A stretch of 64,000 bases of DNA from an uncultured delta proteobacterium (lineage in GTDB: Bacteria; Desulfobacterota; Desulfovibrionia; Desulfovibrionales; Desulfovibrionaceae). Location of the stretch: the NCBI GenBank assembly GCA_900079685.1, contig LT599018.1, positions 1,510,970 through 1,574,969 on the forward strand. Reading direction: 5' to 3'. The position numbers and the translations under genes were made by a program. This document shows, piece after piece, positions 1 to 64,000 of this stretch; within the stretch, counting starts at the first letter, position 1; each line of letters opens with the position of its first letter. The notes beneath the pieces were generated by a model, which saw nothing but the letters and a program-made list of their open reading frames with translations, was not told the origin of the DNA and ran no database searches.

Positions 1-24
1 CCATCTTTTACCGGTGTATATCCC

Positions 25-1644
25 ATGAGCACTATCCGTTCCCACACTCCTGTGTTGCTTATCGGCGCGGGCCTTGCCGGATGCACGGCCGCCCTTTGTC
101 TTGCCCGGCGCGGCGTCCCCGTGACCATGCTCACCGCGGAAACCTCCGAGGAAAGCGCCAACTCCTGGCTGGCCCAGGGCGGCATCATCTACAAGGCCGA
201 CAATGAAGACGCGCCGTCCCTGGAAAACGACATCCTTGAGGCTGGCTGGCACCACAACAACCCGGACGCGGCGCGCCATCTTGCCGTGGAAGGGCCGAAA
301 GCCGTTGACGCCATCCTGCGCGACCTGGTCCACGTCCCCTTTGACCGCAGCGCTGAACCCGGCAAAGAGAACGAGTTGGACCTCACCCGCGAGGGCGGCC
401 ACGCAAAGGCCAGGATCATCCACGCGGCGGACCACACCGGCCGCACCATCATGGAACATATGTACGCGGCGGTTCTCAAGGAACCGAACATCACGGTGCT
501 GCAAGGGCACACGGCCATCGACCTTTTGACCTCGCACCACCATACCCGGAGCATGACCTACCGCTACCAGCTTGAGAACACCTGCTGCGGGGCCTTTGTG
601 TTCAACGAGAACACGGGCAATGTGGAAACCATCCTGGCCGACGTCACGGTGCTCGCCACCGGCGGGGTGAGCCGCGTGTTCCTGCACGGCACCAACGCCA
701 GCGGCGCGGTGGGGGCCGGGGTGGCCATGGCCAGCCGGGCTTTCGTGCGCCTTGAAGGCGTGGAATTCGTGCAGTTTCACCCCACCACCTTCTTCCACGT
801 GGAACCGCGCCGGTTTTTGATAACAGAAGCCCTGCGCGGCGAAGGAGCCCGCATCATCAACGACAAGGGCGAGCGGTTCCTGTTCAAGTACGACGAGCGC
901 GGCGAGCTTGCCCCGCGCGACATCGTATCCCAGGCCATCATGGACGAGCTTTTGAAAAGCGGCGAGCTCTGTGTGTTTCTGGACGCGACCCAGGTCGAGC
1001 ACGACCTGGAAACCCGCTTCCCCACGGTGCTGGAAAACTGCCTGATTCGCGGGGTGGATATCCGCAAGGAACCGATCCCCGTGGTGCCCGCCGCCCACTA
1101 TTTCTGCGGCGGCATCCTGACGGACCTTGCCGGGCGCACCACCTTGGACCGGCTCTACGCCATCGGCGAATGCGCCTGCACCGGGCTGCACGGGGCCAAC
1201 CGCCTGGCCAGCACCTCGCTGCTGGAAGCCCTGGTCTGGGGGCGGGACGCGGCCGCATCCATCGCCGCGCGGTTCGACAAGGACGGGGGCCTGCCCTCCC
1301 GCCTGCTCGACTCCATTGTGGACTGGGAAAGCTCCGGCTCCGAGCACAACGACGACCCGGCGCTCATCGCCCAGGACTGGGCCTCCATCAAGACCACCAT
1401 GTGGAACTACGTCGGCATCTCACGGACCGAAGCCCGGCTTAACCGCGCTTTTGAAGAACTGCGCGACCTCTCCCGCCACATTTACGATTTCTACCACAAC
1501 ACCCCGATGTCCAAACCCCTGGTGGACCTTTTCCACGGCTGCCAGACCGCCTATTCCATCACCCAGGCGGCCCTGCGCAACAAGCACAAAATAGGCTGTC
1601 ACAACCTCATGCCCTCCTCGGGGGTGCCCAGGACCAAACGGTAA
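25..1644 (+). CDS. nadB: L-aspartate oxidase (NadB)
   Basis: Flavoprotein that oxidises L-aspartate to iminoaspartate, the first step of de novo NAD synthesis, handing its product to quinolinate synthase in the cytoplasm. The 539 residues match the usual family length of about 540. An FAD-binding Rossmann loop GAGLAG lies at residues 14-19, followed by SWLAQGG near 47-53, the succinate-dehydrogenase/NadB-type FQFHPT-like block (VEFVQFHPTTF) near 245, the active-site EALRGEGARI segment, and the C-terminal flavin-contacting GLHGANRLASTSLLEAL block. The helical C-terminal domain is present. It starts at the first ATG; no strong Shine-Dalgarno is visible in the few bases before it. nadA and nadC are not beside it downstream, and upstream lies outside the window. 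No truncation or frameshift is seen. Confidence 0.95.
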   Translation: MSTIRSHTPVLLIGAGLAGCTAALCLARRGVPVTMLTAETSEESANSWLAQGGIIYKADNEDAPSLENDILEAGWHHNNPDAARHLAVEGPKAVDAILRDLVHVPFDRSAEPGKENELDLTREGGHAKARIIHAADHTGRTIMEHMYAAVLKEPNITVLQGHTAIDLLTSHHHTRSMTYRYQLENTCCGAFVFNENTGNVETILADVTVLATGGVSRVFLHGTNASGAVGAGVAMASRAFVRLEGVEFVQFHPTTFFHVEPRRFLITEALRGEGARIINDKGERFLFKYDERGELAPRDIVSQAIMDELLKSGELCVFLDATQVEHDLETRFPTVLENCLIRGVDIRKEPIPVVPAAHYFCGGILTDLAGRTTLDRLYAIGECACTGLHGANRLASTSLLEALVWGRDAAASIAARFDKDGGLPSRLLDSIVDWESSGSEHNDDPALIAQDWASIKTTMWNYVGISRTEARLNRAFEELRDLSRHIYDFYHNTPMSKPLVDLFHGCQTAYSITQAALRNKHKIGCHNLMPSSGVPRTKR

Positions 1645-1749
1645 CACCAGGGCGGCGGCCCCTTTCGCCCCTGTCACGGAGAGAAAGGAACCGCCGCGCC
1701 CACACCGCCGCGAAGATGCATATGGCGGGTTGCACGACAAGGCGGCTTC

Positions 1750-2982
1750 ATGAACAGCATTTTCGTCAACTACCACGATTTCACCTCCCCCAGCGGGATG
1801 CATATCTTCCATCTCGCCAACGCCCTGGCAAAGCTCGGCGTGCGCTGCGCGACCTACAACGGGGGCAAGGCGGAAACGGTCGCCCGTTACGGAAAGCCCC
1901 TGTTCCGCGCCTTTGACAAACGCATGTCCCCGCGCCGTTTCCTGGCGGAGATCAATTTCGATCCCAAGGACACGGTCATCCACTGCTGGACGCCCCGCGA
2001 GGTCTCCCGCCTGCTGACGGCGGACCTGAAAGCCGTCTTTGACGCGCCCGTGGTCGTGCATATGGAGGACAACGAGGAAGCCATCACGGCGGCGAACCTT
2101 TCCGCCGTGCCGGATGAAAAGCGCGGTACGGAGGAAATCTGGCAAAGCGGCGGCCCGCTGTTCGGCTCGTCCCACCCGGTGCGGTCCAGGGAATTCATGG
2201 AGAGCGCCGCCGGGTACACCTGCATCATCGAGCCGCTTCTCGATTTCAAACCGGTGAACGTGCCGGGCCATGTGTTCTGGCCCTCCTGCGAGCCGGAGGT
2301 TTTCGCTATCCCCGCCGCGTCCTCGGCGGAGGAAAAACGGCGCTGGGGCATTGCGCCCGGCGACAAGGTGCTGTTCTATCCCGGCAACGTCCACCCGAAC
2401 AATTTCCAGGAGGTGGTGCAACTCTATCTTGCGGCGGCGCAGCTGCGCGCCGGGGGCGTGCCGTTGCGCCTTCTCAAGTTCGGAGTATATCCCAGGCGGG
2501 TGATTGAGCTTTTGGAAACCATCCCGCATATTCACGAAACCGTCGTCGACATCACCGACGAGATCACGCCGGCAGGCATCCCCGAGGTCATGCGGGCGGT
2601 TGATTACCTCGTCCAGCCGGGAGCGGACAACGCCTTCAACCGCTACCGCTTCCCCTGCAAGCTTCCCCTGTTCATGGCCAGCGGCAGGCCCGTCATTTTG
2701 CCCAAAACCAACCTGGGCAACCTCCTTGAGGACGGCGTCAACTGCCTGCTGCTGCAAGGGGAAGGAACTGCCGACGAAATTGCGGCGCGGCTGCGGGAGC
2801 TCTATGAAAACCCCGGCAAGGCGGAAGCCATCGGAAATGCCGGACGGGCGTTCGCGAACGAGCATTTCAGTTGGGCGAATTCGGCCAGGGGACTGAAGGA
2901 ATTTTACGGAAAGATCCTGAGAAAACCAAACGGACCCGATGTTCCATACCAGACAGGAGAAACCCATGCCCCAATCGCATAG
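1750..2982 (+). CDS. Glycosyltransferase, group 1-like
   Basis: Predicted cytoplasmic glycosyltransferase of the GT-B kind, 410 residues, probably adding a sugar to a surface polysaccharide or lipid-linked glycan; donor and acceptor cannot be read from the sequence. The start HDFTSPSGMHIFHLANALAKLG is the usual N-terminal lobe with a Gly-rich acceptor loop. A central VLFYPGNVHPNNFQEV stretch marks the second lobe, and the C-terminal third holds LVQPGADNAFNRYRFPCKLPLFMASGRPVI, which resembles the nucleotide-sugar side of GT4 enzymes, with the EX7E motif not clean. It overlaps the start of the next glycosyltransferase by 17 bp, so the two were probably one operon before the IS insertion. The ATG has only a weak ribosome-binding site. 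Base composition is like the surrounding core genes. Confidence 0.8.
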   Translation: MNSIFVNYHDFTSPSGMHIFHLANALAKLGVRCATYNGGKAETVARYGKPLFRAFDKRMSPRRFLAEINFDPKDTVIHCWTPREVSRLLTADLKAVFDAPVVVHMEDNEEAITAANLSAVPDEKRGTEEIWQSGGPLFGSSHPVRSREFMESAAGYTCIIEPLLDFKPVNVPGHVFWPSCEPEVFAIPAASSAEEKRRWGIAPGDKVLFYPGNVHPNNFQEVVQLYLAAAQLRAGGVPLRLLKFGVYPRRVIELLETIPHIHETVVDITDEITPAGIPEVMRAVDYLVQPGADNAFNRYRFPCKLPLFMASGRPVILPKTNLGNLLEDGVNCLLLQGEGTADEIAARLRELYENPGKAEAIGNAGRAFANEHFSWANSARGLKEFYGKILRKPNGPDVPYQTGETHAPIA

Positions 2983-3476
2983 CCGGGACACGAAAACCAC
3001 ACCGCCTAAAGTGCTGTTTTTCTCTTCTTCTGATTCAGGCGGCGCGGGAATTGGCGCCCGGCGGCTTCACCTGTCTCTGCGGGACCATGGCCTGGGCAAC
3101 CTGATGTATGTCGGCAAAAAGCAATCCGACGCGCAAGGCGTGTATATTCCTCCGGTTCCGGGGCAAAAGATTGTCGAACTGCCGGGAGGAGGGATGGCGC
3201 TTGAAAACTACCTCCTCCTCGAACGGAGCTGGCTCGGAACGGTGCACAGGCAATACCCGAACCACAGCAAAAATTTGGAATATTTCACAATCCCCGGACA
3301 AAGCGTGCAACTGGACGCCGTCCCTCTTTTTGCCGACGCGGACGTCATCAGCATGCATTGGATATCGGGATTTCTGGATCCGGTCTTGTCGGCGGCTCAG
3401 CTGGCGGGCAAAAAGCTTACCTGGACCGTGCGCGATCAGAACCCGTTTACCGGCGGCTGCCATTATACCGGCGACT
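2966..3476 (+). pseudogene. Glycosyltransferase, 5' fragment split by IS4 element
   Basis: N-terminal part of a WcaC-like GT4 glycosyltransferase. I place the start at ATG 2966 because AGGAGA lies 6-11 bases upstream; an earlier in-frame ATG at 2939 lacks a site and would lengthen the overlap with the preceding gene. The protein opens with VLFFSSSDSGGAGIGARRLH, the usual first strand and Gly-rich loop, and reaches WTVRDQNPFTGGCHYTGD, the first half of a cysteine-containing motif, before running into the insertion sequence. Translation would continue five codons into the terminal repeat and stop at 3491-3493. Removing the IS and one copy of its 9-bp duplication joins codon 171 in frame to the fragment at 4746, giving one protein of about 441 residues. 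The gene is therefore a recent knock-out rather than decayed DNA. Confidence 0.9.
3468..3476. repeat. Target-site duplication, left copy
   Basis: The 9 bases CCGGCGACT directly abut the left terminal repeat of the IS element and recur directly after the right terminal repeat at 4737-4745. Exact direct duplication of this kind is left by cut-and-paste transposition. Confidence 0.93.
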
Positions 3477-4736
3477 CATTGCTGTCCGGCTAAGCACCCA
3501 ATTCTAATAGGCTGAGATGTTGAAGATTATCTTTTCTTCGCCGTCGTGGATTCAGGAGTTCTTCCAGAGACGCCGAACCGAGCAGGTTGAGCTGGATGAG
3601 TTGGAAAAGTTGCTGCACGGACATCCCGATGCGGCTGAGGAATTTTTGGTACGCCAGCAGCAGGTACACCGTCAGGGCCGTGTAGACTTGAATCAGTACC
3701 GCGTTTTCCGAGTTGCCGACAAAGGTCTTTATGCGCAGATTTTGTTTGATTTCCTTGAAGAAAAGCTCGATTTGCCAGCGGTCTTTATAGATGTCGGCAA
3801 TGGTTTTTGGCGAGAGCCGGAAGTTATTGGTTAAAAACTCGTAATGTTTTCCGGTTTTCTGGTCGCGGTAGCCAATACGCCGCAGCCGCAGGCCTTTTCC
3901 CCGACTGACGACCTCAATGATGTGATCGGAAGTGACACCGGTCCCCCGGCGCACCGGGCGGCGCTCCAAAAGCTTATAAACGGCGTTGCGTTTGAGGCGG
4001 GTCACGAAAAAGATGGCTTTTTCCTCAAGGGCTCGAAACCAGGGGTAGCTGATGTACGCCTTGTCAAAAACCACTATGGAGGCTTTGGGCAGTTCCAGGG
4101 ATTGAGCCATACGACTTTCATGTGTTTTGGCGTCGGTGACGGTTACGAAAGCCGGGATATGCCCGTCATGGTCCAGCAGGGTGTGCATTTTGACGCCGCC
4201 TTTGGCTTGGCGGAACGAAGCCCATGGGAAGAGCGAAAGGCAAAGCTTGATGGTGGTAGCGTCCAAGCTGAACAGCTTGGATTTGAAGCGAAATTTGTGC
4301 TTCGGAGTTTTTGTCGCGCACAAGCCGTACATTTCGGCGAACAGGTCATGAAAAAAGCCCACGGGCCGGGAGTTGTTCGCATCAGCGAACGTTGAGCGGG
4401 CCACGTTTTTCAGGCCCCAGTGGTACAAGCGGTTCCCGGCTGCGGCCAGGCAACGCAACCCATCGCGCATGGAGCGCCTTGCGGCAAGCTGTATGAAGGC
4501 CATGGCGGTGAACTGCTCCTTGAAGCCGAATTTGCGTGAGGCCCGCCCTACTTTGTGCCGGTGTTCGAGCTTTTGAAAAACATGTCTGGGAATCAGAGAT
4601 AGCATCTGGGAGAAAAGTGTATTATGGTGACTCATGTCCAAAATCTCCTTGTGTGGCAAAGTTTTTCGCAAACTCTTTATACCACATCGCATTGAGATTT
4701 TGGACTTTTTTCTTAACCCTTAGCCGGACAGCAATG
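3477..4736. mobile_element. Complete IS4-family insertion sequence, 1260 bp
   Basis: Both ends carry the 18-bp inverted repeat CATTGCTGTCCGGCTAAG (3477-3494, and its complement at 4719-4736). Between them is a single transposase gene on the minus strand. The flanks carry a perfect 9-bp direct repeat, and the interrupted glycosyltransferase reads through in frame when the element is removed, so both boundaries are exact. The intact ends, intact transposase and identical duplications suggest a recent insertion. It sits between two halves of a surface-sugar gene, next to other signs of rearrangement. Confidence 0.95.
3490..4635 (-). CDS. IS4-family transposase (DDE, YREK signature)
   Basis: Transposase of the insertion sequence, 381 residues, cutting and rejoining the element's ends in the cytoplasm. 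The start ATG at 4635 is preceded by AAGGAG at a good distance; a longer reading from 4692 has no site. An N-terminal DUF4372-like DNA-binding region (LFSQMLSLIPRHVFQKLE) is followed by the first catalytic Asp in FSLDATTIKLC, the second in VFDKAYISY, and the YREK signature YKDRWQIELFFKEIKQ carrying the catalytic Glu. That order and signature define the IS4 family. The stop codon lies inside the left terminal repeat. No frameshift or missing catalytic residue is visible, so the enzyme should be functional. Confidence 0.93.
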   Translation of the reverse strand: MSHHNTLFSQMLSLIPRHVFQKLEHRHKVGRASRKFGFKEQFTAMAFIQLAARRSMRDGLRCLAAAGNRLYHWGLKNVARSTFADANNSRPVGFFHDLFAEMYGLCATKTPKHKFRFKSKLFSLDATTIKLCLSLFPWASFRQAKGGVKMHTLLDHDGHIPAFVTVTDAKTHESRMAQSLELPKASIVVFDKAYISYPWFRALEEKAIFFVTRLKRNAVYKLLERRPVRRGTGVTSDHIIEVVSRGKGLRLRRIGYRDQKTGKHYEFLTNNFRLSPKTIADIYKDRWQIELFFKEIKQNLRIKTFVGNSENAVLIQVYTALTVYLLLAYQKFLSRIGMSVQQLFQLIQLNLLGSASLEELLNPRRRRKDNLQHLSLLELGA

Positions 4737-4745
4737 CCGGCGACT
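4737..4745. repeat. Target-site duplication, right copy
   Basis: Second copy of CCGGCGACT, immediately outside the right terminal inverted repeat; identical to 3468-3476. Confidence 0.93.
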
Positions 4746-5560
4746 GTAAACGATACATGGACCAATGCGGATCCTGCCCGCTGCTCGGCTCCACGGACCC
4801 GCGCGACCTTTCCAACACAATCTGGCGCAACCGGATGGGCGCGTTCCGGAAACTGGACATCCACGTGGTATGCACCACCCACTGGATGGCCGAAAAAGTC
4901 CGCGCCAGCAGCCTGCTGGGGAAAAAACCCGTTTCGGTCATCCCCAACACCGTCCCTCTGGACATCTTCTATCCCATGCGGCGGGAAGCTCTCCGCAAGG
5001 ATCTTTCGTTTGCCGAGAATGATTTTGTCATGATGTTCTCATCCCAGTCGTTGACGAACTACCGCAAAGGCGGGCAATTCATTCTTGAAGCCTTGCACAG
5101 GATCGCGGACGGGCCGGACGGAAAACGGACCAAGGTTCTGCTGCTGGGGCAACACCCGGACGAAGCCTTTTTCAAAACGGGAATTGACGTTATTTACTGT
5201 GGGTACCTTACCGATATGCAGCAGCTTGCCGTCTACTACAATGCCGCCGATGTCTTCCTTTTTCCCTCGCTGGAAGAAGCCTTCGGACAGGTAACGGCGG
5301 AAGCCGCCGCCTGCGGCACGCCCACTGTCGCCTTTGCCGCCGGGGGAATTCCGGAGACCATAGAGCATGGGGTTACCGGCTGGCTGGCCCCCACGGGCAG
5401 CCTTGAGGGATTACTGGAAGGGATCCGCTGGGCAAAGGATGCGGCGGGCGACCCAAAGATGCGGAAGCGGTGCCGGATTCTCGCCATGGAGCGGTGGAGC
5501 CCGGAAAAAACGACCCATCTTTACGCCGGGCTGTTCCGGGAATTGGCCGAAAAAGATTGA
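4746..5560 (+). pseudogene. Glycosyltransferase, 3' fragment split by IS4 element
   Basis: C-terminal part of the glycosyltransferase begun at 2966. It resumes in the same frame with CKRYMDQCGSCPLLGS, completing the cysteine-rich motif (CHY...C..Y...CGSCP) typical of WcaC-like GT4 enzymes. It continues through the second Rossmann lobe with VSVIPNTVPLDIFYP, a lobe-2 LLLGQHP strand, and the donor-binding FPSLEEAFGQVTAEAAACGTPTVAF segment, which contains the EX7E pair (E in LEEAFGQ and E in TAEAAACG). An ATG at 4757 could in principle start a 267-residue peptide carrying only the donor-binding lobe, but no ribosome-binding site precedes it. The reading frame shows no further damage. Confidence 0.88.
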
Positions 5561-5752
5561 CCGCTTTGATCTGGCCCCAGCAGTCAGACACCGCAAAAAA
5601 CCTATGGGCTTCCCGGTGTAATCAGAGCGGAAAAGCGCGGTAACGCAACTGTCGTTTAGAGCAACTATAAATATCACGTTACAATTATCCACTCGCGCAA
5701 ATTTATCCAATGTTTCCTTTTAGAACTATTGGGACAAAAGAACGAGGCTGCC

Positions 5753-5943
5753 ATGCTATCATTTTCTTCCGACATGCTACACGAACTAAATATTACTGCA
5801 TTACGCATCAATAGTCTTTCAAAACTATATGGACAGGCATCTATGTATTTGGAAATAGGTGTCCAAAAAGGCAGTACATTCTTTAATGTTGATATGGAAA
5901 ATAAATTTGCGGTTGATCCTAATTTTTTATTTGAAGCCTTGCC
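5753..5943 (+). pseudogene. SAM methyltransferase, N-terminal fragment (inversion-broken)
   Basis: Start of a class I S-adenosylmethionine-dependent methyltransferase. The ATG at 5753 follows GAGG at 5744-5747. The fragment contains motif I, YLEIGVQKGSTFF, then the acidic strand KFAVDPNFLF that normally contacts the SAM ribose. Then the match stops abruptly near 5939 and the frame ends after a few unrelated residues at 5965. The missing remainder of the domain is found on the opposite strand immediately downstream (5939-6457). The DNA is clearly more AT-rich than its neighbours, suggesting acquisition from elsewhere. In this orientation no working enzyme can be made. Confidence 0.75.
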
Positions 5944-6457
5944 GTGCTCAATCAGGTCGAAATAGGTGAGGCCGGCAATTTCTTCCAGGGAATGGAAAAG
6001 AGGCTGCCGGCCGCTTGGCTTTTGTAGTTTCCACAGTATGGTTTGTGACTTCCACAGCAATGTGCAATACCCAAAATTTGGGAACCTATCATGAATGGCA
6101 AAGACGGTTTTAAAAACGTCGCCATGCCACGGGCGAGGCTTAAAGCCTGTTCGCGCGAGCATTCTATTCGTTTTATCGCGATCCGCGAACCATGAGTATG
6201 GGCTTGTCGGCACGGTGTCATCAAGAATCCAGATCGTATTTTCATGAGAAAAAGCAAGGCTTCTTTTAAAATCCGCAAACGACTGCTCAAATGTGTGTAG
6301 TCCATCTATAAATATTATATCAAATTTTATATGCTTTGATTTAGACAACGTGTCAAAAAATGTATCGGATGTCATGGAAAAGAAGTGCATATTCTTTTCA
6401 TTTTTATAAATATCATGATCAATACGCCTATCCGATTTCTGAAAAGTTTTATGGCAA
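5939..6457 (-). pseudogene. SAM methyltransferase, central/C-terminal fragment in inverted orientation
   Basis: Read on the minus strand this stretch encodes the rest of a Methyltransf_24-like domain: KNEKNMHFFSMTSDTFF, then the hallmark FDIIFIDGLHTFEQSFADF (motif II/III with the ID.DH-like block), IWILDDTVPTSPYSW and a C-terminal EEIAGLTYFDLIEHG. It lacks motif I entirely, and motif I is exactly what the plus-strand fragment at 5753-5943 ends with. The two fragments together make one family-length protein of roughly 240 residues, so I read this as one gene whose middle was flipped. The minus-strand frame remains open beyond 5939 only because it runs antisense to the other fragment. Confidence 0.72.
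5939..6457. other. Inverted segment of about 519 bp with 5-bp inverted microhomology
   Basis: TTGCC at 5939-5943 and GGCAA at 6453-6457 mark the apparent breakpoints. Flipping the segment between them makes the right junction read in frame from the methyltransferase C-terminus (LIEHG) into the downstream plus-strand frame (NPANSKF). The left junction is off by one base in this simple model, so a small indel accompanied the event or the breakpoint is a few bases away. No recombinase gene or long inverted repeat is adjacent. Confidence 0.6.
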
Positions 6458-6527
6458 TCCCGCAAACAGTAAATTTGTATCACAAATACTCAATCCGCGC
6501 ATTGCTGGAACATTTTATCCTTCCACC

Positions 6528-7331
6528 ATGGTCAGACAACTTATGCATTCAAGGTTGATGATGCCATATGCTCCGGAAGATTGGGGCATCATCTGCACTA
6601 CCGACATCAACATTAAAAATTCCCTTGTTATTGTGCATAAGTCGATCTTCAATTCCCCAAACATCATGCAGGCATTGAAGGCGCAGGGAAATACGATTGT
6701 CGCGGACGTCATTGATGGAGTAATAACGGACGTGACGGATATTGACGCCATCCTTTGCTGTTCACACAAAGCTGTTGCCTTTTATACCGCGGCCCAAAAT
6801 AAGTGCCCTGTCTTTTTTGTGGAGCATTGTTGTGATATTCGCGTGCTTGAGCAGGAGGAAACGCCATCGACGTTCTCGCCTTTCTATTTTGGAGCCTCAG
6901 AAAACTTGTTGGTCTATAACTCCATATTTGAATTCATCCGGCCATGCTTTACAAACTATTATGATCAACAAATGAACTGGGTAGACTATTTAAAACTGGC
7001 CAATTTTCACTATGCTTTGCGTTGCAAAATAGATCCAAGATCTTTTAAACCATTTATGAAAGGAATTATTGCGTCATTTTGCAATTCCAATATTCTTGTT
7101 CATGCAAGCGATGGCGATGCCGCGCGCTATCTCGGCCAGGACTATCCTTATTTGATCAAAGAACCGTTAACGGAGCAAGTTGTGCTCCATTATCTTGCCA
7201 AGGCTAAAGACGACTTTGGCGGAAAAACATGGAACAGCGGTCTTGCCGTCATGCGCGACATGAAAGAGTTATTTCGTCCGGCGACCATCGCCGCCCAGTT
7301 CTGGACCATGGTGCGAAGACTGGGGGATTAG
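6528..7331 (+). CDS. Unrecognised protein in AT-rich island, glycosyltransferase-like
   Basis: I do not recognise this 267-residue protein with confidence. The frame is open upstream to 6360 but crosses the inversion breakpoint near 6457, so the earliest reliable methionine is at 6528, and no good ribosome-binding site precedes it; the true start may have been removed. Visible are alternating strand/helix patterns such as NSLVIVHKSIF, NTIVADVIDGVI and DAILCCSHKAVAFY, which resemble the first half of GT-B glycosyltransferase domains that recognise polysaccharide repeat units. Its place after two glycosyltransferases and a methyltransferase fits surface-glycan modification. It is AT-rich like the methyltransferase fragments, so the two probably arrived together. 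It may be a remnant rather than a working gene. Confidence 0.5.
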   Translation: MVRQLMHSRLMMPYAPEDWGIICTTDINIKNSLVIVHKSIFNSPNIMQALKAQGNTIVADVIDGVITDVTDIDAILCCSHKAVAFYTAAQNKCPVFFVEHCCDIRVLEQEETPSTFSPFYFGASENLLVYNSIFEFIRPCFTNYYDQQMNWVDYLKLANFHYALRCKIDPRSFKPFMKGIIASFCNSNILVHASDGDAARYLGQDYPYLIKEPLTEQVVLHYLAKAKDDFGGKTWNSGLAVMRDMKELFRPATIAAQFWTMVRRLGD

Positions 7332-7396
7332 ATTAAGGACGGGTTGAATTCCAACCTTCACGCTGTCTGCAATAGCAAAGCAAACTAATTCTTCTT

Positions 7397-7531
7397 TTGC
7401 TGTACCCTGGGCAAATGAGCGACGACAAGGGAGCAGCGTTGTTGTTGAGTGTTTTGCCCAAAGCCAAAAAGCTGCCGCTGACCGAGGGCATGATGCCGAC
7501 TGGTTCCGTACAGCTTCACTTGCAAAAGGAG
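7397..7531 (+). pseudogene. IS5-type transposase remnant, frameshifted
   Basis: The plus frame from 7397 reads PGQMSDDKGAALLLSVLPKA, then at about 7472 the match continues one base out of phase as ADRGHDADWFRTASLAKG (7476-7529). Both pieces, in this order, correspond to the conserved central segment of IS5-family (IS427-like) transposases, where the text is normally close to GQ.SDY.GA..LL..LPKA..LLADRGYDADWFR.AL..KG. Only this short internal piece survives. Its last bases (AAAGGAG) supply the ribosome-binding site of mgsA. Confidence 0.7.
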
Positions 7532-7537
7532 TCTCCC

Positions 7538-7996
7538 ATGCACGCCACCAAACGCATCGGCCTTGTGGCCCACGACGCCCGCAAGCAGGAAATGCTCATC
7601 TGGGTAAAAAACAACGCCGAAACCCTCTGCAGGCATAACCTTGTCTGCACCGGCACCACGGGCGGGCTCATCCGCGACATGCTGGCACGCGATTTCCCCG
7701 GCCTGTCCCCTTCCATCACGCGGCTCAAGTCCGGCCCTCTGGGCGGGGACCAGCAAATGGGCGCGCTCATCGCCGAAGGCGCCATCGATATCCTGGTGTT
7801 TCTCACCGACCCCATGACCACCCAGCCGCACGACGTGGACGTGAAGGCCCTGGTCCGGCTCTGTACCGTCTACAACACCGTGCTCGCCTGCACCCTGGCC
7901 ACCGCCGACTTCGTGATATCCTCCCCGCTCTTTGCCGCGCCGTACGAGGCCAAGCACCACGACTACGCCGCCTATCTTGAACGCCAGCCGCTATAA
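7538..7996 (+). CDS. mgsA: Methylglyoxal synthase
   Basis: Cytoplasmic lyase converting dihydroxyacetone phosphate to methylglyoxal and phosphate, a bypass of lower glycolysis that relieves phosphosugar stress. The 152-residue length matches the family. The ATG at 7538 is preceded by AAAGGAG; a longer frame upstream is transposase debris. Visible are the phosphate-binding CTGTTGGLI (37-45), the SGPLGGDQQ segment with catalytic Asp71, Asp91 in LTDPM, and His98/Asp101 in PHDVDVKAL, all aligned with the E. coli enzyme. It stands alone, between the transposase scrap and lpxC. The odd point is that its translation start region appears to have been supplied by the IS remnant, so its expression may have changed after that event. 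Confidence 0.95.
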   Translation: MHATKRIGLVAHDARKQEMLIWVKNNAETLCRHNLVCTGTTGGLIRDMLARDFPGLSPSITRLKSGPLGGDQQMGALIAEGAIDILVFLTDPMTTQPHDVDVKALVRLCTVYNTVLACTLATADFVISSPLFAAPYEAKHHDYAAYLERQPL

Positions 7997-8173
7997 CAAA
8001 AGCTTCCCGGAACCGTGTGTTTTCCGCAACGCGACTGTGACAAAAAAAACACACTCCGTAGAAAAAGCCACACACCATGAAAACAGCGATCGCCCAAAAG
8101 TCTAGATAAATAACGATCTCCCACTACCTGCCATACTGGCATGTTTATTGCTATAGAGCCGTCGGAGGGCAGC

Positions 8174-9121
8174 ATGACCCAAACGACGATCAGCCAATCC
8201 ATAGAATGCACCGGCATCGGCCTGCACAGCGGCAAAACGGTCCGCCTCGGCCTCCGGCCCGCCGCTGAAAATACAGGTATTGTTTTTCATGTAAAAACGC
8301 CGCACGGCATCCGGGACATATCGCCCCGCCCCGACATCGTCACCGATACGGGCCTTGCCACCACGCTGGGCACCGGGGACGCGCGCGTTGCCACCGTGGA
8401 GCATCTGCTCGCCACCATCCGTGGCCTGGGCATTGACAACATCCATGTGGATGCCGAAGGCGGCGAAATTCCCATCATGGACGGGAGCGCCGCGCCCTTC
8501 GTGATGCTTCTGGGCAAGGCGGGCATCGTCCGCCAGAGCGCTCCGCGTAAAGTTCTGCGCATCAAGAAGCCCGTGGCCTTCTCCCGGGACGGCAAGTCCA
8601 TCGAGGCCTTCCCGCATGACGGGTTCGCGGTGGAATATACCATCAATTTCCCGCACCAGCTCATCGGCGTCCAGAAAATGCGGCTCGAACTGACCCCGCG
8701 CACCTTTTCCCAGATTTCCCGCGCCAGAACCTTCGGCTTCCTGCGCGAAGTGGAATACCTGCATTCCAAAGGCTTGGCGCTGGGCGGCTCCCTGGACAAC
8801 GCCATCGTGCTCGACGACTGTTCCATCCTTAATAAGGAAGGGCTGCGCTTCGAGGATGAATTCGTGCGCCACAAAGTGCTCGACTTCATCGGCGACATGG
8901 CCATGCTGGACCGCCCGCTGCAGGGCCGCTTTGTGGTTTCCTGCTCGGGCCACGCGCTGAACAACGAGTTTTTGCGGACCATCACAGCCAACGCCCAGAC
9001 CTATCTGGAAGCCGTAACCCTGTCCGACCCCGTGCGCGGCAGGGAAACGCGCGCGGCGCATCCCATCCCCGCCGTGGGCGGCGGAGCCCCCGTTCGCCAG
9101 CCCGTTCCGAGCGTGGCGTAA
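8174..9121 (+). CDS. lpxC: UDP-3-O-acyl-N-acetylglucosamine deacetylase (LpxC)
   Basis: Zinc hydrolase that removes the acetyl group from UDP-3-O-acyl-GlcNAc, the committed step of lipid A synthesis at the cytoplasmic face of the inner membrane. The 315 residues fit the family (about 305). The ATG at 8174 follows GGAGG at 8163-8167. Zinc ligands are visible as His77 in VEHLLA and His233/Asp237 in HKVLDFIGD; the catalytic base region is IMDGSAAPF (101-109), and His260 in SCSGH matches the catalytic histidine near position 265 of E. coli. The C-terminus has an extra Pro/Ala/Arg tail after residue 290 of no known role. It is a single gene ended by an intrinsic terminator. It shows the organism makes lipid A. 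Confidence 0.95.
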   Translation: MTQTTISQSIECTGIGLHSGKTVRLGLRPAAENTGIVFHVKTPHGIRDISPRPDIVTDTGLATTLGTGDARVATVEHLLATIRGLGIDNIHVDAEGGEIPIMDGSAAPFVMLLGKAGIVRQSAPRKVLRIKKPVAFSRDGKSIEAFPHDGFAVEYTINFPHQLIGVQKMRLELTPRTFSQISRARTFGFLREVEYLHSKGLALGGSLDNAIVLDDCSILNKEGLRFEDEFVRHKVLDFIGDMAMLDRPLQGRFVVSCSGHALNNEFLRTITANAQTYLEAVTLSDPVRGRETRAAHPIPAVGGGAPVRQPVPSVA

Positions 9122-9146
9122 CGCTCATCCAGGTATATGAAAAACG

Positions 9147-9179
9147 AAAAGCGAGCCTCCCGCGGGCTCGCTTTTTTTT
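9147..9179 (+). terminator. Intrinsic terminator of lpxC
   Basis: Stem AAAAGCGAGCC with GGCTCGCTTTT around a 7-base loop, followed by a run of eight T, 25 bases after the lpxC stop. Confidence 0.9.
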
Positions 9180-9301
9180 GCGTAAAAAGGTTGTAAAAAC
9201 ATTCTGTTACAATGCCATACTTGACCTTTTCCCGGCCTCGCGATAGTGGTTCATACACACGAGACCGGCGCTTGTTTGCCGGGCTCACAAGGAGGTTCAC
9301 A

Positions 9302-9775
9302 ATGCGGATCGGAGTTGCAATAGTTTCGGCCCTGTGCGCGTTTTCCATCGCTTTCGGCGGTATGGGGGCAACCGCCCTGGCCGCTTCGGCCGACCGCCCG
9401 GATCAGGGCGCGCAGTTTGAGCGGGATCGCAAAAGAGATGACAGAAGCCCCGGCAGAGACGACCGCAGGCCGGATACCAGGCGCGGCGACAGAGACAGAA
9501 TGTCCGACGACAAAAAAGGGGGCAACCAGGGCAAAGCTCCCAAGCCCCAGGGCCGGCACGACAACCGGGACATGAAGAACGACAAGGATAACGGCAAAAA
9601 AACCAAGAACAACGACAGGCGTGATTACAGGGGCGACAAGCGCGACGGCGACCGCAGGCACGATGGCGACCGCAGGCACGACGGCGACCGCAAGGGAGAC
9701 CGCGATCACAAGCGTGACGGCGATCGCAAACGCGACGGCGACCGCAAGGACGGTAAAAACGGCAAACGCCGCTAA
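9302..9775 (+). CDS. Exported Arg/Asp/Lys-rich low-complexity protein
   Basis: Function unknown. The start at 9302 is chosen because a strong AAGGAGG lies at 9289-9295. The 157-residue product begins with a signal peptide: MRIGVAIVSALCAFSIAFGG then an ALAAS site near residue 28, so the mature protein should be periplasmic or secreted. The remaining 128 residues are almost entirely D, R, K, G, N and H, with no hydrophobic core. The C-terminal third is an imperfect repeat built from RRHDGD and KRDGD units. Such a chain cannot fold alone; it could bind polyanions, metal ions or envelope surfaces. DNA repeats encoding the units are visible at 9640-9760. It resembles the RcnB/YXWGXW-type exported basic proteins only in composition. 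It lies between lpxC and tRNA genes, with inverted repeats downstream. Confidence 0.8.
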   Translation: MRIGVAIVSALCAFSIAFGGMGATALAASADRPDQGAQFERDRKRDDRSPGRDDRRPDTRRGDRDRMSDDKKGGNQGKAPKPQGRHDNRDMKNDKDNGKKTKNNDRRDYRGDKRDGDRRHDGDRRHDGDRKGDRDHKRDGDRKRDGDRKDGKNGKRR

Positions 9776-9837
9776 CACGAAGAACACGCCGGGCCTTGCG
9801 TGACGCGACAGCACACGGAAAGCGCAGCGGACACATT

Positions 9838-9877
9838 CAGAAGCCCCTGCCGGATACTAACCCCGCAGGGGCTTCTC
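9838..9877 (+). terminator. Hairpin after the charged exported protein
   Basis: Arms AGAAGCCCCTGC and GCAGGGGCTTCT enclose a 14-base loop. There is no long T run, so it could be a weak terminator or an mRNA 3' end structure. Confidence 0.55.
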
Positions 9878-9880
9878 CCG

Positions 9881-9905
9881 TATCCGGCGCGCCGCGCGCC
9901 GGATA
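9881..9905. repeat. GC-rich perfect inverted repeat
   Basis: TATCCGGCGCG and CGCGCCGGATA flank three bases. It lies directly after the preceding hairpin, making two adjacent stem-loops in the gap before the tRNA cluster. No T run follows; role unknown. Confidence 0.6.
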
Positions 9906-10027
9906 AAAAATCAACGCCAAAGGCTTTCTCCCCTTGCCAAGTGCATCCGATCAGGGTATACCCGCCGCGTTGACTCAAGGAAGCTGACTTCCTGCGCGCT
10001 TTTTTTCGGCAAGGACCTTTTTTTTTC

Positions 10028-10056
10028 TTGCCTTTTTACCCGGGCGCAGGTAAAGA
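10028..10056 (+). promoter_or_regulatory. Possible sigma-70 promoter of the tRNA-tuf operon
   Basis: TTGCCT (10028-10033), 17 bases, then TAAAGA (10051-10056). Transcription would begin just before the first tRNA. The match is moderate. Confidence 0.4.
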
Positions 10057-10068
10057 AGCTCTCTTGTC

Positions 10069-10144
10069 GCCGGCGTAGCTCAACTGGCAGAGCAGCTGAT
10101 TTGTAATCAGCAGGTTGCGGGTTCGAGTCCCATCGCCGGCTCCA
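10069..10144 (+). tRNA. tRNA-Thr(TGT)
   Basis: A 76-base cloverleaf with acceptor arms GCCGGCG and CGCCGGC, discriminator T and encoded CCA. The anticodon loop TTTGTAA gives TGT. It heads the thr-tyr-gly-thr-tuf arrangement known from E. coli tufB. Confidence 0.97.
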
Positions 10145-10151
10145 TTGGAGT

Positions 10152-10237
10152 GGTGGGGTTCCCGAGTGGCCAAAGGGAACAGACTGTAAATCTGTCGTCA
10201 TACGACTTCGGTGGTTCAAATCCACCCCCCACCACCA
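10152..10237 (+). tRNA. tRNA-Tyr(GTA)
   Basis: An 86-base class II tRNA with a long variable arm, acceptor arms GGTGGGG and CCCCACC, discriminator A and encoded CCA. The anticodon loop CTGTAAA gives GTA. Confidence 0.97.
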
Positions 10238-10294
10238 CTAATTTTGCACGTCAGGCTGTAGGAGACGGTATCGTCACGGGACTACGGCGAGTGC

Positions 10295-10370
10295 GCGGGA
10301 ATAGCTCAATGGCTAGAGCATCAGCCTTCCAAGCTGAGGGTTGCGAGTTCGAGTCTCGTTTCCCGCTCCA
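10295..10370 (+). tRNA. tRNA-Gly(TCC)
   Basis: A 76-base cloverleaf with acceptor arms GCGGGAA and TTCCCGC, discriminator T and encoded CCA. The anticodon loop CTTCCAA gives TCC. Confidence 0.97.
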
Positions 10371-10429
10371 CCCAAGCCCTCCCCCCATCCGCAGCCTGAA
10401 GGCGCACGGTTGATGCGCCGCATACAGAG

Positions 10430-10505
<76 letters not shown>

Positions 10506-10642
10506 TTTGAGATGAAAACAGCAACTTGGGGCGGCGGGCCCTTGCCCACGCTCATAGTAGTGGCCTTTATACGAAAATGGCGCTATAAGCGCCCATAACG
10601 GATAAAAAACCACGGAAGAATAAACCGCCAGGGAGATTTACC

Positions 10643-11836
10643 ATGGGTAAGGAAAAATTTACGCGTACAAAACCGCACGTCAACATCGGCACCATCGGCC
10701 ACATCGACCACGGTAAGACCACCTTGACGGCGGCCATTACCAAAGTCGCTTCGTTGAAGGGCGGCGGCAAGTTCATTGACTACTCCTCGATCGACAAAGC
10801 CCCGGAAGAAAAAGAACGCGGCATCACCATCGCGACCTCGCACGTCGAATACGAAACCGCGAAGCGCCACTATGCGCACGTTGACTGCCCCGGCCACGCC
10901 GACTACATCAAGAACATGATTACCGGCGCGGCCCAGATGGACGGCGCCATCATCGTGGTTGCCGCCACCGACGGCCCCATGCCCCAGACCCGTGAGCACA
11001 TCCTGCTCGCCCGTCAGGTCGGCGTGCCCTACCTCGTCGTGTTCCTGAACAAGTGCGACATGGTGGACGACGAAGAACTGCTCGAACTCGTTGAGCTCGA
11101 AGTTCGCGAACTCCTGTCCTCCTACGGCTTCCCCGGCGACGACGTGCCCGTGATCCGCGGCTCCGCCCTGAAAGGCCTGGAATGCACCTCCGCCGACGAC
11201 GCGGACGCCCAGCCCATTCTCGCTCTCCTCGACGCGTGCGACAGCTACATCCCCGAACCGCAGCGCGACATCGACAAGCCCTTCCTGATGCCGATCGAAG
11301 ACGTGTTCTCCATCTCCGGCCGCGGCACCGTGGTTACCGGCCGTGTGGAACGCGGCGTCGTCAAAGTGGGCGAAGAAGTGGAAATCGTGGGCATCAAAGA
11401 CACCGTGAAGACCACCTGCACGGGCGTTGAAATGTTCCGTAAACTGCTCGACCAGGGCCAGGCCGGCGACAACATCGGCGCCCTGCTCCGCGGCGTGAAG
11501 CGTGACGAAGTGGAACGCGGCCAGGTTCTGGCGGCTCCCAAGTCCATCACCCCGCACAAGAAGTTCAAGTCCGAAGTGTACGTCCTCTCCAAAGAAGAAG
11601 GCGGCCGCCACACCCCGTTCTTCACAGGGTACCGCCCGCAGTTCTACTTCCGCACCACGGACGTCACCGGCATCATCGGCCTGGCTGAAGGCGTTGAAAT
11701 GGTTATGCCCGGCGATAACGCCCAATTCACTGTGGAACTGATCGCCCCCATCGCCATGGAACCCGGCCTGCGCTTCGCTATCCGCGAAGGTGGCCGCACC
11801 GTCGGCGCGGGCGTTGTTTCCGAAATTCTGGAGTAA
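10643..11836 (+). CDS. tuf: Elongation factor Tu
   Basis: GTPase that delivers aminoacyl-tRNA to the ribosomal A site. The 397 residues match the family. It has the P-loop GHIDHGKTT (usually GHVDHGKTT), the switch [14 protein letters not shown], the NKCD base-recognition motif, and domains II and III ending in the standard [10 protein letters not shown]. The start ATG follows AGGGAGA. It is co-directional with four upstream tRNAs and with rpmG four bases downstream, the conserved tRNA-tufB layout, so tRNAs and EF-Tu are probably cotranscribed and processed. Codon use is strongly biased to C-ending codons, as expected for a highly expressed gene. No second tuf copy is in the window. Confidence 0.98.
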
Positions 11837-11840
11837 GCAA

Positions 11841-11990
11841 ATGAGGGTCAACCTTTTGCTTGCATGCACCGAGTGCAAGCGTCGCAACTACGCGACGAAC
11901 AAGAATAAGAAGAATACTACCGGCCGTCTTGAGTTGAAGAAGTATTGCCCTTGGGATAAAAAGGTCACGCTTCATCGCGAAACCAAGTAG
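11841..11990 (+). CDS. rpmG: Large ribosomal subunit protein bL33
   Basis: A 49-residue ribosomal protein of the 50S E-site region. It begins four bases after the tuf stop. The N-terminal zinc-type half [12 protein letters not shown] is kept, but the second knuckle is CPWD instead of CPxC, so only three of the four usual cysteines remain and zinc binding is doubtful. The C-terminal LHRETK is standard. The tuf-rpmG-tRNA(Trp)-secE-nusG order is the usual bacterial one. Confidence 0.96.
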
Positions 11991-12002
11991 GTGTGTTTTC
12001 AC

Positions 12003-12035
12003 GCCTTGTCCTCCGCGAAGAGCGGAGGACAAGGC
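12003..12035 (+). promoter_or_regulatory. Strong hairpin between rpmG and tRNA-Trp
   Basis: A perfect 14-bp stem, GCCTTGTCCTCCGC with GCGGAGGACAAGGC, around GAAGA. No T run follows. It could be an RNA processing site separating the mRNA from the tRNA, or a weak terminator. Confidence 0.65.
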
Positions 12036-12064
12036 AGGTTACAAAACGGTAGTCTTCCTGATGC

Positions 12065-12141
12065 AGGGCAGTAGCTCTAATTGGTAGAGCGGCGGTCTCC
12101 AAAACCGCATGTTGGGGGTTCGAGTCCCTCCTGCCCTGCCA
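12065..12141 (+). tRNA. tRNA-Trp(CCA)
   Basis: A 77-base cloverleaf with acceptor arms AGGGCAG and CTGCCCT, discriminator G and encoded CCA. The anticodon loop CTCCAAA gives CCA. It lies between rpmG and secE as in many proteobacteria. Confidence 0.97.
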
Positions 12142-12232
12142 CTTTTTGATGCCGCTTCGACGAACCGCGAAACCTCGCGGTTCTGTCATCCGGACGGCGT
12201 TTACCCCGGTTTTTCCGAGGTGTGAGGCAAAA

Positions 12233-12466
12233 ATGGCCGCTAAACAAAGCAATGATGCACCTTCCGCCAGCAGCGGCAACGTCTTTACGACGTTTCGCGA
12301 CTACCTTACGGAGTCCAGGGCGGAAATAAAGAAAGTCACCTGGCCCACCAAAAAGGAAGCCAGGGTGACCAGTATTGCCGTTCTGATCCTGGTGGCCGTT
12401 ATGTCCGTATTTCTCGGGCTTGTGGACCTCGGCTGGACGAAGATCGTCGAACTTATTCTTTCGTAG
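12233..12466 (+). CDS. secE: Preprotein translocase subunit SecE
   Basis: Small essential subunit of the SecYEG protein-conducting channel in the inner membrane. The 77-residue form has one C-terminal transmembrane helix (about residues 47-70, ending in LGLVDLGWTKIVELIL), preceded by the conserved amphipathic segment AEIKKVTWPTKKEA. The start at 12233 follows GAGG; the frame upstream overlaps the tRNA and is not coding. The N-terminal tail, rich in Ser/Asn/Ala, is variable in the family. nusG begins 12 bases downstream, the universal secE-nusG pair. Confidence 0.95.
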   Translation: MAAKQSNDAPSASSGNVFTTFRDYLTESRAEIKKVTWPTKKEARVTSIAVLILVAVMSVFLGLVDLGWTKIVELILS

Positions 12467-12477
12467 GGCGTATCGTC

Positions 12478-13029
12478 ATGATGGAACAGGAAAACACGCC
12501 CAAAGCACGGTGGTACATCGTCCATACCTATTCCGGTTTCGAGAACAGGGTGGATCTGACCATCAAGGAAATGATGCGTACCGGGCAGGACCACGGCCTC
12601 ATCGAGGACGTGATCGTCCCCACCGAGCGCGTCATTGAACTTGTCAAAGGCGAAAAACGGACATCCACCCGTAAGTTTTACCCTGGGTATATCATGATCC
12701 GCATGGTCATGACCGACCATTCGTGGCATCTCATCCAGTCCATACCCAAGGTCACGGGATTTGTCGGCGGCAAGAACCGCCCGACCCCCATGCGTGACTC
12801 CGAGGCGACCCGGATCCTTGAAATGATGGAAGCCCGCCAGGAACAGCCGCGGCCCAAGTTCAGCTTTGAACGCGGGGACGATGTGCGCGTTATCGACGGC
12901 CCTTTCAGTGGTTTCAACGGCACGGTGGAAGACGTAAACTACGACAAAGGGAAACTTCGGGTTTCCGTTTCCATTTTCGGACGGCAAACCCCTGTGGAGC
13001 TTGATTTTGTTCAGGTTTCCAAAGAATAA
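12478..13029 (+). CDS. nusG: Transcription termination/antitermination factor NusG
   Basis: Binds the RNA polymerase clamp through its N-terminal domain and Rho or ribosomal S10 through its C-terminal KOW domain, linking transcription to translation. The protein has 183 residues. The NGN domain runs from RWYIVHTYSGFE (11-22) through the FYPGYIMIRM segment. The KOW domain is GDDVRVIDGPFSGFNGTVEDV near 135-155, with the family C-terminus VELDFVQVSKE. Two adjacent ATG codons (12478, 12481) could start it. It follows secE by 12 bases and precedes rplK by 42 bases. Nothing is unusual in the sequence. Confidence 0.96.
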   Translation: MMEQENTPKARWYIVHTYSGFENRVDLTIKEMMRTGQDHGLIEDVIVPTERVIELVKGEKRTSTRKFYPGYIMIRMVMTDHSWHLIQSIPKVTGFVGGKNRPTPMRDSEATRILEMMEARQEQPRPKFSFERGDDVRVIDGPFSGFNGTVEDVNYDKGKLRVSVSIFGRQTPVELDFVQVSKE

Positions 13030-13071
13030 TCGCAGCATTCCGGTGCCGTCCATCGGATAAGGAAAAGTATC

Positions 13072-13494
13072 ATGGCCAAGAAAGAAGTAGCGAAAATTAA
13101 ACTGCAGATTCCCGGCGGAGCGGCCAACCCCTCTCCCCCGGTCGGTCCGGCTCTCGGACAGCACGGGCTGAACATCATGGAGTTCTGCAAGACCTTCAAC
13201 GCCAGAACCGCCGAAAGCAAGGGCACGATCATCCCCGTGGTCATCACGGTGTACCATGACCGTACCTTCACGTTCATCACCAAGACGCCTCCCGCGTCCG
13301 TGCTGCTCGCCAAGGCCGCCAAGATTGAAAAAGGCTCGGGCGAACCCAACCGGAACAAGGTTGCATCCATCAGCATGGCCCAGGTTGAGGAAATCGCCAA
13401 GCTGAAGCTCCCGGACCTGACCGCCAAGGATCTTGACGCGGCCAAGAAGTCCATCATGGGCACCGCGCGCAGCATGGGCATCGACGTAAAGTAA
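13072..13494 (+). CDS. rplK: Large ribosomal subunit protein uL11
   Basis: A 140-residue protein of the ribosomal GTPase-associated centre, which binds 23S rRNA and supports factor binding and the stringent response. The N-terminal domain has the Pro-rich [20 protein letters not shown] segment, the thiostrepton site. The C-terminal rRNA-binding domain contains [11 protein letters not shown] and ends with the GTARSMGI block. The start ATG has AAGGA upstream. It is within the secE-nusG-rplK-rplA run, in which rplA follows after 70 bases. Confidence 0.97.
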
Positions 13495-13564
13495 CGTGTA
13501 ATCATTTGCACTGCCGCTCCCCGCATGTGGGACCCACGGCAGGAGATAAGGAAAGGTGGGTACA

Positions 13565-14272
13565 ATGCCCAATCACGGAAAAAACTACCGCAAAGCCATG
13601 GACGGCCTTGACCGTCAGGCCAAGTACTCCGTGGAAGATGCCGTGGCAAAAGCCCTTGGCGCATCCTTCGCGAAATTTGACGAGACCGTCGACGTCGCCC
13701 TGAACCTCGGCGTTGACCCCAAATACTCCGACCAGATGGTGCGCGGCGCAATCGCCCTGCCCCACGGCCTCGGCAAGACCGTTCGCGTGGCGGTTTTCTG
13801 CAAGGGCGACAAGGAAGCCGAAGCCAAAGCGGCGGGCGCCGACTTTGTGGGCGCGGAAGAGCTGGTCGCCAAGGTCAAGGAAGGCTTCCTCGACTTTGAC
13901 ACCGCCATCGCCACCCCGGACGTCATGGCCCTCGTCGGCCAAATCGGCCGCGTGCTCGGCCCCCGCGGCCTCATGCCCAACGCCAAGACCGGCACCGTCA
14001 CTTTTGACGTCGCCGCCGCCGTGCAGGAAGTGAAAGCCGGCCGCGTGGAATTCAAGGTCGACAAGGCCGGGGTTTTGCACGCGCCGCTCGGCAAGGTTTC
14101 CTTCGGTCCCGAAAAGATCATGGACAACCTGAAGGCCGTGCTCGGTGAAGTCAACCGCCTGAAGCCCTCCGCCGCCAAAGGCTCCTACATGAAGAACATG
14201 GCGGTTTCCACGACCATGGGACCGGGCTTCAAGGTTGAACCGACCCTGATCCGTAAATTCATCGAAGGCTAA
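13565..14272 (+). CDS. rplA: Large ribosomal subunit protein uL1
   Basis: A 235-residue ribosomal protein forming the L1 stalk; in many bacteria it also represses the L11-L1 mRNA by binding its leader. The start at 13565 is chosen because GGAAAGGTGGG lies just upstream and it yields the standard N-terminus [11 protein letters not shown]; an ATG nine bases earlier lies within that ribosome-binding stretch. Conserved [13 protein letters not shown] and the C-terminal MGPGFKVEP are present. It is followed by a highly structured 300-base spacer rather than by rplJ directly. Confidence 0.97.
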
Positions 14273-14417
14273 AAAACAGTCAGCAAATCGTCTTTTTGCC
14301 CTCTGCCTTCGTCAGGCTCGCCCCGTGCGAAGGTCGAATATGTTTGAATATACTCCCTCCGCCCGGAACTCGCCTTCCTCGGCAGAGAACAAAAATCCTG
14401 ATTTGCAGACTGTTTTT
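14272..14417 (+). promoter_or_regulatory. Large branched RNA structure between rplA and rplJ, terminator-like end
   Basis: The ends AAAAACAGTCAGCAAATC (14272-14289) and GATTTGCAGACTGTTTTT (14400-14417) pair over 18 bases with one mismatch and finish in a T run. Inside, CTCTGCC (14301-14307) can pair with GGCAGAG (14381-14387), and CCTTCG (14306-14311) with CGAAGG (14328-14333). This may be a partial terminator that tunes rplJL against rplKA. The long terminal inverted repeat also fits a small mobile repeat. Confidence 0.6.
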
Positions 14418-14439
14418 ACAAACCTTTTTTGAATATATA

Positions 14440-14520
14440 GCCGGGTAACCGGCATGGCTAGAGGACTGAAAAGTATAGTCGAAGACAGCAGGTGCTTATA
14501 GCGTAATTCCTGCCGAGACA
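14440..14520 (+). ncRNA. L10-type ribosomal protein leader (rplJ autoregulation)
   Basis: The stretch GAAGACAGCAGG (14481-14492), spacer, then AATTCCTGCCGAGAC (14505-14519) reproduces the kink-turn region of the known L10 leader, with GCAGG pairing CCTGC. It lies about 50 bases before rplJ, the expected place for binding by the L10-(L12) complex to repress translation. Confidence 0.75.
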
Positions 14521-14568
14521 CTTCTTTGGCTCAACTTTTCACCAGGCAATCAAACCCAGGAGAAGCGC

Positions 14569-15087
14569 GTGAATAGAACGCAGAAAGCGGCCATTATCGA
14601 AGAGATCAAGGCGAAAGTCGGAGCCTCTTCCATCATGGTGGTCAGCGACTTCAAGGGCATGCCGGTGGAAGAGATGACCAGGCTGCGGGTGAAAATCCGC
14701 GAGAACGGGGGCGAACTCGTTGTCGTGAAGAACACCCTGGCCCGGATCGCTTTGACCGACAGCGTACATGACGCTATCAAAAATAGCTTCAAGGAAAACT
14801 GCGCTGTTGCATTCGGCATGCAAGACCCCGTGGCCCTGGCAAAGGCTGTTTCGACCTTTGCCAAGACTTCCAAGAAAATGGAAGTCAAACACGGGAGCCT
14901 TGACGGTAAACCGTTGACCGCCGACCAGGTGGAAGCGCTGGCAAAACTGCCCAGCAGGCCCGAACTGCTCGCAAGAGCTCTCGGTACCATGAATGCCGTG
15001 CCCACGAACTTTGTTTCGTTGCTGGCCAACACGATCCGGCCCCTCCTCTATGTGCTTAAAGCGCTGGAAGAGAAAAAAGCCGCCTAA
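14569..15087 (+). CDS. rplJ: Large ribosomal subunit protein uL10
   Basis: A 172-residue base of the ribosomal stalk, which anchors L7/L12 dimers to 23S rRNA. Translation begins at a GTG (14569) with AGGAGA seven bases upstream; the encoded N-terminus [17 protein letters not shown] is standard. The middle carries the conserved [11 protein letters not shown], and the C-terminal helix ([11 protein letters not shown]) is the L7/L12 docking arm. It is preceded by an L10 leader, so translation is probably repressed by its own product. rplL follows after 35 bases. Confidence 0.96.
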
Positions 15088-15122
15088 CCATCCGACCAAA
15101 GACTTTTTAAGGAGAAACTCCC

Positions 15123-15506
15123 ATGTCCGTTACCAAAGAACAAGTTGTTGATTTCATCGCCAACATGACCGTCCTGGAACTGTCCGAATTCATCAAAGAA
15201 CTGGAAGAAAAGTTCGGCGTATCCGCCGCCGCCCCCATGGGCGCCATGATGGCCATGCCCGCCGCCGCTGAAGCCGCTCCCGCCGAAGAAGAAAAGACCG
15301 AATTCGACGTTATCCTGAAAGCCGCCGGCGCCAACAAAATCGGCGTCATCAAGGTCGTTCGCGCCCTCACCGGCCTCGGCCTCAAGGAAGCCAAGGACAA
15401 AGTCGACGGCGCTCCCTCCACCCTGCTTGAAGCCATTGCCAAAGACAAGGCCGAAGACGCCAAGAAGCAGCTGGTGGAAGCCGGCGCCGAAGCCGAAATC
15501 AAGTAA
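15123..15506 (+). CDS. rplL: Large ribosomal subunit protein bL12
   Basis: A 127-residue ribosomal stalk protein that recruits translation factors. It shows the N-terminal dimerisation helix ([20 protein letters not shown]), an Ala/Pro/Met-rich hinge (about 37-57), and the globular C-terminal domain with [13 protein letters not shown] and the factor-binding [16 protein letters not shown] good AAGGAG precedes the ATG. It is followed by a strong terminator and then an unrelated gene; rpoB and rpoC, its nearly universal downstream partners, are not here. Confidence 0.97.
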
Positions 15507-15528
15507 CTTCGGTTTTCATAGACCTGAA

Positions 15529-15558
15529 AGGGCAGCCGCAACGGCTGCCCTTTTTTTT
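15529..15558 (+). terminator. Intrinsic terminator after rplL
   Basis: GGGCAGCCG and CGGCTGCCC around a two-base loop, followed by eight T, about 25 bases after the rplL stop. It closes the ribosomal operon where rpoB would normally follow. Confidence 0.93.
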
Positions 15559-15716
15559 GTACCGCGCCGCGCCGCTCATGGGGTACCGCTCCTCCCGGAA
15601 CGCGCGCTATTTTTTTCAGCCGTCTGGGTCATTGCGCTTACGCCCTTCAAAATGTATTGTTCTATGCTTGTGACGCGTAACGCCATATCCCTCTTACGAT
15701 ACTGCCGAGGTACACC

Positions 15717-16811
15717 ATGCAGACCCTGTTTTCTCCCATCACCATGAACGGGCTTACCCTGCCCAACCGCATCATAATTCCGCCCATGGACCAGTATTCC
15801 GCCGTGGACGGCCACCCGGCCGAATGGCACTTCGTGCACTACGGGCACCTCTCCCTTTCCGGGGCGGGCCTTCTCATCGTCGAGGCGACCGCGGTTGCGG
15901 ATATCGGCCGCATCTCGCCCGCCGACCTCGGCCTCTGGAACGAGGCGCAGGAGGAATCCCACCGGAAGATGCTGCAATTCATCCGTAAATTTTCATGCAT
16001 GCCCATCGCGGTCCAGCTCGGGCATGCGGGCCGCAAAGCCTCCACCGGCAAACCCTGGGAAGGAAAGGGAGCCCTTTCCCCCGAGGAAGGCGGCTGGGAA
16101 GTCTGCGCCCCTTCGGCTGTGAAGTACGACCCGGTATCCCCGGAACCCATCGCCTTGACCAACGGCGACATCGCACCTCTTGTGGCCGCCTTTGCCGAAG
16201 CCGCGGCGCGCGCCGACAAGGCGGGTTACGACGCCATTGAACTGCACGGGGCCCACGGGTACCTCATCCACCAGTTCCTGTCGCCCCTGGCGAACTTCCG
16301 CACGGACGAATACGGCGGCAGCCTTGAAGGCAGGATCCGCTTCCCCCTGGAAGTGTTCAAAGCCGTCCGCGCGGTCGTGCCGCAGGAAAAACCCGTAGGC
16401 ATACGCGTTTCCGGCACGGACTATGCCGAGGGGGGCTGGGACGTCGAGGAATGCGCCATTTTCGCCAAAGAACTGGAAAAGCTCGGCTGCGCCTATATCC
16501 ACGTTTCCGGCGGCGGCCTCTCCCCGATCCAGAAAATCAACCTGGCGCCGGGGTACCAGGTTTCCCTGGCAACCCGCATCAAGGCGGCCACGGCCATGCC
16601 CGTGATCGCCGTGGGGCTGATAACGGAACCGGAACTGGCCGCCAGCATAGTGGTGAACGGCCAGGCGGACATGGTCGCCATCGGCCGGGCCATGCTCTAC
16701 GACCCGCGCTGGCCCTGGCACGCCGCCGCCAAACTCGGGATAACCATCAGTGAGTCGCCCCGCCAGTATTTGCGGTGCGAACCCCGCGCCGCCAAAGGGT
16801 TGTTCGTGTAA
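15717..16811 (+). CDS. NADH:flavin oxidoreductase, Old Yellow Enzyme family
   Basis: FMN-dependent ene-reductase of the OYE family, 364 residues, probably cytoplasmic. It reduces activated C=C bonds or nitro compounds using NAD(P)H; the natural substrate cannot be named. Visible are the N-terminal LFSPITMNGLTLPNRIIIPPM, the HxxH-type substrate pocket segment YDAIELHGAHGYLIHQFLSP (H and H at the catalytic His/His positions), the QLGHAGRKA loop, NFRTDEYGGSLEGRIRF, and the C-terminal FMN phosphate-binding VGLITEP and MVAIGRAML. It is shaped like YqjM/xenobiotic reductase, yet the residue at the place of YqjM Cys26, which tunes flavin redox, is Asp25 here (PPMDQYSA). It stands between terminators, so it is probably a single-gene unit. 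Confidence 0.9.
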   Translation: MQTLFSPITMNGLTLPNRIIIPPMDQYSAVDGHPAEWHFVHYGHLSLSGAGLLIVEATAVADIGRISPADLGLWNEAQEESHRKMLQFIRKFSCMPIAVQLGHAGRKASTGKPWEGKGALSPEEGGWEVCAPSAVKYDPVSPEPIALTNGDIAPLVAAFAEAAARADKAGYDAIELHGAHGYLIHQFLSPLANFRTDEYGGSLEGRIRFPLEVFKAVRAVVPQEKPVGIRVSGTDYAEGGWDVEECAIFAKELEKLGCAYIHVSGGGLSPIQKINLAPGYQVSLATRIKAATAMPVIAVGLITEPELAASIVVNGQADMVAIGRAMLYDPRWPWHAAAKLGITISESPRQYLRCEPRAAKGLFV

Positions 16812-16834
16812 TCTTTCTCTTCCGCCGTTTCCGC

Positions 16835-16868
16835 CGCCGCAAGGAGCCGTCCTTGCGGCGGTTTTTTA
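16835..16868 (+). terminator. Intrinsic terminator after the OYE gene
   Basis: A 12-bp perfect stem, CCGCCGCAAGGA with TCCTTGCGGCGG, around GCCG and followed by six T. Confidence 0.93.
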
Positions 16869-16979
16869 TGCCGCCGCCAGCCTGCCCGGGTATTTACCTC
16901 GCGAGCCAAGCCATATATCATGCCGGATATCATTCCGTGCGTATCAGCCGTCCTTTTCCCGCGACCCAAGGAGCCCGCC

Positions 16980-18752
16980 ATGGCCGACAAAAACGACTAT
17001 CCCGATACCGAACAGACATACACCACCATGCGCCCGCCGCTTCTGGCCAAACGCCATATGGCCGTTTCCGGCCACAACCTGGCCACCCACGCCGCCATGC
17101 GCATCCTGGACCGCGGTGGCAATGCCGTGGACGCCGGGCTTGCCGGGATGCTCTGCCTTGCCGTGGTCCAGCCGGACATGGTCAGTTTTGCGGGCGTGGC
17201 CCCCATGCTTATCCATGCCGCGAAGACCGGCGAAAACAAGACCGTTTCCGGGCTCGGCGTCTGGCCCAAAGCCGCTACCACGGAATTTTTCATCACCAAT
17301 CACGGCGGCAAGCTCCCGGAAGGCATTTTGCGCTCCGTGACGCCCGGAGCCCCCGATGCCTGTTTCCAGGCGCTCGCGCGGTACGGCACCATGCGCTATG
17401 CCGATATCGCCGCCGATGCGCTGGAACTGGCCCGCGACGGCTTTCCCGTGCACAAATTTCTGGAAAACGGCATCAGGGATGCGGAAAAACACTACCGGCA
17501 ATGGCCGGAAAACAGTGCCATCTTCCTTCCGGGCGATCGCGTCCCCCTGGCCGGGGAAATCTTTGTCCAAAAGGACCTGGCCTCCACCATCCAGGCCATG
17601 ATCGACGCCGAGGCCGCCGCCCTGGCAACGGGCGCCACCCGCGAGCAGGCCTTGCGCGCCGCGCGGGACACCGTGTACACCGGGCCCGTGGGCCGGGCCG
17701 TTACAGATTTTCACGCGGCCAACGGCGGCCTCTTGACCCAGGAGGACATGGCGGCCTTTTCCTGCGACGTGGAAGATCCGCTCAGCTTCCAGTACGGCGA
17801 ATACACCATCCTGACCCACGGCGCGTGGTGCCAGGGTCCGGTTCTGCCCATGGTCCTGAACATTCTTCGGGAGACGGACCTCGCCGCCATGGGGCACAAC
17901 TCGGCCGAGTACATCCATACCCTTGCCGAGGCCTTCAAACTCGCCTTTGCCGACCGCGAACGGCTGTTCGGCGACCCCAAATTCGTGGACGTACCGCTCA
18001 AAGGGCTGCTCTCGCCGGAATACGGCGCGCGGCAACGCGCGAAGATCAAAAGCCACCTGGCCTGGGAATCCATGCCGCCGTCCGGCGATCCCTTTGCCGC
18101 CGAAGGCCGCGCCGCGCCCGCGGGCTTTGACCCGAGTTCCGATCCGGCCAGCCCTCCCCATACTACGCATGCGCTGGACACCAGCTATGTCTGCGTCGTG
18201 GACCGCTGGGGGAACGTCTTCTCCGCCACGCCGAGCGACATGACCTTTGACACCCAAATCATTCCCGGCACCGGCCTGGCCGTATCCTCGCGCGGTTCGC
18301 AGTCCCGGATCATCCCCGGCCATCCGAGCCGCATCGAGCCCGGCAAACGGCCCCGCCTCACCCCCACGGGCTGCCTGATCCTGCGCCGCGGCAAGCCCTG
18401 GCTGATACTCGGCACCCCCGGGGGCGACGTGCAGTGCCAGACCAACCTGCAGGTGCTCCTCAATGTCATCCTGTTCAGCATGAACACCCAGGAGGCCGTG
18501 GAAGCCCCGCGTTTCGCCGTGTTCAACTACCCTAATTCCTTCTATCCCCACACCTACGCCAAGGGCGTGCTGCGGCTGGAATCGCGCATCAGCGACTTGG
18601 CGGCAAGCGTGCTCGCCGCCAAGGGCCATACCGTCAAAGCGTGGCCGGACTTTTCCTGGAACGCGGGCGGCGCCTGTATGATTATGCATTGCGGCGGGTA
18701 CCTCGCGGGGGGTTCGGATCCCCGCCGGGAGTGCCTGGGAATGGGTTGGTAA
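16980..18752 (+). CDS. ggt: Gamma-glutamyltransferase family protein
   Basis: N-terminal nucleophile (Ntn) hydrolase, 590 residues, made as a proenzyme that cuts itself to release a catalytic Thr. Classical members transfer or hydrolyse gamma-glutamyl groups of glutathione. The start at 16980 follows AAGGAG. The large-subunit part has GHNLATHAAMRILDRGGNAVDAGLA near 35-60. The probable nucleophile is Thr401 in LDTSYVCVVDRWGN, where classical enzymes have TTHYSVVD; the second residue after it is Tyr as expected but His is replaced by Ser. GTPGGDVQCQ is the conserved glycine loop. No signal peptide is seen, unlike the periplasmic E. coli enzyme, so a cytoplasmic YwrD-like hydrolase is likely. 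It ends nine bases before the convergent TauE/SafE gene. Confidence 0.88.
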   Translation: MADKNDYPDTEQTYTTMRPPLLAKRHMAVSGHNLATHAAMRILDRGGNAVDAGLAGMLCLAVVQPDMVSFAGVAPMLIHAAKTGENKTVSGLGVWPKAATTEFFITNHGGKLPEGILRSVTPGAPDACFQALARYGTMRYADIAADALELARDGFPVHKFLENGIRDAEKHYRQWPENSAIFLPGDRVPLAGEIFVQKDLASTIQAMIDAEAAALATGATREQALRAARDTVYTGPVGRAVTDFHAANGGLLTQEDMAAFSCDVEDPLSFQYGEYTILTHGAWCQGPVLPMVLNILRETDLAAMGHNSAEYIHTLAEAFKLAFADRERLFGDPKFVDVPLKGLLSPEYGARQRAKIKSHLAWESMPPSGDPFAAEGRAAPAGFDPSSDPASPPHTTHALDTSYVCVVDRWGNVFSATPSDMTFDTQIIPGTGLAVSSRGSQSRIIPGHPSRIEPGKRPRLTPTGCLILRRGKPWLILGTPGGDVQCQTNLQVLLNVILFSMNTQEAVEAPRFAVFNYPNSFYPHTYAKGVLRLESRISDLAASVLAAKGHTVKAWPDFSWNAGGACMIMHCGGYLAGGSDPRRECLGMGW

Positions 18753-18761
18753 AGGACCGCC

Positions 18762-19496
18762 TTACAGGGACCGGATAACGAGGCACAGGCCCGCCACCAT
18801 GCACCCGACGCTCACGCAGCGTTTCAGCTGCCGTTGCGGCACCCGCCGCGCGAGCAGCGCGCCCGCGCAGGTGCCCAGGGCGCCCACGCCCGCCGTAATG
18901 CCTGCAAGCGGCAAGTCCACGGCCTGGTTGGCGTAATTGCCCAGAGACCCCAGGATGGACACGGGCACGCTGTAGGTGAAGCCCGTGGCGATGCTGGTCA
19001 GCGGGGCATACCCCATCAGCATCATGGACGGCACGCAGAGCGCGGAGCCGCCCATGCCCGTCAGCCCGGCCAGGACCCCGATAACCGATCCAAGCGCGAA
19101 CAGAACGCTTTTTTTGCGCATCAGCGCTGACGGGCCTTCCTCCAGGGCTTTTCCGGAAAAAAAGGCCGGTACGCCCGAAATGAAGATGAAACAGCCCAGG
19201 ATCAGCGTCAGAACCCTTCCCGGCAGGATGGCCTTGAGCATGATGCCCGGGCCGACCAGAAGAACGCCCCCGAGGATAACCGGTAAAGCGGTCCGCCATT
19301 CCTTGCGGGCCACGGACCGGTACATGTAAGCCCCGGCAAGAATGGACGGAATGAGGGCGCACATGGCCGTGCCTATGGCCGTATGCGGATCCAGCCCCGC
19401 GACGATCTCGAATACCGGCGCCTGCAGCATGCCCCCGACGCCGACGGCCCCGCCCATGATCCCTATGAGCAGCGTGAGAATCAATAAAAGAATCAT
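18762..19496 (-). CDS. TauE/SafE-family sulfite/sulfonate-type permease
   Basis: Inner-membrane transporter of 244 residues with about seven or eight hydrophobic segments arranged as two similar halves. Each half opens with a Gly-rich motif: GIMGGAVGVGGMLQAPVF near 12-29 and LAGLTGMGGSALCVPSMML near 141-159, the family's duplicated GxGGG-like signature. Family members export sulfite, sulfoacetate or other organosulfur anions; the substrate here is not determinable, though export of reduced or oxidised sulfur would suit a sulfur-metabolising bacterium. It lies downstream of cobQ on the same strand, separated by 14 bases, so it could be cotranscribed with the cobalamin genes. It faces ggt, and no terminator is visible between them. 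Confidence 0.85.
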   Translation of the reverse strand: MILLLILTLLIGIMGGAVGVGGMLQAPVFEIVAGLDPHTAIGTAMCALIPSILAGAYMYRSVARKEWRTALPVILGGVLLVGPGIMLKAILPGRVLTLILGCFIFISGVPAFFSGKALEEGPSALMRKKSVLFALGSVIGVLAGLTGMGGSALCVPSMMLMGYAPLTSIATGFTYSVPVSILGSLGNYANQAVDLPLAGITAGVGALGTCAGALLARRVPQRQLKRCVSVGCMVAGLCLVIRSL

Positions 19497-19510
19497 GTGC
19501 CCCGCTTTAG

Positions 19511-21025
19511 TTACAAATCTACGATAGCGTTCAGGGAGTCCATGTCAATATGGGTTTCGAGCATGTCCGCCAAACGGTCATACTGGGCCAGGCGATACTC
19601 TTTGTAGGTGGCGAACCCGTCCGGGGCCTCGGCCACGGGGGGGAGGTTCCTGTGTTCGCGTAAGGCGTTGACCAGCCCGCGCGCCAGGGGGAAGGAATCG
19701 AAAATCCCGTGCAGGTAGGTGCCGAAGACCCGCCCGTCTTCCGAAACGGCCCCCTCGCTCTCCCCGTCCGGCAAACGCAGGAGCGGGAGGGAACCCGTTC
19801 CGCGCGTCGTGCGGCCCATATGGATTTCATACCCTTCCGCACAAATGCCCGTTGCGTTGCCGAGCGGGCCCGGCACGGGCAGCAGCGTTCCGGTGGCCTG
19901 CACCGTCCGTTTGTCCGGGGCGAACACCGTCGCAAGATCCAGCAAGCCGAGGCCGTGGATATGGGGCAAATCGCTTTCCACGCCATGGGGGTCGGCTATG
20001 TCCCGGCCCAGCATCTGGTAGCCGCCGCAAATACCCGCCACAACGCCGCCGGAAGCATGGTATTGCCGGATGGCGTCCGCCGTGCCGGTCTCGTTCAAAA
20101 CGCGCATGTCCGCAATGGTGTTTTTGGAGCCGGGAAGGATGCACATATCCGGATTGCCCAGGCTCTCGCCGGGCACCACATAGCGCAAGGCCACACCGGG
20201 CAAAAGATCGAAAATACCGAAATCCGTAAAATTGGCGATGCGCGGCAGCCTGACGACCGCGATATCCACTTCGCCCGGCCCGGCCAGGCGAGGCGCGCCC
20301 AACCGCTCGGCAAGGCTGTCCTCCTCCTCCACCCGGATATCCCAGTAGGGCAATACCCCGAGAACCGGAATGCGGAGCAGGGCTTCCAGCTGCCGGAGGC
20401 CGGGCTCGAGAATGGAAACGTCCCCCCGGAACCGGTTGATGACCATGCCCTTGATCCGGGCCCGCTCGTCCGGCTCCAGCAACTTCACCGTGCCGTACAG
20501 GGAGGCGAACACCCCGCCCCGGTCGATATCCCCCACCAGGAGAACCGGCGCGTCGGCCATGGCCGCCATGCCCATGTTGACGAGGTCGTTCTCGCGCAGG
20601 TTGATTTCCGCCGGGCTGCCCGCGCCCTCGATAATGACCAGATCGTTTTCCGCCGCCAGCGCGGCAAAGGCCTCAAGAACGCGCGGTTTGAGGGTGTGCC
20701 GCCAGCTGTAATAGTCTTTGGCGTTCATGGTCGCGACCGCTTTGCCGTGCACGATCACCTGGCTGGTGCGGTCCGAATTCGGCTTGAGCAGCACGGGGTT
20801 CATGAGGACGGACGGCCTGATGCCGCACGCCTCGGCCTGCACGGCCTGCGACCGCCCTATTTCGCCGCCGTCCGGCGTGACGAAGGAATTGAGCGCCATG
20901 TTCTGGGCCTTGAACGGGGCCACCCGCAACCCGCGCCGGGCGTACAGGCGGCATAGCCCCGCCGCCAGCACGCTCTTCCCGGCGGAAGACGCGGTTCCCT
21001 GCACCATCAGAACGGCGGCGCTCAC
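19511..21025 (-). CDS. cobQ: Cobyric acid synthase
   Basis: Glutamine- and ATP-dependent amidase (CbiP/CobQ) that adds four amide groups to adenosylcobyrinic acid a,c-diamide, giving adenosylcobyric acid. The 504 residues match the family. The N-terminal DTB-synthetase-like ATP domain carries the P-loop QGTASSAGKSVLAAGLCR (9-26) and the substrate loop APFKAQNMALNSFV. The C-terminal glutamine amidotransferase domain holds the Cys nucleophile in GICGGYQMLG and the His-containing GTYLHGIFDS. It overlaps cobB by four bases (ATGA), which means tight translational coupling and a two-gene cobalamin amidation unit. No B12 riboswitch was seen just upstream of the pair. Confidence 0.95.
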   Translation of the reverse strand: MSAAVLMVQGTASSAGKSVLAAGLCRLYARRGLRVAPFKAQNMALNSFVTPDGGEIGRSQAVQAEACGIRPSVLMNPVLLKPNSDRTSQVIVHGKAVATMNAKDYYSWRHTLKPRVLEAFAALAAENDLVIIEGAGSPAEINLRENDLVNMGMAAMADAPVLLVGDIDRGGVFASLYGTVKLLEPDERARIKGMVINRFRGDVSILEPGLRQLEALLRIPVLGVLPYWDIRVEEEDSLAERLGAPRLAGPGEVDIAVVRLPRIANFTDFGIFDLLPGVALRYVVPGESLGNPDMCILPGSKNTIADMRVLNETGTADAIRQYHASGGVVAGICGGYQMLGRDIADPHGVESDLPHIHGLGLLDLATVFAPDKRTVQATGTLLPVPGPLGNATGICAEGYEIHMGRTTRGTGSLPLLRLPDGESEGAVSEDGRVFGTYLHGIFDSFPLARGLVNALREHRNLPPVAEAPDGFATYKEYRLAQYDRLADMLETHIDMDSLNAIVDL

Positions 21026-22398
21026 GGCCTGCCCGCCTTGAACGCGCCGCAGCGGGCCAGAAAATTCCGGGGGAGCGACGGATTACTGTAAAAATGGATA
21101 TGCGGATAGGCGGCCAAAACATTGCCGGAGGCCAACCCGCCGCGCCACGGCGTTACGCCGTCCTTCCGCATGCGATAGCACCCTTCGGTCCCGTCTTCCG
21201 GCTCGATGCGCGAGTAATGGAACTCGTGCGTCCTGACCCGCGTCCCCGCCGGGCCGAGAACGGTCTCGCGGCAGAATTCCGCTTCCGCGTAGCCGAAGCG
21301 TTGCAGCTTGCCGGTCATGACGGCCCGGTGCGGGAAAACTCCGGCCATGGGGAAAACCGTGCCGGCCGCATCCGCCAGGGATACGCACAGATACGCCATC
21401 CCGCCGCATTCGGCATACACGGGAAGGCCGCCGCTTACGGCCTCGCGAATCGCGGAACGCATCGGCCCGTTTGCGGCAAGCGCTTGCGCGAACACCTCGG
21501 GAAAGCCGCCGCCCAGGTACAGGCCGTGGAGAGCGTCCGGCAGGGAGCGGTCGCGCATGGGGCTGAAAAAAACCAGCTCCGCGCCCAGTGTTTGCAGAAG
21601 ATCGAAGTTGTCCTGATAATAAAAGCTGAACGCACTGTCCCGCGCGACGCCGATCCGTACGGGAAAGGATCCTTCCACGCGGGGGAGTTCCCCGGCCGGC
21701 AGCGGCGGCGCGCCGTCCGCCAGGGCCATGAGCCCGTCCAGGTCGATGGTTTCCCCGGCGGCCAGAGCCAGATGGGCGACAACGGCATCCAGCTCCGCCA
21801 CCTCCTGGCTGGGCACAAGCCCGAGATGCCTGCTTTGCAAGGCAAAATCCGGATTCTCCGGGAGATAGCCCAGGCACGGCACCGCGCAGGCCTTTTCCAC
21901 GCTGTCCCGGATGAGCCCGTATTGCCGCGCGCTTTTGACCCTGTTGACGATGACGCCGCCGACCCGCACGCGGGGATGGAACGAGGCGTACCCCGCGACC
22001 ATGGCCGCGGCGCTGCGGGAAAGGCCCTGCGCGCTGATGACCAGAACCACCGGCGCGTCCAGGATCTCCGCCACGTGCGCGGTGCTGCCTTCATGGCCGC
22101 TCCCCTTGCCGTCAAACAGCCCCATGACGCCTTCGATGAGGCTGAGCCCGCCGTTCGCGGCGCGGGCGAAAAGACCGCGCAGAACCGGCGCGTCCAGGAG
22201 CCAGGAATCAAGGTTGCGGGAAGGGGTTCCTGTCACATGGGCATGGAAGGCCGGATCAATATAGTCCGGCCCGACCTTGAAGGGACGCAGCGGTACGCCC
22301 CGGGCGCGAAGCGCGGCCAGGGCAGCCGTCACAACGGAGGTTTTTCCCGCGCCGCTGTGCGTTCCGGCAATGACAAGACGGGGGTGGGTGTTTGGCAT
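21022..22398 (-). CDS. cobB: Cobyrinate a,c-diamide synthase
   Basis: Amidase (CobB/CbiA) that uses glutamine and ATP to amidate the a and c side chains of cobyrinate or hydrogenobyrinate in B12 synthesis. The 458 residues match the family. The N-terminal domain has VIAGTHSGAGKTSVVTAAL (9-27, P-loop) and RPFKVGPDYIDPAFH, and the C-terminal amidotransferase domain has YAECGGMAYL with the Cys nucleophile. A C-terminal HEFHYSRIEP segment contributes the His. CobB for the anaerobic pathway (CbiA) and for the aerobic one cannot be told apart here. It is first in the cobB-cobQ unit and ends four bases into cobQ. Confidence 0.94.
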   Translation of the reverse strand: MPNTHPRLVIAGTHSGAGKTSVVTAALAALRARGVPLRPFKVGPDYIDPAFHAHVTGTPSRNLDSWLLDAPVLRGLFARAANGGLSLIEGVMGLFDGKGSGHEGSTAHVAEILDAPVVLVISAQGLSRSAAAMVAGYASFHPRVRVGGVIVNRVKSARQYGLIRDSVEKACAVPCLGYLPENPDFALQSRHLGLVPSQEVAELDAVVAHLALAAGETIDLDGLMALADGAPPLPAGELPRVEGSFPVRIGVARDSAFSFYYQDNFDLLQTLGAELVFFSPMRDRSLPDALHGLYLGGGFPEVFAQALAANGPMRSAIREAVSGGLPVYAECGGMAYLCVSLADAAGTVFPMAGVFPHRAVMTGKLQRFGYAEAEFCRETVLGPAGTRVRTHEFHYSRIEPEDGTEGCYRMRKDGVTPWRGGLASGNVLAAYPHIHFYSNPSLPRNFLARCGAFKAGRP

Positions 22399-22436
22399 AC
22401 GGAAAGTACTGTAGAGGCGGGCGGGCCGAAGGGCAA

Positions 22437-22470
22437 CAAAAAAGCCCCGGCTCGCCGGGGCTTTTTTGTT
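22437..22470. terminator. Terminator between cobB and the RRM gene
   Basis: AGCCCCGG and CCGGGGCT around CTCG, flanked by A and T runs on both sides. The two neighbouring genes run in the same (minus) direction, and this hairpin ends the RRM transcript just before cobB. Confidence 0.85.
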
Positions 22471-22481
22471 ATGGGTTTACA

Positions 22482-22748
22482 CTAATACCGCGGCTGACGC
22501 GGCGCGCGGGGCTGCGCTTCATTGATGCGCAGGGAGCGGCCGCCAAGGCTGGCGCCTTCAAGCGCCTGAATCGCGGCAGCGGCGTCTTCGGCGGGCATTT
22601 CAACAAAGCCGAAGCCGCGCGCGCGGCCAGTTTCACGATCGGTCACCAAGTTTACGGATGTCACGGAACCGTAAGGGGAAAACAGGGAACGGATTTCATC
22701 TTCAGTCGCGGACCAGGGCAGGTTACCCACATAAATAGACTTCGTCAC
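22482..22748 (-). CDS. RNA-recognition-motif protein (Rbp-like)
   Basis: Small single-domain RRM protein of 88 residues that should bind single-stranded RNA. RNP2 is SIYVGNLPW (near 4-12) and RNP1 is RGFGFVEM (near 44-51); both aromatic pairs needed for stacking on RNA are kept. The beta-alpha-beta order and Gly/Arg/Pro-rich tail (LRINEAQPRAPRQPRY) resemble the cyanobacterial Rbp and similar proteins of many environmental bacteria. I prefer GTG 22748 as start (VTKSIYVGNL), with GAGG nine bases upstream; a GTG five codons earlier is the alternative. It ends in its own terminator. The upstream 500 bases have no gene, which could mean a long leader. Confidence 0.9.
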   Translation of the reverse strand: MTKSIYVGNLPWSATEDEIRSLFSPYGSVTSVNLVTDRETGRARGFGFVEMPAEDAAAAIQALEGASLGGRSLRINEAQPRAPRQPRY

Positions 22749-23261
22749 AGAAAAAAACCTCACGAGAAAAGTTGCGTGCGCTTACTGCTACACCCATATG
22801 AAACAGTAATTTGCACAATACTGTATGTCTTATACTCTTTGTTCTTTAAGTACGCAACAGGAAAATTAAAAAGCGTAAAAAACGGCTGTATTCCTGGCTT
22901 TCCCATGAGGGAAGCCCCTGCGGATACCCCTAAAATAAGATAGAACCCAATGGATATCTTCTGTATTATAACGTTGTGCCGTTGCAGGTCCATGCACCGC
23001 CGTGTGTAACTGAATGTAGCATCACGCGCGACCCGCTCGATTTTCTTTCGTATGGACGCAAACCCCTTCCACTTTAGAGGAGGTGCATAAAATCTTCCAC
23101 CGGAGAGCGTCCGCCCGCTTCCGGCAGAGAGCGTTCCCTTCCGCGGGTATCCCCGGTCCGCCCGGCGCTTGCGTTCACCCCTTGCGCGGCGGCTTTCCCG
23201 CCACAAACACGGACGGCCGGGACGCGCGAGGCGCCCCGGCCGCTGTTCCGCCGGAAAACGG
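22749..23261 (-). other. 500-base gap upstream of the RRM gene, possible long leader
   Basis: No gene is supported here: frames exist but do not look coding. The part nearest the RRM gene (22770-23000) is AT-richer than its surroundings and contains a hairpin at about 22898-22918 (GGCTTTCCC and GGGAAGCC). The rest (23080-23250) is GC-rich. A long 5' untranslated region, as in some cold-regulated RNA-binding genes, would explain it. Confidence 0.4.
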
Positions 23262-23813
23262 CTATTTCTTTCCGTGCATGGCTATCCAGTTGGTGAACTT
23301 GCCCAGGAACAAACTGAGGAAAGTGCGGTTCTTCTCATCCACGACGCGGTTTTCCGCGTCGAAATAGTCCCGGTTCCACACGATGTACACTTCCGGCTGG
23401 CCCATGACCACCATGCCGAGCATGGATAACACGCTCCGCAGGTGGGATTGCACGGCGGCGGTTCCCACCATGCCCGGACTCGTTCCGGCGATGGCCACGG
23501 GTTTCCCCCCCAGTACGCTCGTGCCCGGCGGGCGGGTGCACCAGTCCAACGCGTTTTTCAGAACCGGCGGGATGCTGCGGTTATATTCCGGGGTAACCAG
23601 GAGCATGCCGTCGGCGTCCTTCACGGCCTGTTTCATCCGCGCGACGGGTTCGGGAAGATTGCCTTCCAGGTCCTGGTTGAACATGGGCACATCGTCAAGC
23701 GGGATAATAGTAAAACGGAGCGTCTCCTTGCCCAGTTCGGCCAGGGCCAGGGCCAGCTTCTTGTTAAAGGATTCCTTGCGCAAACTTCCGACCAAGACAG
23801 CTATCGTATGCAT
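23262..23813 (-). CDS. NADPH-dependent FMN reductase family protein
   Basis: Flavodoxin-fold enzyme of 183 residues that should use NAD(P)H to reduce FMN, quinones or azo compounds in the cytoplasm. The phosphate-binding loop is GSLRKESFNKKLA (9-21), and the flavin-contacting TPEYNRSIPPVLKNALDW motif is at 74-91, both typical of the ChrR/AzoR-like NADPH-dependent FMN reductase group. A strong GGAGG precedes the ATG. It is preceded by the ftsZ terminator and followed by a gene-free stretch, so it is probably monocistronic. The physiological acceptor is not determinable; chromate, quinone or flavin reduction are all known for relatives. Confidence 0.9.
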   Translation of the reverse strand: MHTIAVLVGSLRKESFNKKLALALAELGKETLRFTIIPLDDVPMFNQDLEGNLPEPVARMKQAVKDADGMLLVTPEYNRSIPPVLKNALDWCTRPPGTSVLGGKPVAIAGTSPGMVGTAAVQSHLRSVLSMLGMVVMGQPEVYIVWNRDYFDAENRVVDEKNRTFLSLFLGKFTNWIAMHGKK

Positions 23814-23889
23814 GGGGCCTCCTCAATCGTTACTTACTGAGACACGGTTTTCCAATAGCACAAAATCACCTCCGGGTCACGGGCGGGAG

Positions 23890-23941
23890 GTGAAAAAATA
23901 AAAAACAAATAGGCCGTGCCTGTCACATGACAGGCACGGCC
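23890..23941 (-). terminator. Intrinsic terminator after ftsZ
   Basis: A 14-bp perfect stem at 23912-23941 with a two-base loop, followed on the minus strand by a T-rich run (23890-23910). It ends the division cluster about 100 bases after the ftsZ stop. Confidence 0.9.
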
Positions 23942-24041
23942 GCGAGCACCGGAACGAGAGAGGCGTTCGTTTCGGCGCACCGTCGCGGACGGCAGACCCG
24001 CGACGGTCTGGCCGGTTTCCCGGCCGTATTTGTTCCTTCGC

Positions 24042-25301
24042 CTAATTGGCCTGGCGGCGAACAAAGGAAGGAATTTCGAACTCTTCTTCGTCAAAGGTGA
24101 AATCATCCTCGCCCGGGAGGTGGGGCGCCTGGCCGAGATGGCGCGAAGGCGCGGCATACCCCTGGGCGCCCGCTCCGGATTTAAGTTTGTCGAGGTACGG
24201 GGGAACCCGGCGTTCCGGTTCGCCGGTCATGCCGGGGCCCGCGTTGCCCGCGGGCTTGGTGAAAACGCCGCCCTGGGATTTGGACGCCCCCTGGCGGAAC
24301 GGCAACGTCGTCGCGGCGCCCTTGGGCAGGGACGCGCGGCTGTTGGCGACGTCGATGCCCGTGGCGATGACCGTGATGCGGATTTCGTCGCCCACGGATT
24401 CATCAAACACGGTGCCGAAGAAGATGCGGGCGTCTTCGTGCGCTTCTTCCTGGATAATCCCGGCAGCTTCGCCCACTTCCTCGATGGTGAGGTCCGGGCC
24501 GCTGGTGATGTTGATGAGCACCCCGCGCGCGCCGCCGATGGAAACGTCTTCCAGGAGCGGGCTCGTGATGGCGCGCATGGCCGCATCGCGGGCGCGGGAT
24601 TCGCCGGTGGCGCGGCCTTCGCCCATCATGGCGAAGCCCGGCTCGCTCATGACGGTCTGCACGTCGGCAAAGTCGAGGTTAATCAGGCCGTGGACCGTGA
24701 TGAGGTCGGAAATGCCCTTGACCGCGGAATACAGCACTTCGTCGGCCTTTTTCAGCATATCCACGAAGGTGGCTTTTTTCGGCGCGAGCTGGATCAACCG
24801 GTCGTTGGGGATGATGATAAGGCTGTCCACGTGCTCGCGGAATTCCGCGATACCGGCTTCCGCCGCTTCAAGGCGTTTTTTGCCTTCAAAATAAAAGGGT
24901 TTGGTCACAACGCCGACCGTCAACGCGCCCACTTCCTTGGCCGCCTGGGCGATGACCGGCGCCGCGCCCGTGCCCGTGCCGCCGCCCATGCCGGCGGTGA
25001 CGAACACCATGTCGCAGTCCGCTATGGCGTGTTTGATCTGCTCGATGTTCTCAACCGCCGCCTGGTAGCCCACCTGGGGGTTGGCCCCGGCGCCGAGACC
25101 GCGCGTAAGCTTGTCCCCGAGCTGGATTTTGTGATCCGCAAGCGAGTTGGTAAGCGCCTGAATGTCTGTGTTGGCCGCGATAAAGCTGACCCCGTTCAGT
25201 TCGCCGCTAATCATGTTGTTGATGGCGTTGCCGCCGCCACCACCAACACCGATAACTTTTATTTTGGCGCCTGAAGGTTCGGTGATCTCAGTGTATTCCA
25301 T
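24042..25301 (-). CDS. ftsZ: Cell division protein FtsZ
   Basis: Tubulin-like GTPase whose polymers form the Z ring and direct septal wall synthesis. The 419 residues carry [13 protein letters not shown] (GTP-binding loop, 17-29), the tubulin signature [10 protein letters not shown], and the synergy-loop DFADVQTVM. The C-terminus after about residue 320 is a variable linker ending in the conserved FtsA/ZipA-binding tail, here [14 protein letters not shown]. It is the last gene of the mraZ cluster and 83 bases from ftsA, with a hairpin terminator after it. The family is very well conserved and nothing is missing. Confidence 0.98.
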
Positions 25302-25384
25302 TTGCCTCTCCTTGACCTGTCCGGAAACCCGGAGTGATTTACGGGATCTTCCCGATGTAGCCGTTTAAAAATAGTAACGGTCTG

Positions 25385-26614
25385 TTATGAAATATCCGCG
25401 AACCATTTTTTCATGCGTGTGTACACGCGGTTGAACAAGTTTGTATCCCGGATGCGGAAGGTATCGGGCGCGCCCTCCTTTTCCGCTCCGTAGCACAGCA
25501 GCCCGACGGCCGTTGCGTATTTGGGGCTGTTGACCACGTCCCTGAGCCCGCCGACGCTGCGCGGGTAGCCGACGCGCGTAGGCAGATTGAATATTTCCTC
25601 GCCGAGCTCCTGACAGCCTTCCATCAGCGCCGTGCCGCCGGTCAGCACAACCCCGGCCGCGGCCAGGTTTTTGTATCCGGAGCGGGTCAACTCCAGATCC
25701 ACCAGGGACAGGATCTCAACCATGCGCGGCTGGCATATTTCCGCCAGGATCTGGCGGGACAGGGGCCGGGCCTCGCGCCCGCCCACGCTGGGCACTTCGA
25801 TCACCTGATCCGGCCGCACCATATCCACCAGCGCGCAGCCGTGTTTGATCTTGATTTCCTCGGCGCTGAGCATCGGGGTACGCAGCCCGTAAGCGATGTC
25901 GTTGGTCAGGTTCTGGCCGCCAAGAGGCAGCGCACCCGTGTAGCGGATGGCGTCGTTATGCAAAATGGCGATATCCGTGGTGCCGCCGCCGACATCCACT
26001 AGCGCCACGCCCAGCTCGCGCTCTTCCTGCGTCAACACGGCTTTGGCCGACGCGAGCGATTCCAGAACGATGTCCGAAACGTCGAGCCCGGCCCGCTGGC
26101 ACGAGCGCACCAGGTTCTGGGCGCTGGTCACCGCGCCGGTCACGATGTGCACGTGCACTTCCAGCCGCACCCCGGACATGCCGAGCGGGTCCACGATGCC
26201 GTGCTGCTCGTCCACGATGTATTCCTGGGGCAAGGTGTGCAGCACCTCGCGGTCCAGCGGGATGGCGATGGCCCTGGCCGCATCCATGGCGCGTTCAACA
26301 TCCTTGGGCGTAACTTCGCCGTCCTTGATGGCGATAACGCCGTGGCTGTTGAATCCCTTGACATGGCTGCCCGCGATGCCCGCGTATACCGAGCGGATCT
26401 CACACCCGGCCATGAGTTCGGCTTCTTCCAGGGCTTTCTGGATGGACTGCACGGTCTGCTCGATTTTGACCACAACGCCCTTGCGCAAACCCGTTGACGG
26501 GCTGGTGCCGATGCCGACGATGTCAACGCCGCCTTCGGGCGTGACCTCGCCGACCACCACGCAGATTTTGGTTGTGCCGATATCGAGTCCGACAACAATT
26601 TCCGATTTAGCCAT
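25385..26614 (-). CDS. ftsA: Cell division protein FtsA
   Basis: Actin-like ATPase of 409 residues that tethers FtsZ to the inner membrane and recruits late division proteins. The start at 26614 gives the standard MAKSEIVVGLDIGTTKICVVVGEV; an upstream frame of 32 residues is not family-like. Phosphate-binding segments are GLDIGTTK (9-16) and VDVGGGTTDIAI, with the adenosine-binding GVVLTGGTALMEG near 330. The 1C (SHS2) insert lies near 85-165. The C-terminal amphipathic membrane-targeting sequence is present, ending in VYTRMKKWFADIS. The upstream GGAGGAGAC is the ribosome-binding site. Confidence 0.96.
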   Translation of the reverse strand: MAKSEIVVGLDIGTTKICVVVGEVTPEGGVDIVGIGTSPSTGLRKGVVVKIEQTVQSIQKALEEAELMAGCEIRSVYAGIAGSHVKGFNSHGVIAIKDGEVTPKDVERAMDAARAIAIPLDREVLHTLPQEYIVDEQHGIVDPLGMSGVRLEVHVHIVTGAVTSAQNLVRSCQRAGLDVSDIVLESLASAKAVLTQEERELGVALVDVGGGTTDIAILHNDAIRYTGALPLGGQNLTNDIAYGLRTPMLSAEEIKIKHGCALVDMVRPDQVIEVPSVGGREARPLSRQILAEICQPRMVEILSLVDLELTRSGYKNLAAAGVVLTGGTALMEGCQELGEEIFNLPTRVGYPRSVGGLRDVVNSPKYATAVGLLCYGAEKEGAPDTFRIRDTNLFNRVYTRMKKWFADIS

Positions 26615-26764
26615 TTCGCGCGTCTCCTCCCACTCACGGCGCCTGCCGCGCGGGACCGGCGGCGACTCCTCGCCGGCGGGTTCCTCGTGCACTGCCCGGC
26701 CGTCCATCATGCGTGGAGTGGCCGGTCATGCCGTCAACTCCGGCAATTCGCCGGAGCATCGTAC

Positions 26765-27655
26765 CTAAACAACGGGTCCTTTCTTTATCACCCACACCCT
26801 GGCGCCGTGGACGCGCACTTCACGCACGTCCTTCAATTCGCCGCGCCGGGTCACATCCGCCAGCGTCGCGGCAAGCCGCACCAGGTTATCCGTCCATTCC
26901 TCCTGCCCTATGGACAGAATCAGACGGTCATTATCCACAAAAACTTCCACCCCGCGCCCCGGCGACAGGCGGATGAGCGACAGGTTCGCCACGTCCACGG
27001 CCACGCGGGAGGAGGCAAGGCTCGCGAGCAGTTCCGGCAGCCGCGTTGTCAAATCCTCCGCGCCGGGCTCCACCTCCAGGGTGGGGAAGGATGCGAACCT
27101 GCCGGCGGAGACCGGCACGATCAACCTGCCCCGCGCGTCGGCGTAAAACAGCGTTCCGCCGTGGCGCATCCAGAACCGCGGCTCTTTTTCCCGCAGCCTG
27201 ATCGAAAAACCGTCCGGCAGAGACCGCCTGACGGACACCGTCGCAATCCAGGGGTTTGCCGCGAGGCGCCGCTCAACATCGTCTATGGAGACGAGGAGCG
27301 AATTCATGCCTGTGGCCAGTCCGGCGGTGTCTAGAACTTCTCTAGAAGTTAACCTCAAATTGCCCGCAATTTCAAGGTTTTTCACGGCAAAATAAGGCGA
27401 AATTGTCAAATATCTATATCCGTATAACAGGCCTATCGTGAGAAAGCCCACCACCGCCAGGCATAACCCCACCGTGCCCATCCATGAAAAAAACCTTCCA
27501 ACACCTTTGAATGATACGTTAAAATGTATTTTTGCCCGTGGATTTCTGGGCGTATTCTTCCGGTTGCGGTTGGCCGTCGCGCTGTTTTTGCGCGTTTCCT
27601 GGACCCGGGAAGAATTTCTCACCGCGCCGCGTGCTGATCGGGATATCAGACCCAT
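26765..27655 (-). CDS. ftsQ: Cell division protein FtsQ
   Basis: Bitopic inner-membrane protein of the divisome, linking FtsZ-side and periplasmic wall-synthesis proteins through FtsB and FtsL. The 296-residue product has an N-terminal basic cytoplasmic tail (about 1-55), one transmembrane helix (roughly 60-82), then a POTRA domain starting YFAVKNLEIAGNLRLTSREVL and a beta domain with the conserved LREKEPRFWMRHGGTLFYAD. It overlaps the end of murB by 10 bases. The cytoplasmic tail is longer and more basic than in E. coli. Confidence 0.9.
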   Translation of the reverse strand: MGLISRSARGAVRNSSRVQETRKNSATANRNRKNTPRNPRAKIHFNVSFKGVGRFFSWMGTVGLCLAVVGFLTIGLLYGYRYLTISPYFAVKNLEIAGNLRLTSREVLDTAGLATGMNSLLVSIDDVERRLAANPWIATVSVRRSLPDGFSIRLREKEPRFWMRHGGTLFYADARGRLIVPVSAGRFASFPTLEVEPGAEDLTTRLPELLASLASSRVAVDVANLSLIRLSPGRGVEVFVDNDRLILSIGQEEWTDNLVRLAATLADVTRRGELKDVREVRVHGARVWVIKKGPVV

Positions 27656-28551
27656 ATTCTGACTTCCGGTTCCAGGATGATGCCGGATGCGGCAAACACG
27701 GCCTGTTTCGCCATATCCATCAACTCGAGCGCTTCCGTGCTCGTGCCCCTGCCCTCGTTCACCAAAAAATTCGCGTGCAGCGGGGAGAAAATCATGCCGC
27801 CCAGCCGCTTTCCCTTAAACCCCGCCGCGTCCAAAAGCTTCCCGGCGGGCTGCTCCGGCGAAGGGTTCTTGAACACGCACCCGGCGCTGGCCGCCGTCAC
27901 GGGCTGGGTGGCCCGTTTTTTGTCCAGCAGTTCCCGGCTTTTCTCCCGCACGGCCCCGGCTTCCTCGCGGGTCAGCCGAAATTCCGCCGCCGTGACCATC
28001 CACCAACCTTTCACTTCGGGCAGGTCCATCGCGCGGTAGCCGAAGGCGACTGCCTCGCGGCCGAACCGCCTGACCTCGCCCTCCCCGGTCACGATTTCGA
28101 GCGCGGTCAAAGAATCCGCAATACACTGCCCGTATGACCCCGCGTTCATGGCAACCGCCCCGCCGACGGAGCCGGGTATGCCGGAGAGTCCTTCCAGCCC
28201 GCCGAGGTCCAGCGCCGCCGCCCGGCCGAGCAGCACCGGAAGCCGGGCCGAGCCGCTCGCGCGCAACGTCGCGGTTTTCCCGTCATCCCCGAGCACCGAG
28301 ATATCCGGCGCCATGCCGTTTTTCACGAGCACCAGGTCCAGGGGGCCTTCCCCGGCCAGGATATTGCTGCCCGCGCCAAGGCAGGCAAGCCTGCCGCCCA
28401 GGCGTTTCGCGATACCGGGAAGCAATGCGGCGGCGGCCGGTTCGGTAAGGACCGCTTCGCCCATGACCGGACCGCCCAGGCGGAGCGTCGTGCGTTCCGC
28501 CATGGCCGGGGCGCGTTCGCCCTCAAGTATGGTCAGGCCCTGTGCCGCCAT
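27646..28551 (-). CDS. murB: UDP-N-acetylenolpyruvoylglucosamine reductase
   Basis: FAD- and NADPH-dependent enzyme that reduces the enolpyruvyl group to make UDP-MurNAc, the second step of peptidoglycan precursor synthesis. The 301 residues carry the FAD loop GAGSNILAGEG, IPGSVGGAVAMNAGSYGQ, and the substrate-reducing motif SAGCVFKNPS, where the catalytic Ser of E. coli MurB is a Cys, as in some other lineages. C-terminal FLVNEGRGTSTEALELM contains the active-site Glu region. The protein is of the shorter type II class, lacking the extra C-terminal fold of the E. coli type. It sits 11 bases after murC and overlaps ftsQ. Confidence 0.95.
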   Translation of the reverse strand: MAAQGLTILEGERAPAMAERTTLRLGGPVMGEAVLTEPAAAALLPGIAKRLGGRLACLGAGSNILAGEGPLDLVLVKNGMAPDISVLGDDGKTATLRASGSARLPVLLGRAAALDLGGLEGLSGIPGSVGGAVAMNAGSYGQCIADSLTALEIVTGEGEVRRFGREAVAFGYRAMDLPEVKGWWMVTAAEFRLTREEAGAVREKSRELLDKKRATQPVTAASAGCVFKNPSPEQPAGKLLDAAGFKGKRLGGMIFSPLHANFLVNEGRGTSTEALELMDMAKQAVFAASGIILEPEVRIWV

Positions 28552-28562
28552 GCGTTCCCTGC

Positions 28563-29930
28563 CTATCCCCGCGCGTCCAGCCAGTTTTGGCCGACGGTCC
28601 AGATATTGCCGGCCCCGAGCGTGATAAAAACGTCGCCCGGCTGCAGAATATCCGGCAGCGCGGCGTCTATTCCCGCGAAATCCGGGAAGTATTCCACATC
28701 TGTTTTGGAAACCTGGCGGATGCCCTGGGCCAGGCTCTGCCCGCTGACGCCGGGAATCGGGGCTTCCGAGGCGGCGTAAATTTCCGTCAGCAATAATTTA
28801 TCCACGCTTTCAAACGCTTTGCAGAAGTTGCCGAACAGGGCCTTGGTCCGGGTAAACCGGTGCGGCTGAAAAGCGACCACAAGACGGCGGCCGGGGTAGA
28901 CCTGCCGCGCGGTCGCCAGCGTTGCCGCGATTTCCGCCGGGTGGTGGCCGTAATCGTCCACCACGACGACACCGTTCCGCTCGCCCTTGCGCTCGAACCG
29001 CCGCCCCACGCCCCGGAACTTGGAAAGGCCCGCGATGCAGGTTTCCACCGGAATTTCGGCCTGCATGCCGATGCCGATGGCGGCCAGCGCGTTCAGCACG
29101 TTATGGCGTCCGGGCTGGGAAAGGCTGACCTCCCCGAGTTTACAGCCCTTCAACCGCACGGTGAACCGGCTCGTTTCCCCGCTCTCCGTGATTTCGGCGG
29201 TCAGGTCGTTGCTCGGCGCGAAGCCGTAGGTAATCACGGGCCGGTTTACGCGGGGGAGCAGCCGCCGGATGCCGGGGTCATCCCCGCAAACGACGTTGCA
29301 GCCGTAAAACGGCACCTTGTTCATAAAGCTCAGGAAGGACTGGTCGATAGCCTCCATGTCCGCGTAAAAATCCATGTGGTCCATGTCCACGTTGGTCACC
29401 ACGTTCATGATGGGGAAGAGGCAGAGGAACGATCCGTCGGATTCGTCCGCCTCGGCCAGGAGGTACTGGCCTTCCCCAAGGCGCGCGTTGGCTCCGTAAG
29501 CGTTGAGTTTGCCGCCGATGATGACCGTGGGGTCCAGTCCCGCCTCGTCAAAGATGGCCGCCGTGAAGGAGGTGGTTGTGGTTTTGCCGTGCGTTCCGGC
29601 AATGGCGATGCCCGTCCGCAGCCGCATGAGCTCGGCCAGCATCTCCGCGCGCGGGATGACCGGTATGCCCTGCTCGCGCGCGGCCATCACTTCCGGGTTG
29701 TCCTCGCTGACCGCCGTGGATTTGACCAGCACGTGGGCGTTGACCACGTTCTCGGCCGCGTGGCCGATGCCGATGGTGGCGCCGAGCTCGCGCAGCCGTT
29801 TGACCGCCGCGCCGTCCGCCACGTCCGACCCGAAAACCTCGTAGCCCAGGTTCAACAACACTTCGGCAATGCCGCTCATGCCCGAGCCGCCGATGCCGAC
29901 CATATGGATTCTGCGAATTCTGCTATGCAT
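28563..29930 (-). CDS. murC: UDP-N-acetylmuramate--L-alanine ligase
   Basis: Cytoplasmic ligase that adds the first residue, L-Ala, to UDP-MurNAc using ATP. From ATG 29930 the protein has 455 residues and begins [23 protein letters not shown], the expected N-terminal UDP-binding loop. A longer frame from 30026 would add 32 residues not seen in relatives. The ATP loop is [10 protein letters not shown], the central domain has DESDGSFL, and the C-terminal domain [15 protein letters not shown]. The ribosome-binding site is weak. It is placed between murG (142 bases upstream) and murB, in the usual murG-murC-murB order. Confidence 0.95.
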
Positions 29931-30071
29931 TCTTTTACCGTTTTTCGCCTCCGGCGGGCAGGGGATGATCCCCTGCACCCCAACAGGGACGCCTGTATGT
30001 TGCGGGAACGTGGACGCGCTACTCACGCGCGTTGCTCCCGGTAGTATTCCTTACCGTGAGACCCGTTTTTC

Positions 30072-31205
30072 TTACCCTTCCGGGATGGCCGTGTTCGTGC
30101 CGCCGCTCCCGGCGACCAGTTCCTCCAGCGCGTTGACCAGCGCTCCGGCGGCTTCCGGCCGCGCGAGGGAGCGCGCTTCCGCGCCCATGGCGCGCAGCTT
30201 TTCCGGGTCCGCGAGCAGCGCTTCAAGCCGCTCCACCAGGAGCGCCGGGTTGCCCCGGCCCGGTTCGATCTTGCTCTGCGGGAGCAGTTCCGCCGCGCCG
30301 ACGGCCGCGAGATACCGGGCGTTGTGCGTCTGGTGGTCGTGCGCCGCCGCCGGGAACGGGATGAAGATGGCGGGCAGCCCCGCGCAGGTCAGTTCCGCGA
30401 TGGTCGTGGCCCCGGCCCGGCAGACCACGACATCGGCCCAGCTGTAGGCGGCGGCCATGTCTCGGATAAAGCCGTCCACCCGCATTTTCTCGCCCCCGTT
30501 TTTGCGGTAGGCGTCGCGCACGCGCTCGAAATCCGTCGCGCCTGTCTGGTGCCAAAGGCTTATGCCCGCGTCGATCAGGGCCGTCATATTCGTGATGATG
30601 CAGTCGTTGATGGCTTTCGCGCCCTGGCTGCCGCCGAGAATAAGCACCCGTTTGCCGCATTCCTTGGGCGCCCGGTCCGGATCCTCCCGCAGTAAATCAG
30701 CGATTGATGCGCGCACCGGGTTGCCGGTGAAAAGGGTCTTTTCCTCGGGGAAGGTCGCGCGCACGTCCGGCAGGGACACGAAAACACGGTCCACCCGCCG
30801 GGCCAGAATCTTGTTGGCGACGCCGGGGATGGAGTTCTGCTCGTGAACGGCCGTGGGCACCCCGGCGTAGCGCGCGCCCATGACCCCCGCGAACGCGGCG
30901 TACCCGCCGAACCCGACGACCACGTCCGGCTTGAAGCGGCGGACCACGATAACGGCCTTGGTCAAGCCGCGCAGCATGCCGAAACCCGCGCCCAGCATGC
31001 CGAACCCGCGCCCGATGAACCCGCGCACGGGCAAACCCACGAACTCAAGCCCGGCCTGCGCGGCCAGGTCGCCCTCGGGGCCGTATTTGCCGCCCATGAA
31101 CAAAACCGTGGCGTCGCGATGGCGCGCCTTTATTTCCTCGGCAACGGCGATGGCCGGGAAAATATGGCCCCCGGTGCCGCCCGTGGTTACGATGACCCGT
31201 TTCAT
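30072..31205 (-). CDS. murG: UDP-GlcNAc:lipid I GlcNAc transferase (MurG)
   Basis: Peripheral inner-membrane glycosyltransferase that adds GlcNAc to lipid I, making lipid II. Starting at 31205 the protein has 377 residues. MKRVIVTTGGTGGHIFPA is the N-terminal lipid I-binding loop, VVVGFGGYAAFAGVMGARY and the HEQNSIPG motif follow, and the C-terminal UDP-GlcNAc site contains VVCRAGATTIAELTCAGLPAIF. The gene's start overlaps the ftsW stop as ATGA, so the two are translationally coupled. A much longer frame passes upstream through ftsW but is not coding there. Confidence 0.96.
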   Translation of the reverse strand: MKRVIVTTGGTGGHIFPAIAVAEEIKARHRDATVLFMGGKYGPEGDLAAQAGLEFVGLPVRGFIGRGFGMLGAGFGMLRGLTKAVIVVRRFKPDVVVGFGGYAAFAGVMGARYAGVPTAVHEQNSIPGVANKILARRVDRVFVSLPDVRATFPEEKTLFTGNPVRASIADLLREDPDRAPKECGKRVLILGGSQGAKAINDCIITNMTALIDAGISLWHQTGATDFERVRDAYRKNGGEKMRVDGFIRDMAAAYSWADVVVCRAGATTIAELTCAGLPAIFIPFPAAAHDHQTHNARYLAAVGAAELLPQSKIEPGRGNPALLVERLEALLADPEKLRAMGAEARSLARPEAAGALVNALEELVAGSGGTNTAIPEG

Positions 31206-32326
31206 GTATCGCTCCTCGCGGTACGCGAAAGATTCAACAACAGCCCCACGCAGATGAACGTCGCCAGCAGGCTGCTGCCGCCGTAGCTGAAAAACGGCAT
31301 GGGCAGGCCTTTCGGCGGGGCAACCCCCAGGACAACGGCCATGTTCAGAATCATGGAGAGGCCGAGAATCAACGTCAAACCAAACGCCGTGAGGCGGTCG
31401 CGCAGGTCTTCCTGCAGGAAGGCAACCCGCATGGACCGCCAGAAAAACAGGCCGAGCAGCAGGAACACCAGGGTCAGGCCGATGAAGCCCAATTCCTCGC
31501 CCGCGATGGCCATGATAAAGTCCGTGTGCGCGTCCGGCAGGAAAAAGAGCTTCTGCTTGCTGTCGCCAAGCCCCGCGCCCCACAGCCCGCCGGACCCGAG
31601 CGCGTAGAGCGATTGCACCAACTGGTACCCCTCGTTCTGCGCCACCGCGAAGGGGTCGAGGAAGGCCAGGATGCGCCGGAACCGGTACGCCTCGTGCAGC
31701 ACGAGCAGATACGCGCCGCCGCAGGCGAGCGCCGCGGAAATGATGAGGTAGATGAGGCGCGTCCCGCCCGCGAGGCACATGAAGAACAGCAGCATCAAAA
31801 GCACGGCGGCCCCGCCAAAATCCGGCTGCGCCAGCAGTATCGCGCAGAACATCCCGGTCACGGCGAACGGCGGGATAACCCCCCGGCTGAACGTTTTGAC
31901 GATGGCCTGCTTGGTGCTCATGAAATAGGCCAGATACAGCACCAGGGCGATCTTGGCGAATTCCATGGGCTGGATGTTCACCGGCCCCAGCGAGAGCCAG
32001 CGGTGCGCGCCCTTGACCTTGGCCGCGAGCGGCGTGAGCGTCAGGACGAGCAACAGGAGCGCCGCGAGCAAAACCGGGTACTGGAGCTTGTACACAAGGC
32101 CGCGCGGCACGGACATGATGCCGAGCATGACGATGATGCCCACAGCCGCGAACGAGAGCTGACGTTTGAAAAAATACAGCGGGTCCGCATAGATGCGCTC
32201 GGCCACGATGCCGCTGGCGGAGAGCAGCGTCATCAGCCCGAGGGAGAGCAGAATGAACGCAAGCCCCAACAGCCAGAAATCCGGCTTCGCGCGCTGTATT
32301 TTTCCCATGGCCGCCTGCGTCATCAT
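31202..32326 (-). CDS. ftsW: Peptidoglycan glycosyltransferase FtsW
   Basis: Integral membrane SEDS-family polymerase that works with the division transpeptidase in septal peptidoglycan synthesis. The 374-residue product has about 10 hydrophobic helices from residue 15 to 365, and the SEDS hallmarks GAHRWLSLGPVNIQPMEFAKI (near 105), the catalytic Asp-containing LPDAHTDFIMAIAGEELG, and PFFSYGGSSLLATF near the C-terminus. It overlaps murD and murG by four bases each. Its cognate transpeptidase is the ftsI upstream in the same cluster. Confidence 0.96.
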   Translation of the reverse strand: MMTQAAMGKIQRAKPDFWLLGLAFILLSLGLMTLLSASGIVAERIYADPLYFFKRQLSFAAVGIIVMLGIMSVPRGLVYKLQYPVLLAALLLLVLTLTPLAAKVKGAHRWLSLGPVNIQPMEFAKIALVLYLAYFMSTKQAIVKTFSRGVIPPFAVTGMFCAILLAQPDFGGAAVLLMLLFFMCLAGGTRLIYLIISAALACGGAYLLVLHEAYRFRRILAFLDPFAVAQNEGYQLVQSLYALGSGGLWGAGLGDSKQKLFFLPDAHTDFIMAIAGEELGFIGLTLVFLLLGLFFWRSMRVAFLQEDLRDRLTAFGLTLILGLSMILNMAVVLGVAPPKGLPMPFFSYGGSSLLATFICVGLLLNLSRTARSDT

Positions 32327-33618
32327 TGCACCTGCTTCGCGATGCGCCTGAAATCCGCGCCGCGTTCCCCGTAGTTGGCGTAAAGGTCAAAACTGGCCGT
32401 GGCCGGAGCGAGAAGAATGACGTCGCCGTCACTCGCCTGCGCGCGCAGGCCGCGCACGGCTTCTTCCATGGTCGGCGACCAGGTGATCGGCACGCTGCCT
32501 TCCCAGGCCGCGGTGAAGACCTCGCGGTTGGCGCCGAACAGCCCCACGGCTTTTACCTTTTCCCGCAAAAGATCCTTGAGCCCGGCGAGGTCCCCGCCCT
32601 TGAACACGCCGCCGGCCAGCAGCAGGACCGGGCGGGTCATGCTCTGGAGCGCCATTTTGAGCGCGCTGACCGTGGTGCCTTTGGAGTCGTTGATATAGGC
32701 CACGCCGTTCCACTCGCCCACCAGCTCCAGCCGGTTGGGCAGGGGATCAAAGGCCGCCACGGCGCGGCGCGCGTCTTCCTCGGTCACGCCGAACTCCCGG
32801 GCCGCGAGATATGCCGCTTCAAGGTTGGCCCGGTTGTGCGCGCCGAGCAGGCGGGTTTCCGGGAACCGGTCCGTCGCGGTGAAGTAAACAGTCCGGGCTT
32901 TAATCGCATGCAGCGGGACCTCGTCTTCCAGGTCCGTGCCGAAAATGGCGACGTCGTCTTCCGTCTGGCGGGCGAACATGGAAAATTTCGCGTCCACGTA
33001 TTCGCGCATGCTCTCGTGCTGGTCCAGATGGTTGGGGCTGATGTTGAGCAGCATGCCCACGCGCGGCCGGAAGGTGTCGCAGCCCATGAGCTGGAAGCTG
33101 CTGACTTCCAGCACCAGGACGTCCGCTTTTTTGCCGGACACCACGTACTCCGAAAGCGGCGTGCCGATATTGCCGCCGAGAAACACGGTTTTCCCGGCTT
33201 CGCGCAGCATGGCGGCGGCGATGCTGACCGTGGTGGTCTTGCCGCTGGTGCCTGTCACCGCCAGAACGGGTTCGTCCACGAACCGCCAGGCCAGCTCCAG
33301 TTCCGCCATGACCGGCGGGCTGCCCGCCGCTTCCAGCATCATGACGAGCCGGGAATACGGCACGCCGGGGCTGGGCACGACCAGGGAAACATCCTGAAAA
33401 TGCAGCGAGTCGTGCGGCCCGGTGACGATCTCAATGCCGATCTGTTCGGCGAGAGCCAAAAGCCCCTGGCTTACTTTGGCCGGATCGCGCTCCAAAAGGC
33501 GCACCCGCGCCCCCTTTGCCCGCAAAAGCCGGGCGGCCGCTTCGCCGGAGGCGCCCGCGCCGATGACGGCCACGACCGATCCAGGAACGACGGGGTTGTG
33601 TTTCAACGCGCTACGCAT
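32323..33618 (-). CDS. murD: UDP-N-acetylmuramoylalanine--D-glutamate ligase
   Basis: Cytoplasmic ligase that adds D-Glu to UDP-MurNAc-L-Ala. The 431 residues show an N-terminal Rossmann VAVIGAGASGEAAARLL, the ATP loop [27 protein letters not shown], and the C-terminal-domain motif YINDSKGTTVSALKMAL. The ATP loop is preceded by the usual Asp/Glu-rich segment. It starts four bases after mraY and overlaps ftsW by four bases. No anomaly is seen. Confidence 0.96.
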   Translation of the reverse strand: MRSALKHNPVVPGSVVAVIGAGASGEAAARLLRAKGARVRLLERDPAKVSQGLLALAEQIGIEIVTGPHDSLHFQDVSLVVPSPGVPYSRLVMMLEAAGSPPVMAELELAWRFVDEPVLAVTGTSGKTTTVSIAAAMLREAGKTVFLGGNIGTPLSEYVVSGKKADVLVLEVSSFQLMGCDTFRPRVGMLLNISPNHLDQHESMREYVDAKFSMFARQTEDDVAIFGTDLEDEVPLHAIKARTVYFTATDRFPETRLLGAHNRANLEAAYLAAREFGVTEEDARRAVAAFDPLPNRLELVGEWNGVAYINDSKGTTVSALKMALQSMTRPVLLLAGGVFKGGDLAGLKDLLREKVKAVGLFGANREVFTAAWEGSVPITWSPTMEEAVRGLRAQASDGDVILLAPATASFDLYANYGERGADFRRIAKQVQ

Positions 33619-33622
33619 GGTT

Positions 33623-34744
33623 TTACCGCAACTTCAGCACTGACAGGGCCGCGAGGCCGAGCAGGATGGATGTTATCCAGAACCGGATGATGATTTTGGA
33701 TTCCGGTATGCCTTTCAGTTCAAAATGGTGATGCAACGGCGCCATGCGGAAAATGCGCTTGCCGCCGCTGAGTTTGAAGTAGCCCACCTGGAGGATGACC
33801 GAGAGGCTTTCCACCACGAAAAGGCCGCCCACCACCAGAAGGAGAAGCTCCTGCTTGCAGAGCACCGCGAGAAACCCCAGGGAACCGCCGAGGGACAAGG
33901 AGCCCACGTCACCCATGAAAATCTGCGCCGGGTAGGCGTTGTACCAGAGGAACCCGAGCCCCGCCCCGATCAGCGCGCCGCAGAATACCGTCACCTCCCC
34001 GATGCCCGGCACGTGGGGGATCTGGAGATACTTGGCGATCTGCACGTTGCCCGCCACGTAAATAAACACCGCGAAGCAGATGCTTGCCACCACCATCGGC
34101 CCGATGGCGAGGCCGTCCAGCCCGTCCGTGAGGTTCACGCCGTTGGAGGCGCCCACCAGCACCAGGACCGCGAAGGGCAGATAAAACCAGCCAAGGTCCG
34201 GCACGATCCGTTTGAAGAAGGGAACCGCCAGCTGGGTGAACTTCACCAGATCCTCGCCCTCCGTCAGCACGCGGCTCGCCTCGATGTCGCGGCGAATATA
34301 GTACAGCAGCGAGAGCGCGATAACGGCCACAACGAGCTGCCCCAAAAACTTGGCCCGCGCCGAAAGGCCCTTGTTGTTGCGGCGCAGAATCTTCAGGTAA
34401 TCGTCCAGAAAGCCCACGAACCCGAACCCGAGAAACACGAAGAGGATCAGCCAGACGTGGGGGTTGGTGAGGTCCGCCCAGAATAATACGCTGACCACCA
34501 GGGAAAACGCTATGAGAATGCCGCCCATGGTGGGCGTGCCGCTTTTTTGCAGATGCGCCTTGACGTCCTCGTGCACGTACTGGCCGAATTTGATGCGCTG
34601 CAACAGCCGGATGAACCAGGGGCCCACCACGATGGTGATGATGAGCGCGGTCAGGAGCGCCCAGACCGAGCGGAAGGTTATGTACCGGAAAACGTTGAAA
34701 ACAGCGATTTCCGAACTTAACGGATACAGAAGGTTATACAGCAT
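33623..34744 (-). CDS. mraY: Phospho-MurNAc-pentapeptide transferase
   Basis: Integral inner-membrane enzyme that couples UDP-MurNAc-pentapeptide to undecaprenyl phosphate, giving lipid I. From ATG 34744 it has 373 residues and about 10 transmembrane helices. Signature motifs are [11 protein letters not shown], the aspartate-rich [21 protein letters not shown] and the C-terminal [11 protein letters not shown]. The first ATG used gives the standard [11 protein letters not shown] start; a reading ten codons longer enters murF and lacks support. It overlaps the murF stop by 11 bases. Confidence 0.97.
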
Positions 34745-36173
34745 CGGGCCTCCCCTTTTCCTCCTCGCCCGCACCGGCCATGGCGGTGAACGCCGTCACC
34801 AGCTCCTCGAGCCTGTTGCTGCGCGAACCCTTGAACAACACGACGCCGGAATGCGTATCCGCCGAGAGAAAGGCCGCCGTGAAGGAGGCGGCATCCGCCA
34901 CGTGCGTGTAGGAACCCGCGTACCCGTCGTCGACGAGGCCCCGCCGGACGGATTCGCCCTGCCCGCCTTTCCAGATGATGGCCTTGGGCGCGAGCGCCGC
35001 GACCTGCTGGCCCAAAAGATAGTGGTAGTGCGGGCTTTCCGGACCCAGTTCGCCCATTTCCCCGAGCACCAGAACGAGGTCGCCGCCCCGGTCCTTTGCC
35101 ATGTCGGACGCGGCTTCAAGCATGCGGCTCATGGACAGGGGGTTGGCGTTGTAACTGTCGTCAATCAGCAAAAATCCGTCCAGTTCCCGCAGGGCGAACC
35201 GCTGGGCCGGAAGCGAGGCGGCGGCGAACCCTTCGGCTATTTCCGACGCGGTCAGGCCCAGGGAATGGGCCACCGCGCCGATGGCGGCCACGTTTTCCGC
35301 GCCGTACGCGCCGCAAAAGGGCGCATTCACGGTCACGGCCTCGCCGTCGAGCGCCAGATGGAAGGTGCCCCGGTCAAGCCCTTCCGGGCCGAGGTAGGAG
35401 GCAAAATATTTTTCTTCGGAATCCGTTGCGGAGAAATACGTGACGTCCGCATCGTAGCCCCTGGCTTCCCGCTCCAGGTCCGGATAGTCGGCGCTCACGA
35501 CGCCGAGCCCGTTGCTCGCGAGGTAGGCGAGGAGCCGCGCCTTGTAGTGCGCCACGCCCCTGTCGCCCAGTTCCTGCACGTGCCCCGCGCCCGCGTTGAG
35601 GATGAGCGCGAGGTCCGGCCGGAGCATGGCCCCGAGTTCGTCCATGTCGTGCGGGCGGCTGATGCCCGCTTCCATCACCCAGTAGGCCGCGTCTTCCGGG
35701 GCGTTCAGCATGCTGAGCGGCAGGCCGATCTGGTTGTTCAAATTCACCGGGTTTTTGGCGGTCCTGCCCGCGATGCCGAGTACCGAGGCCAGTGTTTCCT
35801 TGACCGAGGTTTTGCCGGAGGTTCCGGTGACGCCCACTACCACGCCCGCGGCCGTGCGGCGGTGCGCGGCGGCGACGGTCGCCAGCGCGGCGGGAACGTT
35901 ATGCACGACCAATACCGGCGGCCTGTTCTTTTTGCTTCGTTTGGTGAAAGGGTTGCGCGTGCCGATAACGGCCAGCGCGCCGTTTTCAATCGCGGCGGCG
36001 GCGTAATCGTGCCCGTCCACATGCTCGCCGGGCAGGCAGAAAAAGAGGTTCCCCTTCCTGACCTTGCGGCTGTCGATGGCGGCCCCGGTCGGGCGGGTCA
36101 GCGCTTCTTCCGCGCTCATACCCACGCACACGACGCCGAGCAGGCGGCTTATATCCAGTAAGTTCATGCGCAT
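34734..36173 (-). CDS. murF: UDP-MurNAc-tripeptide--D-alanyl-D-alanine ligase
   Basis: Cytoplasmic ligase that adds D-Ala-D-Ala, completing the UDP-MurNAc-pentapeptide. The 479-residue product has the N-terminal [24 protein letters not shown], the ATP loop [29 protein letters not shown], and the C-terminal [11 protein letters not shown]. The first ten bases overlap the murE stop. It overlaps mraY at its end. The dcw cluster lacks ddl and ftsB, so D-Ala-D-Ala must be made by a gene elsewhere. Confidence 0.96.
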
Positions 36174-37672
36174 CCGAGATGCTCCCTTACCACCTGCTGG
36201 TCGCTGAAGGGATATTTCGTGTCCCCGATGAGCTGGTAGGGCTCATGGCCCTTGCCCGCGATGAGCAGGGCGTCGCCGGGCTTCAGAATATCCAGGGCCA
36301 TGCCGATGGCCTTTTTGCGGTCCGCTTCCTCAATGATCTCATGCGCCGTTGCAAGGCCGGGCCGCACGTCCGCCATGATTTCCAGCGGGTCCTCGCGGCG
36401 CGGGTTGTCCGAGGTCAAGACCACGACGTCCGAAAAAAGGGAGGCGGCCTCGCCCATCTTGGGACGTTTGGTCCGGTCGCGGTTGCCGCCGCAGCCGAAG
36501 ACCGTGACGATGCGCTTGAACTGCGCCCCGCGCAGGGCCTGCAGGGCTTTTTGCAGCGCGTCCGGGGTGTGGGCGTAATCCACGAAAACAGCGAGGTCCT
36601 GCGGATTTATGATGCGCTCCAGCCTGCCCGGCACCCCGCCGAAAGTGGCCAGCGCCCGCAAGGGTTCCCGGCCGAGGCCGCAGGCGAGCGCCAGGGCTTG
36701 CGCGCCCATGAGGTTGGCGGCATTGAATTCCCCGACGAGCGGGCTGGAAAGTTCCCAAGTGTCGCCGTCAAAGGCCATGCGCAGGTGCAGCCCGTCGCGG
36801 CCCTGCTCCAGGATCGCGCCCCGGAGAATCCTGTCCCCGCCGCGGCGGAGCGAAAAGCCGACAGTCGCGCGGTTGGCGGCAAACAGCCGCTCGCCGTAGG
36901 GGTCGTCGATATTGACGGCCAGCGCTGCGCCGGGAACGGCCAGCCCGCCGTTTTCCGGTGTGGCGAACAGTTTGGCCTTGACCGCGAAGTACTCTTCCAT
37001 GTCGCGGTGGTAGTCGAGATGGTCTTGCGTCAAATTGGTGAACAGCGCCCCGGCAAAGGAAAGCCCGGCCACCCGCTGCTGGTCGATGGCGTGGGAGGAA
37101 ACCTCCATCAGGGCCGTGTCCGCGCCGGCCGCGCCCATGGCGGCCACCATGGAGTGCAGGGTCAGGCAGTCCGGCGTGGTCAGGGGAGAGGCTTCCTGAT
37201 ATCCGGGCCAGCGGTACTCCACCGTGCCGAGAACGCCGGGCGTTCTCCCCGCCGCGCGGAATATCGCTTCCATCAGGTAGGTGGTGGTGGTTTTCCCGTT
37301 GGTGCCGGTGATGCCGAGGATGGAAACCCCGGAACGGTCCGTCTTGTAATAGGCCTTGGCAAGCTCGCCCAGTGCGGCGCGCGTGTCCGGGACAAGCGCG
37401 ACGGCAACGGGCCCCCGGGCGGTCTCTTCCACCCGCGCGGCCTCGAACACGGCGCGCGTGCAGACCACGGACGATACGCCCGCGCGCAGCGCGTCTGCGA
37501 GGTAGGTTTCCGCGCCGGTATAATCCGGCCCGTCCGGCCCCACGGGCGCGGCCTTCGGCAGGGAGACGAAAATATCGCCTGTCCCCGCCTTGCCCGAATG
37601 GGCCGAGACGCGGGCGGCGCGTTCCCCGGCAAGGGATACCAGGCGCTCAAGGCCGGTCATGGTGATGCTCAT
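36164..37672 (-). CDS. murE: UDP-MurNAc-L-Ala-D-Glu:meso-diaminopimelate ligase
   Basis: Cytoplasmic ligase that adds the third residue of the peptidoglycan stem peptide. The 502 residues carry the N-terminal GDIFVSLPKAAPVGPDGPDY (UDP site), the ATP loop ITGTNGKTTTTYLM, the EVSSHAID motif, and SDNPRREDPLEIM. The DNPR sequence selects meso-diaminopimelate rather than lysine, so this is a Gram-negative type wall. The C-terminal KGHEPYQ is also typical. It overlaps the ftsI stop by four bases and the murF start by ten. Confidence 0.96.
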   Translation of the reverse strand: MSITMTGLERLVSLAGERAARVSAHSGKAGTGDIFVSLPKAAPVGPDGPDYTGAETYLADALRAGVSSVVCTRAVFEAARVEETARGPVAVALVPDTRAALGELAKAYYKTDRSGVSILGITGTNGKTTTTYLMEAIFRAAGRTPGVLGTVEYRWPGYQEASPLTTPDCLTLHSMVAAMGAAGADTALMEVSSHAIDQQRVAGLSFAGALFTNLTQDHLDYHRDMEEYFAVKAKLFATPENGGLAVPGAALAVNIDDPYGERLFAANRATVGFSLRRGGDRILRGAILEQGRDGLHLRMAFDGDTWELSSPLVGEFNAANLMGAQALALACGLGREPLRALATFGGVPGRLERIINPQDLAVFVDYAHTPDALQKALQALRGAQFKRIVTVFGCGGNRDRTKRPKMGEAASLFSDVVVLTSDNPRREDPLEIMADVRPGLATAHEIIEEADRKKAIGMALDILKPGDALLIAGKGHEPYQLIGDTKYPFSDQQVVREHLGCA

Positions 37673-39966
37673 GAGTTGTCCCCCAGCCAGATGGTGAATT
37701 TGCCGCCCGCGCCCGGCAGCGGGTGTCCGGCTTCCGGGGTCTGGCGGATGACCACGGCGCCCTCGCCCTTGATTTCCGGCACGATGCCCTTGCGCGCGAA
37801 ATTTTCAACGGCCTTGCGCACGCTCAGCCCCACGACCGCCGGGACGATGTTGTCCTGGCCGTCAGCCTGGACCGCGTTAACGAGTTCCGGCTTGGCCGGT
37901 TCCGCTTTTGCCGGTTCCGCTTTTGCCGGGCCCGGTTTGGCCTGGCCCGGTTTGGCCTGGCCCGGCTTGGCCGCTCCCGGTTTCGTCTGGTCCGGTTTCG
38001 TCTGGCCCGGCTTGGTCTTATCCGTATGAGACCGGGCCGCTTCCGGGACCACGGCCGCGAGAGCCGGCGTGTTTTCGGCAGCGGCGGCTTCCGCCGCCAG
38101 GGCTTTCTTTTCCCGCTCAAACTCGATCAGGGCCTGGGCGGGCGTGCTCTCCGGCAAAAGGCCGTGGTAGGCCATGGTGTGCAGGGCCACGTTCTTGAAA
38201 ATGGGCGCGGCCACGAACCCGCCGTACTGGTTCTTTTCCGGCTCGTCGAGCAGGACGATGACGAGGTAGCGCGGCTCTTCCACGGGCACCATGCCCACGA
38301 AGGAGGCCACCCGGCCCGCTCCGTAGGCGTCGCCGCTGGCTTTCTGGGCCGTGCCGGTTTTGCCGCCGACGACAAGCCCGTCGATATGCGCCCTGCGGCC
38401 CGTGCCGCCGGTATCTTCCACCGCCGAGCGCAGCATCTCCCGCACCTGGCGCATGACCTCCACCGAAAAAATCCGTTCCGGCTCGGCCGTCTGCCCGGCC
38501 TTGCCGTCGTTGCCGGACCCGTTGGCCGCCGCGTTGTTCGGCCCGGTATTAGACCCATTATTGGGAATGACAAGCCGCAGATTCTTCTTCACCCCGTCAT
38601 TGGCGAGGCAGAGATACGCCTGGGCCATCTGCACGATGGTCGCGGAAAAACTCTGGCCGAACGAGGCCGTTGCAAGGTCAATGTCGACCCACTGCTTGGC
38701 CGGGCGCACGATGCCCTTGTTCTCCCCGGCAAGCGGCAGCCCGGTCCTGACCCCGAAGCCGAGCCGCTGCAAATACCCGTAGTACTTGGCGGCGCCCAGC
38801 GCCATCCCGATCTTGGCCGAGCCGATGTTGCTGGAAACTTTCAGGATGTCCCTGGCCGTCAGGGTGCCGTGCGGGCTGGTGTCGCGGATGACCACGTTGC
38901 GGAGTTTCCACTTTCCCTTTTCGCAATCGTATTGCGAATCCGGCGTGATGACCTTCTCCTGCAACGCCGCCGCCATGAGGAACGGTTTGATCGTGGAGCC
39001 CTGCTCCAGGGCGTCCATGGCCGTTTTGTTGCGCCGGGTGAAGAGGTTGGCCTCAGCCGGGCGGTTGGGGTTGAAGAAGGGGTATTCGGCCCAGGCCAGA
39101 ATATCCCCGCTCGGCACATCCACCACCATGCAGGCGGCCCAGCGCGCGCCGAAAGCGCCTATCCCGCTGCTTAAAGCGGATTCCGCAAAAAACTGCACCT
39201 GGGTATCGATGGTCAGGGTCAGGTTTTCGCCGGTCAAATCTTCCATCTCGCCGGTGGCGGCGGAGTGGAGGCGACGGCCGGCCGCGTCGCGCTGCACCAC
39301 CCGGCTTTTCTGCTGGCCGGAAAGGTGGTCGTTAAAAGCCAGTTCAAGCCCTTCAATACCCTTCTCGTCCACGTTCACGAAGCCGAGAAGCTGCCCGGCG
39401 AGATGCTTGAACGGGTAGGCCCGCTCATATTCGCGCACGAGGGACACGCCCGGAACGTCCGCCTTGCGGATGACCTCGGCTACGCGCGGGTTCACCTTGC
39501 GTTCCACCCACACGAAGCCGCGTTTCTGGTCCGTGACGATTTTTCTGGCCTTGGGGGCCGGGATGCCGAGCGCCGAGGAAAGGAGTTTTGTCGCGCCGTC
39601 CGGGTCCGTGACGTTGCCGGGCCTGACGGCCACGGAGCTGACGTCCACGCTTTTCGCCAGAACGTTGCCGTTGCGGTCCACGATGCTCCCTCGCCTGCCG
39701 GTCGCCACTTCCGTGGCGACGTGCGCGCGCCGCGCTTCCTCGGCGTAGCGCGGCCCCCGGATTATCTGCACCTGGTAGGCCCTGCCCCACAGCAGGATCC
39801 ACAGCCCGGCGAACACAAGGCCCACGCCCCACAGCCGCACCTTGCCCCAGTTCACGCTGGGGAACAGGGGCTTTTTAGCGCGCGGCGCGGGCGCGGCCGG
39901 GCGCTTGCGCTTATTGCGCCCCGCCCGCTCGTTCCGCAACGCGACTGTGGGTTTGATCCGTGCCAT
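37669..39966 (-). CDS. ftsI: Division transpeptidase FtsI (PBP) with KP-rich linker and PASTA domain
   Basis: Penicillin-binding protein that crosslinks septal peptidoglycan. It has 765 residues, much longer than the 588 of E. coli. An N-terminal cytoplasmic basic tail precedes one transmembrane helix (about 42-60). A pedestal domain then leads to the transpeptidase with the active-site serine in STIK (Ser324), SSN in VSSNIGSAK, and KTGTA in GGKTGTAQK. After about residue 640 a low-complexity linker of KPGQ/AKPE-type repeats (roughly 645-692) leads to a C-terminal PASTA domain (about 706-765). PASTA on a division PBP is seen in delta-type proteobacteria. The linker is repetitive in DNA (37890-38030). 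It is between ftsL and murE. Confidence 0.94.
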   Translation of the reverse strand: MARIKPTVALRNERAGRNKRKRPAAPAPRAKKPLFPSVNWGKVRLWGVGLVFAGLWILLWGRAYQVQIIRGPRYAEEARRAHVATEVATGRRGSIVDRNGNVLAKSVDVSSVAVRPGNVTDPDGATKLLSSALGIPAPKARKIVTDQKRGFVWVERKVNPRVAEVIRKADVPGVSLVREYERAYPFKHLAGQLLGFVNVDEKGIEGLELAFNDHLSGQQKSRVVQRDAAGRRLHSAATGEMEDLTGENLTLTIDTQVQFFAESALSSGIGAFGARWAACMVVDVPSGDILAWAEYPFFNPNRPAEANLFTRRNKTAMDALEQGSTIKPFLMAAALQEKVITPDSQYDCEKGKWKLRNVVIRDTSPHGTLTARDILKVSSNIGSAKIGMALGAAKYYGYLQRLGFGVRTGLPLAGENKGIVRPAKQWVDIDLATASFGQSFSATIVQMAQAYLCLANDGVKKNLRLVIPNNGSNTGPNNAAANGSGNDGKAGQTAEPERIFSVEVMRQVREMLRSAVEDTGGTGRRAHIDGLVVGGKTGTAQKASGDAYGAGRVASFVGMVPVEEPRYLVIVLLDEPEKNQYGGFVAAPIFKNVALHTMAYHGLLPESTPAQALIEFEREKKALAAEAAAAENTPALAAVVPEAARSHTDKTKPGQTKPDQTKPGAAKPGQAKPGQAKPGPAKAEPAKAEPAKPELVNAVQADGQDNIVPAVVGLSVRKAVENFARKGIVPEIKGEGAVVIRQTPEAGHPLPGAGGKFTIWLGDNS

Positions 39967-40021
39967 ACAATTCCGTGATGCGATATCTGTTATTGCCGCA
40001 ATACGCGGCGGTTACGCCCGT

Positions 40022-40408
40022 TCAGGGCAGCGTCTTATCCATATTGGGGCCCATGGCGGGACCGCTGTCCGGGCCGATGGCCGGGGGCGTCAGGGTTTGC
40101 AGCGTCGCGCCGTCCATGCGCCGTATCTGGCCGGGCCGGGCCGCGCGCATGCCGAATTCCGCCGCCTTCCGCTCAAGGGCGTAGGGGGAAAGCAGCCGTC
40201 CCCGCTCCACTTCCAGTTCGTTGGCGTGGTCGGCCCGCACCTTGACCATGCCCTCGAGTTTCCGCATGGAATAGCCCAGCTCCGTCCGCTCGATGCTGAC
40301 CAGCACCAGCCCCAGTCCCAGGGCCACGTTCACGGCGCAGGAGAGAACCAGGGCGGGTATCAACCTGCCCGAACCGTTCTCTTCTTTTAGCGCTCTTGCG
40401 TCCGCCAT
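40022..40408 (-). CDS. ftsL: Probable FtsL-like division protein
   Basis: Small bitopic membrane protein of 128 residues identified by position between rsmH and ftsI. One hydrophobic segment (LIPALVLSCAVNVALGLGLVLVS, about 16-38) is followed by a short heptad-rich region (TELGYSMRKLEGMVKVRADHANELEVERGRLL, 42-73), which fits the coiled-coil of FtsL that pairs with FtsB and contacts FtsQ. The C-terminal 30 residues are Pro/Gly/Met rich and unlike E. coli FtsL. FtsL proteins are poorly conserved in sequence, so the call rests on topology and location. A typical FtsB is not in the window. Confidence 0.75.
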   Translation of the reverse strand: MADARALKEENGSGRLIPALVLSCAVNVALGLGLVLVSIERTELGYSMRKLEGMVKVRADHANELEVERGRLLSPYALERKAAEFGMRAARPGQIRRMDGATLQTLTPPAIGPDSGPAMGPNMDKTLP

Positions 40409-40462
40409 GCCAGAAATCCCCCGTTCCCGAACCCTCGCCGCCTGCCGGACGGCGCGGGACGA

Positions 40463-41425
40463 TCAAATCTTTTCAGCCGCCCGCAACTTGGCGCTGGAAG
40501 CGCGGACGTTGGCCCGCAACTCTTCTTCGGTGGCGGTCACGGGCTTGCGCGTCAGTATGGTGAGCGTTGCCTCGTGGTTGCAGACGCAGACCGGTATGTG
40601 CCTCGGGCAGCGGCACCCCTGCGCCTCGTCCCGGAAAAAATGCTTCACGATCCGGTCTTCGAGGGAGTGAAAGCTGATGACCACCAGCCTGCCCCCGGGC
40701 GCGAGGTACGGCACGATGCTTTCCAGGAAGTGCCGCAACTCGTCGAACTCGTAATTCACGGCAATGCGCAGCGCCTGGAAGGTGCGCGTGGCCGGATGGT
40801 TCCTGGCCGTCGCCCGCCACTTTGCCGGGTAGGCCGCTTCCACGATGGCGGCCAGCTCCCCCGTGGTTGCAATCGGCTTTTTGCTCCGCGCGTCGATGAT
40901 GGCCCGCGCGATGCGCCCGGCCTGCGGCTCTTCCCCGAACGTGCCGATTATTTCCTTCAACACCTCGTGCGGGGCCGTGTTCACCAGTTTGGAGGCCGGG
41001 GCGACAACGTGCCCGGTATCCCCGCCCGTCACATCCATGCGCATGTCCAGCGGCCCGTCGTGCAGAAAGCTGAAACCCCGCTCGGGCGTATCCAGTTGCA
41101 GGGACGAAACGCCGATATCCACAAGGGCGCCGTCAATGGTTTCCCAGCCGTGCGCGTCAAGCATGGCGGCGGCGTTGCTGAACAAGGCATGGCGCAACGC
41201 GACCCTGTCCCCGAACGGTTTAAGCCGTTCCGCCGCCAGGATAAGAGCGCTCTCGTCGCGGTCCAGCCCGAGGACGGCGCAGCCGGGGGCCGCTTCCAGG
41301 ATACGGGAGGTATGCCCGCCGAGCCCGACCGTGCCGTCCAGATACCGTCCGCCGTTTTGAGGCGCGAGGTACCGCAGCACTTCTTCCGGCAATACCGGCA
41401 CGTGGGGAAAATCGGCTTGCGCCAT
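40463..41425 (-). CDS. rsmH: 16S rRNA (cytosine1402-N4)-methyltransferase
   Basis: Methylates the N4 of C1402 of 16S rRNA in the decoding centre using S-adenosylmethionine. The 320-residue product shows HVPVLPEEVLRYL, the SAM-binding YLDGTVGLGGHTSRIL (28-43), DIGVSSLQLDTPERGFSF, and the C-terminal RLVVISFHSLEDRIVKHFF motif. It follows mraZ by 20 bases and precedes ftsL by 54, the usual second gene of the cluster. No anomaly is seen. Confidence 0.96.
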   Translation of the reverse strand: MAQADFPHVPVLPEEVLRYLAPQNGGRYLDGTVGLGGHTSRILEAAPGCAVLGLDRDESALILAAERLKPFGDRVALRHALFSNAAAMLDAHGWETIDGALVDIGVSSLQLDTPERGFSFLHDGPLDMRMDVTGGDTGHVVAPASKLVNTAPHEVLKEIIGTFGEEPQAGRIARAIIDARSKKPIATTGELAAIVEAAYPAKWRATARNHPATRTFQALRIAVNYEFDELRHFLESIVPYLAPGGRLVVISFHSLEDRIVKHFFRDEAQGCRCPRHIPVCVCNHEATLTILTRKPVTATEEELRANVRASSAKLRAAEKI

Positions 41426-41445
41426 ACTGTTACCTGGCCTGGAAA

Positions 41446-41895
41446 TCAGAACACAAAATCAATGCCGCTGTCGGTCATGGCCTGGGTCACGTCGTCAAAG
41501 CTCTGGGCGAGAGCCGGCGCGAGGCGCTCGGCGCTCCAGAGTTCGAAGTGCGCGCCCTGGCCGACCAGCACGGCTTCCCTGTCTATCCCGGAATACTGCA
41601 TAAGCTCGCGGGAGAGGCGTATCCTGCCCTGACCATCGGCAGCCATGACTTCGGCCCCGCCGAGCACGAGGCGGCGGAAGTCGCGCACGGCCCTTGCGGG
41701 GTTTTTGATGCGGTTGATCTTGTCTTCGAATTCCTGCCAGTCGGGCCAGGGAAATCCGTAAACGCAGCCGTCGAGGGTGGTCAGCACAAGCTGCCCGCCC
41801 TCGGACCGCGAAATCAGGATATCCCTGAATTCGGGAGGAAGCATGAGACGGCCCTTCGTATCGAGGGACCGGATGGATCTGCCGCGAAAATACAT
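41446..41895 (-). CDS. mraZ: Transcriptional regulator MraZ
   Basis: DNA-binding regulator that represses or activates the cluster it heads. The 149-residue protein contains two AbrB-like SpoVT half-domains: the N-terminal [22 protein letters not shown] (2-23) and a second around [21 protein letters not shown] (77-97). The start at ATG 41895 gives the standard N-terminus, with GAGAGG just upstream. Immediately ahead are three 10-base direct repeats that look like its own operator. It sits at the start of the 15-gene division/wall cluster and diverges from pyk. Confidence 0.96.
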
Positions 41896-41912
41896 GGTTG
41901 ATTGCCTCTCAA

Positions 41913-41941
41913 ACCACTTTTTACCACTTTTTACCACTTTT
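41913..41941 (-). promoter_or_regulatory. Triple MraZ box upstream of mraZ
   Basis: On the minus strand AAAGTGG occurs three times at exact 10-base spacing (as CCACTTT at 41914, 41924 and 41934), joined by TAA. MraZ is known to bind such tandem boxes with one copy per helical turn. A TTGACA-like -35 lies further upstream (complement of 41960-41965), so MraZ binding would overlap the promoter. Confidence 0.8.
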
Positions 41942-42199
41942 CCCCCAAAAACAGCCTCTTGTCAACCCCCTGAAAACTTTTCACCGGCTTGTCGCGCGGT
42001 TTTGCGCCATGCCTCCCCCGGCGTTCTCCGGGTTGTGATAAATAAAAGCCAGATCGCCACGGAAATGCTACACTCCGGATACTTCACAAGCGTGGAAAAC
42101 TGCGTATAGTGCGCCCAACGAAAAAATATAAAACACGCGGAAGAAAAGGGCGGCAATGGATGCCGCCGAACGCTCTTCGCTTTTCCCAGAGGTGTACCC
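41942..42199. promoter_or_regulatory. Divergent mraZ/pyk intergenic region
   Basis: With the MraZ boxes, the gap between the two divergent genes is about 300 bases. The pyk half is AT-rich with TATAGT at 42104-42109 as a possible -10 and no convincing -35. No small gene or RNA is seen. Confidence 0.45.
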
Positions 42200-43633
42200 A
42201 TGCGAGCACGTACAAAAATTATCGCCACCATCGGCCCAGCATCCGACTCCCCGGAAACCATCGCCAAACTGGTGGAAGCCGGAGCCCGCATCTTCCGGCT
42301 CAACTTCTCCCACGGCAACGCGGACTCGTTCAAAACCATCGTCAAAACCATCCGCGACCTGGAAGAGAAGAGCAACTTCGCCATCTCCATCATGCAGGAT
42401 CTCGCCGGTCCCAAGATCCGCCTCGGGAATATCGAGGAAGGCTCCATTACCTTCGCAAAGGGCGATACGGCCTATCTCGGCCCCAAGGCGCCGAAAAACG
42501 CCGATATGCCCCACCTGCCCTTCGACCATCCGGCGATTTTGAAAACCATCACGGAAGGCGACCGCATGGTGCTTGCCGACGGTTCGCTCCAGTTCACCGT
42601 GGTCGAGAAAAAGGACGACTCGCTTTTTGTGCTGAAAGCGGGCAACTCCGGCATCGTCACTTCCCGCAAGGGGCTGGCCTTGCCGGACAAAACCGTGCCC
42701 GTGCCCGCCCTGACGGACAAGGACAAAAAGGACCTGCGCGACGGGCTGCGCCTCGGCGTGGACGCCGTTGCCCTCTCCTTCGTGCAGACGGCCCGCGATA
42801 TCCTGGACGCAAAGGCCATCATCCATGCCGAGGGCCGCGACGTGCCGGTCGTTGCGAAGCTTGAGCGCCAGAACGCCGTGCAAAACCTTGAGGACATCCT
42901 GGCCGCAGCCGACGTCATTATGGTGGCGCGGGGCGACCTTGGGGTGGAGTGCCCGCTCCAGCTGCTCCCCGGCCTGCAGAAAAAAATCATCCGGGCCTGC
43001 AACAAGGCCAAAAAACCCGTGATCGTGGCGACGCAGATGCTGCTCTCCATGGTCAACAACCCCATGCCCACCCGCGCGGAAACCACGGACGTGGCCAACG
43101 CGGTGCTGGACGGCGCGGACTGCGTCATGCTGTCCGAGGAGACGGCCATGGGCAATTATCCCGTGGAAGCCGTGGCCTTTATGGGAGAAATAGCGGCCCA
43201 GGCCGAAGCGCTGCCCAACGGCACGGGCATCCGCAAGGAAGAGTTCGCCTCCGGCGAAGGCGCGACCAGCTTCCTCACCTACGCGGCCTGCCGCCTGGCC
43301 GAGGAAATCGACGCCGACGCCCTGGTGGCGTACAGCGTTTCCGGCACGTCCGCGCGGACCCTTGCCTCCAGACGGCCGCGCCGCCCCGTGTATTCCCTCT
43401 CCCCATACTCCGCCACGCTCCACACCCTCAACTTCACCTGGGGCATCATTCCGGTGGGCATCGAGTCCGACAGCGGCGGCCATTTGGAATCCGTCGAGCA
43501 GTTCGTGGAAACAAGCCCGTTGTTCGCGCCCGGCGCAACGCTTATCCTGACGGCCGGGCAGGCCCGCTCCGGCGTGACCGAAAACCAGACCGCCGTGCTC
43601 GGCGCCAACGTCATAAAAGTCTTTACGAAATAA
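42200..43633 (+). CDS. pyk: Pyruvate kinase
   Basis: Cytoplasmic glycolytic enzyme converting phosphoenolpyruvate and ADP to pyruvate and ATP. The 477 residues are the usual length. It starts MRARTKIIATIGPASDSPE with the substrate-contacting FRLNFSHGN at 32-40; the active-site block follows (VIMVARGDLGVECPLQ), and the phosphate/metal-binding KKPVIVATQMLLSMVNNPMPTRAE near 270 with ADCVMLSEETAMGNYP. The C-terminal allosteric domain is present. The ribosome-binding site is GAGGTG. It is a single gene ended by a strong terminator and diverges from mraZ. Confidence 0.96.
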   Translation: MRARTKIIATIGPASDSPETIAKLVEAGARIFRLNFSHGNADSFKTIVKTIRDLEEKSNFAISIMQDLAGPKIRLGNIEEGSITFAKGDTAYLGPKAPKNADMPHLPFDHPAILKTITEGDRMVLADGSLQFTVVEKKDDSLFVLKAGNSGIVTSRKGLALPDKTVPVPALTDKDKKDLRDGLRLGVDAVALSFVQTARDILDAKAIIHAEGRDVPVVAKLERQNAVQNLEDILAAADVIMVARGDLGVECPLQLLPGLQKKIIRACNKAKKPVIVATQMLLSMVNNPMPTRAETTDVANAVLDGADCVMLSEETAMGNYPVEAVAFMGEIAAQAEALPNGTGIRKEEFASGEGATSFLTYAACRLAEEIDADALVAYSVSGTSARTLASRRPRRPVYSLSPYSATLHTLNFTWGIIPVGIESDSGGHLESVEQFVETSPLFAPGATLILTAGQARSGVTENQTAVLGANVIKVFTK

Positions 43634-43645
43634 GATCTCTGATCA

Positions 43646-43680
43646 CACAAAACAGGGCGCGACCGCGCCCTGTTTTGTTT
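43646..43680 (+). terminator. Intrinsic terminator after pyk
   Basis: ACAGGGCGC and GCGCCCTGT around GACC, with A run before and T run after, 14 bases downstream of the pyk stop. Confidence 0.92.
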
Positions 43681-43768
43681 GTATTACCGCATGCCCGCGC
43701 AATACCGGCGCACGGCCGCGGCCCAGTTTGGCGTTGCATTGGTTTAATAAAAACAGTACACAACGGAG

Positions 43769-44767
43769 ATGCAACCAGCTGTCCCTGAAAACATTTCTGA
43801 AGAATACTATCAGATAAGCGAAGCGATTCTTTCCAGTTTCCCGAAATATCGCCCGCCGCTCGACCTCTTCCGTCTCAAGGAAGACATCGCGCAACTCCAG
43901 CTGTTCATCAAGAAAGATACCCGCATCACCAACGAGCAGATCGAAGAAATATTCGCCCTGTGCAAAGAGGAAAACCTTTTTGTCTCGCGCGCGGATTTTC
44001 CCGTCTATTCCAAACACATCGTCAAACAGCTCGATCTGGTGCTCGTGGACAAGAACCTCAAGGAAGGGGAAGTCGCGGACATCACCCTGGACGCCCTCGG
44101 CCAGCGGCTGACGGATTTTTACGACCAGCCCGTGAAGCCCGTCTTCGACAACCTTTATGAAGCCGTGCAGGTGGTCACCGAATATATATGGCAGGACAAG
44201 CACCGGCTGCGCCTCTACCTGCGGCGCCTGTACACCGGGGAGCACTCCTTCATCCACCAGTCGCTGAATTCTTTTTCCGTCGGGTTGTGGCTTTTGTGCA
44301 AAACCCAGGGCGAGGAACTGCGCCGCAAGGAGTTTGACAAGGTCGCCATGGGTCTCGTCATCCACGACGTGGGGATGAGCAAGGTGCCGTCCTTCATCCT
44401 TTCCAAAACAGGCCCGCTCAAACCCGAAGAAAAAGAAAAAATCCCGCCCCACCCCATCATCGGCATGAAAATAGCCCAAAAGCTGGAAATCGTGACCGAG
44501 GAAATCAGGGGAATCGTGCTGGAACACCAGGAACGCATGGACGGCAGCGGCTACCCGCAGCGCATAAAAGGGAACGACATCAGCCGGCTCGGCCGGCTGG
44601 CTGCCGTTGCGGACTCCTTCGCGGCCATGATCCAAAAGCGGCCCTACGCCGAGGCCATGCCCCCGGTGGATGCGGCAAAGGCGCTCGCCAACGATAAAGC
44701 CCGGTACGACGCCCACTTTACAATACCGCTCATGACGGCCTATGTTGTGAACGATTTTTCCTGTTAG
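43769..44767 (+). CDS. HD-GYP domain protein
   Basis: Predicted cytoplasmic phosphohydrolase of 332 residues, probably hydrolysing cyclic di-GMP or a related nucleotide. The first 150 residues are helical with no domain I can name. The C-terminal half is HD-GYP: HQSLNSFSVGLW, the metal ligands in VIHDVGMSKVP (near 198-208), HPIIGMKIAQ near 231, then LEHQERMDGSGYP (252-264) and ADSFAAM. Canonical HD-GYP has HHE before the R-x-DGxGYP element; here the middle His is followed by Gln (EHQER), one of several natural variants, so activity should be tested. No signal peptide or sensor domain is seen. It follows pyk after a terminator, so it has its own promoter. Confidence 0.88.
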   Translation: MQPAVPENISEEYYQISEAILSSFPKYRPPLDLFRLKEDIAQLQLFIKKDTRITNEQIEEIFALCKEENLFVSRADFPVYSKHIVKQLDLVLVDKNLKEGEVADITLDALGQRLTDFYDQPVKPVFDNLYEAVQVVTEYIWQDKHRLRLYLRRLYTGEHSFIHQSLNSFSVGLWLLCKTQGEELRRKEFDKVAMGLVIHDVGMSKVPSFILSKTGPLKPEEKEKIPPHPIIGMKIAQKLEIVTEEIRGIVLEHQERMDGSGYPQRIKGNDISRLGRLAAVADSFAAMIQKRPYAEAMPPVDAAKALANDKARYDAHFTIPLMTAYVVNDFSC

Positions 44768-44799
44768 CACGCCACCAAGGGCGTAAAAAGAGACCTGTC

Positions 44800-47301
44800 A
44801 TGCCCGGAAAAACGCTGTTGCAGACCGCGCGAACGCGGCACGTATTGTTTTGCCTTCTTTGCCTCGCCTTCCTTGCCGCAAGCGGATGCAAACCCGCCCG
44901 GACGGGCGATGCCGACAACGTCCCCCAAGGCCCGGCGGACCAGGCGACCGTCGTTTCCACGGGCGCGCGCCGCGCGGACCCGGGCTATATCCAATACCTC
45001 GAGCGCCTCTCCATGGCCGGCAGCCAGGTGGAACTCGCCCGCGTGGTCTCCGGCAGTCAGCTCAGCTGGCTCCGCCCGGCGTCGGCCCCCCTCCCGGACC
45101 CGCTGCTGGTCCTCGCGGATACCTGGCTTTCCGTCAATCCGCTCGTCACGCTGCCGGAAACGAAACGGAGCGTCTTTTCCTCCCTGGCCTCCCCCCGGTA
45201 CTGGCAAATTTTCGGCAGGAGCAGGCTGAACGGGCTGTACATCGCCCCGGCCAACGGTTCCGGCGCGCTCTGGGCCTATAACCGCAAAGCTTCGGCCAAG
45301 GGCGACGACGTCATCCAATATACCTTTTCCGAAGCCGCGGGAACGGAAGACGATTATTTCAGGCTGCTCCAGGCCGCCAACTCCAACCGGAAGCTCCTCG
45401 GGCTGGAACTGACCCCGGCGGCCACCGGCCTCGGCCCGGACTTTTTCCTGGCGGCCCGGTTCCACCGGCAGTTCTCCGGCGTGTACTGCATGGTCGAACT
45501 GCCCAAACAGCTCTGGTCCGCCCTGCCCGGGGTTCCCGATCAGTGGCGCGGCGCGCCGCTGGATGAAGGACAGGTCGCCGCCCTCGCCGCGCAAAAGCTT
45601 CTGCCCCCGGCCATGGCCCAGGATTTCCTGCCCACCGGGAAAGAAGGCGGCTGGGCCGTCACCGGCGAAATTTACGGCGTGGACGGCCTTATGCGCCGCT
45701 GGGCGTACCGGTACTACGGGTCCCCAGACCGGCCCGTCCTCAACTGGGAAGACCCCTCCACCGGGGCGCGGCGCATCCTCTCCGGCAGCGCCATCCGCGA
45801 CGTGGGCATCCTCGGCTCCGCCCTTATCGGCATGCGGCTTGACGGCCTGTACGGCCTGGATGCGGCCGCGCCCGGCTCCCCCGTGCAATTCACGCCGACC
45901 CCCGCGGACGAAGCGGCCGTCGCCATCAGCCGGGAGGTGCGCCGGTACGGCGGCTGGGCCTGGCTGAAGGACGACATTCCCCTCTCCCTCGTACGCGACC
46001 TGATGGCCGAAGGCCCGGACTTTTTCCAGGACCATATCTTTTCCCCCGGCATAGAGCACGCCATGCTGACCGGGTCCACCGCGCTCTTGGAGACCATGGT
46101 GGACGAGGCCCTGGTCCTCGGCCTGGACATGCGCCGGTTCGTGCACGCCACCGCAGGGGAACAGGGGATCAACTACAACCTGCCGCACCTGGCCCAGGTC
46201 GCTTCCGGCCACACGGAAGCGAGCCTGCTCCGCCCGGCCCAGGCCGACGAACTGCGGCAGAACACCTTGAAAGAAGCGATGAACGTCGTCTACGCCGCGA
46301 ACGTCTCCTCCCCGCGCGGCGACGACAAGGCCCCCCTGCGGGGCAAGGATCTGTACACCACCCCCGCCGGGATCGCCGCCCTGGCCCTTGGCGCGGGCAA
46401 CGCCCATTCCGTGACCGAATCCATGGAACCCCTCGTCCGCGAGGGACATTTCCTGCAAGTGTTCGTCCGGGCCATGCTGCCGGGGCTGTTCATGCTCTCC
46501 GGCCAGGACATGACCGGCGCCCTGCCCCTGAGCTGGCACGCCATGACCGATACCGCGGAAGGCTGGGACGTGGCCCTGACCTCGCGCGGCGCCCACGCCT
46601 ATACCCAGTCCGTGCCGGATGCCGCGGTCACGGCGCTCGGCGTGCCCAAGGCCAGGACCATCTACTCCACGCCCGACGTCCAGATTCTTGAGGAAACCTC
46701 CTTCGCGGCCCGGCTCGCCGAGGCGCTCGCCATCCGCACCTCCTACGCCATGGCCAACGGCACCTTCTACGGCCGGTTTGAAACCACCGCGCCCGGCTGC
46801 TTCGCCTTCGCGGTCGTTTTGCCGGCGGCCGGCCACGCGCAGCCCGCCGCCGCCTCTCCGGACGGGGGGGCCGGGCCGGACGGGCCTGCCGCCCGGCCGG
46901 CCGCCACCGCCACCCCCGCCAGGGAAGAGGCCGTTATCAGCAACTCCGCGACGGGCCGCAAGGGCACGGCCGCCGAACGCTTGAAGCAGCGGCACGAGGA
47001 AACCAAGCGGCTGCGCGGCGAACTAGAGTCCCGGATCGTCACCGTGCCCGCCGTGCCCGGCAAAAACCAGAGCGGCGACGCCGCCATGATCGTTGTGGCC
47101 AACTTCTCGCGTGAGACGGTCCGCCAGGTGCTGAACCTCCACCACGACCCGGTGTTGCAGCGCATCCGCCAGAAGGGCGAGCCGAAGCTCCTCACCAAGG
47201 GGAAATCGGGCAACGAGATCCAGATGACCCACGGCGAGCAGACCGCGACCGTGACCCTCGGTCCCTGGCAGTGCGCCGCCGTGCTTGTCGGCAAGCCCTG
47301 A
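44800..47301 (+). CDS. Large lipoprotein with degenerate GH13/amylase-like features
   Basis: I do not recognise this family with certainty. The 833-residue protein has an N-terminal signal with a lipobox ending LAASGC, so Cys30 should be lipidated and the protein anchored in the envelope. In the middle, EIYGVDGLMRRWAYRYYG and ALIGMRLDGLYGLDA resemble the barrel strand that carries the nucleophile in GH13 enzymes (xRxDxxxxLD). The C-terminal strand MIVVANFSRETVRQVLNL looks like the beta-sandwich of trehalose synthase or amylase. The catalytic acid and second Asp could not be found, so a non-catalytic or divergent glycan protein is possible. A Pro/Ala-rich stretch (near 680-710) interrupts the domain boundary. 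It lies between HD-GYP and a GT2 transferase (22 bases after it), suggesting a glycan theme. Confidence 0.7.
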   Translation: MPGKTLLQTARTRHVLFCLLCLAFLAASGCKPARTGDADNVPQGPADQATVVSTGARRADPGYIQYLERLSMAGSQVELARVVSGSQLSWLRPASAPLPDPLLVLADTWLSVNPLVTLPETKRSVFSSLASPRYWQIFGRSRLNGLYIAPANGSGALWAYNRKASAKGDDVIQYTFSEAAGTEDDYFRLLQAANSNRKLLGLELTPAATGLGPDFFLAARFHRQFSGVYCMVELPKQLWSALPGVPDQWRGAPLDEGQVAALAAQKLLPPAMAQDFLPTGKEGGWAVTGEIYGVDGLMRRWAYRYYGSPDRPVLNWEDPSTGARRILSGSAIRDVGILGSALIGMRLDGLYGLDAAAPGSPVQFTPTPADEAAVAISREVRRYGGWAWLKDDIPLSLVRDLMAEGPDFFQDHIFSPGIEHAMLTGSTALLETMVDEALVLGLDMRRFVHATAGEQGINYNLPHLAQVASGHTEASLLRPAQADELRQNTLKEAMNVVYAANVSSPRGDDKAPLRGKDLYTTPAGIAALALGAGNAHSVTESMEPLVREGHFLQVFVRAMLPGLFMLSGQDMTGALPLSWHAMTDTAEGWDVALTSRGAHAYTQSVPDAAVTALGVPKARTIYSTPDVQILEETSFAARLAEALAIRTSYAMANGTFYGRFETTAPGCFAFAVVLPAAGHAQPAAASPDGGAGPDGPAARPAATATPAREEAVISNSATGRKGTAAERLKQRHEETKRLRGELESRIVTVPAVPGKNQSGDAAMIVVANFSRETVRQVLNLHHDPVLQRIRQKGEPKLLTKGKSGNEIQMTHGEQTATVTLGPWQCAAVLVGKP

Positions 47302-47323
47302 TCCCGGCGTGACCGGAGACGCC

Positions 47324-48082
47324 ATGAAGTACAGCATTGTCATCGCCGTGATGAACGGGGCCGAAACGCTCAGAAAAACCTTGGGGTCCGTCTTCACGCA
47401 AACGTATCCCGGGTGGGAGATCGTCGTGCAGGACGGCGGCTCCACGGACGGCACCCTCGCCATTCTGAAGGACTGCGGCAAGGATGTCGACTGGCGGAGC
47501 GAGCCGGATACCGGCATCTACGACGCCTGGAACAAGGCCCTTGACCGGGTTACCGGCGACTGGGTGCTGTTCCTGGGCGCGGACGATTGTCTGCTGCACA
47601 GGCATGTGCTGGCCCAATGCGGCCCCTATCTGGCCGCGCTGCCCGACGATATCCTGTTCGCCTACGGGACGCTGCTGATGAGCAACGGCCCGGACGACAA
47701 GACGGCCCTTCGTATCTCCCGCTCGCTGCATGCCGTTTACCACCAGATCCTGCAGGATATGCCCATGCCCTTTCCGGCGACGTTCATCCGCTCGTCCGCG
47801 TTTCGCGGGCAGCGTTTCGATACGCGCTACGCCATCGCGGGGGATTACGAATTCGCGGCCAGGCTGGCGACCCGCTCCAACATCGCCCGGCTGCCCGTCT
47901 GGGTTGCGTACATGCTCCGGGGAGGAATAAGCGACAACCCCGCGACCGCCCAAAAACTTTTCCGGGAACGCGACCGTATCCTGCGGACCGTGGTGGCCTC
48001 CCGCGCCGGGGAGTTCGTGCAGGGCCTCGCGGACCATTTTCTCGACTACGACATCTCCATGGACCCCATCCCCGAACAGTAG
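47324..48082 (+). CDS. Family 2 glycosyltransferase
   Basis: GT-A glycosyltransferase of 252 residues that should transfer a sugar from a nucleotide donor to a surface or secondary glycan. The fold starts with YSIVIAVMNGAETLRKTL; the donor-site EIVVQDGGSTDGTLAIL (near 32-48) is classic, and the metal-binding LFLGADDCLL carries the DxD-like pair. A C-terminal segment PMPFPATFIRSSAFRGQRFD resembles relatives that build capsule or O-antigen repeats. The start at 47324 follows GGAG. It begins 22 bases after the lipoprotein gene and may be cotranscribed with it. It is followed by ettA after a 114-base gap. Confidence 0.88.
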   Translation: MKYSIVIAVMNGAETLRKTLGSVFTQTYPGWEIVVQDGGSTDGTLAILKDCGKDVDWRSEPDTGIYDAWNKALDRVTGDWVLFLGADDCLLHRHVLAQCGPYLAALPDDILFAYGTLLMSNGPDDKTALRISRSLHAVYHQILQDMPMPFPATFIRSSAFRGQRFDTRYAIAGDYEFAARLATRSNIARLPVWVAYMLRGGISDNPATAQKLFRERDRILRTVVASRAGEFVQGLADHFLDYDISMDPIPEQ

Positions 48083-48196
48083 CCGGCGTATCCGGAAACG
48101 CGGCGGCGGCCCGGTTTTCCGGCCTTGACCCAATCTCCCCCTGATTGTAGAAGGTCGTGTCCGTTTTGGGACAACTCTATCCCCAATGAGGATTTC

Positions 48197-49882
48197 ATGA
48201 GCAACGACGCTGAAAAAGTCATTTATTCCATGTACAAAGTCACCAAGCGCCACGGCCAGCGCGAGGTGCTCAAAGACATAACGCTCGGGTATTTCTACGG
48301 CGCCAAGATCGGCGTCCTGGGTCTCAACGGGTCGGGCAAGAGCTCGCTCCTCAAGATCCTGGCCGGGGTGGATACCGCCTTTGACGGCGAAACCTCCATT
48401 TCTCCCGGCTATACCATCGGCTACCTGGAGCAGGAACCGCTGGTGGACGAAACCCGCACCGTGCGCGAGGTGGTGGAGGAAGGCCTGGGCGAACTCGTTG
48501 CCATCCGGGACGAGTACGAAGCCATCAACGCCAAGTTCGCCGAGCCCATGGACCCCGAGGAAATGGACAAGCTCATCGAGCGCCAGGGCGAAGTGCAGGA
48601 GCTGATGGACAACAAGGGCATCTGGGACCTGGACGCCAAGATCGAAATGGCCATGGACGCCCTGCGCTGCCCCAGCGGCGACACGCCTGTCTCCGTCATC
48701 TCCGGCGGCGAAAGACGCCGCGTGGCGCTTTGCCGCCTGCTGCTCCAGAACCCGGACATCCTGCTGCTCGACGAACCCACCAACCACCTGGACGCCGAGT
48801 CCGTGGCCTGGCTGGAGCGGTTCCTCCAGAGCTTCCCCGGCACCGTTATCGCGGTCACCCACGACCGCTACTTCCTGGACAACGTGGCCGGCTGGATTCT
48901 GGAACTGGACCGTGGCCGGGGCATTCCCTGGAAGGGCAACTACTCCTCCTGGCTGGAACAGAAGCAAAAACGCCTTGCCACCGAGGAAAAATCCGAAGCC
49001 GAACGCCAGAAAACATTGCAGCGCGAGCTTGAATGGATCCGTATGGCGCCCAAGGGCCGCCACGCCAAGAGCAAGGCCCGCATCAACGCGTATGAGTCCA
49101 TGCTCTCCTTCGAGGCCGAGCGCCGCGCGCCGGACCTGGAAATTTACATCCCGCCCGGACCGCGTCTGGGCAAGGTGGTCGTCGAGGCGGACAACGTATC
49201 CAAAGCCCTTGGCGACAAGCTGCTGATGGAAGGGCTGAACTGCCTGGTTCCGCCGGGCGCCATCGTGGGCATCATCGGCCCCAACGGCGCGGGCAAGTCC
49301 ACCTTTTTCAAGATGATCGCGGGGCTTGAGAAGCCGGATTCCGGCACCCTCAAAGTCGGCGAAACCGTGAAACTGGCCTACGTGGACCAGAACCGCGAAT
49401 CCCTCACCCCCGGCAAGACCGTGTACGAGATCATCAGCGGCGGGTACGACATGGTCAAGCTGGGCAACCGGGAAATCAACGCCCGGGCCTATTGCTCGCG
49501 GTTCAACTTCATGGGCGCGGACCAGCAGAAAAAAGTGGACGTGCTCTCCGGCGGGGAGCGCAACCGGCTGCACCTTGCGGTCATGCTCCAGTCCGGGGCC
49601 AACGTGCTGCTGCTCGACGAACCCACCAACGATCTGGATGTCAACACCATGCGCGCCCTGGAAGACGGCCTGGAAAACTTCGCGGGCACCGTTTTGGTCA
49701 TCAGCCACGACCGCTGGTTCCTGGACAGGATCGCCACCCACATCCTGGCCTTTGAGGGCGACTCCAAAGTCGACTTCTTCGACGGCAACTACACCGAATA
49801 CGAAGAAGATCGCAAAAAACGCCTCGGCAAGGAAGCGGACCAGCCCCACCGCGTAAAATTCCGCAAACTGACGAGAGATTAA
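48197..49882 (+). CDS. ettA: Energy-dependent translational throttle protein EttA (ABC-F)
   Basis: Ribosome-associated ABC-F ATPase that senses the ATP/ADP state at the E site and restrains the first peptide bond. The 561 residues give two ATPase halves without membrane segments. The first has GLNGSGKSSLL (near 40), VISGGERRRVALCRLLL and LLLDEPTNHLDAES. The second has GPNGAGKSTFFKM near 360, VLSGGERNRLHL and LLLDEPTNDLD. The arm domain of EttA is included after the first Walker A, and a P-site tRNA interaction motif follows. The true start is ATG 48197, with GAGG just upstream; an earlier frame from 48125 lacks a site. It stands alone and ends in a long hairpin. Confidence 0.96.
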   Translation: MSNDAEKVIYSMYKVTKRHGQREVLKDITLGYFYGAKIGVLGLNGSGKSSLLKILAGVDTAFDGETSISPGYTIGYLEQEPLVDETRTVREVVEEGLGELVAIRDEYEAINAKFAEPMDPEEMDKLIERQGEVQELMDNKGIWDLDAKIEMAMDALRCPSGDTPVSVISGGERRRVALCRLLLQNPDILLLDEPTNHLDAESVAWLERFLQSFPGTVIAVTHDRYFLDNVAGWILELDRGRGIPWKGNYSSWLEQKQKRLATEEKSEAERQKTLQRELEWIRMAPKGRHAKSKARINAYESMLSFEAERRAPDLEIYIPPGPRLGKVVVEADNVSKALGDKLLMEGLNCLVPPGAIVGIIGPNGAGKSTFFKMIAGLEKPDSGTLKVGETVKLAYVDQNRESLTPGKTVYEIISGGYDMVKLGNREINARAYCSRFNFMGADQQKKVDVLSGGERNRLHLAVMLQSGANVLLLDEPTNDLDVNTMRALEDGLENFAGTVLVISHDRWFLDRIATHILAFEGDSKVDFFDGNYTEYEEDRKKRLGKEADQPHRVKFRKLTRD

Positions 49883-49890
49883 GACGAATC

Positions 49891-49937
49891 GGGGGAGGGA
49901 ACCAACAGGGCTTGAAGCCCTGATGGTTCCCTCCCCC
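49891..49937 (+). terminator. Long hairpin after ettA
   Basis: An outer 14-bp stem GGGGGAGGGAACCA with TGGTTCCCTCCCCC, and an inner CAGGGCT with AGCCCTG, nine bases after the ettA stop. No T run, so it is more a stable 3' end than a textbook terminator. Confidence 0.65.
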
Positions 49938-49987
49938 GTACCCCCTCCCTCCTTTACCCGCGATTTTGGTATGTTACGGAAAATACC

Positions 49988-50128
49988 ATGCAGACCGTCG
50001 CCGACCGCATCATTGCCTTCAACACATCCCTGGAATTCACCGCACCCCTGCCGCCGGGAGATACGGCGCAACACAGGCTGTTCTTTCAAAAAAATAATAC
50101 GTTCATGTACAACGCAAGTATGCTATAG
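49988..50128 (+). pseudogene. Short ORF, possible N-terminal remnant of a uracil-DNA-glycosylase-like gene
   Basis: This encodes 46 residues beginning MQTVADRIIAFNTSLEFT and then APLPPG, an N-terminal pattern like that of SMUG2-type uracil-DNA glycosylases (DUF4918). The match ends at about residue 24, and the rest is AT-rich without the family's following motif. The likeness is from memory and low confidence. It lies upstream of the flavodoxin-like gene and may now serve as its leader. Confidence 0.3.
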
Positions 50129-50164
50129 ACAGTACTCCATCGTTCTCAAAACAAGGAGCTGACC

Positions 50165-50743
50165 ATGGCAGACCTCGTCATCATTTCCCATTCCGGCTAC
50201 GGCCACACCCAAAAACAGGCTGACGCCGTTCTTGAGGGCGTGAAAAGCGTGCCCGGCGTCACCGTAAAAGCCATCGCCATCGATAAGGACGGCAAAGTCC
50301 CGGAAACCGCCTGGGACGATCTGGCGGCAGCCGACGGGATCATCTTCGGCGCGCCCACGTATATGGGCGGCCCGAGCTGGCAGTTCAAGAAGTTCGCGGA
50401 CGCGTCCTCCAAAGTCTGGACGCCCGCGACCTGGCAGGACAAAATCGCCGCCGGGTTCACCAATTCCGCGTCCATCAACGGCGACAAGCACTCCACCATC
50501 GCCTACCTGATAACCCTGGCCATGCAGCACGGCATGCTCTGGGTGGGTACCGGCATGAAGCCCTCCAACACGCTCGCCGCCCAGCGCAACGACGTCAACT
50601 GGCTGGGCGCGTATGCCGGGCTGATGGCCCAGTCCCCGTCGGACAGCAGCCCGGCCCAGGGCCCCCTGCCCGGCGACCTGGAAACCGCCCGGCTTTTCGG
50701 CAAGCGCGTGGCCGAACTGGTCAGCCGCCTGAGCGCGAAGTAA
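50165..50743 (+). CDS. Flavodoxin-like NAD(P)H-dependent oxidoreductase (WrbA-type)
   Basis: Flavodoxin-fold protein of 192 residues that binds FMN and probably reduces quinones by two electrons. The phosphate loop is ISHSGYGHTQKQADAVLEG (6-24), the isoalloxazine-contact block GIIFGAPTYMGGPSWQFKKF (58-77) is like that of WrbA, and the NSASINGDKHSTIAYL stretch continues the family pattern. Family members protect against oxidative stress. It is preceded by a strong CAAGGAG. The -10-like TATGCT and AT-rich DNA upstream probably hold its promoter. It converges with the aminotransferase gene across a shared hairpin. Confidence 0.9.
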   Translation: MADLVIISHSGYGHTQKQADAVLEGVKSVPGVTVKAIAIDKDGKVPETAWDDLAAADGIIFGAPTYMGGPSWQFKKFADASSKVWTPATWQDKIAAGFTNSASINGDKHSTIAYLITLAMQHGMLWVGTGMKPSNTLAAQRNDVNWLGAYAGLMAQSPSDSSPAQGPLPGDLETARLFGKRVAELVSRLSAK

Positions 50744-50786
50744 CACCGCAAACCCCGTGGGATAGCGTCGGCTATGCGCCACAGTA

Positions 50787-50838
50787 AAAACGCGTAACGG
50801 CGGGCAAAGCCCGACAAAGCCCGCCGTTACGCGTTTTG
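50787..50838. terminator. Bidirectional terminator between convergent genes
   Basis: A 15-bp perfect stem at 50791-50805 and 50819-50833 encloses 13 bases, with AAAAA to the left and TTTTG to the right. It serves both the flavodoxin-like gene and the aminotransferase. Confidence 0.85.
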
Positions 50839-50854
50839 TGAGAAGGGTTACATC

Positions 50855-51964
50855 CTAGCGCAACGCGTCTTCCACCGCCGCAAGCGCCTTTTGCATCAGG
50901 ATGGGATCGGCCTGCGTGCCCATGTGGCCCAGGCGGAAGACCTTGCCCGCCATGGGGCCGAAGCTGCCGGAAACGATCAGGCCGCGCTCTCGCAGCGCCT
51001 GCCGCCACGCGGGCCAGGTGTACTTTTCCGGCACCATGGCGGCCGTGACCGTGGGCGCGCTGACCGCGTCCGGGCGCGGGAAGACCGGCACGCCGATGCG
51101 CGCCAGCCCCTCGCGGCACTGTTTCGCCACGATCGCGTGCCGGGCGAAGGCCGCTTCCAGCCCTTCCCGCAACAGCGCGTCCGCCGCCGCGTGCAATGCG
51201 GCCACGCCGTGCCAGCTCGGGGTGTAGGGGCAGCGCCCGTCCTTGTAAATGGTTTTGAACGGCAGAATGGCGTCGTAGCCCTGGTAGTTGACGTTCGCCA
51301 TGATGTCCCAGGCCGTGGGGCTCACGGATACGATGCTCATGGTGGGCGGCGCGGACAGGCATTTTTGCGAGCCCGCCATGACCAGATCGATGTTCCAGGC
51401 TTTGGCGTCGATAGAGGCCCCGCCCAGGCTCGCCACGGCGTCCACGCACAAAAGCGGCACGCCGAGGCGCTGTTTCATCGCCCCGAGTTCCGCCAGCGGG
51501 TTCAGGGTGCCGGAAGGCGTTTCGCAGTGCACGGCGGTTATCATGACCGGACGGCATCGTTTGATGGCGGCCTCGATCTGCGCCAGGCTGTCGCCGTTGC
51601 CGATGGTGGAATCGTACGGCAGGGAAACCTTGGTCACCTTGCAGCCCATGGATTCGGCCATGTCCGCCATGCCGTCGCCAAAGACCCCGGTACCCACGGT
51701 CAGGACGGCATCGCCCCGTTTGAGGCAGCTTTTCAACGCGCCCCAGAGCGCGAGCATGCCTTCCCCGGTCATGAGCACCACGTCGTCGTCCGTGCCCATG
51801 AGCCCGGCGAGCTTGCCGGCGGTCTCCTTGTACAGGGGCAGAAAATCCGGCTCGATCTGGCCGGAGCCGTAATCCCGCGCGATGGCTTCGATAACGTCCG
51901 GGTGCAGGGTCACGGGGCCTGCGACCATGGGAATGGGCGCATACATGGAAACGGGCTTGCTCAT
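50855..51964 (-). CDS. Class V aminotransferase (serine/alanine-glyoxylate type)
   Basis: PLP-dependent aminotransferase of 369 residues, similar to alanine-glyoxylate or serine-pyruvate transaminases and to phosphonate-pathway relatives. The N-terminal GPVTLHPDVIEAIARDYG, the TGEGMLALWGALKS segment near 66-79, and AVHCETPSGTLNPLAELG near 143-160 are family features. The PLP lysine is in MAGSQKCLSAPP. The exact donor cannot be set. pdxY lies 16 bases upstream in the same direction, so the aminotransferase is second in an operon with a pyridoxal kinase, which would supply its cofactor. The ribosome-binding site is AAGGAAA just before ATG. Confidence 0.88.
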   Translation of the reverse strand: MSKPVSMYAPIPMVAGPVTLHPDVIEAIARDYGSGQIEPDFLPLYKETAGKLAGLMGTDDDVVLMTGEGMLALWGALKSCLKRGDAVLTVGTGVFGDGMADMAESMGCKVTKVSLPYDSTIGNGDSLAQIEAAIKRCRPVMITAVHCETPSGTLNPLAELGAMKQRLGVPLLCVDAVASLGGASIDAKAWNIDLVMAGSQKCLSAPPTMSIVSVSPTAWDIMANVNYQGYDAILPFKTIYKDGRCPYTPSWHGVAALHAAADALLREGLEAAFARHAIVAKQCREGLARIGVPVFPRPDAVSAPTVTAAMVPEKYTWPAWRQALRERGLIVSGSFGPMAGKVFRLGHMGTQADPILMQKALAAVEDALR

Positions 51965-51980
51965 GGGGTATTTTCCTTTC

Positions 51981-52856
51981 TTATAACAACGTATAGGTGC
52001 TGGCGGTCATGGGCGCGTTCAGCGAGCGCAGGACGCGCTCCAGCAGAATGCCGTTGCGGGTGGGCAGATCGTGGCCGAAGGTGGCCTTGATGCCGAGCGT
52101 CACGAACTGCGCGGCCCGGTCGATGGCCACGGGGAGCGAATCGCCCTGCAACAGGCTGCCGGTGACCACGCTGGCGAAGGTGTCGCCCGTGCCGGGGTAA
52201 AAGGCCGGGATATAGTCGCAGGCCACCTGCCAGTACATGTCGCGGGGCCTGTCGTAGGCCGCGACGGCCGTCTTGTGGCCGTTCTTGCTCGAGGACGCGC
52301 TGGTGATGATGACCTTCTCCGGCCCCATGTCGCCGAGCCGCGCCAGCCATTCCCGCAATGTGCCGACGGAAAGTTCCTTATCCGGGAATTTCTCGCCCAG
52401 CAAAAACGCGGCTTCCGTCAAGTTGGGCGTGATGCAGTGGGCGCGGGTGACGAGCCAGCGCATGCGTTCCACCATGTCGTCGGTCATGGTGGCGTCCAGT
52501 GCGCCGTTGTCGCCGAGGACCGGGTCCACCACGGCGAACCCGCCGGGCAGGAGGTTGTTCTCGATGCACCGCGCGACCAGGTCCACCTGGGCCGGGGAGC
52601 CGAGAAACCCGCTGTACACGGCGTCGAACTTCGCGCCGAGCCTGTCCCAGTGGTCGAGAAAACCGGCCATGGCGTGCGTTAAGTCCACAAAGACGAAATC
52701 GTCAAAAGCCCCGGTTTCCGAGGACAACACGGCGGTGGGCAGGGAGTAGACCTGGGCGCCCATGGTCGAAAGAATGGGGATGGCGACGGCAAGGGACGTT
52801 CTGCCGAACCCGGAAAGGTCATGAATGGCCGCTACGCTCGTAAGGGGGGACCGCAT
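51981..52856 (-). CDS. pdxY: Pyridoxamine/pyridoxal kinase
   Basis: Ribokinase-fold kinase that phosphorylates pyridoxal, pyridoxamine or pyridoxine to the 5'-phosphates in B6 salvage. The 291-residue form begins at 52856, preceded by TGGAG. The early VAAIHDLSGFGRTSLAVAIPIL is the standard opening. The ATP-binding PGTGDTFASVVTGSLL and VDPVLGDNG segments contain the catalytic Asp. A Thr-rich lid is not obvious. The neighbouring PLP aminotransferase in the same operon fits. It diverges from the potassium-channel gene. Confidence 0.9.
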   Translation of the reverse strand: MRSPLTSVAAIHDLSGFGRTSLAVAIPILSTMGAQVYSLPTAVLSSETGAFDDFVFVDLTHAMAGFLDHWDRLGAKFDAVYSGFLGSPAQVDLVARCIENNLLPGGFAVVDPVLGDNGALDATMTDDMVERMRWLVTRAHCITPNLTEAAFLLGEKFPDKELSVGTLREWLARLGDMGPEKVIITSASSSKNGHKTAVAAYDRPRDMYWQVACDYIPAFYPGTGDTFASVVTGSLLQGDSLPVAIDRAAQFVTLGIKATFGHDLPTRNGILLERVLRSLNAPMTASTYTLL

Positions 52857-52930
52857 CGCAACTCCAGTGGAAAGGTATGGCGAAATGCCCGGCATGCCGC
52901 CGGAACACCCGCAGAATACGCGAATCGCAT

Positions 52931-52955
52931 ATCACGGGCAAGGTTCGCCCGTGAT
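52931..52955. repeat. Inverted repeat between divergent pdxY and channel genes
   Basis: ATCACGGGC and GCCCGTGAT around AAGGTTC. It lies in the only gap between divergent genes, so it may be an operator, but no regulator is nearby. Confidence 0.4.
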
Positions 52956-53023
52956 TTTCCACCGCGAAGATTGCGTATTGTCGCTCCCGCCCCAACGTGA
53001 TATCTGCCTTGATCGAGGTATCC

Positions 53024-54727
53024 ATGAAATTCATCTTTTCACAGATGGCCTTTTTCCTGGCCGAGCAGAGCAACCAGCGCAACCTGAAAGTCATGATGCG
53101 CTTCATCGCCATGGTGCTGTTGCTGATCATCCTCTACAGCGTCATCTTCCATATGATCATGGCCATGGAGGGGCGCGGCGACGATTACTCCCCCCTCACG
53201 GGCCTCTACTGGACGCTTACCGTCATGTCCACCCTGGGGTTCGGGGACATAACCTTCCATTCCGACCTCGGCCGCATGTTCAGCGTTGTTGTCCTGATGT
53301 CGGGCATCGTGCTGTTCATGCTGGTCATGCCCTTCACCTTCATCCGGTTCGTGTACGCGCCTTGGCTTGACGCCCAAAGACAGGCCATGGTGCCCGTGAA
53401 AATGCCGGAGACCTTGCGCGGCCACGTCATCGTGACCGGCTCGGACAGCGTCGCGCTCAGCGTTGTGGACCGGCTCCGCCAATACGCCATCCCCTACGTC
53501 CATATCATTCAGGATTACACCCTGGCGCTGGCGCGGTACGACAAAAGCTACTCCGTCATGTTCGGCGAGCTTGACACGCCCCAGACATACAGGGCCGCGC
53601 AGGTCGAGCACGCGGCCCTTGTCGCGGCGCTCAACGACGACCTCAAAAACACCAACATCGCGTCCACGGTGCGGGAAATCTCCCCCACCGTGCGCATCGC
53701 GGCCAGCGTGGACCACGTGGATTCCCTGGATATTCTCCAGCTCGCCGGGTGCAACTACACCTATCTCTTCGCCCAGATGCTCGGCGAGGCCATGGCGCGG
53801 CGGGTGCTCCAGCCGGGCATGCGTACCAACACCATCGCGGTGCTCGGCGACCTTTCCATTGTGGAAGTCCCGGCCCAATACACGCCCTATGTGGGCAAGG
53901 CCCTTAAAACCACGGATCTGCGCAACCGCTTCAACCTGACGGCCGTGGGCATCTGGCACGGCAAAAAATACGTTCCGGCCATGCCGGATACGGTCATCGA
54001 GGAAGGCGCGTCCCTCCTGCTCGCGGGAACGGCCGACCAGATCCGCCAGTTTGACGGGCATCTCGCCAAAAGCGCCGAGGACGGCAACCAGCCGGTCCTC
54101 ATTCTCGGGGGCGGCCGTGTGGGCATGGCGGCAGCCCGCGGCCTGGAAAGGCGCGGCATGGCCTTCCGGCTCGTGGAAAAAAGCCCGGAGCTTATCCCGG
54201 CAAACGACGAACGGTTTGTCCTGGGGAGCGCGGCGGATATAGACACCCTGCGCCGCGCCGACATCGACACCACCAACGCGGCCATTGTCACTACGCACAA
54301 CGACGACCTGAACATCTACCTGACGATCTACTGCCGCAAACTCAGGCCGGACATCCAGATCATCAGCCGGGCCACCCTGGACCGCAACGTGGAATCTCTC
54401 TACAGCGCCGGGGCCAACCTGGTTATGTCCCACGCGACCATGGCGGCCAACACCATCACCACCCTGCTGAGGCCCGGCCGGGTGGTCATGCTGACCGAAG
54501 GGCTGAATATTTTCCGGGTGGCCATGCCCGCGCCCCTGGTCGGCCTTCCCCTGAAAGACAGCAACATCCGGCAGGACACCCAGTGCAACGTCGTGGCGCT
54601 CTCCGGCGCGGACGGCATGCGCGTTTCCCTCGATCCCACGGTGCCGCTGAACAAGGATGACGAGATCATCCTCATCGGCACCGCCGACGCGGAACGCGCC
54701 TTCATGGAAAAATACCCGCCCGCGTAG
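53024..54727 (+). CDS. Two-RCK potassium channel
   Basis: Inner-membrane ion channel of 567 residues. Two transmembrane helices (about 28-48 and 84-106) flank a pore loop with the selectivity filter MSTLGFGDI. A filter of TLGFGD rather than TVGYGD is a known K+ variant. The first cytoplasmic RCK domain begins HVIVTGSDSVALSVVDRL (Gly pattern degenerate) and the second VLILGGGRVGMAAARGLERRG, each followed by a C-terminal TrkA_C-like part (the last ending IILIGTADAERAFMEKY). Tandem RCKs resemble GsuK, in which nucleotide and Ca2+ gate the pore. The start at 53024 has GAGG upstream. Confidence 0.88.
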   Translation: MKFIFSQMAFFLAEQSNQRNLKVMMRFIAMVLLLIILYSVIFHMIMAMEGRGDDYSPLTGLYWTLTVMSTLGFGDITFHSDLGRMFSVVVLMSGIVLFMLVMPFTFIRFVYAPWLDAQRQAMVPVKMPETLRGHVIVTGSDSVALSVVDRLRQYAIPYVHIIQDYTLALARYDKSYSVMFGELDTPQTYRAAQVEHAALVAALNDDLKNTNIASTVREISPTVRIAASVDHVDSLDILQLAGCNYTYLFAQMLGEAMARRVLQPGMRTNTIAVLGDLSIVEVPAQYTPYVGKALKTTDLRNRFNLTAVGIWHGKKYVPAMPDTVIEEGASLLLAGTADQIRQFDGHLAKSAEDGNQPVLILGGGRVGMAAARGLERRGMAFRLVEKSPELIPANDERFVLGSAADIDTLRRADIDTTNAAIVTTHNDDLNIYLTIYCRKLRPDIQIISRATLDRNVESLYSAGANLVMSHATMAANTITTLLRPGRVVMLTEGLNIFRVAMPAPLVGLPLKDSNIRQDTQCNVVALSGADGMRVSLDPTVPLNKDDEIILIGTADAERAFMEKYPPA

Positions 54728-54730
54728 GGG

Positions 54731-55717
54731 TTATTCCGGTCCGTCCAGCGGCGTGATATCCACCACCCAGCCGTCGCCCTTGTGGCGGCGCGCGCCTTTC
54801 CCCTCGCGCAGGGCCTCGCCCACGCGTTCAAGCACGCGCTCGAGGCCGCTGTCGGGAAAATCCGGGGTAACGGCGACGCCGCCCGCACCTATCGCAATAC
54901 TGCCGAAACGGACCAGCGGGATCTCCGCAAAAACCGCGCAGTCCAACCCCTTGCCGTCCGCGCTCCAAATTTGCGCCAACAGGGGGAGCCTCCGCGTCCG
55001 TTCGGTATACAGCGCGGAAAACAGCGTCCCTCCAATCGCTTCGCGCGTCACGGTCGCGGCGCCGCCGAAATGAAACACGGCGTCACCGTTCCGGGCGCCG
55101 GTTATCCGGAGAGACAGGAGCTGTTTGCCGTCATCGGAGAACGCCAGTTCCACCGCCTCGATATGCGCGCGCGCAACGTCCTTCAAGGGCACAAGGCGAA
55201 TGACGGGCGGAGCCGCGCCCGCGACCTCCAGACCCCAATACCGCCGCAACGCCGCGTCATCGAAAAACAGGCAGGCGAGAATGCTCCGCGAGAGATCCCG
55301 GCCCCACGACTGCCCGTCAAAAGATCGTTCCGCCGCCGCGCCGCCAGGGCCGCCCGCGCCGGTCCAGGATGCATACCCTGTCTCCGTCAGGGAAAAACCC
55401 GCGACTACGGGCGCAACGCTCTCCAGGCGCAGCGTACCGGGGAGCCGCGCAAAAAGGTTCCCCCGGACGGCAATGGCCGCGCCCGTCCCGGCGACGGTCT
55501 TTTCCAGGGTAAACGGCGTTTCCAACGCCGTCAGGCTGCCCGCGCCGTTACGCAGCATGGCGAGCACGCCGGTAGCCCGCTCCGGGGAGACAGGCGGTTC
55601 AGCCGCCGGGCAATGCGCGGGCGAAAAAAAAGCGCTGAGGCACAAAACGGCCAAAAGCAGCGCCACAATGCGCCGGGCGTGGGAAAAAGGACAAGGGAGC
55701 ATGGTTGGACGGTACAA
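54731..55717 (-). CDS. LolA-like periplasmic protein with extra C-terminal region
   Basis: Exported protein of 328 residues. An N-terminal signal (RIVALLLAVLCLSAFF then AHCPAAEP) suggests periplasmic release near residue 38. The middle section FTLEKTVAGTGAAIAVRGNLFARLPGTLRLES is like the LolA/outer-membrane lipoprotein-sorting fold. LolA proteins carry lipoproteins across the periplasm, and this one lies near lgt, which acylates them. After about residue 225 comes a part that I cannot place (LPLLAQIWSADGKGL to SGLERVLERVGEALREG), absent from normal LolA of about 200 residues. No lipobox Cys is present. Alternatives are an unrelated lipid-binding protein. It ends four bases after the convergent channel stop. 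Confidence 0.6.
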   Translation of the reverse strand: MYRPTMLPCPFSHARRIVALLLAVLCLSAFFSPAHCPAAEPPVSPERATGVLAMLRNGAGSLTALETPFTLEKTVAGTGAAIAVRGNLFARLPGTLRLESVAPVVAGFSLTETGYASWTGAGGPGGAAAERSFDGQSWGRDLSRSILACLFFDDAALRRYWGLEVAGAAPPVIRLVPLKDVARAHIEAVELAFSDDGKQLLSLRITGARNGDAVFHFGGAATVTREAIGGTLFSALYTERTRRLPLLAQIWSADGKGLDCAVFAEIPLVRFGSIAIGAGGVAVTPDFPDSGLERVLERVGEALREGKGARRHKGDGWVVDITPLDGPE

Positions 55718-55790
55718 TGTTGCAACAGCTTCCGCAAGCGGCGCCGGGTAGCGGATTGTATGTTTGGGCCGGGCACGCTATAAAGGCCGG

Positions 55791-56573
55791 ATGACATTTC
55801 CTCAAATAGACCCCGTGCTTGTGTCCATAGGCCCCTTTGCCGTCCGCTGGTACGGCCTGATGTACCTTTTCGGCTTTGCTTCCGCCTGGCTGCTGGGGCG
55901 GTACCGCGCCAAACGGACGGGCGAATTCACGGTCCGCGAATTTGACGACATCCTGACCTGGGGCTGCTTCGGCGTGCTTGTGGGCGCGCGGCTCGGGTAC
56001 GTGCTGTTCTACGATTTCGCCTATTACCTGCAACACCCGCTGGAAGTTTTCTACGTGCAGCGCGGCGGCATGTCCTTCCACGGCGGCATGCTCGGCGTGA
56101 TTTTTTTCATGTGGTTCGCGGCGCACCGCCGGGGGAAAACCCTGTTCCAGACCATGGACTTCGTCGCGCCCCTGGTGCCGCCGGGCCTCTTTTTCGGGCG
56201 GCTCGGCAACTTCATCAACGGGGAACTCTGGGGCCGCGTCACCGACGCGCCCGTCGGCATGATCTTTCCGGACGGCGGCAACCTGCCCCGCCACCCGTCC
56301 CAGCTGTATGAAGCCGGGCTGGAAGGGATCGTCTTTTTCTGCCTGCTCTGGGCCTATTCCGCAAAACCCAGGCCGCGCACGGCGGTCAGCGGGTTTTTCC
56401 TGCTGGGGTACGGGACCTTCCGCTTCATCGTGGAATTTTTCCGCGAGCCGGACGCCCACCTCGGCTTTGTGGCCTTCAACGTCCTGTCCATGGGCCAGCT
56501 GCTCTGCGTCCCCATGATTATGGGCGGCGCGCTGCTCATGCTGTACGCGTACAGGAAGAACCGGCCCGCCTGA
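55791..56573 (+). CDS. lgt: Prolipoprotein diacylglyceryl transferase
   Basis: Inner-membrane enzyme that transfers diacylglycerol from phosphatidylglycerol to the lipobox cysteine of prolipoproteins. From ATG 55791 the 260-residue protein has about seven transmembrane segments. Conserved motifs are AVRWYGLMYLFGF (17-29), the active-site region FHGGMLGVIFFMWF, LFFGRLGNFINGELWG carrying the essential Arg and Asn, and GTFRFIVEFFREPD. A longer frame starts at 55764 without support. The LolA-like gene diverges upstream, so lipoprotein biology may cluster here. Confidence 0.96.
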   Translation: MTFPQIDPVLVSIGPFAVRWYGLMYLFGFASAWLLGRYRAKRTGEFTVREFDDILTWGCFGVLVGARLGYVLFYDFAYYLQHPLEVFYVQRGGMSFHGGMLGVIFFMWFAAHRRGKTLFQTMDFVAPLVPPGLFFGRLGNFINGELWGRVTDAPVGMIFPDGGNLPRHPSQLYEAGLEGIVFFCLLWAYSAKPRPRTAVSGFFLLGYGTFRFIVEFFREPDAHLGFVAFNVLSMGQLLCVPMIMGGALLMLYAYRKNRPA

Positions 56574-56637
56574 TCCGGAACCGGATTGGCCGTGAACGGA
56601 ACAACAGCCCGGCTTTTCCGGGATAATTGAGGAATTG

Positions 56638-57465
56638 ATGCGTATCGCTTTTTTCGGGGATATCGTGGGCCGGCCCGGCAGGGCCGCTGTAAAAGCCCGG
56701 TTGCCGCTCCTGCGGGAGAAACTGCGCCTGGACGGCATCATCGCCAACGCGGAAAACGCGGCGGGCGGCATCGGCACAACGCGCGAAACGCTGCGGGAGG
56801 TATTCAGCGCGGGCGTGGACGTGGCCACGGGCGGCAACCACACCTGGCGCAACCAGGAATTCTATCCCGCGCTCGATGAGGACAAGCGGGCCGTCCGGCC
56901 CGCCAACGCGCATCCGGACGTTCCGGGCCGGGGCTGTATCGTGCACGAGTTGCCGAACGGGACCCGCATCGCGGTCATCAACCTGCTCGGCAGGGCTTTC
57001 ATGGACCCCTGCGACTGCCCGTTCCGCGCCGTGGACGGTGTCCTTGCCTCCCTCCCTTCCGATGTGACGCTGCGGTTCGTGGATTTCCACGCCGAGGCCA
57101 CCAGTGAAAAGCGGGCCATGGCGCACCATCTGGACGGCAGGGTCAGCGCGCTCGTGGGCACCCATACGCACGTGCAGACCGCCGACGCGACAATTTTCCC
57201 GAAAGGCATGGCCTATATCACGGATCTGGGCATGTGCGGGGCGGAGAAGGAATCCGTGCTCGGCATGGAACCCGCCGGCATCATCAAGCGGTTCGTCACG
57301 GGCCTGCCCGTGCGGTTCAAACCCATGGCCGGCGAGGGCATGCTCAACGGCCTTGTGGCGGATTTCGATCCCGCGACGGGCAGGGCCGTGAAGGTAGCCC
57401 TCCTGCGCGAGCGCGCGCCGCTCGTGTATGACCCGGCAGCCAAGGACCCGGGCACGCTGTTCTGA
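56638..57465 (+). CDS. ymdB: YmdB-family metallophosphodiesterase
   Basis: TIGR00282-type calcineurin-like phosphodiesterase of 275 residues. In Bacillus subtilis YmdB hydrolyses 2',3'-cyclic nucleotides and directs biofilm decisions. The metal-binding series is visible: FFGDIVGRPGR (5-15), NAENAAGG near 38-45, GGNHTW (62-67), VDFHAEATSEK, and GTHTHVQTADATI. The C-terminal TDLGMCGAEKESVLGM is a family signature. The start at ATG 56638 follows GAGG; the TTG immediately before it is not a start. It is 64 bases after lgt and probably in the same transcription unit. Confidence 0.93.
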   Translation: MRIAFFGDIVGRPGRAAVKARLPLLREKLRLDGIIANAENAAGGIGTTRETLREVFSAGVDVATGGNHTWRNQEFYPALDEDKRAVRPANAHPDVPGRGCIVHELPNGTRIAVINLLGRAFMDPCDCPFRAVDGVLASLPSDVTLRFVDFHAEATSEKRAMAHHLDGRVSALVGTHTHVQTADATIFPKGMAYITDLGMCGAEKESVLGMEPAGIIKRFVTGLPVRFKPMAGEGMLNGLVADFDPATGRAVKVALLRERAPLVYDPAAKDPGTLF

Positions 57466-57653
57466 TTTTCGCCAGAGCCTGTTCTACAGTAGAATGACCG
57501 TCTTTCCGCCCGTTTGCGGAGCGCCTTGACACGCCCTGCGTTTGACTGCATGAACTGTGGACGGGCAGCGCCGCCACGCGCTCTGGCCGGATTGTAGTGG
57601 ACAACTACCCTGATATAGAGTGAATTCTTAAGGAATACCCCAAGGACGGAACG

Positions 57654-58895
57654 ATGACGGAAACCAAACCCGCAACCCCGGAAACGCCCCGCCTCACGGC
57701 GGCCGAAGTTGACCGCCAGATGGCGCAAATCAAGCGCGGCGCGGCGGAACTGATAAACGAAGAAGAACTGCGCAAAAAAATCGCCAGAGGCAAGCCGCTT
57801 ATCTGCAAAGCCGGGTTTGACCCCACCGCCCCGGACCTGCACCTGGGCCACACGGTGCTCATCCACAAGCTCCGCCATTTCCAGGAACTGGGCCACACCG
57901 TCGTGTTCCTGATCGGCGATTTTACCGGCATGATCGGCGACCCCTCCGGCCGTTCGGAAACCCGCCCGCCCCTCACGCGCGAGCAGGTTCTCGCCAACGC
58001 GGAAACGTACAAGAAGCAGGTCTTCAAAATCCTGGACGCGGAAAAGACCATCGTGGATTTCAACTCCAACTGGCTCGGCAAGATGGATTTTGCCGACGTC
58101 ATCCGCCTGGCCTCCAAATACACCGTGGCCCGCATGCTCGAGCGGGACGATTTTGAAAAACGGTACAAGGGCAACGTGCCCATTTCCGTCCATGAATTTC
58201 TCTATCCCCTGATGCAGGGGTATGATTCCGTGCAGCTGAAAGCGGATATCGAGCTCGGCGGCACGGACCAGAAGTTCAACCTCCTTGTGGGCCGCCATCT
58301 GCAGGGCCAGTTCGGCCAGGAGCCGCAGTGCGTTCTGACCGTGCCGCTCCTCGAGGGCCTCGACGGCGTGCGCAAGATGTCAAAGTCTTACGGCAACTAT
58401 ATCGGCATTGACGAATCCGCCCAGGAAATTTTCGGCAAGGTCATGTCCGCCTCCGACGACCTCATGTGGCGCTTCTACGAACTTCTCTCCAGCAAAAGCC
58501 TGGACGAGATCGCGGCCATGAAAAAGGACGTGGCGGAAAACCGCGCGCATCCCAAGGCGGTCAAGGAAGCCTTTGCCATGGAAATGGTCACCCGCTACCA
58601 CGGAGCGGACGCCGCCGAACAGGCCCGCCAGGGCTTTAACGCCGTGTTCGCCGACGGCGGCATACCCGATGACGCCGCATCCTTCACCTGCCGGTCCGGC
58701 GAAGCGTCCGCGCCCACGGTCTTCCTGACGGACGCCGGGCTGACCGCCTCGCGCGGGGAAGCGCGCCGCCTTATCGGCCAGAACGCCATGAGCGTTGACG
58801 GCGCGGTCGTGACCGACGCCGCGACGCCCTTCGCACCCGGCGAATACATCATAAAACTCGGGAAAAAGCGCTTCCTGCGCCTGACGGTGCAATAA
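57654..58895 (+). CDS. tyrS: Tyrosyl-tRNA synthetase
   Basis: Class I synthetase charging tRNA-Tyr, with tRNA-Tyr(GTA) at 10152 a likely substrate. The 413 residues carry the HIGH-type motif DLHLGHTVL near 62-70, [12 protein letters not shown] with the canonical KMSKS, and a C-terminal S4 RNA-binding domain ([21 protein letters not shown]...). The N-terminal [14 protein letters not shown] pattern and KMSKS place it in the TyrZ-like subgroup rather than the E. coli TyrS subgroup with KFGKT. No T-box or other riboswitch is obvious in the 188-base gap upstream. It is followed two bases later by the response regulator. Confidence 0.95.
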
Positions 58896-58897
58896 CC

Positions 58898-60337
58898 ATG
58901 AGCGCCGCCCCGCACTCCTCCGAAGCCGCCGCCCGCGTCTGCATCATTGACGACGAGGAAGGGATCCGCTTTTCCCTGCGCGGCATCCTGGAGGACGAGG
59001 GGTACCAGGTGCTCGAGGCCGGAAGCGCGGAAGAGGGGCTCGCCCTGATCGCCGGGGAGGCCGTGGACCTCGTCTTTCTCGATATCTGGCTGCCGGGAAT
59101 GGACGGGCTCGCCGCGCTGGACAAGATCCAGCAGACCAACCCGTCTTTGCCCGTGCTCATGATATCCGGGCACGGCACCATTGAAACCGCCGTCACCGCC
59201 ATTAAAAAAGGGGCCTACGACTATATCGAAAAACCCCTGTCCCTGGAAAAGGTCGTGCTCGCGGCCCAGCGGGCGTTGGAGTTCCAGGCGCTCAAACGCG
59301 AAAACCAGGCGTTGCGGACCCGCTCGCCGCTGCGCACGGAGTTTTCCGGCAATTCGCCGGAGGCCGTGGCCTTACGCGAACAGATCGCCAAGGTCGCGCC
59401 GCTCGATACCTGGGTGCTCATCACCGGGGAAAACGGCACGGGCAAGGAAATAACCGCCCGCTCCCTGCACGCCAAAAGCCGCCGCAGCGACAAGCCCCTG
59501 GTTGCCGTCAACTGCGCGGCCATCCCCGAGGAGCTTATCGAAAGCGAACTGTTCGGGCACGAGAAAGGCGCGTTCACCGGGGCGGATTCCGCCAAGACCG
59601 GCAAGTTCGAGCTGGCCCACGAAGGCACGCTGTTTCTGGACGAAATCGGCGACATGAGCCTGAAAACCCAGGCGAAAATATTGCGGATACTCCAGGAGCA
59701 GCGGTTCGAGCGCGTGGGCGGCAACCGGACCATCCATGTGGACGTCCGCGTCATCGCGGCCACCAACAAAAACCTGGAAAACGCCATCGCCGGGGGCACG
59801 TTCCGCGAAGACCTGTATTACCGGCTGCGGGTGTTCCCGCTCGTGGTGCCGCCGCTGCGCGAGCGCGGCGACGATGTGATCCCGCTCCTGCACGAGTTTG
59901 TCGGCGAGCTGTGCCGGGAGCACGGGCTGGCCCCGTTCACCCCGACGGAAGAGGCCCTTGCGGCCATCCGCGCCTATTCCTGGCCCGGCAACGTGCGGGA
60001 ATTGCGCAATTTCGTGGAACGCAGCCTGATCCTGTACGGCGGGCAAACCATGACGACCGGCATGCTGCCCCCGGAATTCCGGAACCGCGGCGTCCAGGAG
60101 GCCAGACCGGCCGGGGGCGGGCAGGGGAAGGCCTGCCCGGAGGGGTTCCTCTCCATGGAGGAATTCAGCGGGGCGGATTTCAAAAGCGCCCGCGCGATCT
60201 TTGAAAACCGCTTCCTGGCGGTCAAACTCCAGGAATACGGCGGCAATATCACCCGCCTGGCCGAGGGAATCGGCCTTGAGCGGAGTTATCTGCACCGCAA
60301 GCTTAAATCCCTGGGCATCAATACGCCGCACGAATAA
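58898..60337 (+). CDS. Sigma-54-dependent response regulator (NtrX/NtrC-like)
   Basis: Response regulator of 479 residues that activates sigma-54 RNA polymerase. The receiver domain spans 12-130, with phosphorylatable Asp62 in VFLDIWLPGMDG and acidic pocket IIDDEEGIR. The AAA+ core follows: GENGTGKEITARSLH (Walker A near 172-186), ELFGHEKGAFTGA (the sigma-54 contact), FLDEIGDMS and RVIAATNKNL. The C-terminus is a Fis-type helix-turn-helix (NITRLAEGIGLERSYLHRKLKSLGI). No histidine kinase is next to it, so its partner is elsewhere. It is two bases after tyrS, likely cotranscribed, and converges with trpB across a terminator. Confidence 0.92.
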   Translation: MSAAPHSSEAAARVCIIDDEEGIRFSLRGILEDEGYQVLEAGSAEEGLALIAGEAVDLVFLDIWLPGMDGLAALDKIQQTNPSLPVLMISGHGTIETAVTAIKKGAYDYIEKPLSLEKVVLAAQRALEFQALKRENQALRTRSPLRTEFSGNSPEAVALREQIAKVAPLDTWVLITGENGTGKEITARSLHAKSRRSDKPLVAVNCAAIPEELIESELFGHEKGAFTGADSAKTGKFELAHEGTLFLDEIGDMSLKTQAKILRILQEQRFERVGGNRTIHVDVRVIAATNKNLENAIAGGTFREDLYYRLRVFPLVVPPLRERGDDVIPLLHEFVGELCREHGLAPFTPTEEALAAIRAYSWPGNVRELRNFVERSLILYGGQTMTTGMLPPEFRNRGVQEARPAGGGQGKACPEGFLSMEEFSGADFKSARAIFENRFLAVKLQEYGGNITRLAEGIGLERSYLHRKLKSLGINTPHE

Positions 60338-60360
60338 GCGCGCGGCGCTTGTTCCGTTTA

Positions 60361-60395
60361 CGAAAACCTCCCGTCGCCGGACGGGAGGTTTTCGT
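60361..60395. terminator. Bidirectional terminator between the response regulator and trpB
   Basis: CGAAAACCTCCCGTC with GACGGGAGGTTTTCG (one-base differences near the loop), T run after on both strands, within 25 bases of the regulator stop. Confidence 0.85.
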
Positions 60396-60463
60396 TTATC
60401 CACGCCCGCTGCATAACCGGCGGCCGCGACAGGCCCCAGAGCGCGGCCGCCGGTTGCGGGAAA

Positions 60464-61681
60464 CTACTTTTGCAGCATGTCCACGACCTGGGCCACGTCC
60501 TTGTCGCCCCGGCCGGAGAGGTTCACCAGAAGGATGGCTTCCGGCGGCAGCTTCGGGGCCATCTTGATGGCCTGGGCCAAGGCGTGGGCCGACTCCAGCG
60601 CCGGAATGATGCCTTCCGTCTTGCTTAACGCCAGGAAAGCGTCCACGGCCTCGGCGTCGGATATAGCCACGTATTCCGCCCGGCCCTCGTCTTTCAGCAG
60701 GCTGTGTTCCGGCCCGACGCCGGGGTAATCCAGCCCGGCGGAAATGGAATGCACGGGCGCAATGTCTTCCCCGTCGCGCAGGACGTAGGAATAGGACCCG
60801 TGCAGCACGCCGGGCTCGCCGTAGCTTAAGGTCGCGGCATGCTCGCCCATCTTCGTACCTCTGCCGCCGGGTTCGACGCCGATGAGGCGAACGTCCTTGT
60901 CCCCGATGAAGGGATGGAACAGGCCGATGGCGTTGGAACCGCCACCCACGCAGGCGAGGCAATAGTCCGGGAGCCGCCCTTCCGCTTCCAGCATTTGCCT
61001 GCGGGCCTCGTTTCCGATGACGGACTGAAAGTCGCGGACCATGGCCGGGTACGGGTGCGGGCCGACGGCCGAGCCGATCAGGTAGAAGATGTCCGGGTCC
61101 GCGATCCAGGCTTCCAGGGCGGCGTCCACGGCCTCCTTCAGCCCGGCCCCGCCGGTGGTGACGGAGACCACTTCCGCGCCGAGCATGCGCATGCGTTCCA
61201 CGTTCAGGTGCTGGCGCTCAACGTCTATAGCGCCCATGTACACCGTGCAGCGCATGCCCATGAGCGCCGCCGTGGCGGCGGTTGCCACGCCGTGCTGGCC
61301 CGCGCCGGTTTCCGCGATGATTTTGGTTTTGCCCATGCGCCGCGCCAGCAGGATCTGGCCCAGGGTGTTGTTGACCTTGTGCGCGCCGAGATGGTTCAGG
61401 TCTTCGCGCTTGAGGTATATTTTCGCGCCGCCCAGCTTTTCCGTAAGGTTTTTGGCGAAGAAGAGCGGCGTTTCCCGGCCGGAATAATTTTTGAGGTAGT
61501 ACGCCAGTTCCGCCTGAAAGGCCGGGTCGGCTTTGGCCGCGGCGTAGGCGTCCGCGATGGCGTTGATGGTCGGCGCAAGCGCCGGCGGGATGTGCTGGCC
61601 GCCGTAGGGGCCGAAGAACCCGGCGGCGCCGGAGAATTTTTCACAAAAGGACGAAGAGGGGGAGGATAGAGCTTGAGCCAT
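60464..61681 (-). CDS. trpB: Tryptophan synthase beta subunit
   Basis: PLP enzyme joining indole and serine into tryptophan. The 405 residues are the TrpB1 size. The PLP lysine is in [13 protein letters not shown], the phosphate loop is GGGSNAIG, and the indole-channel segment [12 protein letters not shown] is kept. The gene is not beside trpA or any other trp gene in the window. It is preceded by a textbook tryptophan attenuator with a leader peptide at 61826-61879, so its expression should rise when tryptophan is scarce. Downstream it converges with the response regulator. A solitary, attenuated trpB suggests a second copy used in salvage of indole, or a dispersed pathway. Confidence 0.95.
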
Positions 61682-61736
61682 TGTTGTTCACCACCTTGGC
61701 CTGGGGGCCTGTTTATCACGGCAGTGAACCTAAACG

Positions 61737-61767
61737 AAAAAACCGCTAGCAGTTTCACTGCCGCGGT
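61737..61767 (-). terminator. Attenuator terminator (3:4 hairpin) in trpB leader
   Basis: On the minus strand CCGCGGCAGT pairs with ACTGC..GCGG around GAA and is followed by six T. Its CCGCGGC part (complement of 61760-61766) can instead pair with GCCGTGG (complement of 61814-61820), the upstream antiterminator arm, so only one structure can form. Confidence 0.75.
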
Positions 61768-61825
61768 TCTGTTGCTTGCATTGTCTTAAAAAATCAATGC
61801 GCGTGTCACCATACCACGGCTCTGG

Positions 61826-61879
61826 TTACCAGAGCCGCCACCATGAAAAGGTCGTAACGGAGGTGTCGCGCATGTTCAT
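61826..61879 (-). CDS. trpL: TrpL-type leader peptide of the trpB attenuator
   Basis: A 17-residue reading frame MNMRDTSVTTFSWWRLW with three Trp codons, the last just before TAA, ahead of the trpB gene. Its end forms the 5' half of a perfect hairpin: CGGCTCTGG with CCAGAGCCG, the stop codon being the loop. A promoter lies just upstream (61886-61914), placing the likely transcription start at the first ATG, so no ordinary ribosome-binding site is available; initiation may be leaderless or from a start further inside. The Trp-rich end resembles E. coli TrpL, which has the WWRT end. It is regulatory rather than a functional product. Confidence 0.78.
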   Translation of the reverse strand: MNMRDTSVTTFSWWRLW

Positions 61880-61885
61880 GGGGCT

Positions 61886-61914
61886 GATATATGCCTGATG
61901 CGTCCGCACGTCAA
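61886..61914 (-). promoter_or_regulatory. Sigma-70 promoter of trpB
   Basis: On the minus strand TTGACG (complement of 61909-61914), 17 bases, then TATATC (complement of 61886-61891). The expected start is at about 61879, the first base of the leader peptide. No clear trp operator is seen. Confidence 0.6.
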
Positions 61915-62017
61915 GCCCCTTGGTAGCGGCTCAGAGCCGTTCTCCCGAAAATGTTGCCTTTTCGGTTCATTTTTGCCACACTCCCCCGGAACGCACCATT
62001 CCGAAGGAAAAAACCGT

Positions 62018-62950
62018 ATGGCCGATCTCCCGAAAATTGACGTCCTCATCAACGTTTTCGGCAAGCCCTACCAGACCATGCTGGCCCTGCTCTCGCTTTT
62101 GCGCCATTCCGGGCAGCACATCGGCACGGTCTATTTCCAGGAAGAGCCGTGCACCGCCGAATTCGAACGGCGGGACCACTCGCAGATTCTGCGGCTTCTG
62201 GGCGACAGGGCGGTCCAGTATCAGGCGAAACACTGGTGCGGCATAAGCACCACGGACGTCTCCCGCCTCACCGAGGAGGATTACCGGTTGTCCATGCGGT
62301 ACCAGTACGGGTGGGAGAACGCCAAACAGCCGTATGTTCTGCTGATCCACAACGATATCGAGGTCACCGGGGATATTGCCGGCGCGCTCCTTGGCGCCAT
62401 CGGCGAGGCCACGGGCGCGGGGCAGATCGGCCAGTGCTGGTGGTGCCCGGCGTTCGAGGCCGGGGCCTGCTCGCCGGAGCGGTACACGGCATTCAAGCCC
62501 AAGTACCACCAACTCATGTACATGTATAACACGGGCATGGATTACACCAAGCGGCGCGCCTACAACCTGGGCCTGAACCAGTCGTTCTGGGACAACCCCT
62601 GGCCCCTGCCCGAATGCCGCCTGAACGAGTGGTGCGCGCTGATCGACCTGAAAAAGGCCCGGCCCGCCACCATGCCCTACGGCAACGCCGCGCCCATAGG
62701 GGCCAAGTACCCTTCCGGCTCCAAAATCGGGGAAAACTGGGACCGGGACGTGAACCTGGATACGGCCGTGCAGTGGTTCCGGGACATGAGCCTTGCCGGG
62801 CACACCTTTACGCACTACCCCATCGAGCAATACGTTATCCACGACCGTCTGGGTTGCACCAAGCTCGACAGCGCGGAAAAATACGTCCAGGCGGAAATGG
62901 CGGCCAAACTGCGGCTGGCGGAAGACTACCCCGACGCGTTGCGCGCCTGA
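62018..62950 (+). CDS. Glycosyltransferase-like protein of unknown substrate
   Basis: A 310-residue cytoplasmic protein with a GT-A-like start. KIDVLINVFGKPYQTMLALLSLLRHSG is the first Rossmann strand, and VLLIHNDIEVTGDI carries a DxE/DxD-like donor motif near 109-122. The rest, including GQIGQCWWCPAFEAGACS and YMYNTGMDYTKRRAY, is not family-like, so substrate and role are unknown. The start at 62018 follows AAGGA; a longer frame from 61898 crosses the trpB promoter and is not supported. It lies back-to-back with trpB and is followed by a metallo-beta-lactamase-fold gene 33 bases later, possibly in one operon. Confidence 0.65.
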   Translation: MADLPKIDVLINVFGKPYQTMLALLSLLRHSGQHIGTVYFQEEPCTAEFERRDHSQILRLLGDRAVQYQAKHWCGISTTDVSRLTEEDYRLSMRYQYGWENAKQPYVLLIHNDIEVTGDIAGALLGAIGEATGAGQIGQCWWCPAFEAGACSPERYTAFKPKYHQLMYMYNTGMDYTKRRAYNLGLNQSFWDNPWPLPECRLNEWCALIDLKKARPATMPYGNAAPIGAKYPSGSKIGENWDRDVNLDTAVQWFRDMSLAGHTFTHYPIEQYVIHDRLGCTKLDSAEKYVQAEMAAKLRLAEDYPDALRA

Positions 62951-62983
62951 CTCCCGCCGCCCTGAAACCACCGGAGAAAAACC

Positions 62984-63790
62984 ATGCGCCTTGTCGTGCT
63001 GGCCGACAACAATACCCTTATCGACAACTACTACATGGGAGAACCCGCCGTCTGCTATTACATCGAGGACGGGGACGCGAAAATCCTGCTGGACGCCGGG
63101 TATTCGGACCTGTTCATCAAAAACGCCCACCTGCTGGGGGTGGATTTGCACCAGGTCACGCATGTGGCGCTCTCCCACGGACACAACGACCATTCGCGCG
63201 GGCTGGCCTTTTTGCACGAGCACGTCCTGCCGCGCAAAATCGCCGTGGTCGCCCACCCGGACGCGCTGGCGGAGCGGCACGACAACGGCACGCCCATCGG
63301 CTGCCCGCTGGGCAGGGCCTTTCTGGAAGCGCAATACGCGCTGACCCTGACCCGCGAGCCGTTCGCCTTTGGCGAAAACCTGGTTTTCCTGGGCGAGATC
63401 CCCTCGTACAACGATTTCGAGAGGACGAAACCCATGGGCGTGATGCGCGATAAAAACGGCGAGCGGGACGACTTTGTGCTGGACGATTCAGCCATGGCCT
63501 GCACCTGCGGGGACGGGCTGTTCATTATCACCGGCTGCTCGCACAGCGGGATCTGCAACATCATCGAGCACGCCAAACGCGTTTGCGGCAAGGAAAAGAT
63601 ACTCGGGGTCATCGGCGGGTTTCATCTCTTCGAGGTGTCCGAGCAGCTCACGCGGACGATCCGGTACTTCCGGGACAACGGGATCGACACCCTCTACCCC
63701 TGCCATTGCGTCTCGTTCGCGGCAAAGGCGGAAATCCACAAACACATCCCGGTCCGCGACGTGGGCGTGGGGCTGGAGATCACCGCGTAG
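62984..63790 (+). CDS. Metallo-beta-lactamase-fold hydrolase (DHPPP-like subgroup)
   Basis: Zinc-dependent hydrolase of 268 residues. The first metal motif is SHGHNDHSRG (near 64-73), a deviation from HxHxDH in which Gly precedes His; other ligands are in TGCSHSG near 183-189 and GGFHLFE near 209-215. It is similar to the 7,8-dihydropterin-6-methyl-4-(beta-D-ribofuranosyl)aminobenzene-5'-phosphate-synthase-like proteins, which are widespread and poorly characterised. The substrate cannot be named. The ribosome-binding site is CCGGAG. It follows a glycosyltransferase-like gene and is followed by a 30-base perfect palindrome. Confidence 0.85.
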   Translation: MRLVVLADNNTLIDNYYMGEPAVCYYIEDGDAKILLDAGYSDLFIKNAHLLGVDLHQVTHVALSHGHNDHSRGLAFLHEHVLPRKIAVVAHPDALAERHDNGTPIGCPLGRAFLEAQYALTLTREPFAFGENLVFLGEIPSYNDFERTKPMGVMRDKNGERDDFVLDDSAMACTCGDGLFIITGCSHSGICNIIEHAKRVCGKEKILGVIGGFHLFEVSEQLTRTIRYFRDNGIDTLYPCHCVSFAAKAEIHKHIPVRDVGVGLEITA

Positions 63791-63829
63791 ACGCCAAGGG
63801 TGCGCCCCGAAAACAACGTAGCGATATCA

Positions 63830-63859
63830 AGGAAGCCACGGCAATTGCCGTGGCTTCCT
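63830..63859. repeat. 30-bp perfect palindrome between convergent genes
   Basis: AGGAAGCCACGGCAA and its exact complement with no loop bases. It lies between the metallo-hydrolase stop and the stop of the minus-strand gene at 63865. There is no T run on either side, so it may be a Rho-independent stop in an unusual form or a recombination site. Confidence 0.65.
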
Positions 63860-63864
63860 GAACG

Positions 63865-64000
63865 CTACTCACCTTCTTTTTTGAGCGCTTCTTGTTTCAA
63901 TGAAAAGTTCTGCGTAAACCGTTGCGCACCGTTGGCAACAGGCTGTATGAACCTCGCCACGTATGGGGCTGCCGCTTGAGCGCCCCGCACATACCACGGA
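63865..64000 (-). CDS. Partial protein, C-terminus at window edge
   Basis: The minus strand is open for 44 codons up to the window end and ends with TAG at 63865. The final residues are basic/acidic (NFSLKQEALKKEGE), and the visible part has GAQAAAPYVARFIQPVANGAQRF. I do not recognise it. A 5' continuation lies outside the window. The placement after a palindrome, converging with the metallo-hydrolase, supports a real gene, but the short length means chance is possible. Confidence 0.4.
   Translation of the reverse strand, partial: PWYVRGAQAAAPYVARFIQPVANGAQRFTQNFSLKQEALKKEGE

Follow-up and report, generated by a model that had tools for sequence, protein, structure and literature searches.

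Among bacterial proteins that are small, secreted and charged are the RcnB-type periplasmic proteins (Pfam PF11776), which have relatives with R/D-rich N-termini; hydrophilins, for their part, are in many cases cytoplasmic. By the numbers given in PMC7448490, hydrophilins have a hydrophilicity above 1.0 and a glycine content above 6%, and they are discussed in PMC4190154 and PMC2292704. An exported case is Zmo0994 of Zymomonas mobilis, described as a secreted LEA-like protein whose composition, without the 33-residue signal peptide, is that of a hydrophilin, and for which stress protection was measured (PMC7448490). According to this description, the protective effect in E. coli persists without the signal peptide, and the authors concluded on a cytoplasmic role instead of, or besides, one in the periplasm (PMC7448490). 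Bd0108 of Bdellovibrio bacteriovorus is described as a small protein with a Sec signal and demonstrated disorder, which is thought to be periplasmic and which regulates a pilus together with its neighbor Bd0109 (PMC4267844).

How does the locus studied here compare? It lies in a 64,000-nt stretch of DNA from an uncultured delta proteobacterium of the Desulfovibrionaceae (GCA_900079685.1, LT599018.1, positions 1,510,970-1,574,969, forward strand; hereafter the window), and its ORF encodes a 157-residue protein that is best read as a member of the hydrophilin-like disordered polyampholytes, a class assignment that rests on composition. With Zmo0994, going by its description, the protein would share its occurrence in a bacterium, a signal peptide at the N-terminus and a mature part of the hydrophilin type; Zmo0994 is LEA-like, however, whereas the present protein gave no match to a LEA profile and no relative in the genomes searched. 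As the effect of Zmo0994 is independent of its signal peptide, caution is due in inferring much from export. The protein also resembles the described Bd0108 in being small, in its Sec signal, in disorder, although here only predicted, and in a host classed as deltaproteobacterial, yet it has no such partner gene and sits between lpxC and tRNA genes. RcnB-type proteins are likewise small, secreted and charged, but neither an RcnB nor a LEA profile, nor any other family of Pfam or NCBIfam, matched at E up to 1 (0 families in either). Both hydrophilin numbers are exceeded, and while a link to osmotic stress belongs to the usual description of hydrophilins, here the class is assigned by composition. 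As it stands, the protein is a lineage-restricted orphan within an already recognized composition class.

The locus and its reading frames

The ORF and its frame lie where the initial annotation had placed them, as sequence and ORF list confirm (Table 1). There is an alternative in-frame start further 5', at 9212, but 9302 is favored by the Shine-Dalgarno-like sequence as well as by the signal peptide. The ribosome-binding site noted at the outset is indeed present, whereas the accompanying statement that the gene is strongly translated finds no support.

Table 1. Coordinates of the features at the locus, numbered from the first base of the window
Feature	Position	Strand	Basis
Upstream neighbor, presumed lpxC, synteny anchor	8141..9121	+	named from sequence
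Candidate lpxC terminator: hairpin, G+C stem then eight T	9146..9176	+	folding
Candidate extended -10 promoter TGTTACAAT	9205..9213	+	weak
Long antisense ORF, 187 aa, A/V-rich, membrane-like	9251-9814	-	ORF list
5' leader hairpin preceding the Shine-Dalgarno-like sequence	9261..9286	+	folded within 9255-9320
Shine-Dalgarno-like AAGGAGG, 6 nt ahead of ATG	9289..9295	+	sequence, by eye
Long antisense ORF, 179 aa	9297-9836	-	ORF list
ORF, 157 aa, putative signal peptide and polyampholyte	9302..9775, stop codon included	+	translation, ORF list
Candidate Sec-type signal peptide, residues 1-28	9302..9385	+	by eye; AlphaFold helix 3-19
18-bp tandem array, KRDGDR/RHDGDR hexapeptides	9637..9748	+	repeat search; units read
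Strong hairpin 3' of the ORF, no T-run	9839..9876	+	folding
Second hairpin 3' of the ORF, no T-run on +	9881..9905	+	folding
tRNA cluster Thr-Tyr-Gly-Thr, downstream	10069..10505	+	tRNA calls

The upstream gene we take to be lpxC, a lipid A gene, a name given from its sequence and not by family search. The hairpin behind it (z -3.36 on the plus strand, -2.78 on the minus strand) is likely the terminator of lpxC, a role that is our own reading, because the consensus terminator scan flagged this hairpin on the minus strand alone. Closer to the ORF, the leader hairpin is no more stable than shuffled sequences (z -0.31), and neither promoter scan nor motif count yielded a convincing promoter: the single sigma-70-like site of the scan, at 9296-9324, is unlikely to serve the ORF, whose first codons fall within it, and TGTTACAAT occurs once within the window and at least once in 38 of 100 shuffles. 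On the 3' side, the initial annotation had seen two strong hairpins, and stable hairpins do stand there (z -6.35 and -4.21); they are not canonical terminators, however, showing no T-run on the plus strand, and the consensus scan found no terminator-like site on this strand within 9000-10100. The second of them is a palindrome with 11-pair arms and is followed on the plus strand by an A-run, and is therefore not a canonical intrinsic terminator for the ORF; one search of the organism's own genome returned no further copy of it. When the 293 bases that separate the ORF from the tRNA cluster were compared with the same genome, four matches resulted, namely the self match, two internal inverted ones and a weak one of 26 bases elsewhere. 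The gene after the tRNA cluster is presumably tuf. A TTGCC/TTGAC box stands at most 75 bases 5' of tRNA-Thr in 17 of the 20 syntenic relatives introduced below, a count made without a shuffled control, and CTTGCC also precedes tRNA-Thr in the window. The tRNA promoter is probably conserved among these relatives, and the ORF would therefore have an older element on either side.

That the ORF is coding we judge likely, chiefly because of the signal peptide and the Shine-Dalgarno-like sequence. Its GC content by codon position (0.65/0.49/0.75) peaks at position 3 and follows the same order as in the genes we take to be lpxC, tuf and rplA. Its codon-usage score of 0.239 lies low within the range of genes, being the 6th lowest of 47 for the whole ORF and the 8th of 47 for the mature part, with 45 of 235 and 37 of 235 shadow frames, respectively, scoring at least as high. 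As no believable homologue was found in the genomes searched, there is no sign of purifying selection on the frame. It is very improbable, in our estimate, that the sense ORF is not a gene and either mirrors one of the two hydrophobic ORFs on the opposite strand or belongs to non-coding DNA ahead of the tRNA genes. Such long antisense ORFs do exist, the 179-residue one has AGGGG about 7 nt ahead of its ATG, and the 187-residue one is rich in Ala and Val, as a mirror of Arg and Asp codons must be. With a poorer training set that included antisense ORFs, moreover, the codon-for-codon antisense frame was level with the sense frame over the same span (0.23 versus 0.222). The better training set, which still contains some doubtful ORFs and mildly favors the sense frame, assigns the two antisense ORFs scores of 0.007 and -0.521; in neither is GC highest at position 3, and no Shine-Dalgarno sequence is seen ahead of the GTG of the 187-residue ORF. 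The differences between the repeat units do not set the sense frame apart, as it has 18 synonymous codon pairs and one antisense frame has 27. As an observation in its own right, the 187-residue ORF is the mirror of the Arg, Asp, Lys and Gly codons of the sense strand, which calls for caution in automatic annotation.

Composition, charge pattern and predicted structure

Read by eye, the putative signal peptide spans about residues 1-27/30, beginning with M-R and continuing into a hydrophobic core and the AxA sites A25-L-A27 and A28-S-A30, with candidate cleavage after A27 or A30. Lipoproteins carry a lipobox of the pattern [LVI][ASTVI][GAS]C. By eye, the signal peptide does not end in one, the sole cysteine of the protein being C12 in S-A-L-C, and a lipoprotein was rejected on this account. 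The mature part, taken as residues 29-157 (129 residues), has an FCR of 0.62, an NCPR of 0.11, a net charge of +14 from 47 K/R and 33 D/E, and a pI of 10.3. It consists of about 25% Asp, 23% Arg, 13% Lys and 13.2% Gly, and holds four His and one each of Glu, Tyr and Phe. The initial annotation had it made almost only of Arg, Asp, Lys, Gly and His; these residues do dominate, at 77.5% of the mature part (83% when N is added), so that the phrase holds in substance and is somewhat overstated, His contributing just four residues. Such a composition is not a product of chance ORFs. The window contains 228 mechanical ORFs with a length of 100 residues or more, of which the present one is the only one to reach an FCR of 0.5 after residue 28, having been flagged via its longer start at 9212 with a score of 0.51, and none of 1,487 mechanical ORFs does so in 515,256 bases of the loci L004-L059, not all of which are Desulfovibrio-like.

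Toward the C-terminal end, the 18-bp array comprises 6.2 copies with 79% matches; it has six full hexapeptide units, one of which is KGDRDH, while the other five are KRDGDR or RHDGDR. Positive and negative charges are finely mixed. Charge segregation was computed with our own script as a Das-Pappu-type delta; the kappa value, also from a script of our own, is approximate. Segregation in the mature part is lower than in 5000 of 5000 shuffles, and that in the array is lower than in 4999 of 5000. In the 84 residues ahead of the array, which have an FCR of 0.56, it is lower than in 4972 of 5000 shuffles, and even mixing is therefore not due to the repeat alone.

With 0.62, the mature part stands well above the FCR of 0.30 beyond which a sequence is a strong polyampholyte by the published definition quoted in PMC10602382. 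The same source cautions that regions of high charge are in many cases helical. In the present protein, the Gly content of 13%, the use of Asp in place of Glu and the AlphaFold model speak against a helical charged region. This model, run on the single sequence, contains one helix at residues 3-19, with the remainder as coil, at a mean pLDDT of 51.4 and about 48 after the signal peptide; it agrees, as weak evidence, with a disordered mature part. A single alpha-helix of the ER/K type was rejected, as no long helix beyond residues 3-19 is predicted and the chain has 13% Gly and one Glu. The hydrophilicity index is the sign-reversed Kyte-Doolittle mean, which at -2.09 for the whole protein and -2.91 for the mature part gives hydrophilicities of about 2.1 and 2.9 as compared with the hydrophilin value of 1, next to glycine contents of 13.4% and 13.2% as compared with 6%. 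Taken together, sequence, charge mixing and structure prediction support the initial proposal of a secreted, disordered polyampholyte.

Two other functions suggested by the composition appear less probable. An Arg-rich chain of net charge +14 could coat LPS, peptidoglycan, extracellular polymers or DNA and act in matrix formation or adhesion, and the pI of 10.3, the 31 Arg of the whole protein, the export signal and the neighboring gene, presumably the lipid A gene lpxC, would fit such a basic envelope-binding protein. Fine charge mixing should, however, weaken binding to polyanions, and proximity to lpxC does not constitute an operon link because a terminator of its own seems to follow lpxC; we thus consider this function improbable. 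Asp-rich repeats occur in some biomineral or calcium-binding proteins, and with 25% Asp, DGD spacing and four His a secreted metal- or mineral-binding protein is conceivable, but its probability is slight: His residues are few, the mature part lacks Cys, no family matches, and Asp mostly adjoins Arg, Lys or Gly. Metal binding, as brought up by the initial annotation, is hence weak, above all where it would depend on His.

Distribution among relatives

No believable homologue of the 157-residue protein was found in sets of 59, 199, 348 and 395 genomes, which are overlapping draws that each include its own genome; plasmids, phages, viral contigs, PDB, Pfam, NCBIfam and PHROGs were also searched, the last likewise without a family match. 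Non-self matches occurred in 1 of 58 genomes at E 0.001, in 26 of 198 at E 1, and in 7 of 347 and 4 of 394 at E 0.01, the best E being 2.9e-4. When 12 matched loci (L003, L083, L110, L153-L161) were read, none held a secreted polyampholyte: the matches fell into other frames of ordinary genes or across internal stops, onto short frames that lack a signal peptide (L155, L160), or onto the charged linker of a presumably protease-like protein (L153), gene kinds at these loci being named from sequence. L086 and L101 passed a loose screen of 30 loci, made up of the matches at E 1 and L003 and leaving out one place in G120, and neither is similar to the protein. As low-complexity proteins diverge fast and are poorly handled by bias-corrected searches, distant counterparts could be missed. 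The DGD(R/S)-x-x-DGD(R/S) pattern, sought in 288 genomes of the family, occurs at three sites in its own genome, all within the ORF, and elsewhere in 1 of 287 genomes (G280, L149), at a locus without a gene of this kind; with the backward pattern matching in 4 of 288 genomes, the G280 match is chance-like. Among the titles listed in a literature search, none concerned such a protein in Desulfovibrio-like bacteria.

The site itself can be followed through synteny. Of 105 lpxC loci (L004-L082, L113-L138), which include distant phyla and some genomes under two names, six with fewer than 200 bases downstream were left out, and in 20 of the 99 scanned, tRNA-Thr(UGU) lies at most 1500 bases from lpxC; L118 duplicates L020, leaving 19 distinct spacers. 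These measure 89-764 bp, versus 947 in the window, and in none of the 20 (19 distinct) does an ORF like the present one occur. Across both strands of the 20 spacers, none of 166 start positions giving at least 50 residues reached an FCR of 0.5 after residue 28, the highest value being 0.42 (L006, 61 residues, minus strand). Signal-like ORFs on the plus strand, among the matches listed, are found in L006, L014 and L017, with charged fractions of 0.19-0.24. The absence of such an ORF from the lpxC-tRNA-Thr spacers of 20 relatives makes it look like a lineage-restricted insertion. Long spacers without an obvious gene also exist in other Desulfovibrio-like genomes (L006 634 bp, L008 764 bp, L017 732 bp), and the spot may therefore tolerate insertions. 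Within the genus (two genomes), no counterpart was found in G001, a 74% complete genome whose contigs break at the site: it contains the first part of lpxC at 83% and most of tuf at 93%, with the lpxC contig of 4,208 bases matching up to 4,207 and no contig reaching past the tuf match.

The same distribution feeds the main rival to a protective function, namely that the gene is an orphan of recent origin or weak function. It would be a new or transferred signal-peptide ORF whose tail grew by expansion of the 18-bp repeat and which has no selected role. Taxon-restricted genes of Bacillus, as described in PMC10003748, can derive from non-coding sequence and be traced to it, and the 6.2-copy array, the missing homologues and family matches and the 20 of 20 syntenic spacers without such an ORF all suit this origin. 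It sits less well with the 84 residues ahead of the array, which are highly charged themselves (FCR 0.56) and so well mixed that 28 of 5000 shuffles are as low, and with the good Shine-Dalgarno sequence and signal peptide. We regard an orphan of this kind as possible, if on the unlikely side.

A possible role in the envelope

The explanation that we prefer, and to which we would give an even chance, is that of a real exported, envelope-targeted disordered polyampholyte, encoded by a lineage-restricted gene and acting as a hydrated protective spacer. It builds on what was observed, that is, the ORF, its composition, charge mixing, predicted coil and absence from the spacers of 20 relatives, and on the signal peptide and Shine-Dalgarno sequence as read by eye; from these we infer a promoter of its own, expression, export, location and protective role. 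In this scenario, the gene would form its own transcription unit between the likely lpxC terminator and the tRNA promoter, and the protein would be exported by Sec and then cleaved by signal peptidase I. The mature chain would stay soluble and hydrated as a coil, either periplasmic or outside the cell, kept expanded and non-sticky by its finely alternating positive and negative charges. It may then serve as a shield of the hydrophilin or LEA type, which retains water and ions and, when the cell meets osmotic, drying or solvent stress, keeps the proteins of the envelope from touching, the net charge of +14 favoring loose contact with anionic envelope polymers. An envelope or desiccation-type role, as raised by the initial annotation, is plausible by analogy with this class.

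A more far-reaching idea, for which we see little probability, is that of a de novo, lineage-specific periplasmic polyampholyte in which selection keeps the charge pattern while the sequence drifts, and which, in the envelope of this anaerobe, perhaps forms a mixed-charge condensate or gel enriched in Arg. If the charge-pattern reading holds true, bacteria would possess a natural equivalent of the polyampholyte protectants made synthetically. If the gene is real, it would provide a small test case for the roles of exported disordered proteins in bacterial envelopes, and likewise for the origin of new genes between conserved housekeeping genes. As the insertion site is well bounded, from the likely lpxC terminator to the tRNA promoter, strains would be directly comparable at this locus.

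Follow-up and report, generated by a model that had tools for sequence, protein, structure and literature searches.

A solitary trpB in the Desulfovibrionales is preceded by a conserved, apparently leaderless tryptophan attenuator that points to indole salvage

In a 64,000-nucleotide stretch of the genome of an uncultured member of the Desulfovibrionaceae (contig LT599018.1; hereafter the window, whose coordinates are used throughout), a solitary gene for the beta subunit of tryptophan synthase, trpB, is preceded by a complete transcription attenuator of the trp type. The same leader recurs upstream of a widespread second group of trpB genes in the order, which is one of sulfate-reducing bacteria, with its Trp codons retained and its stems covarying, and taken together the evidence gives good support to a Trp attenuator that spans the order, is predicted to be leaderless and controls a probable salvage trpB. 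We hold with high confidence that the element is a ribosome-mediated, tRNA-Trp-sensing transcription attenuator of a trpB whose product would salvage indole, and that it would belong to a salvage regulon of three units.

Results

All parts of the attenuator lie on the minus strand, 5' of trpB on the same strand. The promoter (61886-61914) comprises TTGACG (61914-61909), a 17-nt spacer and TATATC (61891-61886), and from its position transcription is predicted to begin at 61879, the A of the ATG of a short leader open reading frame. This frame, MNMRDTSVTTFSWWRLW (61826-61879), in which WW or WWW is kept in relatives, is predicted to be leaderless, without a Shine-Dalgarno sequence, and ends in a TAA codon (61828-61826) that forms the loop of a perfect 1:2 hairpin, the anti-antiterminator (CGGCTCTGG-TAA-CCAGAGCCG; 61817-61837; -18.5 kcal/mol). 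The arm GCCGTGG of segment 2 (61814-61820) can pair instead with the arm CCGCGGC of segment 3 (61760-61766), giving an antiterminator 2:3 of 7 bp (-18.3 kcal/mol when the two regions are folded together), and the 3:4 hairpin, AACCGCGGCAGT-GAA-ACTGCTAGCGGTT (61768-61741), with six T at 61742-61737, constitutes an intrinsic terminator (61737-61768; -16.7 kcal/mol with flanking bases) that is also matched in a terminator scan. The leader strand folds more stably than 200 of 200 dinucleotide shuffles (z -3.4). The original prediction, of a complete trp-type attenuator before a solitary trpB, is borne out base for base, the strand being the minus strand: promoter pair, leader frame, hairpin with stop-codon loop, antiterminator arms and terminator with its T-run were all found, with every coordinate correct. 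On the plus strand, a divergent gene adjoins the leader (62020-62950; protein beginning MADLPKIDVLINVFGK) and has no NCBIfam match; a second gene, at 62984-63790, encodes a probable metallo-beta-lactamase-fold hydrolase (weak match only).

In operation, RNA polymerase would start at the leader ATG and a ribosome would load straight onto the 5'-terminal AUG, with no Shine-Dalgarno to guide it. When charged Trp-tRNA is ample, the Trp codons would be read and segment 2 would be blocked by the 1:2 hairpin or by the ribosome itself, leaving the 3:4 terminator to form and transcription to end before trpB; when it is scarce, the ribosome would stall at WW, covering segment 1, and the 2:3 pairing would allow trpB to be transcribed.

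The gene under this control (60464-61681, minus strand) encodes a solo tryptophan synthase beta subunit of 405 aa and of the TrpB1 type, scoring 583.8 bits against NCBIfam TIGR00263, whose equivalog cut-off is 392.45; it falls far under the cut-offs of the TrpB-like models NF009057 and TIGR01415 and is not a TrpB2. It is the sole trpB found in its genome (4.0 Mb), in which profile searches, matching in 14 of 14 control genomes, found neither trpA nor trpC nor chorismate-binding trpE. Because the genome is about 95% complete, a trp gene might be missing from the assembly; the same three genes are likewise missing from three genomes that are 96-98% complete (G034, G343, G011). Tryptophanase was searched for and was not found. 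TrpB alone joins indole and serine, and external indole, together with serine, is most likely what the lone enzyme here turns into tryptophan. An indole-salvage role had been proposed from the window alone; since trpA, trpC and trpE are absent from the genome, salvage is now the best reading and the proposal is strengthened.

Two kinds of trpB are found among genomes of the order: one adjoins trpA (50-58% identical to the trpB described here), and the other is solo and shares a protein group with the present gene (about 60-89% identity). Of 19 solo trpB genes, 17 have upstream of them a TTGAC box, 34-40 nt, an ATG and a short open reading frame with WW, as against none of 12 trpA-linked (operonic) trpB upstream regions and none of 9,500 dinucleotide-shuffled upstream regions; given 17/19 at solo genes versus 0/9,500 in shuffles, the arrangement is not a product of chance. 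Attenuation of a solo trpB had been thought uncommon, but it proves to be the usual state in the order and no local oddity. Orthologous upstream regions, when aligned, keep the Trp codons and show compensatory changes in the stems across the order; the two exceptions among the 19 loci (L096 and L109, in G008 and G004) lack the leader entirely, rather than bearing one stripped of its Trp codons or its compensation. The trpB at L096 still has a TTGACA box.

A covariance model, R1, was built from an alignment of 17 leaders. Of 348 genomes from the order, 99 contain matches to it, mostly with E-values of 1e-9 to 1e-22, and a solo trpB lies downstream at 88 of the 95 matched loci examined. Weak R1 matches in other genomes (L213, L214, L215, L224) were discarded, resembling chance terminators at gene ends or near tRNA. 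In an alignment of 98 distinct R1 matches, fitted to the structure, the 1:2 and 3:4 stems are paired in 96% of cells and two-sided changes number 134, versus 30 in shuffles and at most 21 with slid pairing, and a smaller unfitted alignment agrees (14 versus 4.5); across the 98 sequences, compensatory changes fall in 4 of the 7 pairs of 1:2 and in most pairs of 3:4. The antiterminator 2:3 is paired in 93% of cells (17 sequences) and shows no two-sided changes, because its arms must pair with segments 1 and 4 as well. The mutually exclusive terminator and antiterminator, with 1:2, 2:3 and 3:4 all present and kept, are accompanied by two-sided covariation in 1:2 and 3:4 only.

The Rfam family Trp_leader (RF00513) reaches 19.8 bits here against a gathering threshold of 41 and has no match in 20 related loci, so that Rfam is at present blind to these leaders; no Rfam attenuator family attains its threshold for the leader, and the other weak Rfam matches near it, obtained at permissive thresholds, were rejected as each under its own cut-off. 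A search of the open-licence literature found no paper on trp attenuation or a solo-trpB leader in Desulfovibrio, and a 2004 survey of delta-proteobacterial regulation does not mention trp.

The leader frame had been judged to leave no room for a Shine-Dalgarno sequence, rightly so, and the design is a conserved one: of 93 leaders, 92 place TTGAC 34-40 nt 5' of the leader ATG, and the last has it 43 nt away and offers a second possible ATG at 37. Sequence ahead of the leader ATG shows little complementarity to the 16S rRNA tail (median -2.7 kcal/mol), and sequence ahead of the structural gene shows much (median -8.5 kcal/mol, with no gene above -6, where the best of several candidate starts was taken for each gene). 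The constant spacing and the weak complementarity predict that translation of the leader frame begins at a 5'-terminal AUG with no Shine-Dalgarno, and the leaderless leader peptide looks like a rule for the whole order.

Two further Trp-codon leaders occur in the same genome. One, MNPRTNPTFEGLWWRLP (GLWWRLP; L153:3541-3721, G000:C2, minus strand), precedes a PaaK-family aryl-CoA ligase; a sister genome, G001, has a similar leader upstream of the start of the same ligase, and in G006, G009, G020, G024 and G032 orthologues of the ligase lie close 3' of trpBA on the same strand. The other has CWWWLV towards its end, is followed by a terminator and precedes a complete TRAP transporter, dctPQM (L155:3286-3500, equivalent to G000:C1:2113285-2113499); its resemblance to R1 is weak (E 0.0036), and it was accepted on its anatomy and on orthologous leaders. 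W-rich leaders with the same promoter spacing precede orthologous TRAP genes in six genomes (G011, G253, G071, G037, G039, G091), those printed in full carrying a terminator as well, and the seven genomes together represent four families; most other TRAP orthologues examined have no W-rich leader. IorAB is present in the genome, and one can conceive of a route to tryptophan, employing IorAB, that starts from indoleacetate and passes by way of its CoA thioester and indolepyruvate. What the ligase and the transporter act on we infer from regulation and neighbourhood alone, and the shared leaders suggest that trpB, the aryl-CoA ligase and the TRAP transporter form a small tryptophan-salvage regulon.

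Leaders of the same kind, rich in Phe and Tyr and in one type reading YFWYFYF, precede other aromatic amino-acid genes of the order (L217, L219-L221, L223, L225-L228): those for phenylacetate-CoA ligase and a symporter, and genes resembling those for ADH synthase and dehydroquinate synthase II. In G001, G341 and G159, trpE too has possible Trp-codon leaders 5' of it (WRGFWW, WRW and SWWRRQ; L231, L232 and L230).

A fifth segment (GGTTCACTGCCGTG; 61717-61730, minus strand) lies directly 3' of the U-run and, by duplex energies, is complementary both to segment 3 (3:5, -23.9 kcal/mol) and to the trpB ribosome-binding site, or segment 6 (AAGGTGGTGAAC; 61686-61697, minus strand; 5:6, -17.1 kcal/mol). 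It accounts for a third stem noted in the leader from the outset, of GGCAGTGAA with TTCACTGCC: both strings were found, at 61762-61754 and 61728-61720 of the minus strand, and the stem is real, segment 5 being complementary to terminator arm 3 and recurring in many genera. The ribosome-binding site resembles segment 3, so that the RNA could adopt either 3:5 or the combination of 3:4 with 5:6.

Discussion

The attenuator might be genuine and the protein not a salvage enzyme at all, acting on another substrate or as a spare beta subunit whose Trp control was inherited. Such a role would fit the retention of trpA in 35 of 48 leader-bearing genomes and the coexistence, in most of them, of the solo gene with a trpA-linked trpB, a wider setting that qualifies the early description of a trpB apart from the trp operon. 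It would also fit the residues at the six LBCA-Res6 positions linked to stand-alone activity (E, E, T, S, A, M), for which the solo TrpB here has A, A, T, S, S and Y, agreeing at two of six; the set was dropped as a mark of the solo group, within which these residues are not conserved, and as the stand-alone set is lacking, activity without TrpA is a property that we infer. Yet the protein passes the TrpB equivalog cut-off, its best match among solved structures is the ancestral stand-alone TrpB LBCA-b, and in trpA-less genomes, this one included, the solo gene is the last trpB left; Trp-codon control kept across the order would likewise argue that tryptophan is the product. We consider a role other than salvage unlikely, and favour indole salvage, which in the majority of genomes that keep trpA would be added to synthesis.

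The fifth segment raises the prospect that translation is controlled too, with segment 5 masking the trpB ribosome-binding site until 3:5 pairing frees it. Of 70 leaders, 29, belonging to about eleven genera, show significant 3:5 complementarity (p<=0.05), against 3.5 expected, a count in which leaders of one genus are not independent; here 5:6 forms a hairpin of -20.0 kcal/mol over the ribosome-binding site (p=0.025), and genera g54 and g55 show a similar triple complementarity. Against this, 5:6 reaches significance at just 10 loci out of 56, where about 3 are expected, chiefly in the lineage of the present genome and in g54 and g55; many leaders with 3:5 lack it, and in genus g45 both are largely missing. 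As a general property of all leaders, 5:6 was rejected, being seen only in some clades. The terminator, by contrast, is conserved throughout, which marks transcription control as the core, and we regard an added translational layer as somewhat improbable. A fuller version, protein-free dual control in which segment 5 pairs either with arm 3, leaving the site free, or with the ribosome-binding site, closing it, all within the three-unit regulon of trpB, ligase and transporter, strikes us as slightly more doubtful again; were it true, read-through transcripts still holding the terminator hairpin would stay silent. On the same RNA, segment 5 should be unable to sway termination, because it is untranscribed when the decision is made. 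That the whole structure is a constitutive terminator or a decayed remnant, with a Trp-rich frame by chance, is very hard to credit when Trp codons, spacing and covarying stems are kept over the order and the arrangement never arose among the shuffled regions. Tryptophan-dependent attenuation of transcription is the reading that we carry forward.

Read in this way, the leader gives the second trpB group of the order both a condition of use, Trp shortage, and a likely role, indole salvage, and predicts that leaderless leader peptides are the norm among the trp-type attenuators found there. Shared Trp-codon leaders also predict functions for the aryl-CoA ligase and the TRAP transporter that lie beyond the reach of protein sequence alone. 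The genome described here may further offer a testable case of cross-feeding, in which tryptophan synthesis has been lost and a regulated use of neighbours' indole has been kept.

Relation to known systems

Several characterised systems share part of this design. Stand-alone TrpB of Pelodictyon luteolum is, like the protein here, of the TrpB1 type, and works without TrpA through an activity linked to six residues (PMC11917138), which are not conserved in the present protein. In Thermococcus kodakarensis, with its TrpB1 and TrpB2, a trpA-unlinked trpB has been tied to indole salvage (Hiyama 2014, as cited in PMC11085991); that system is archaeal, the excerpted account describes no Trp attenuator, and the protein here is of the TrpB1 and not the TrpB2 type. 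The closest precedent for the leader frame is trpL of Sinorhizobium meliloti (rnTrpL/peTrpL), where the 5' end of the RNA is established to be the trpL ATG and the leader frame is leaderless (PMC7298713), as is predicted here from spacing; the S. meliloti attenuator, which acts in trans, differs in being alphaproteobacterial and in controlling trpE(G). With the attenuator of the E. coli trp operon (trpL; RF00513) the present leader has in common a short frame with tandem Trp codons, the alternatives 1:2, 2:3 and 3:4, and a terminator with a U-run, whereas it controls a single salvage gene in place of trpEDCBA, lacks a Shine-Dalgarno for the leader frame, carries an extra segment 5 and scores under the Rfam threshold. 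The mechanism, then, is known; what is new is its targets, its leaderless design and its fifth segment.
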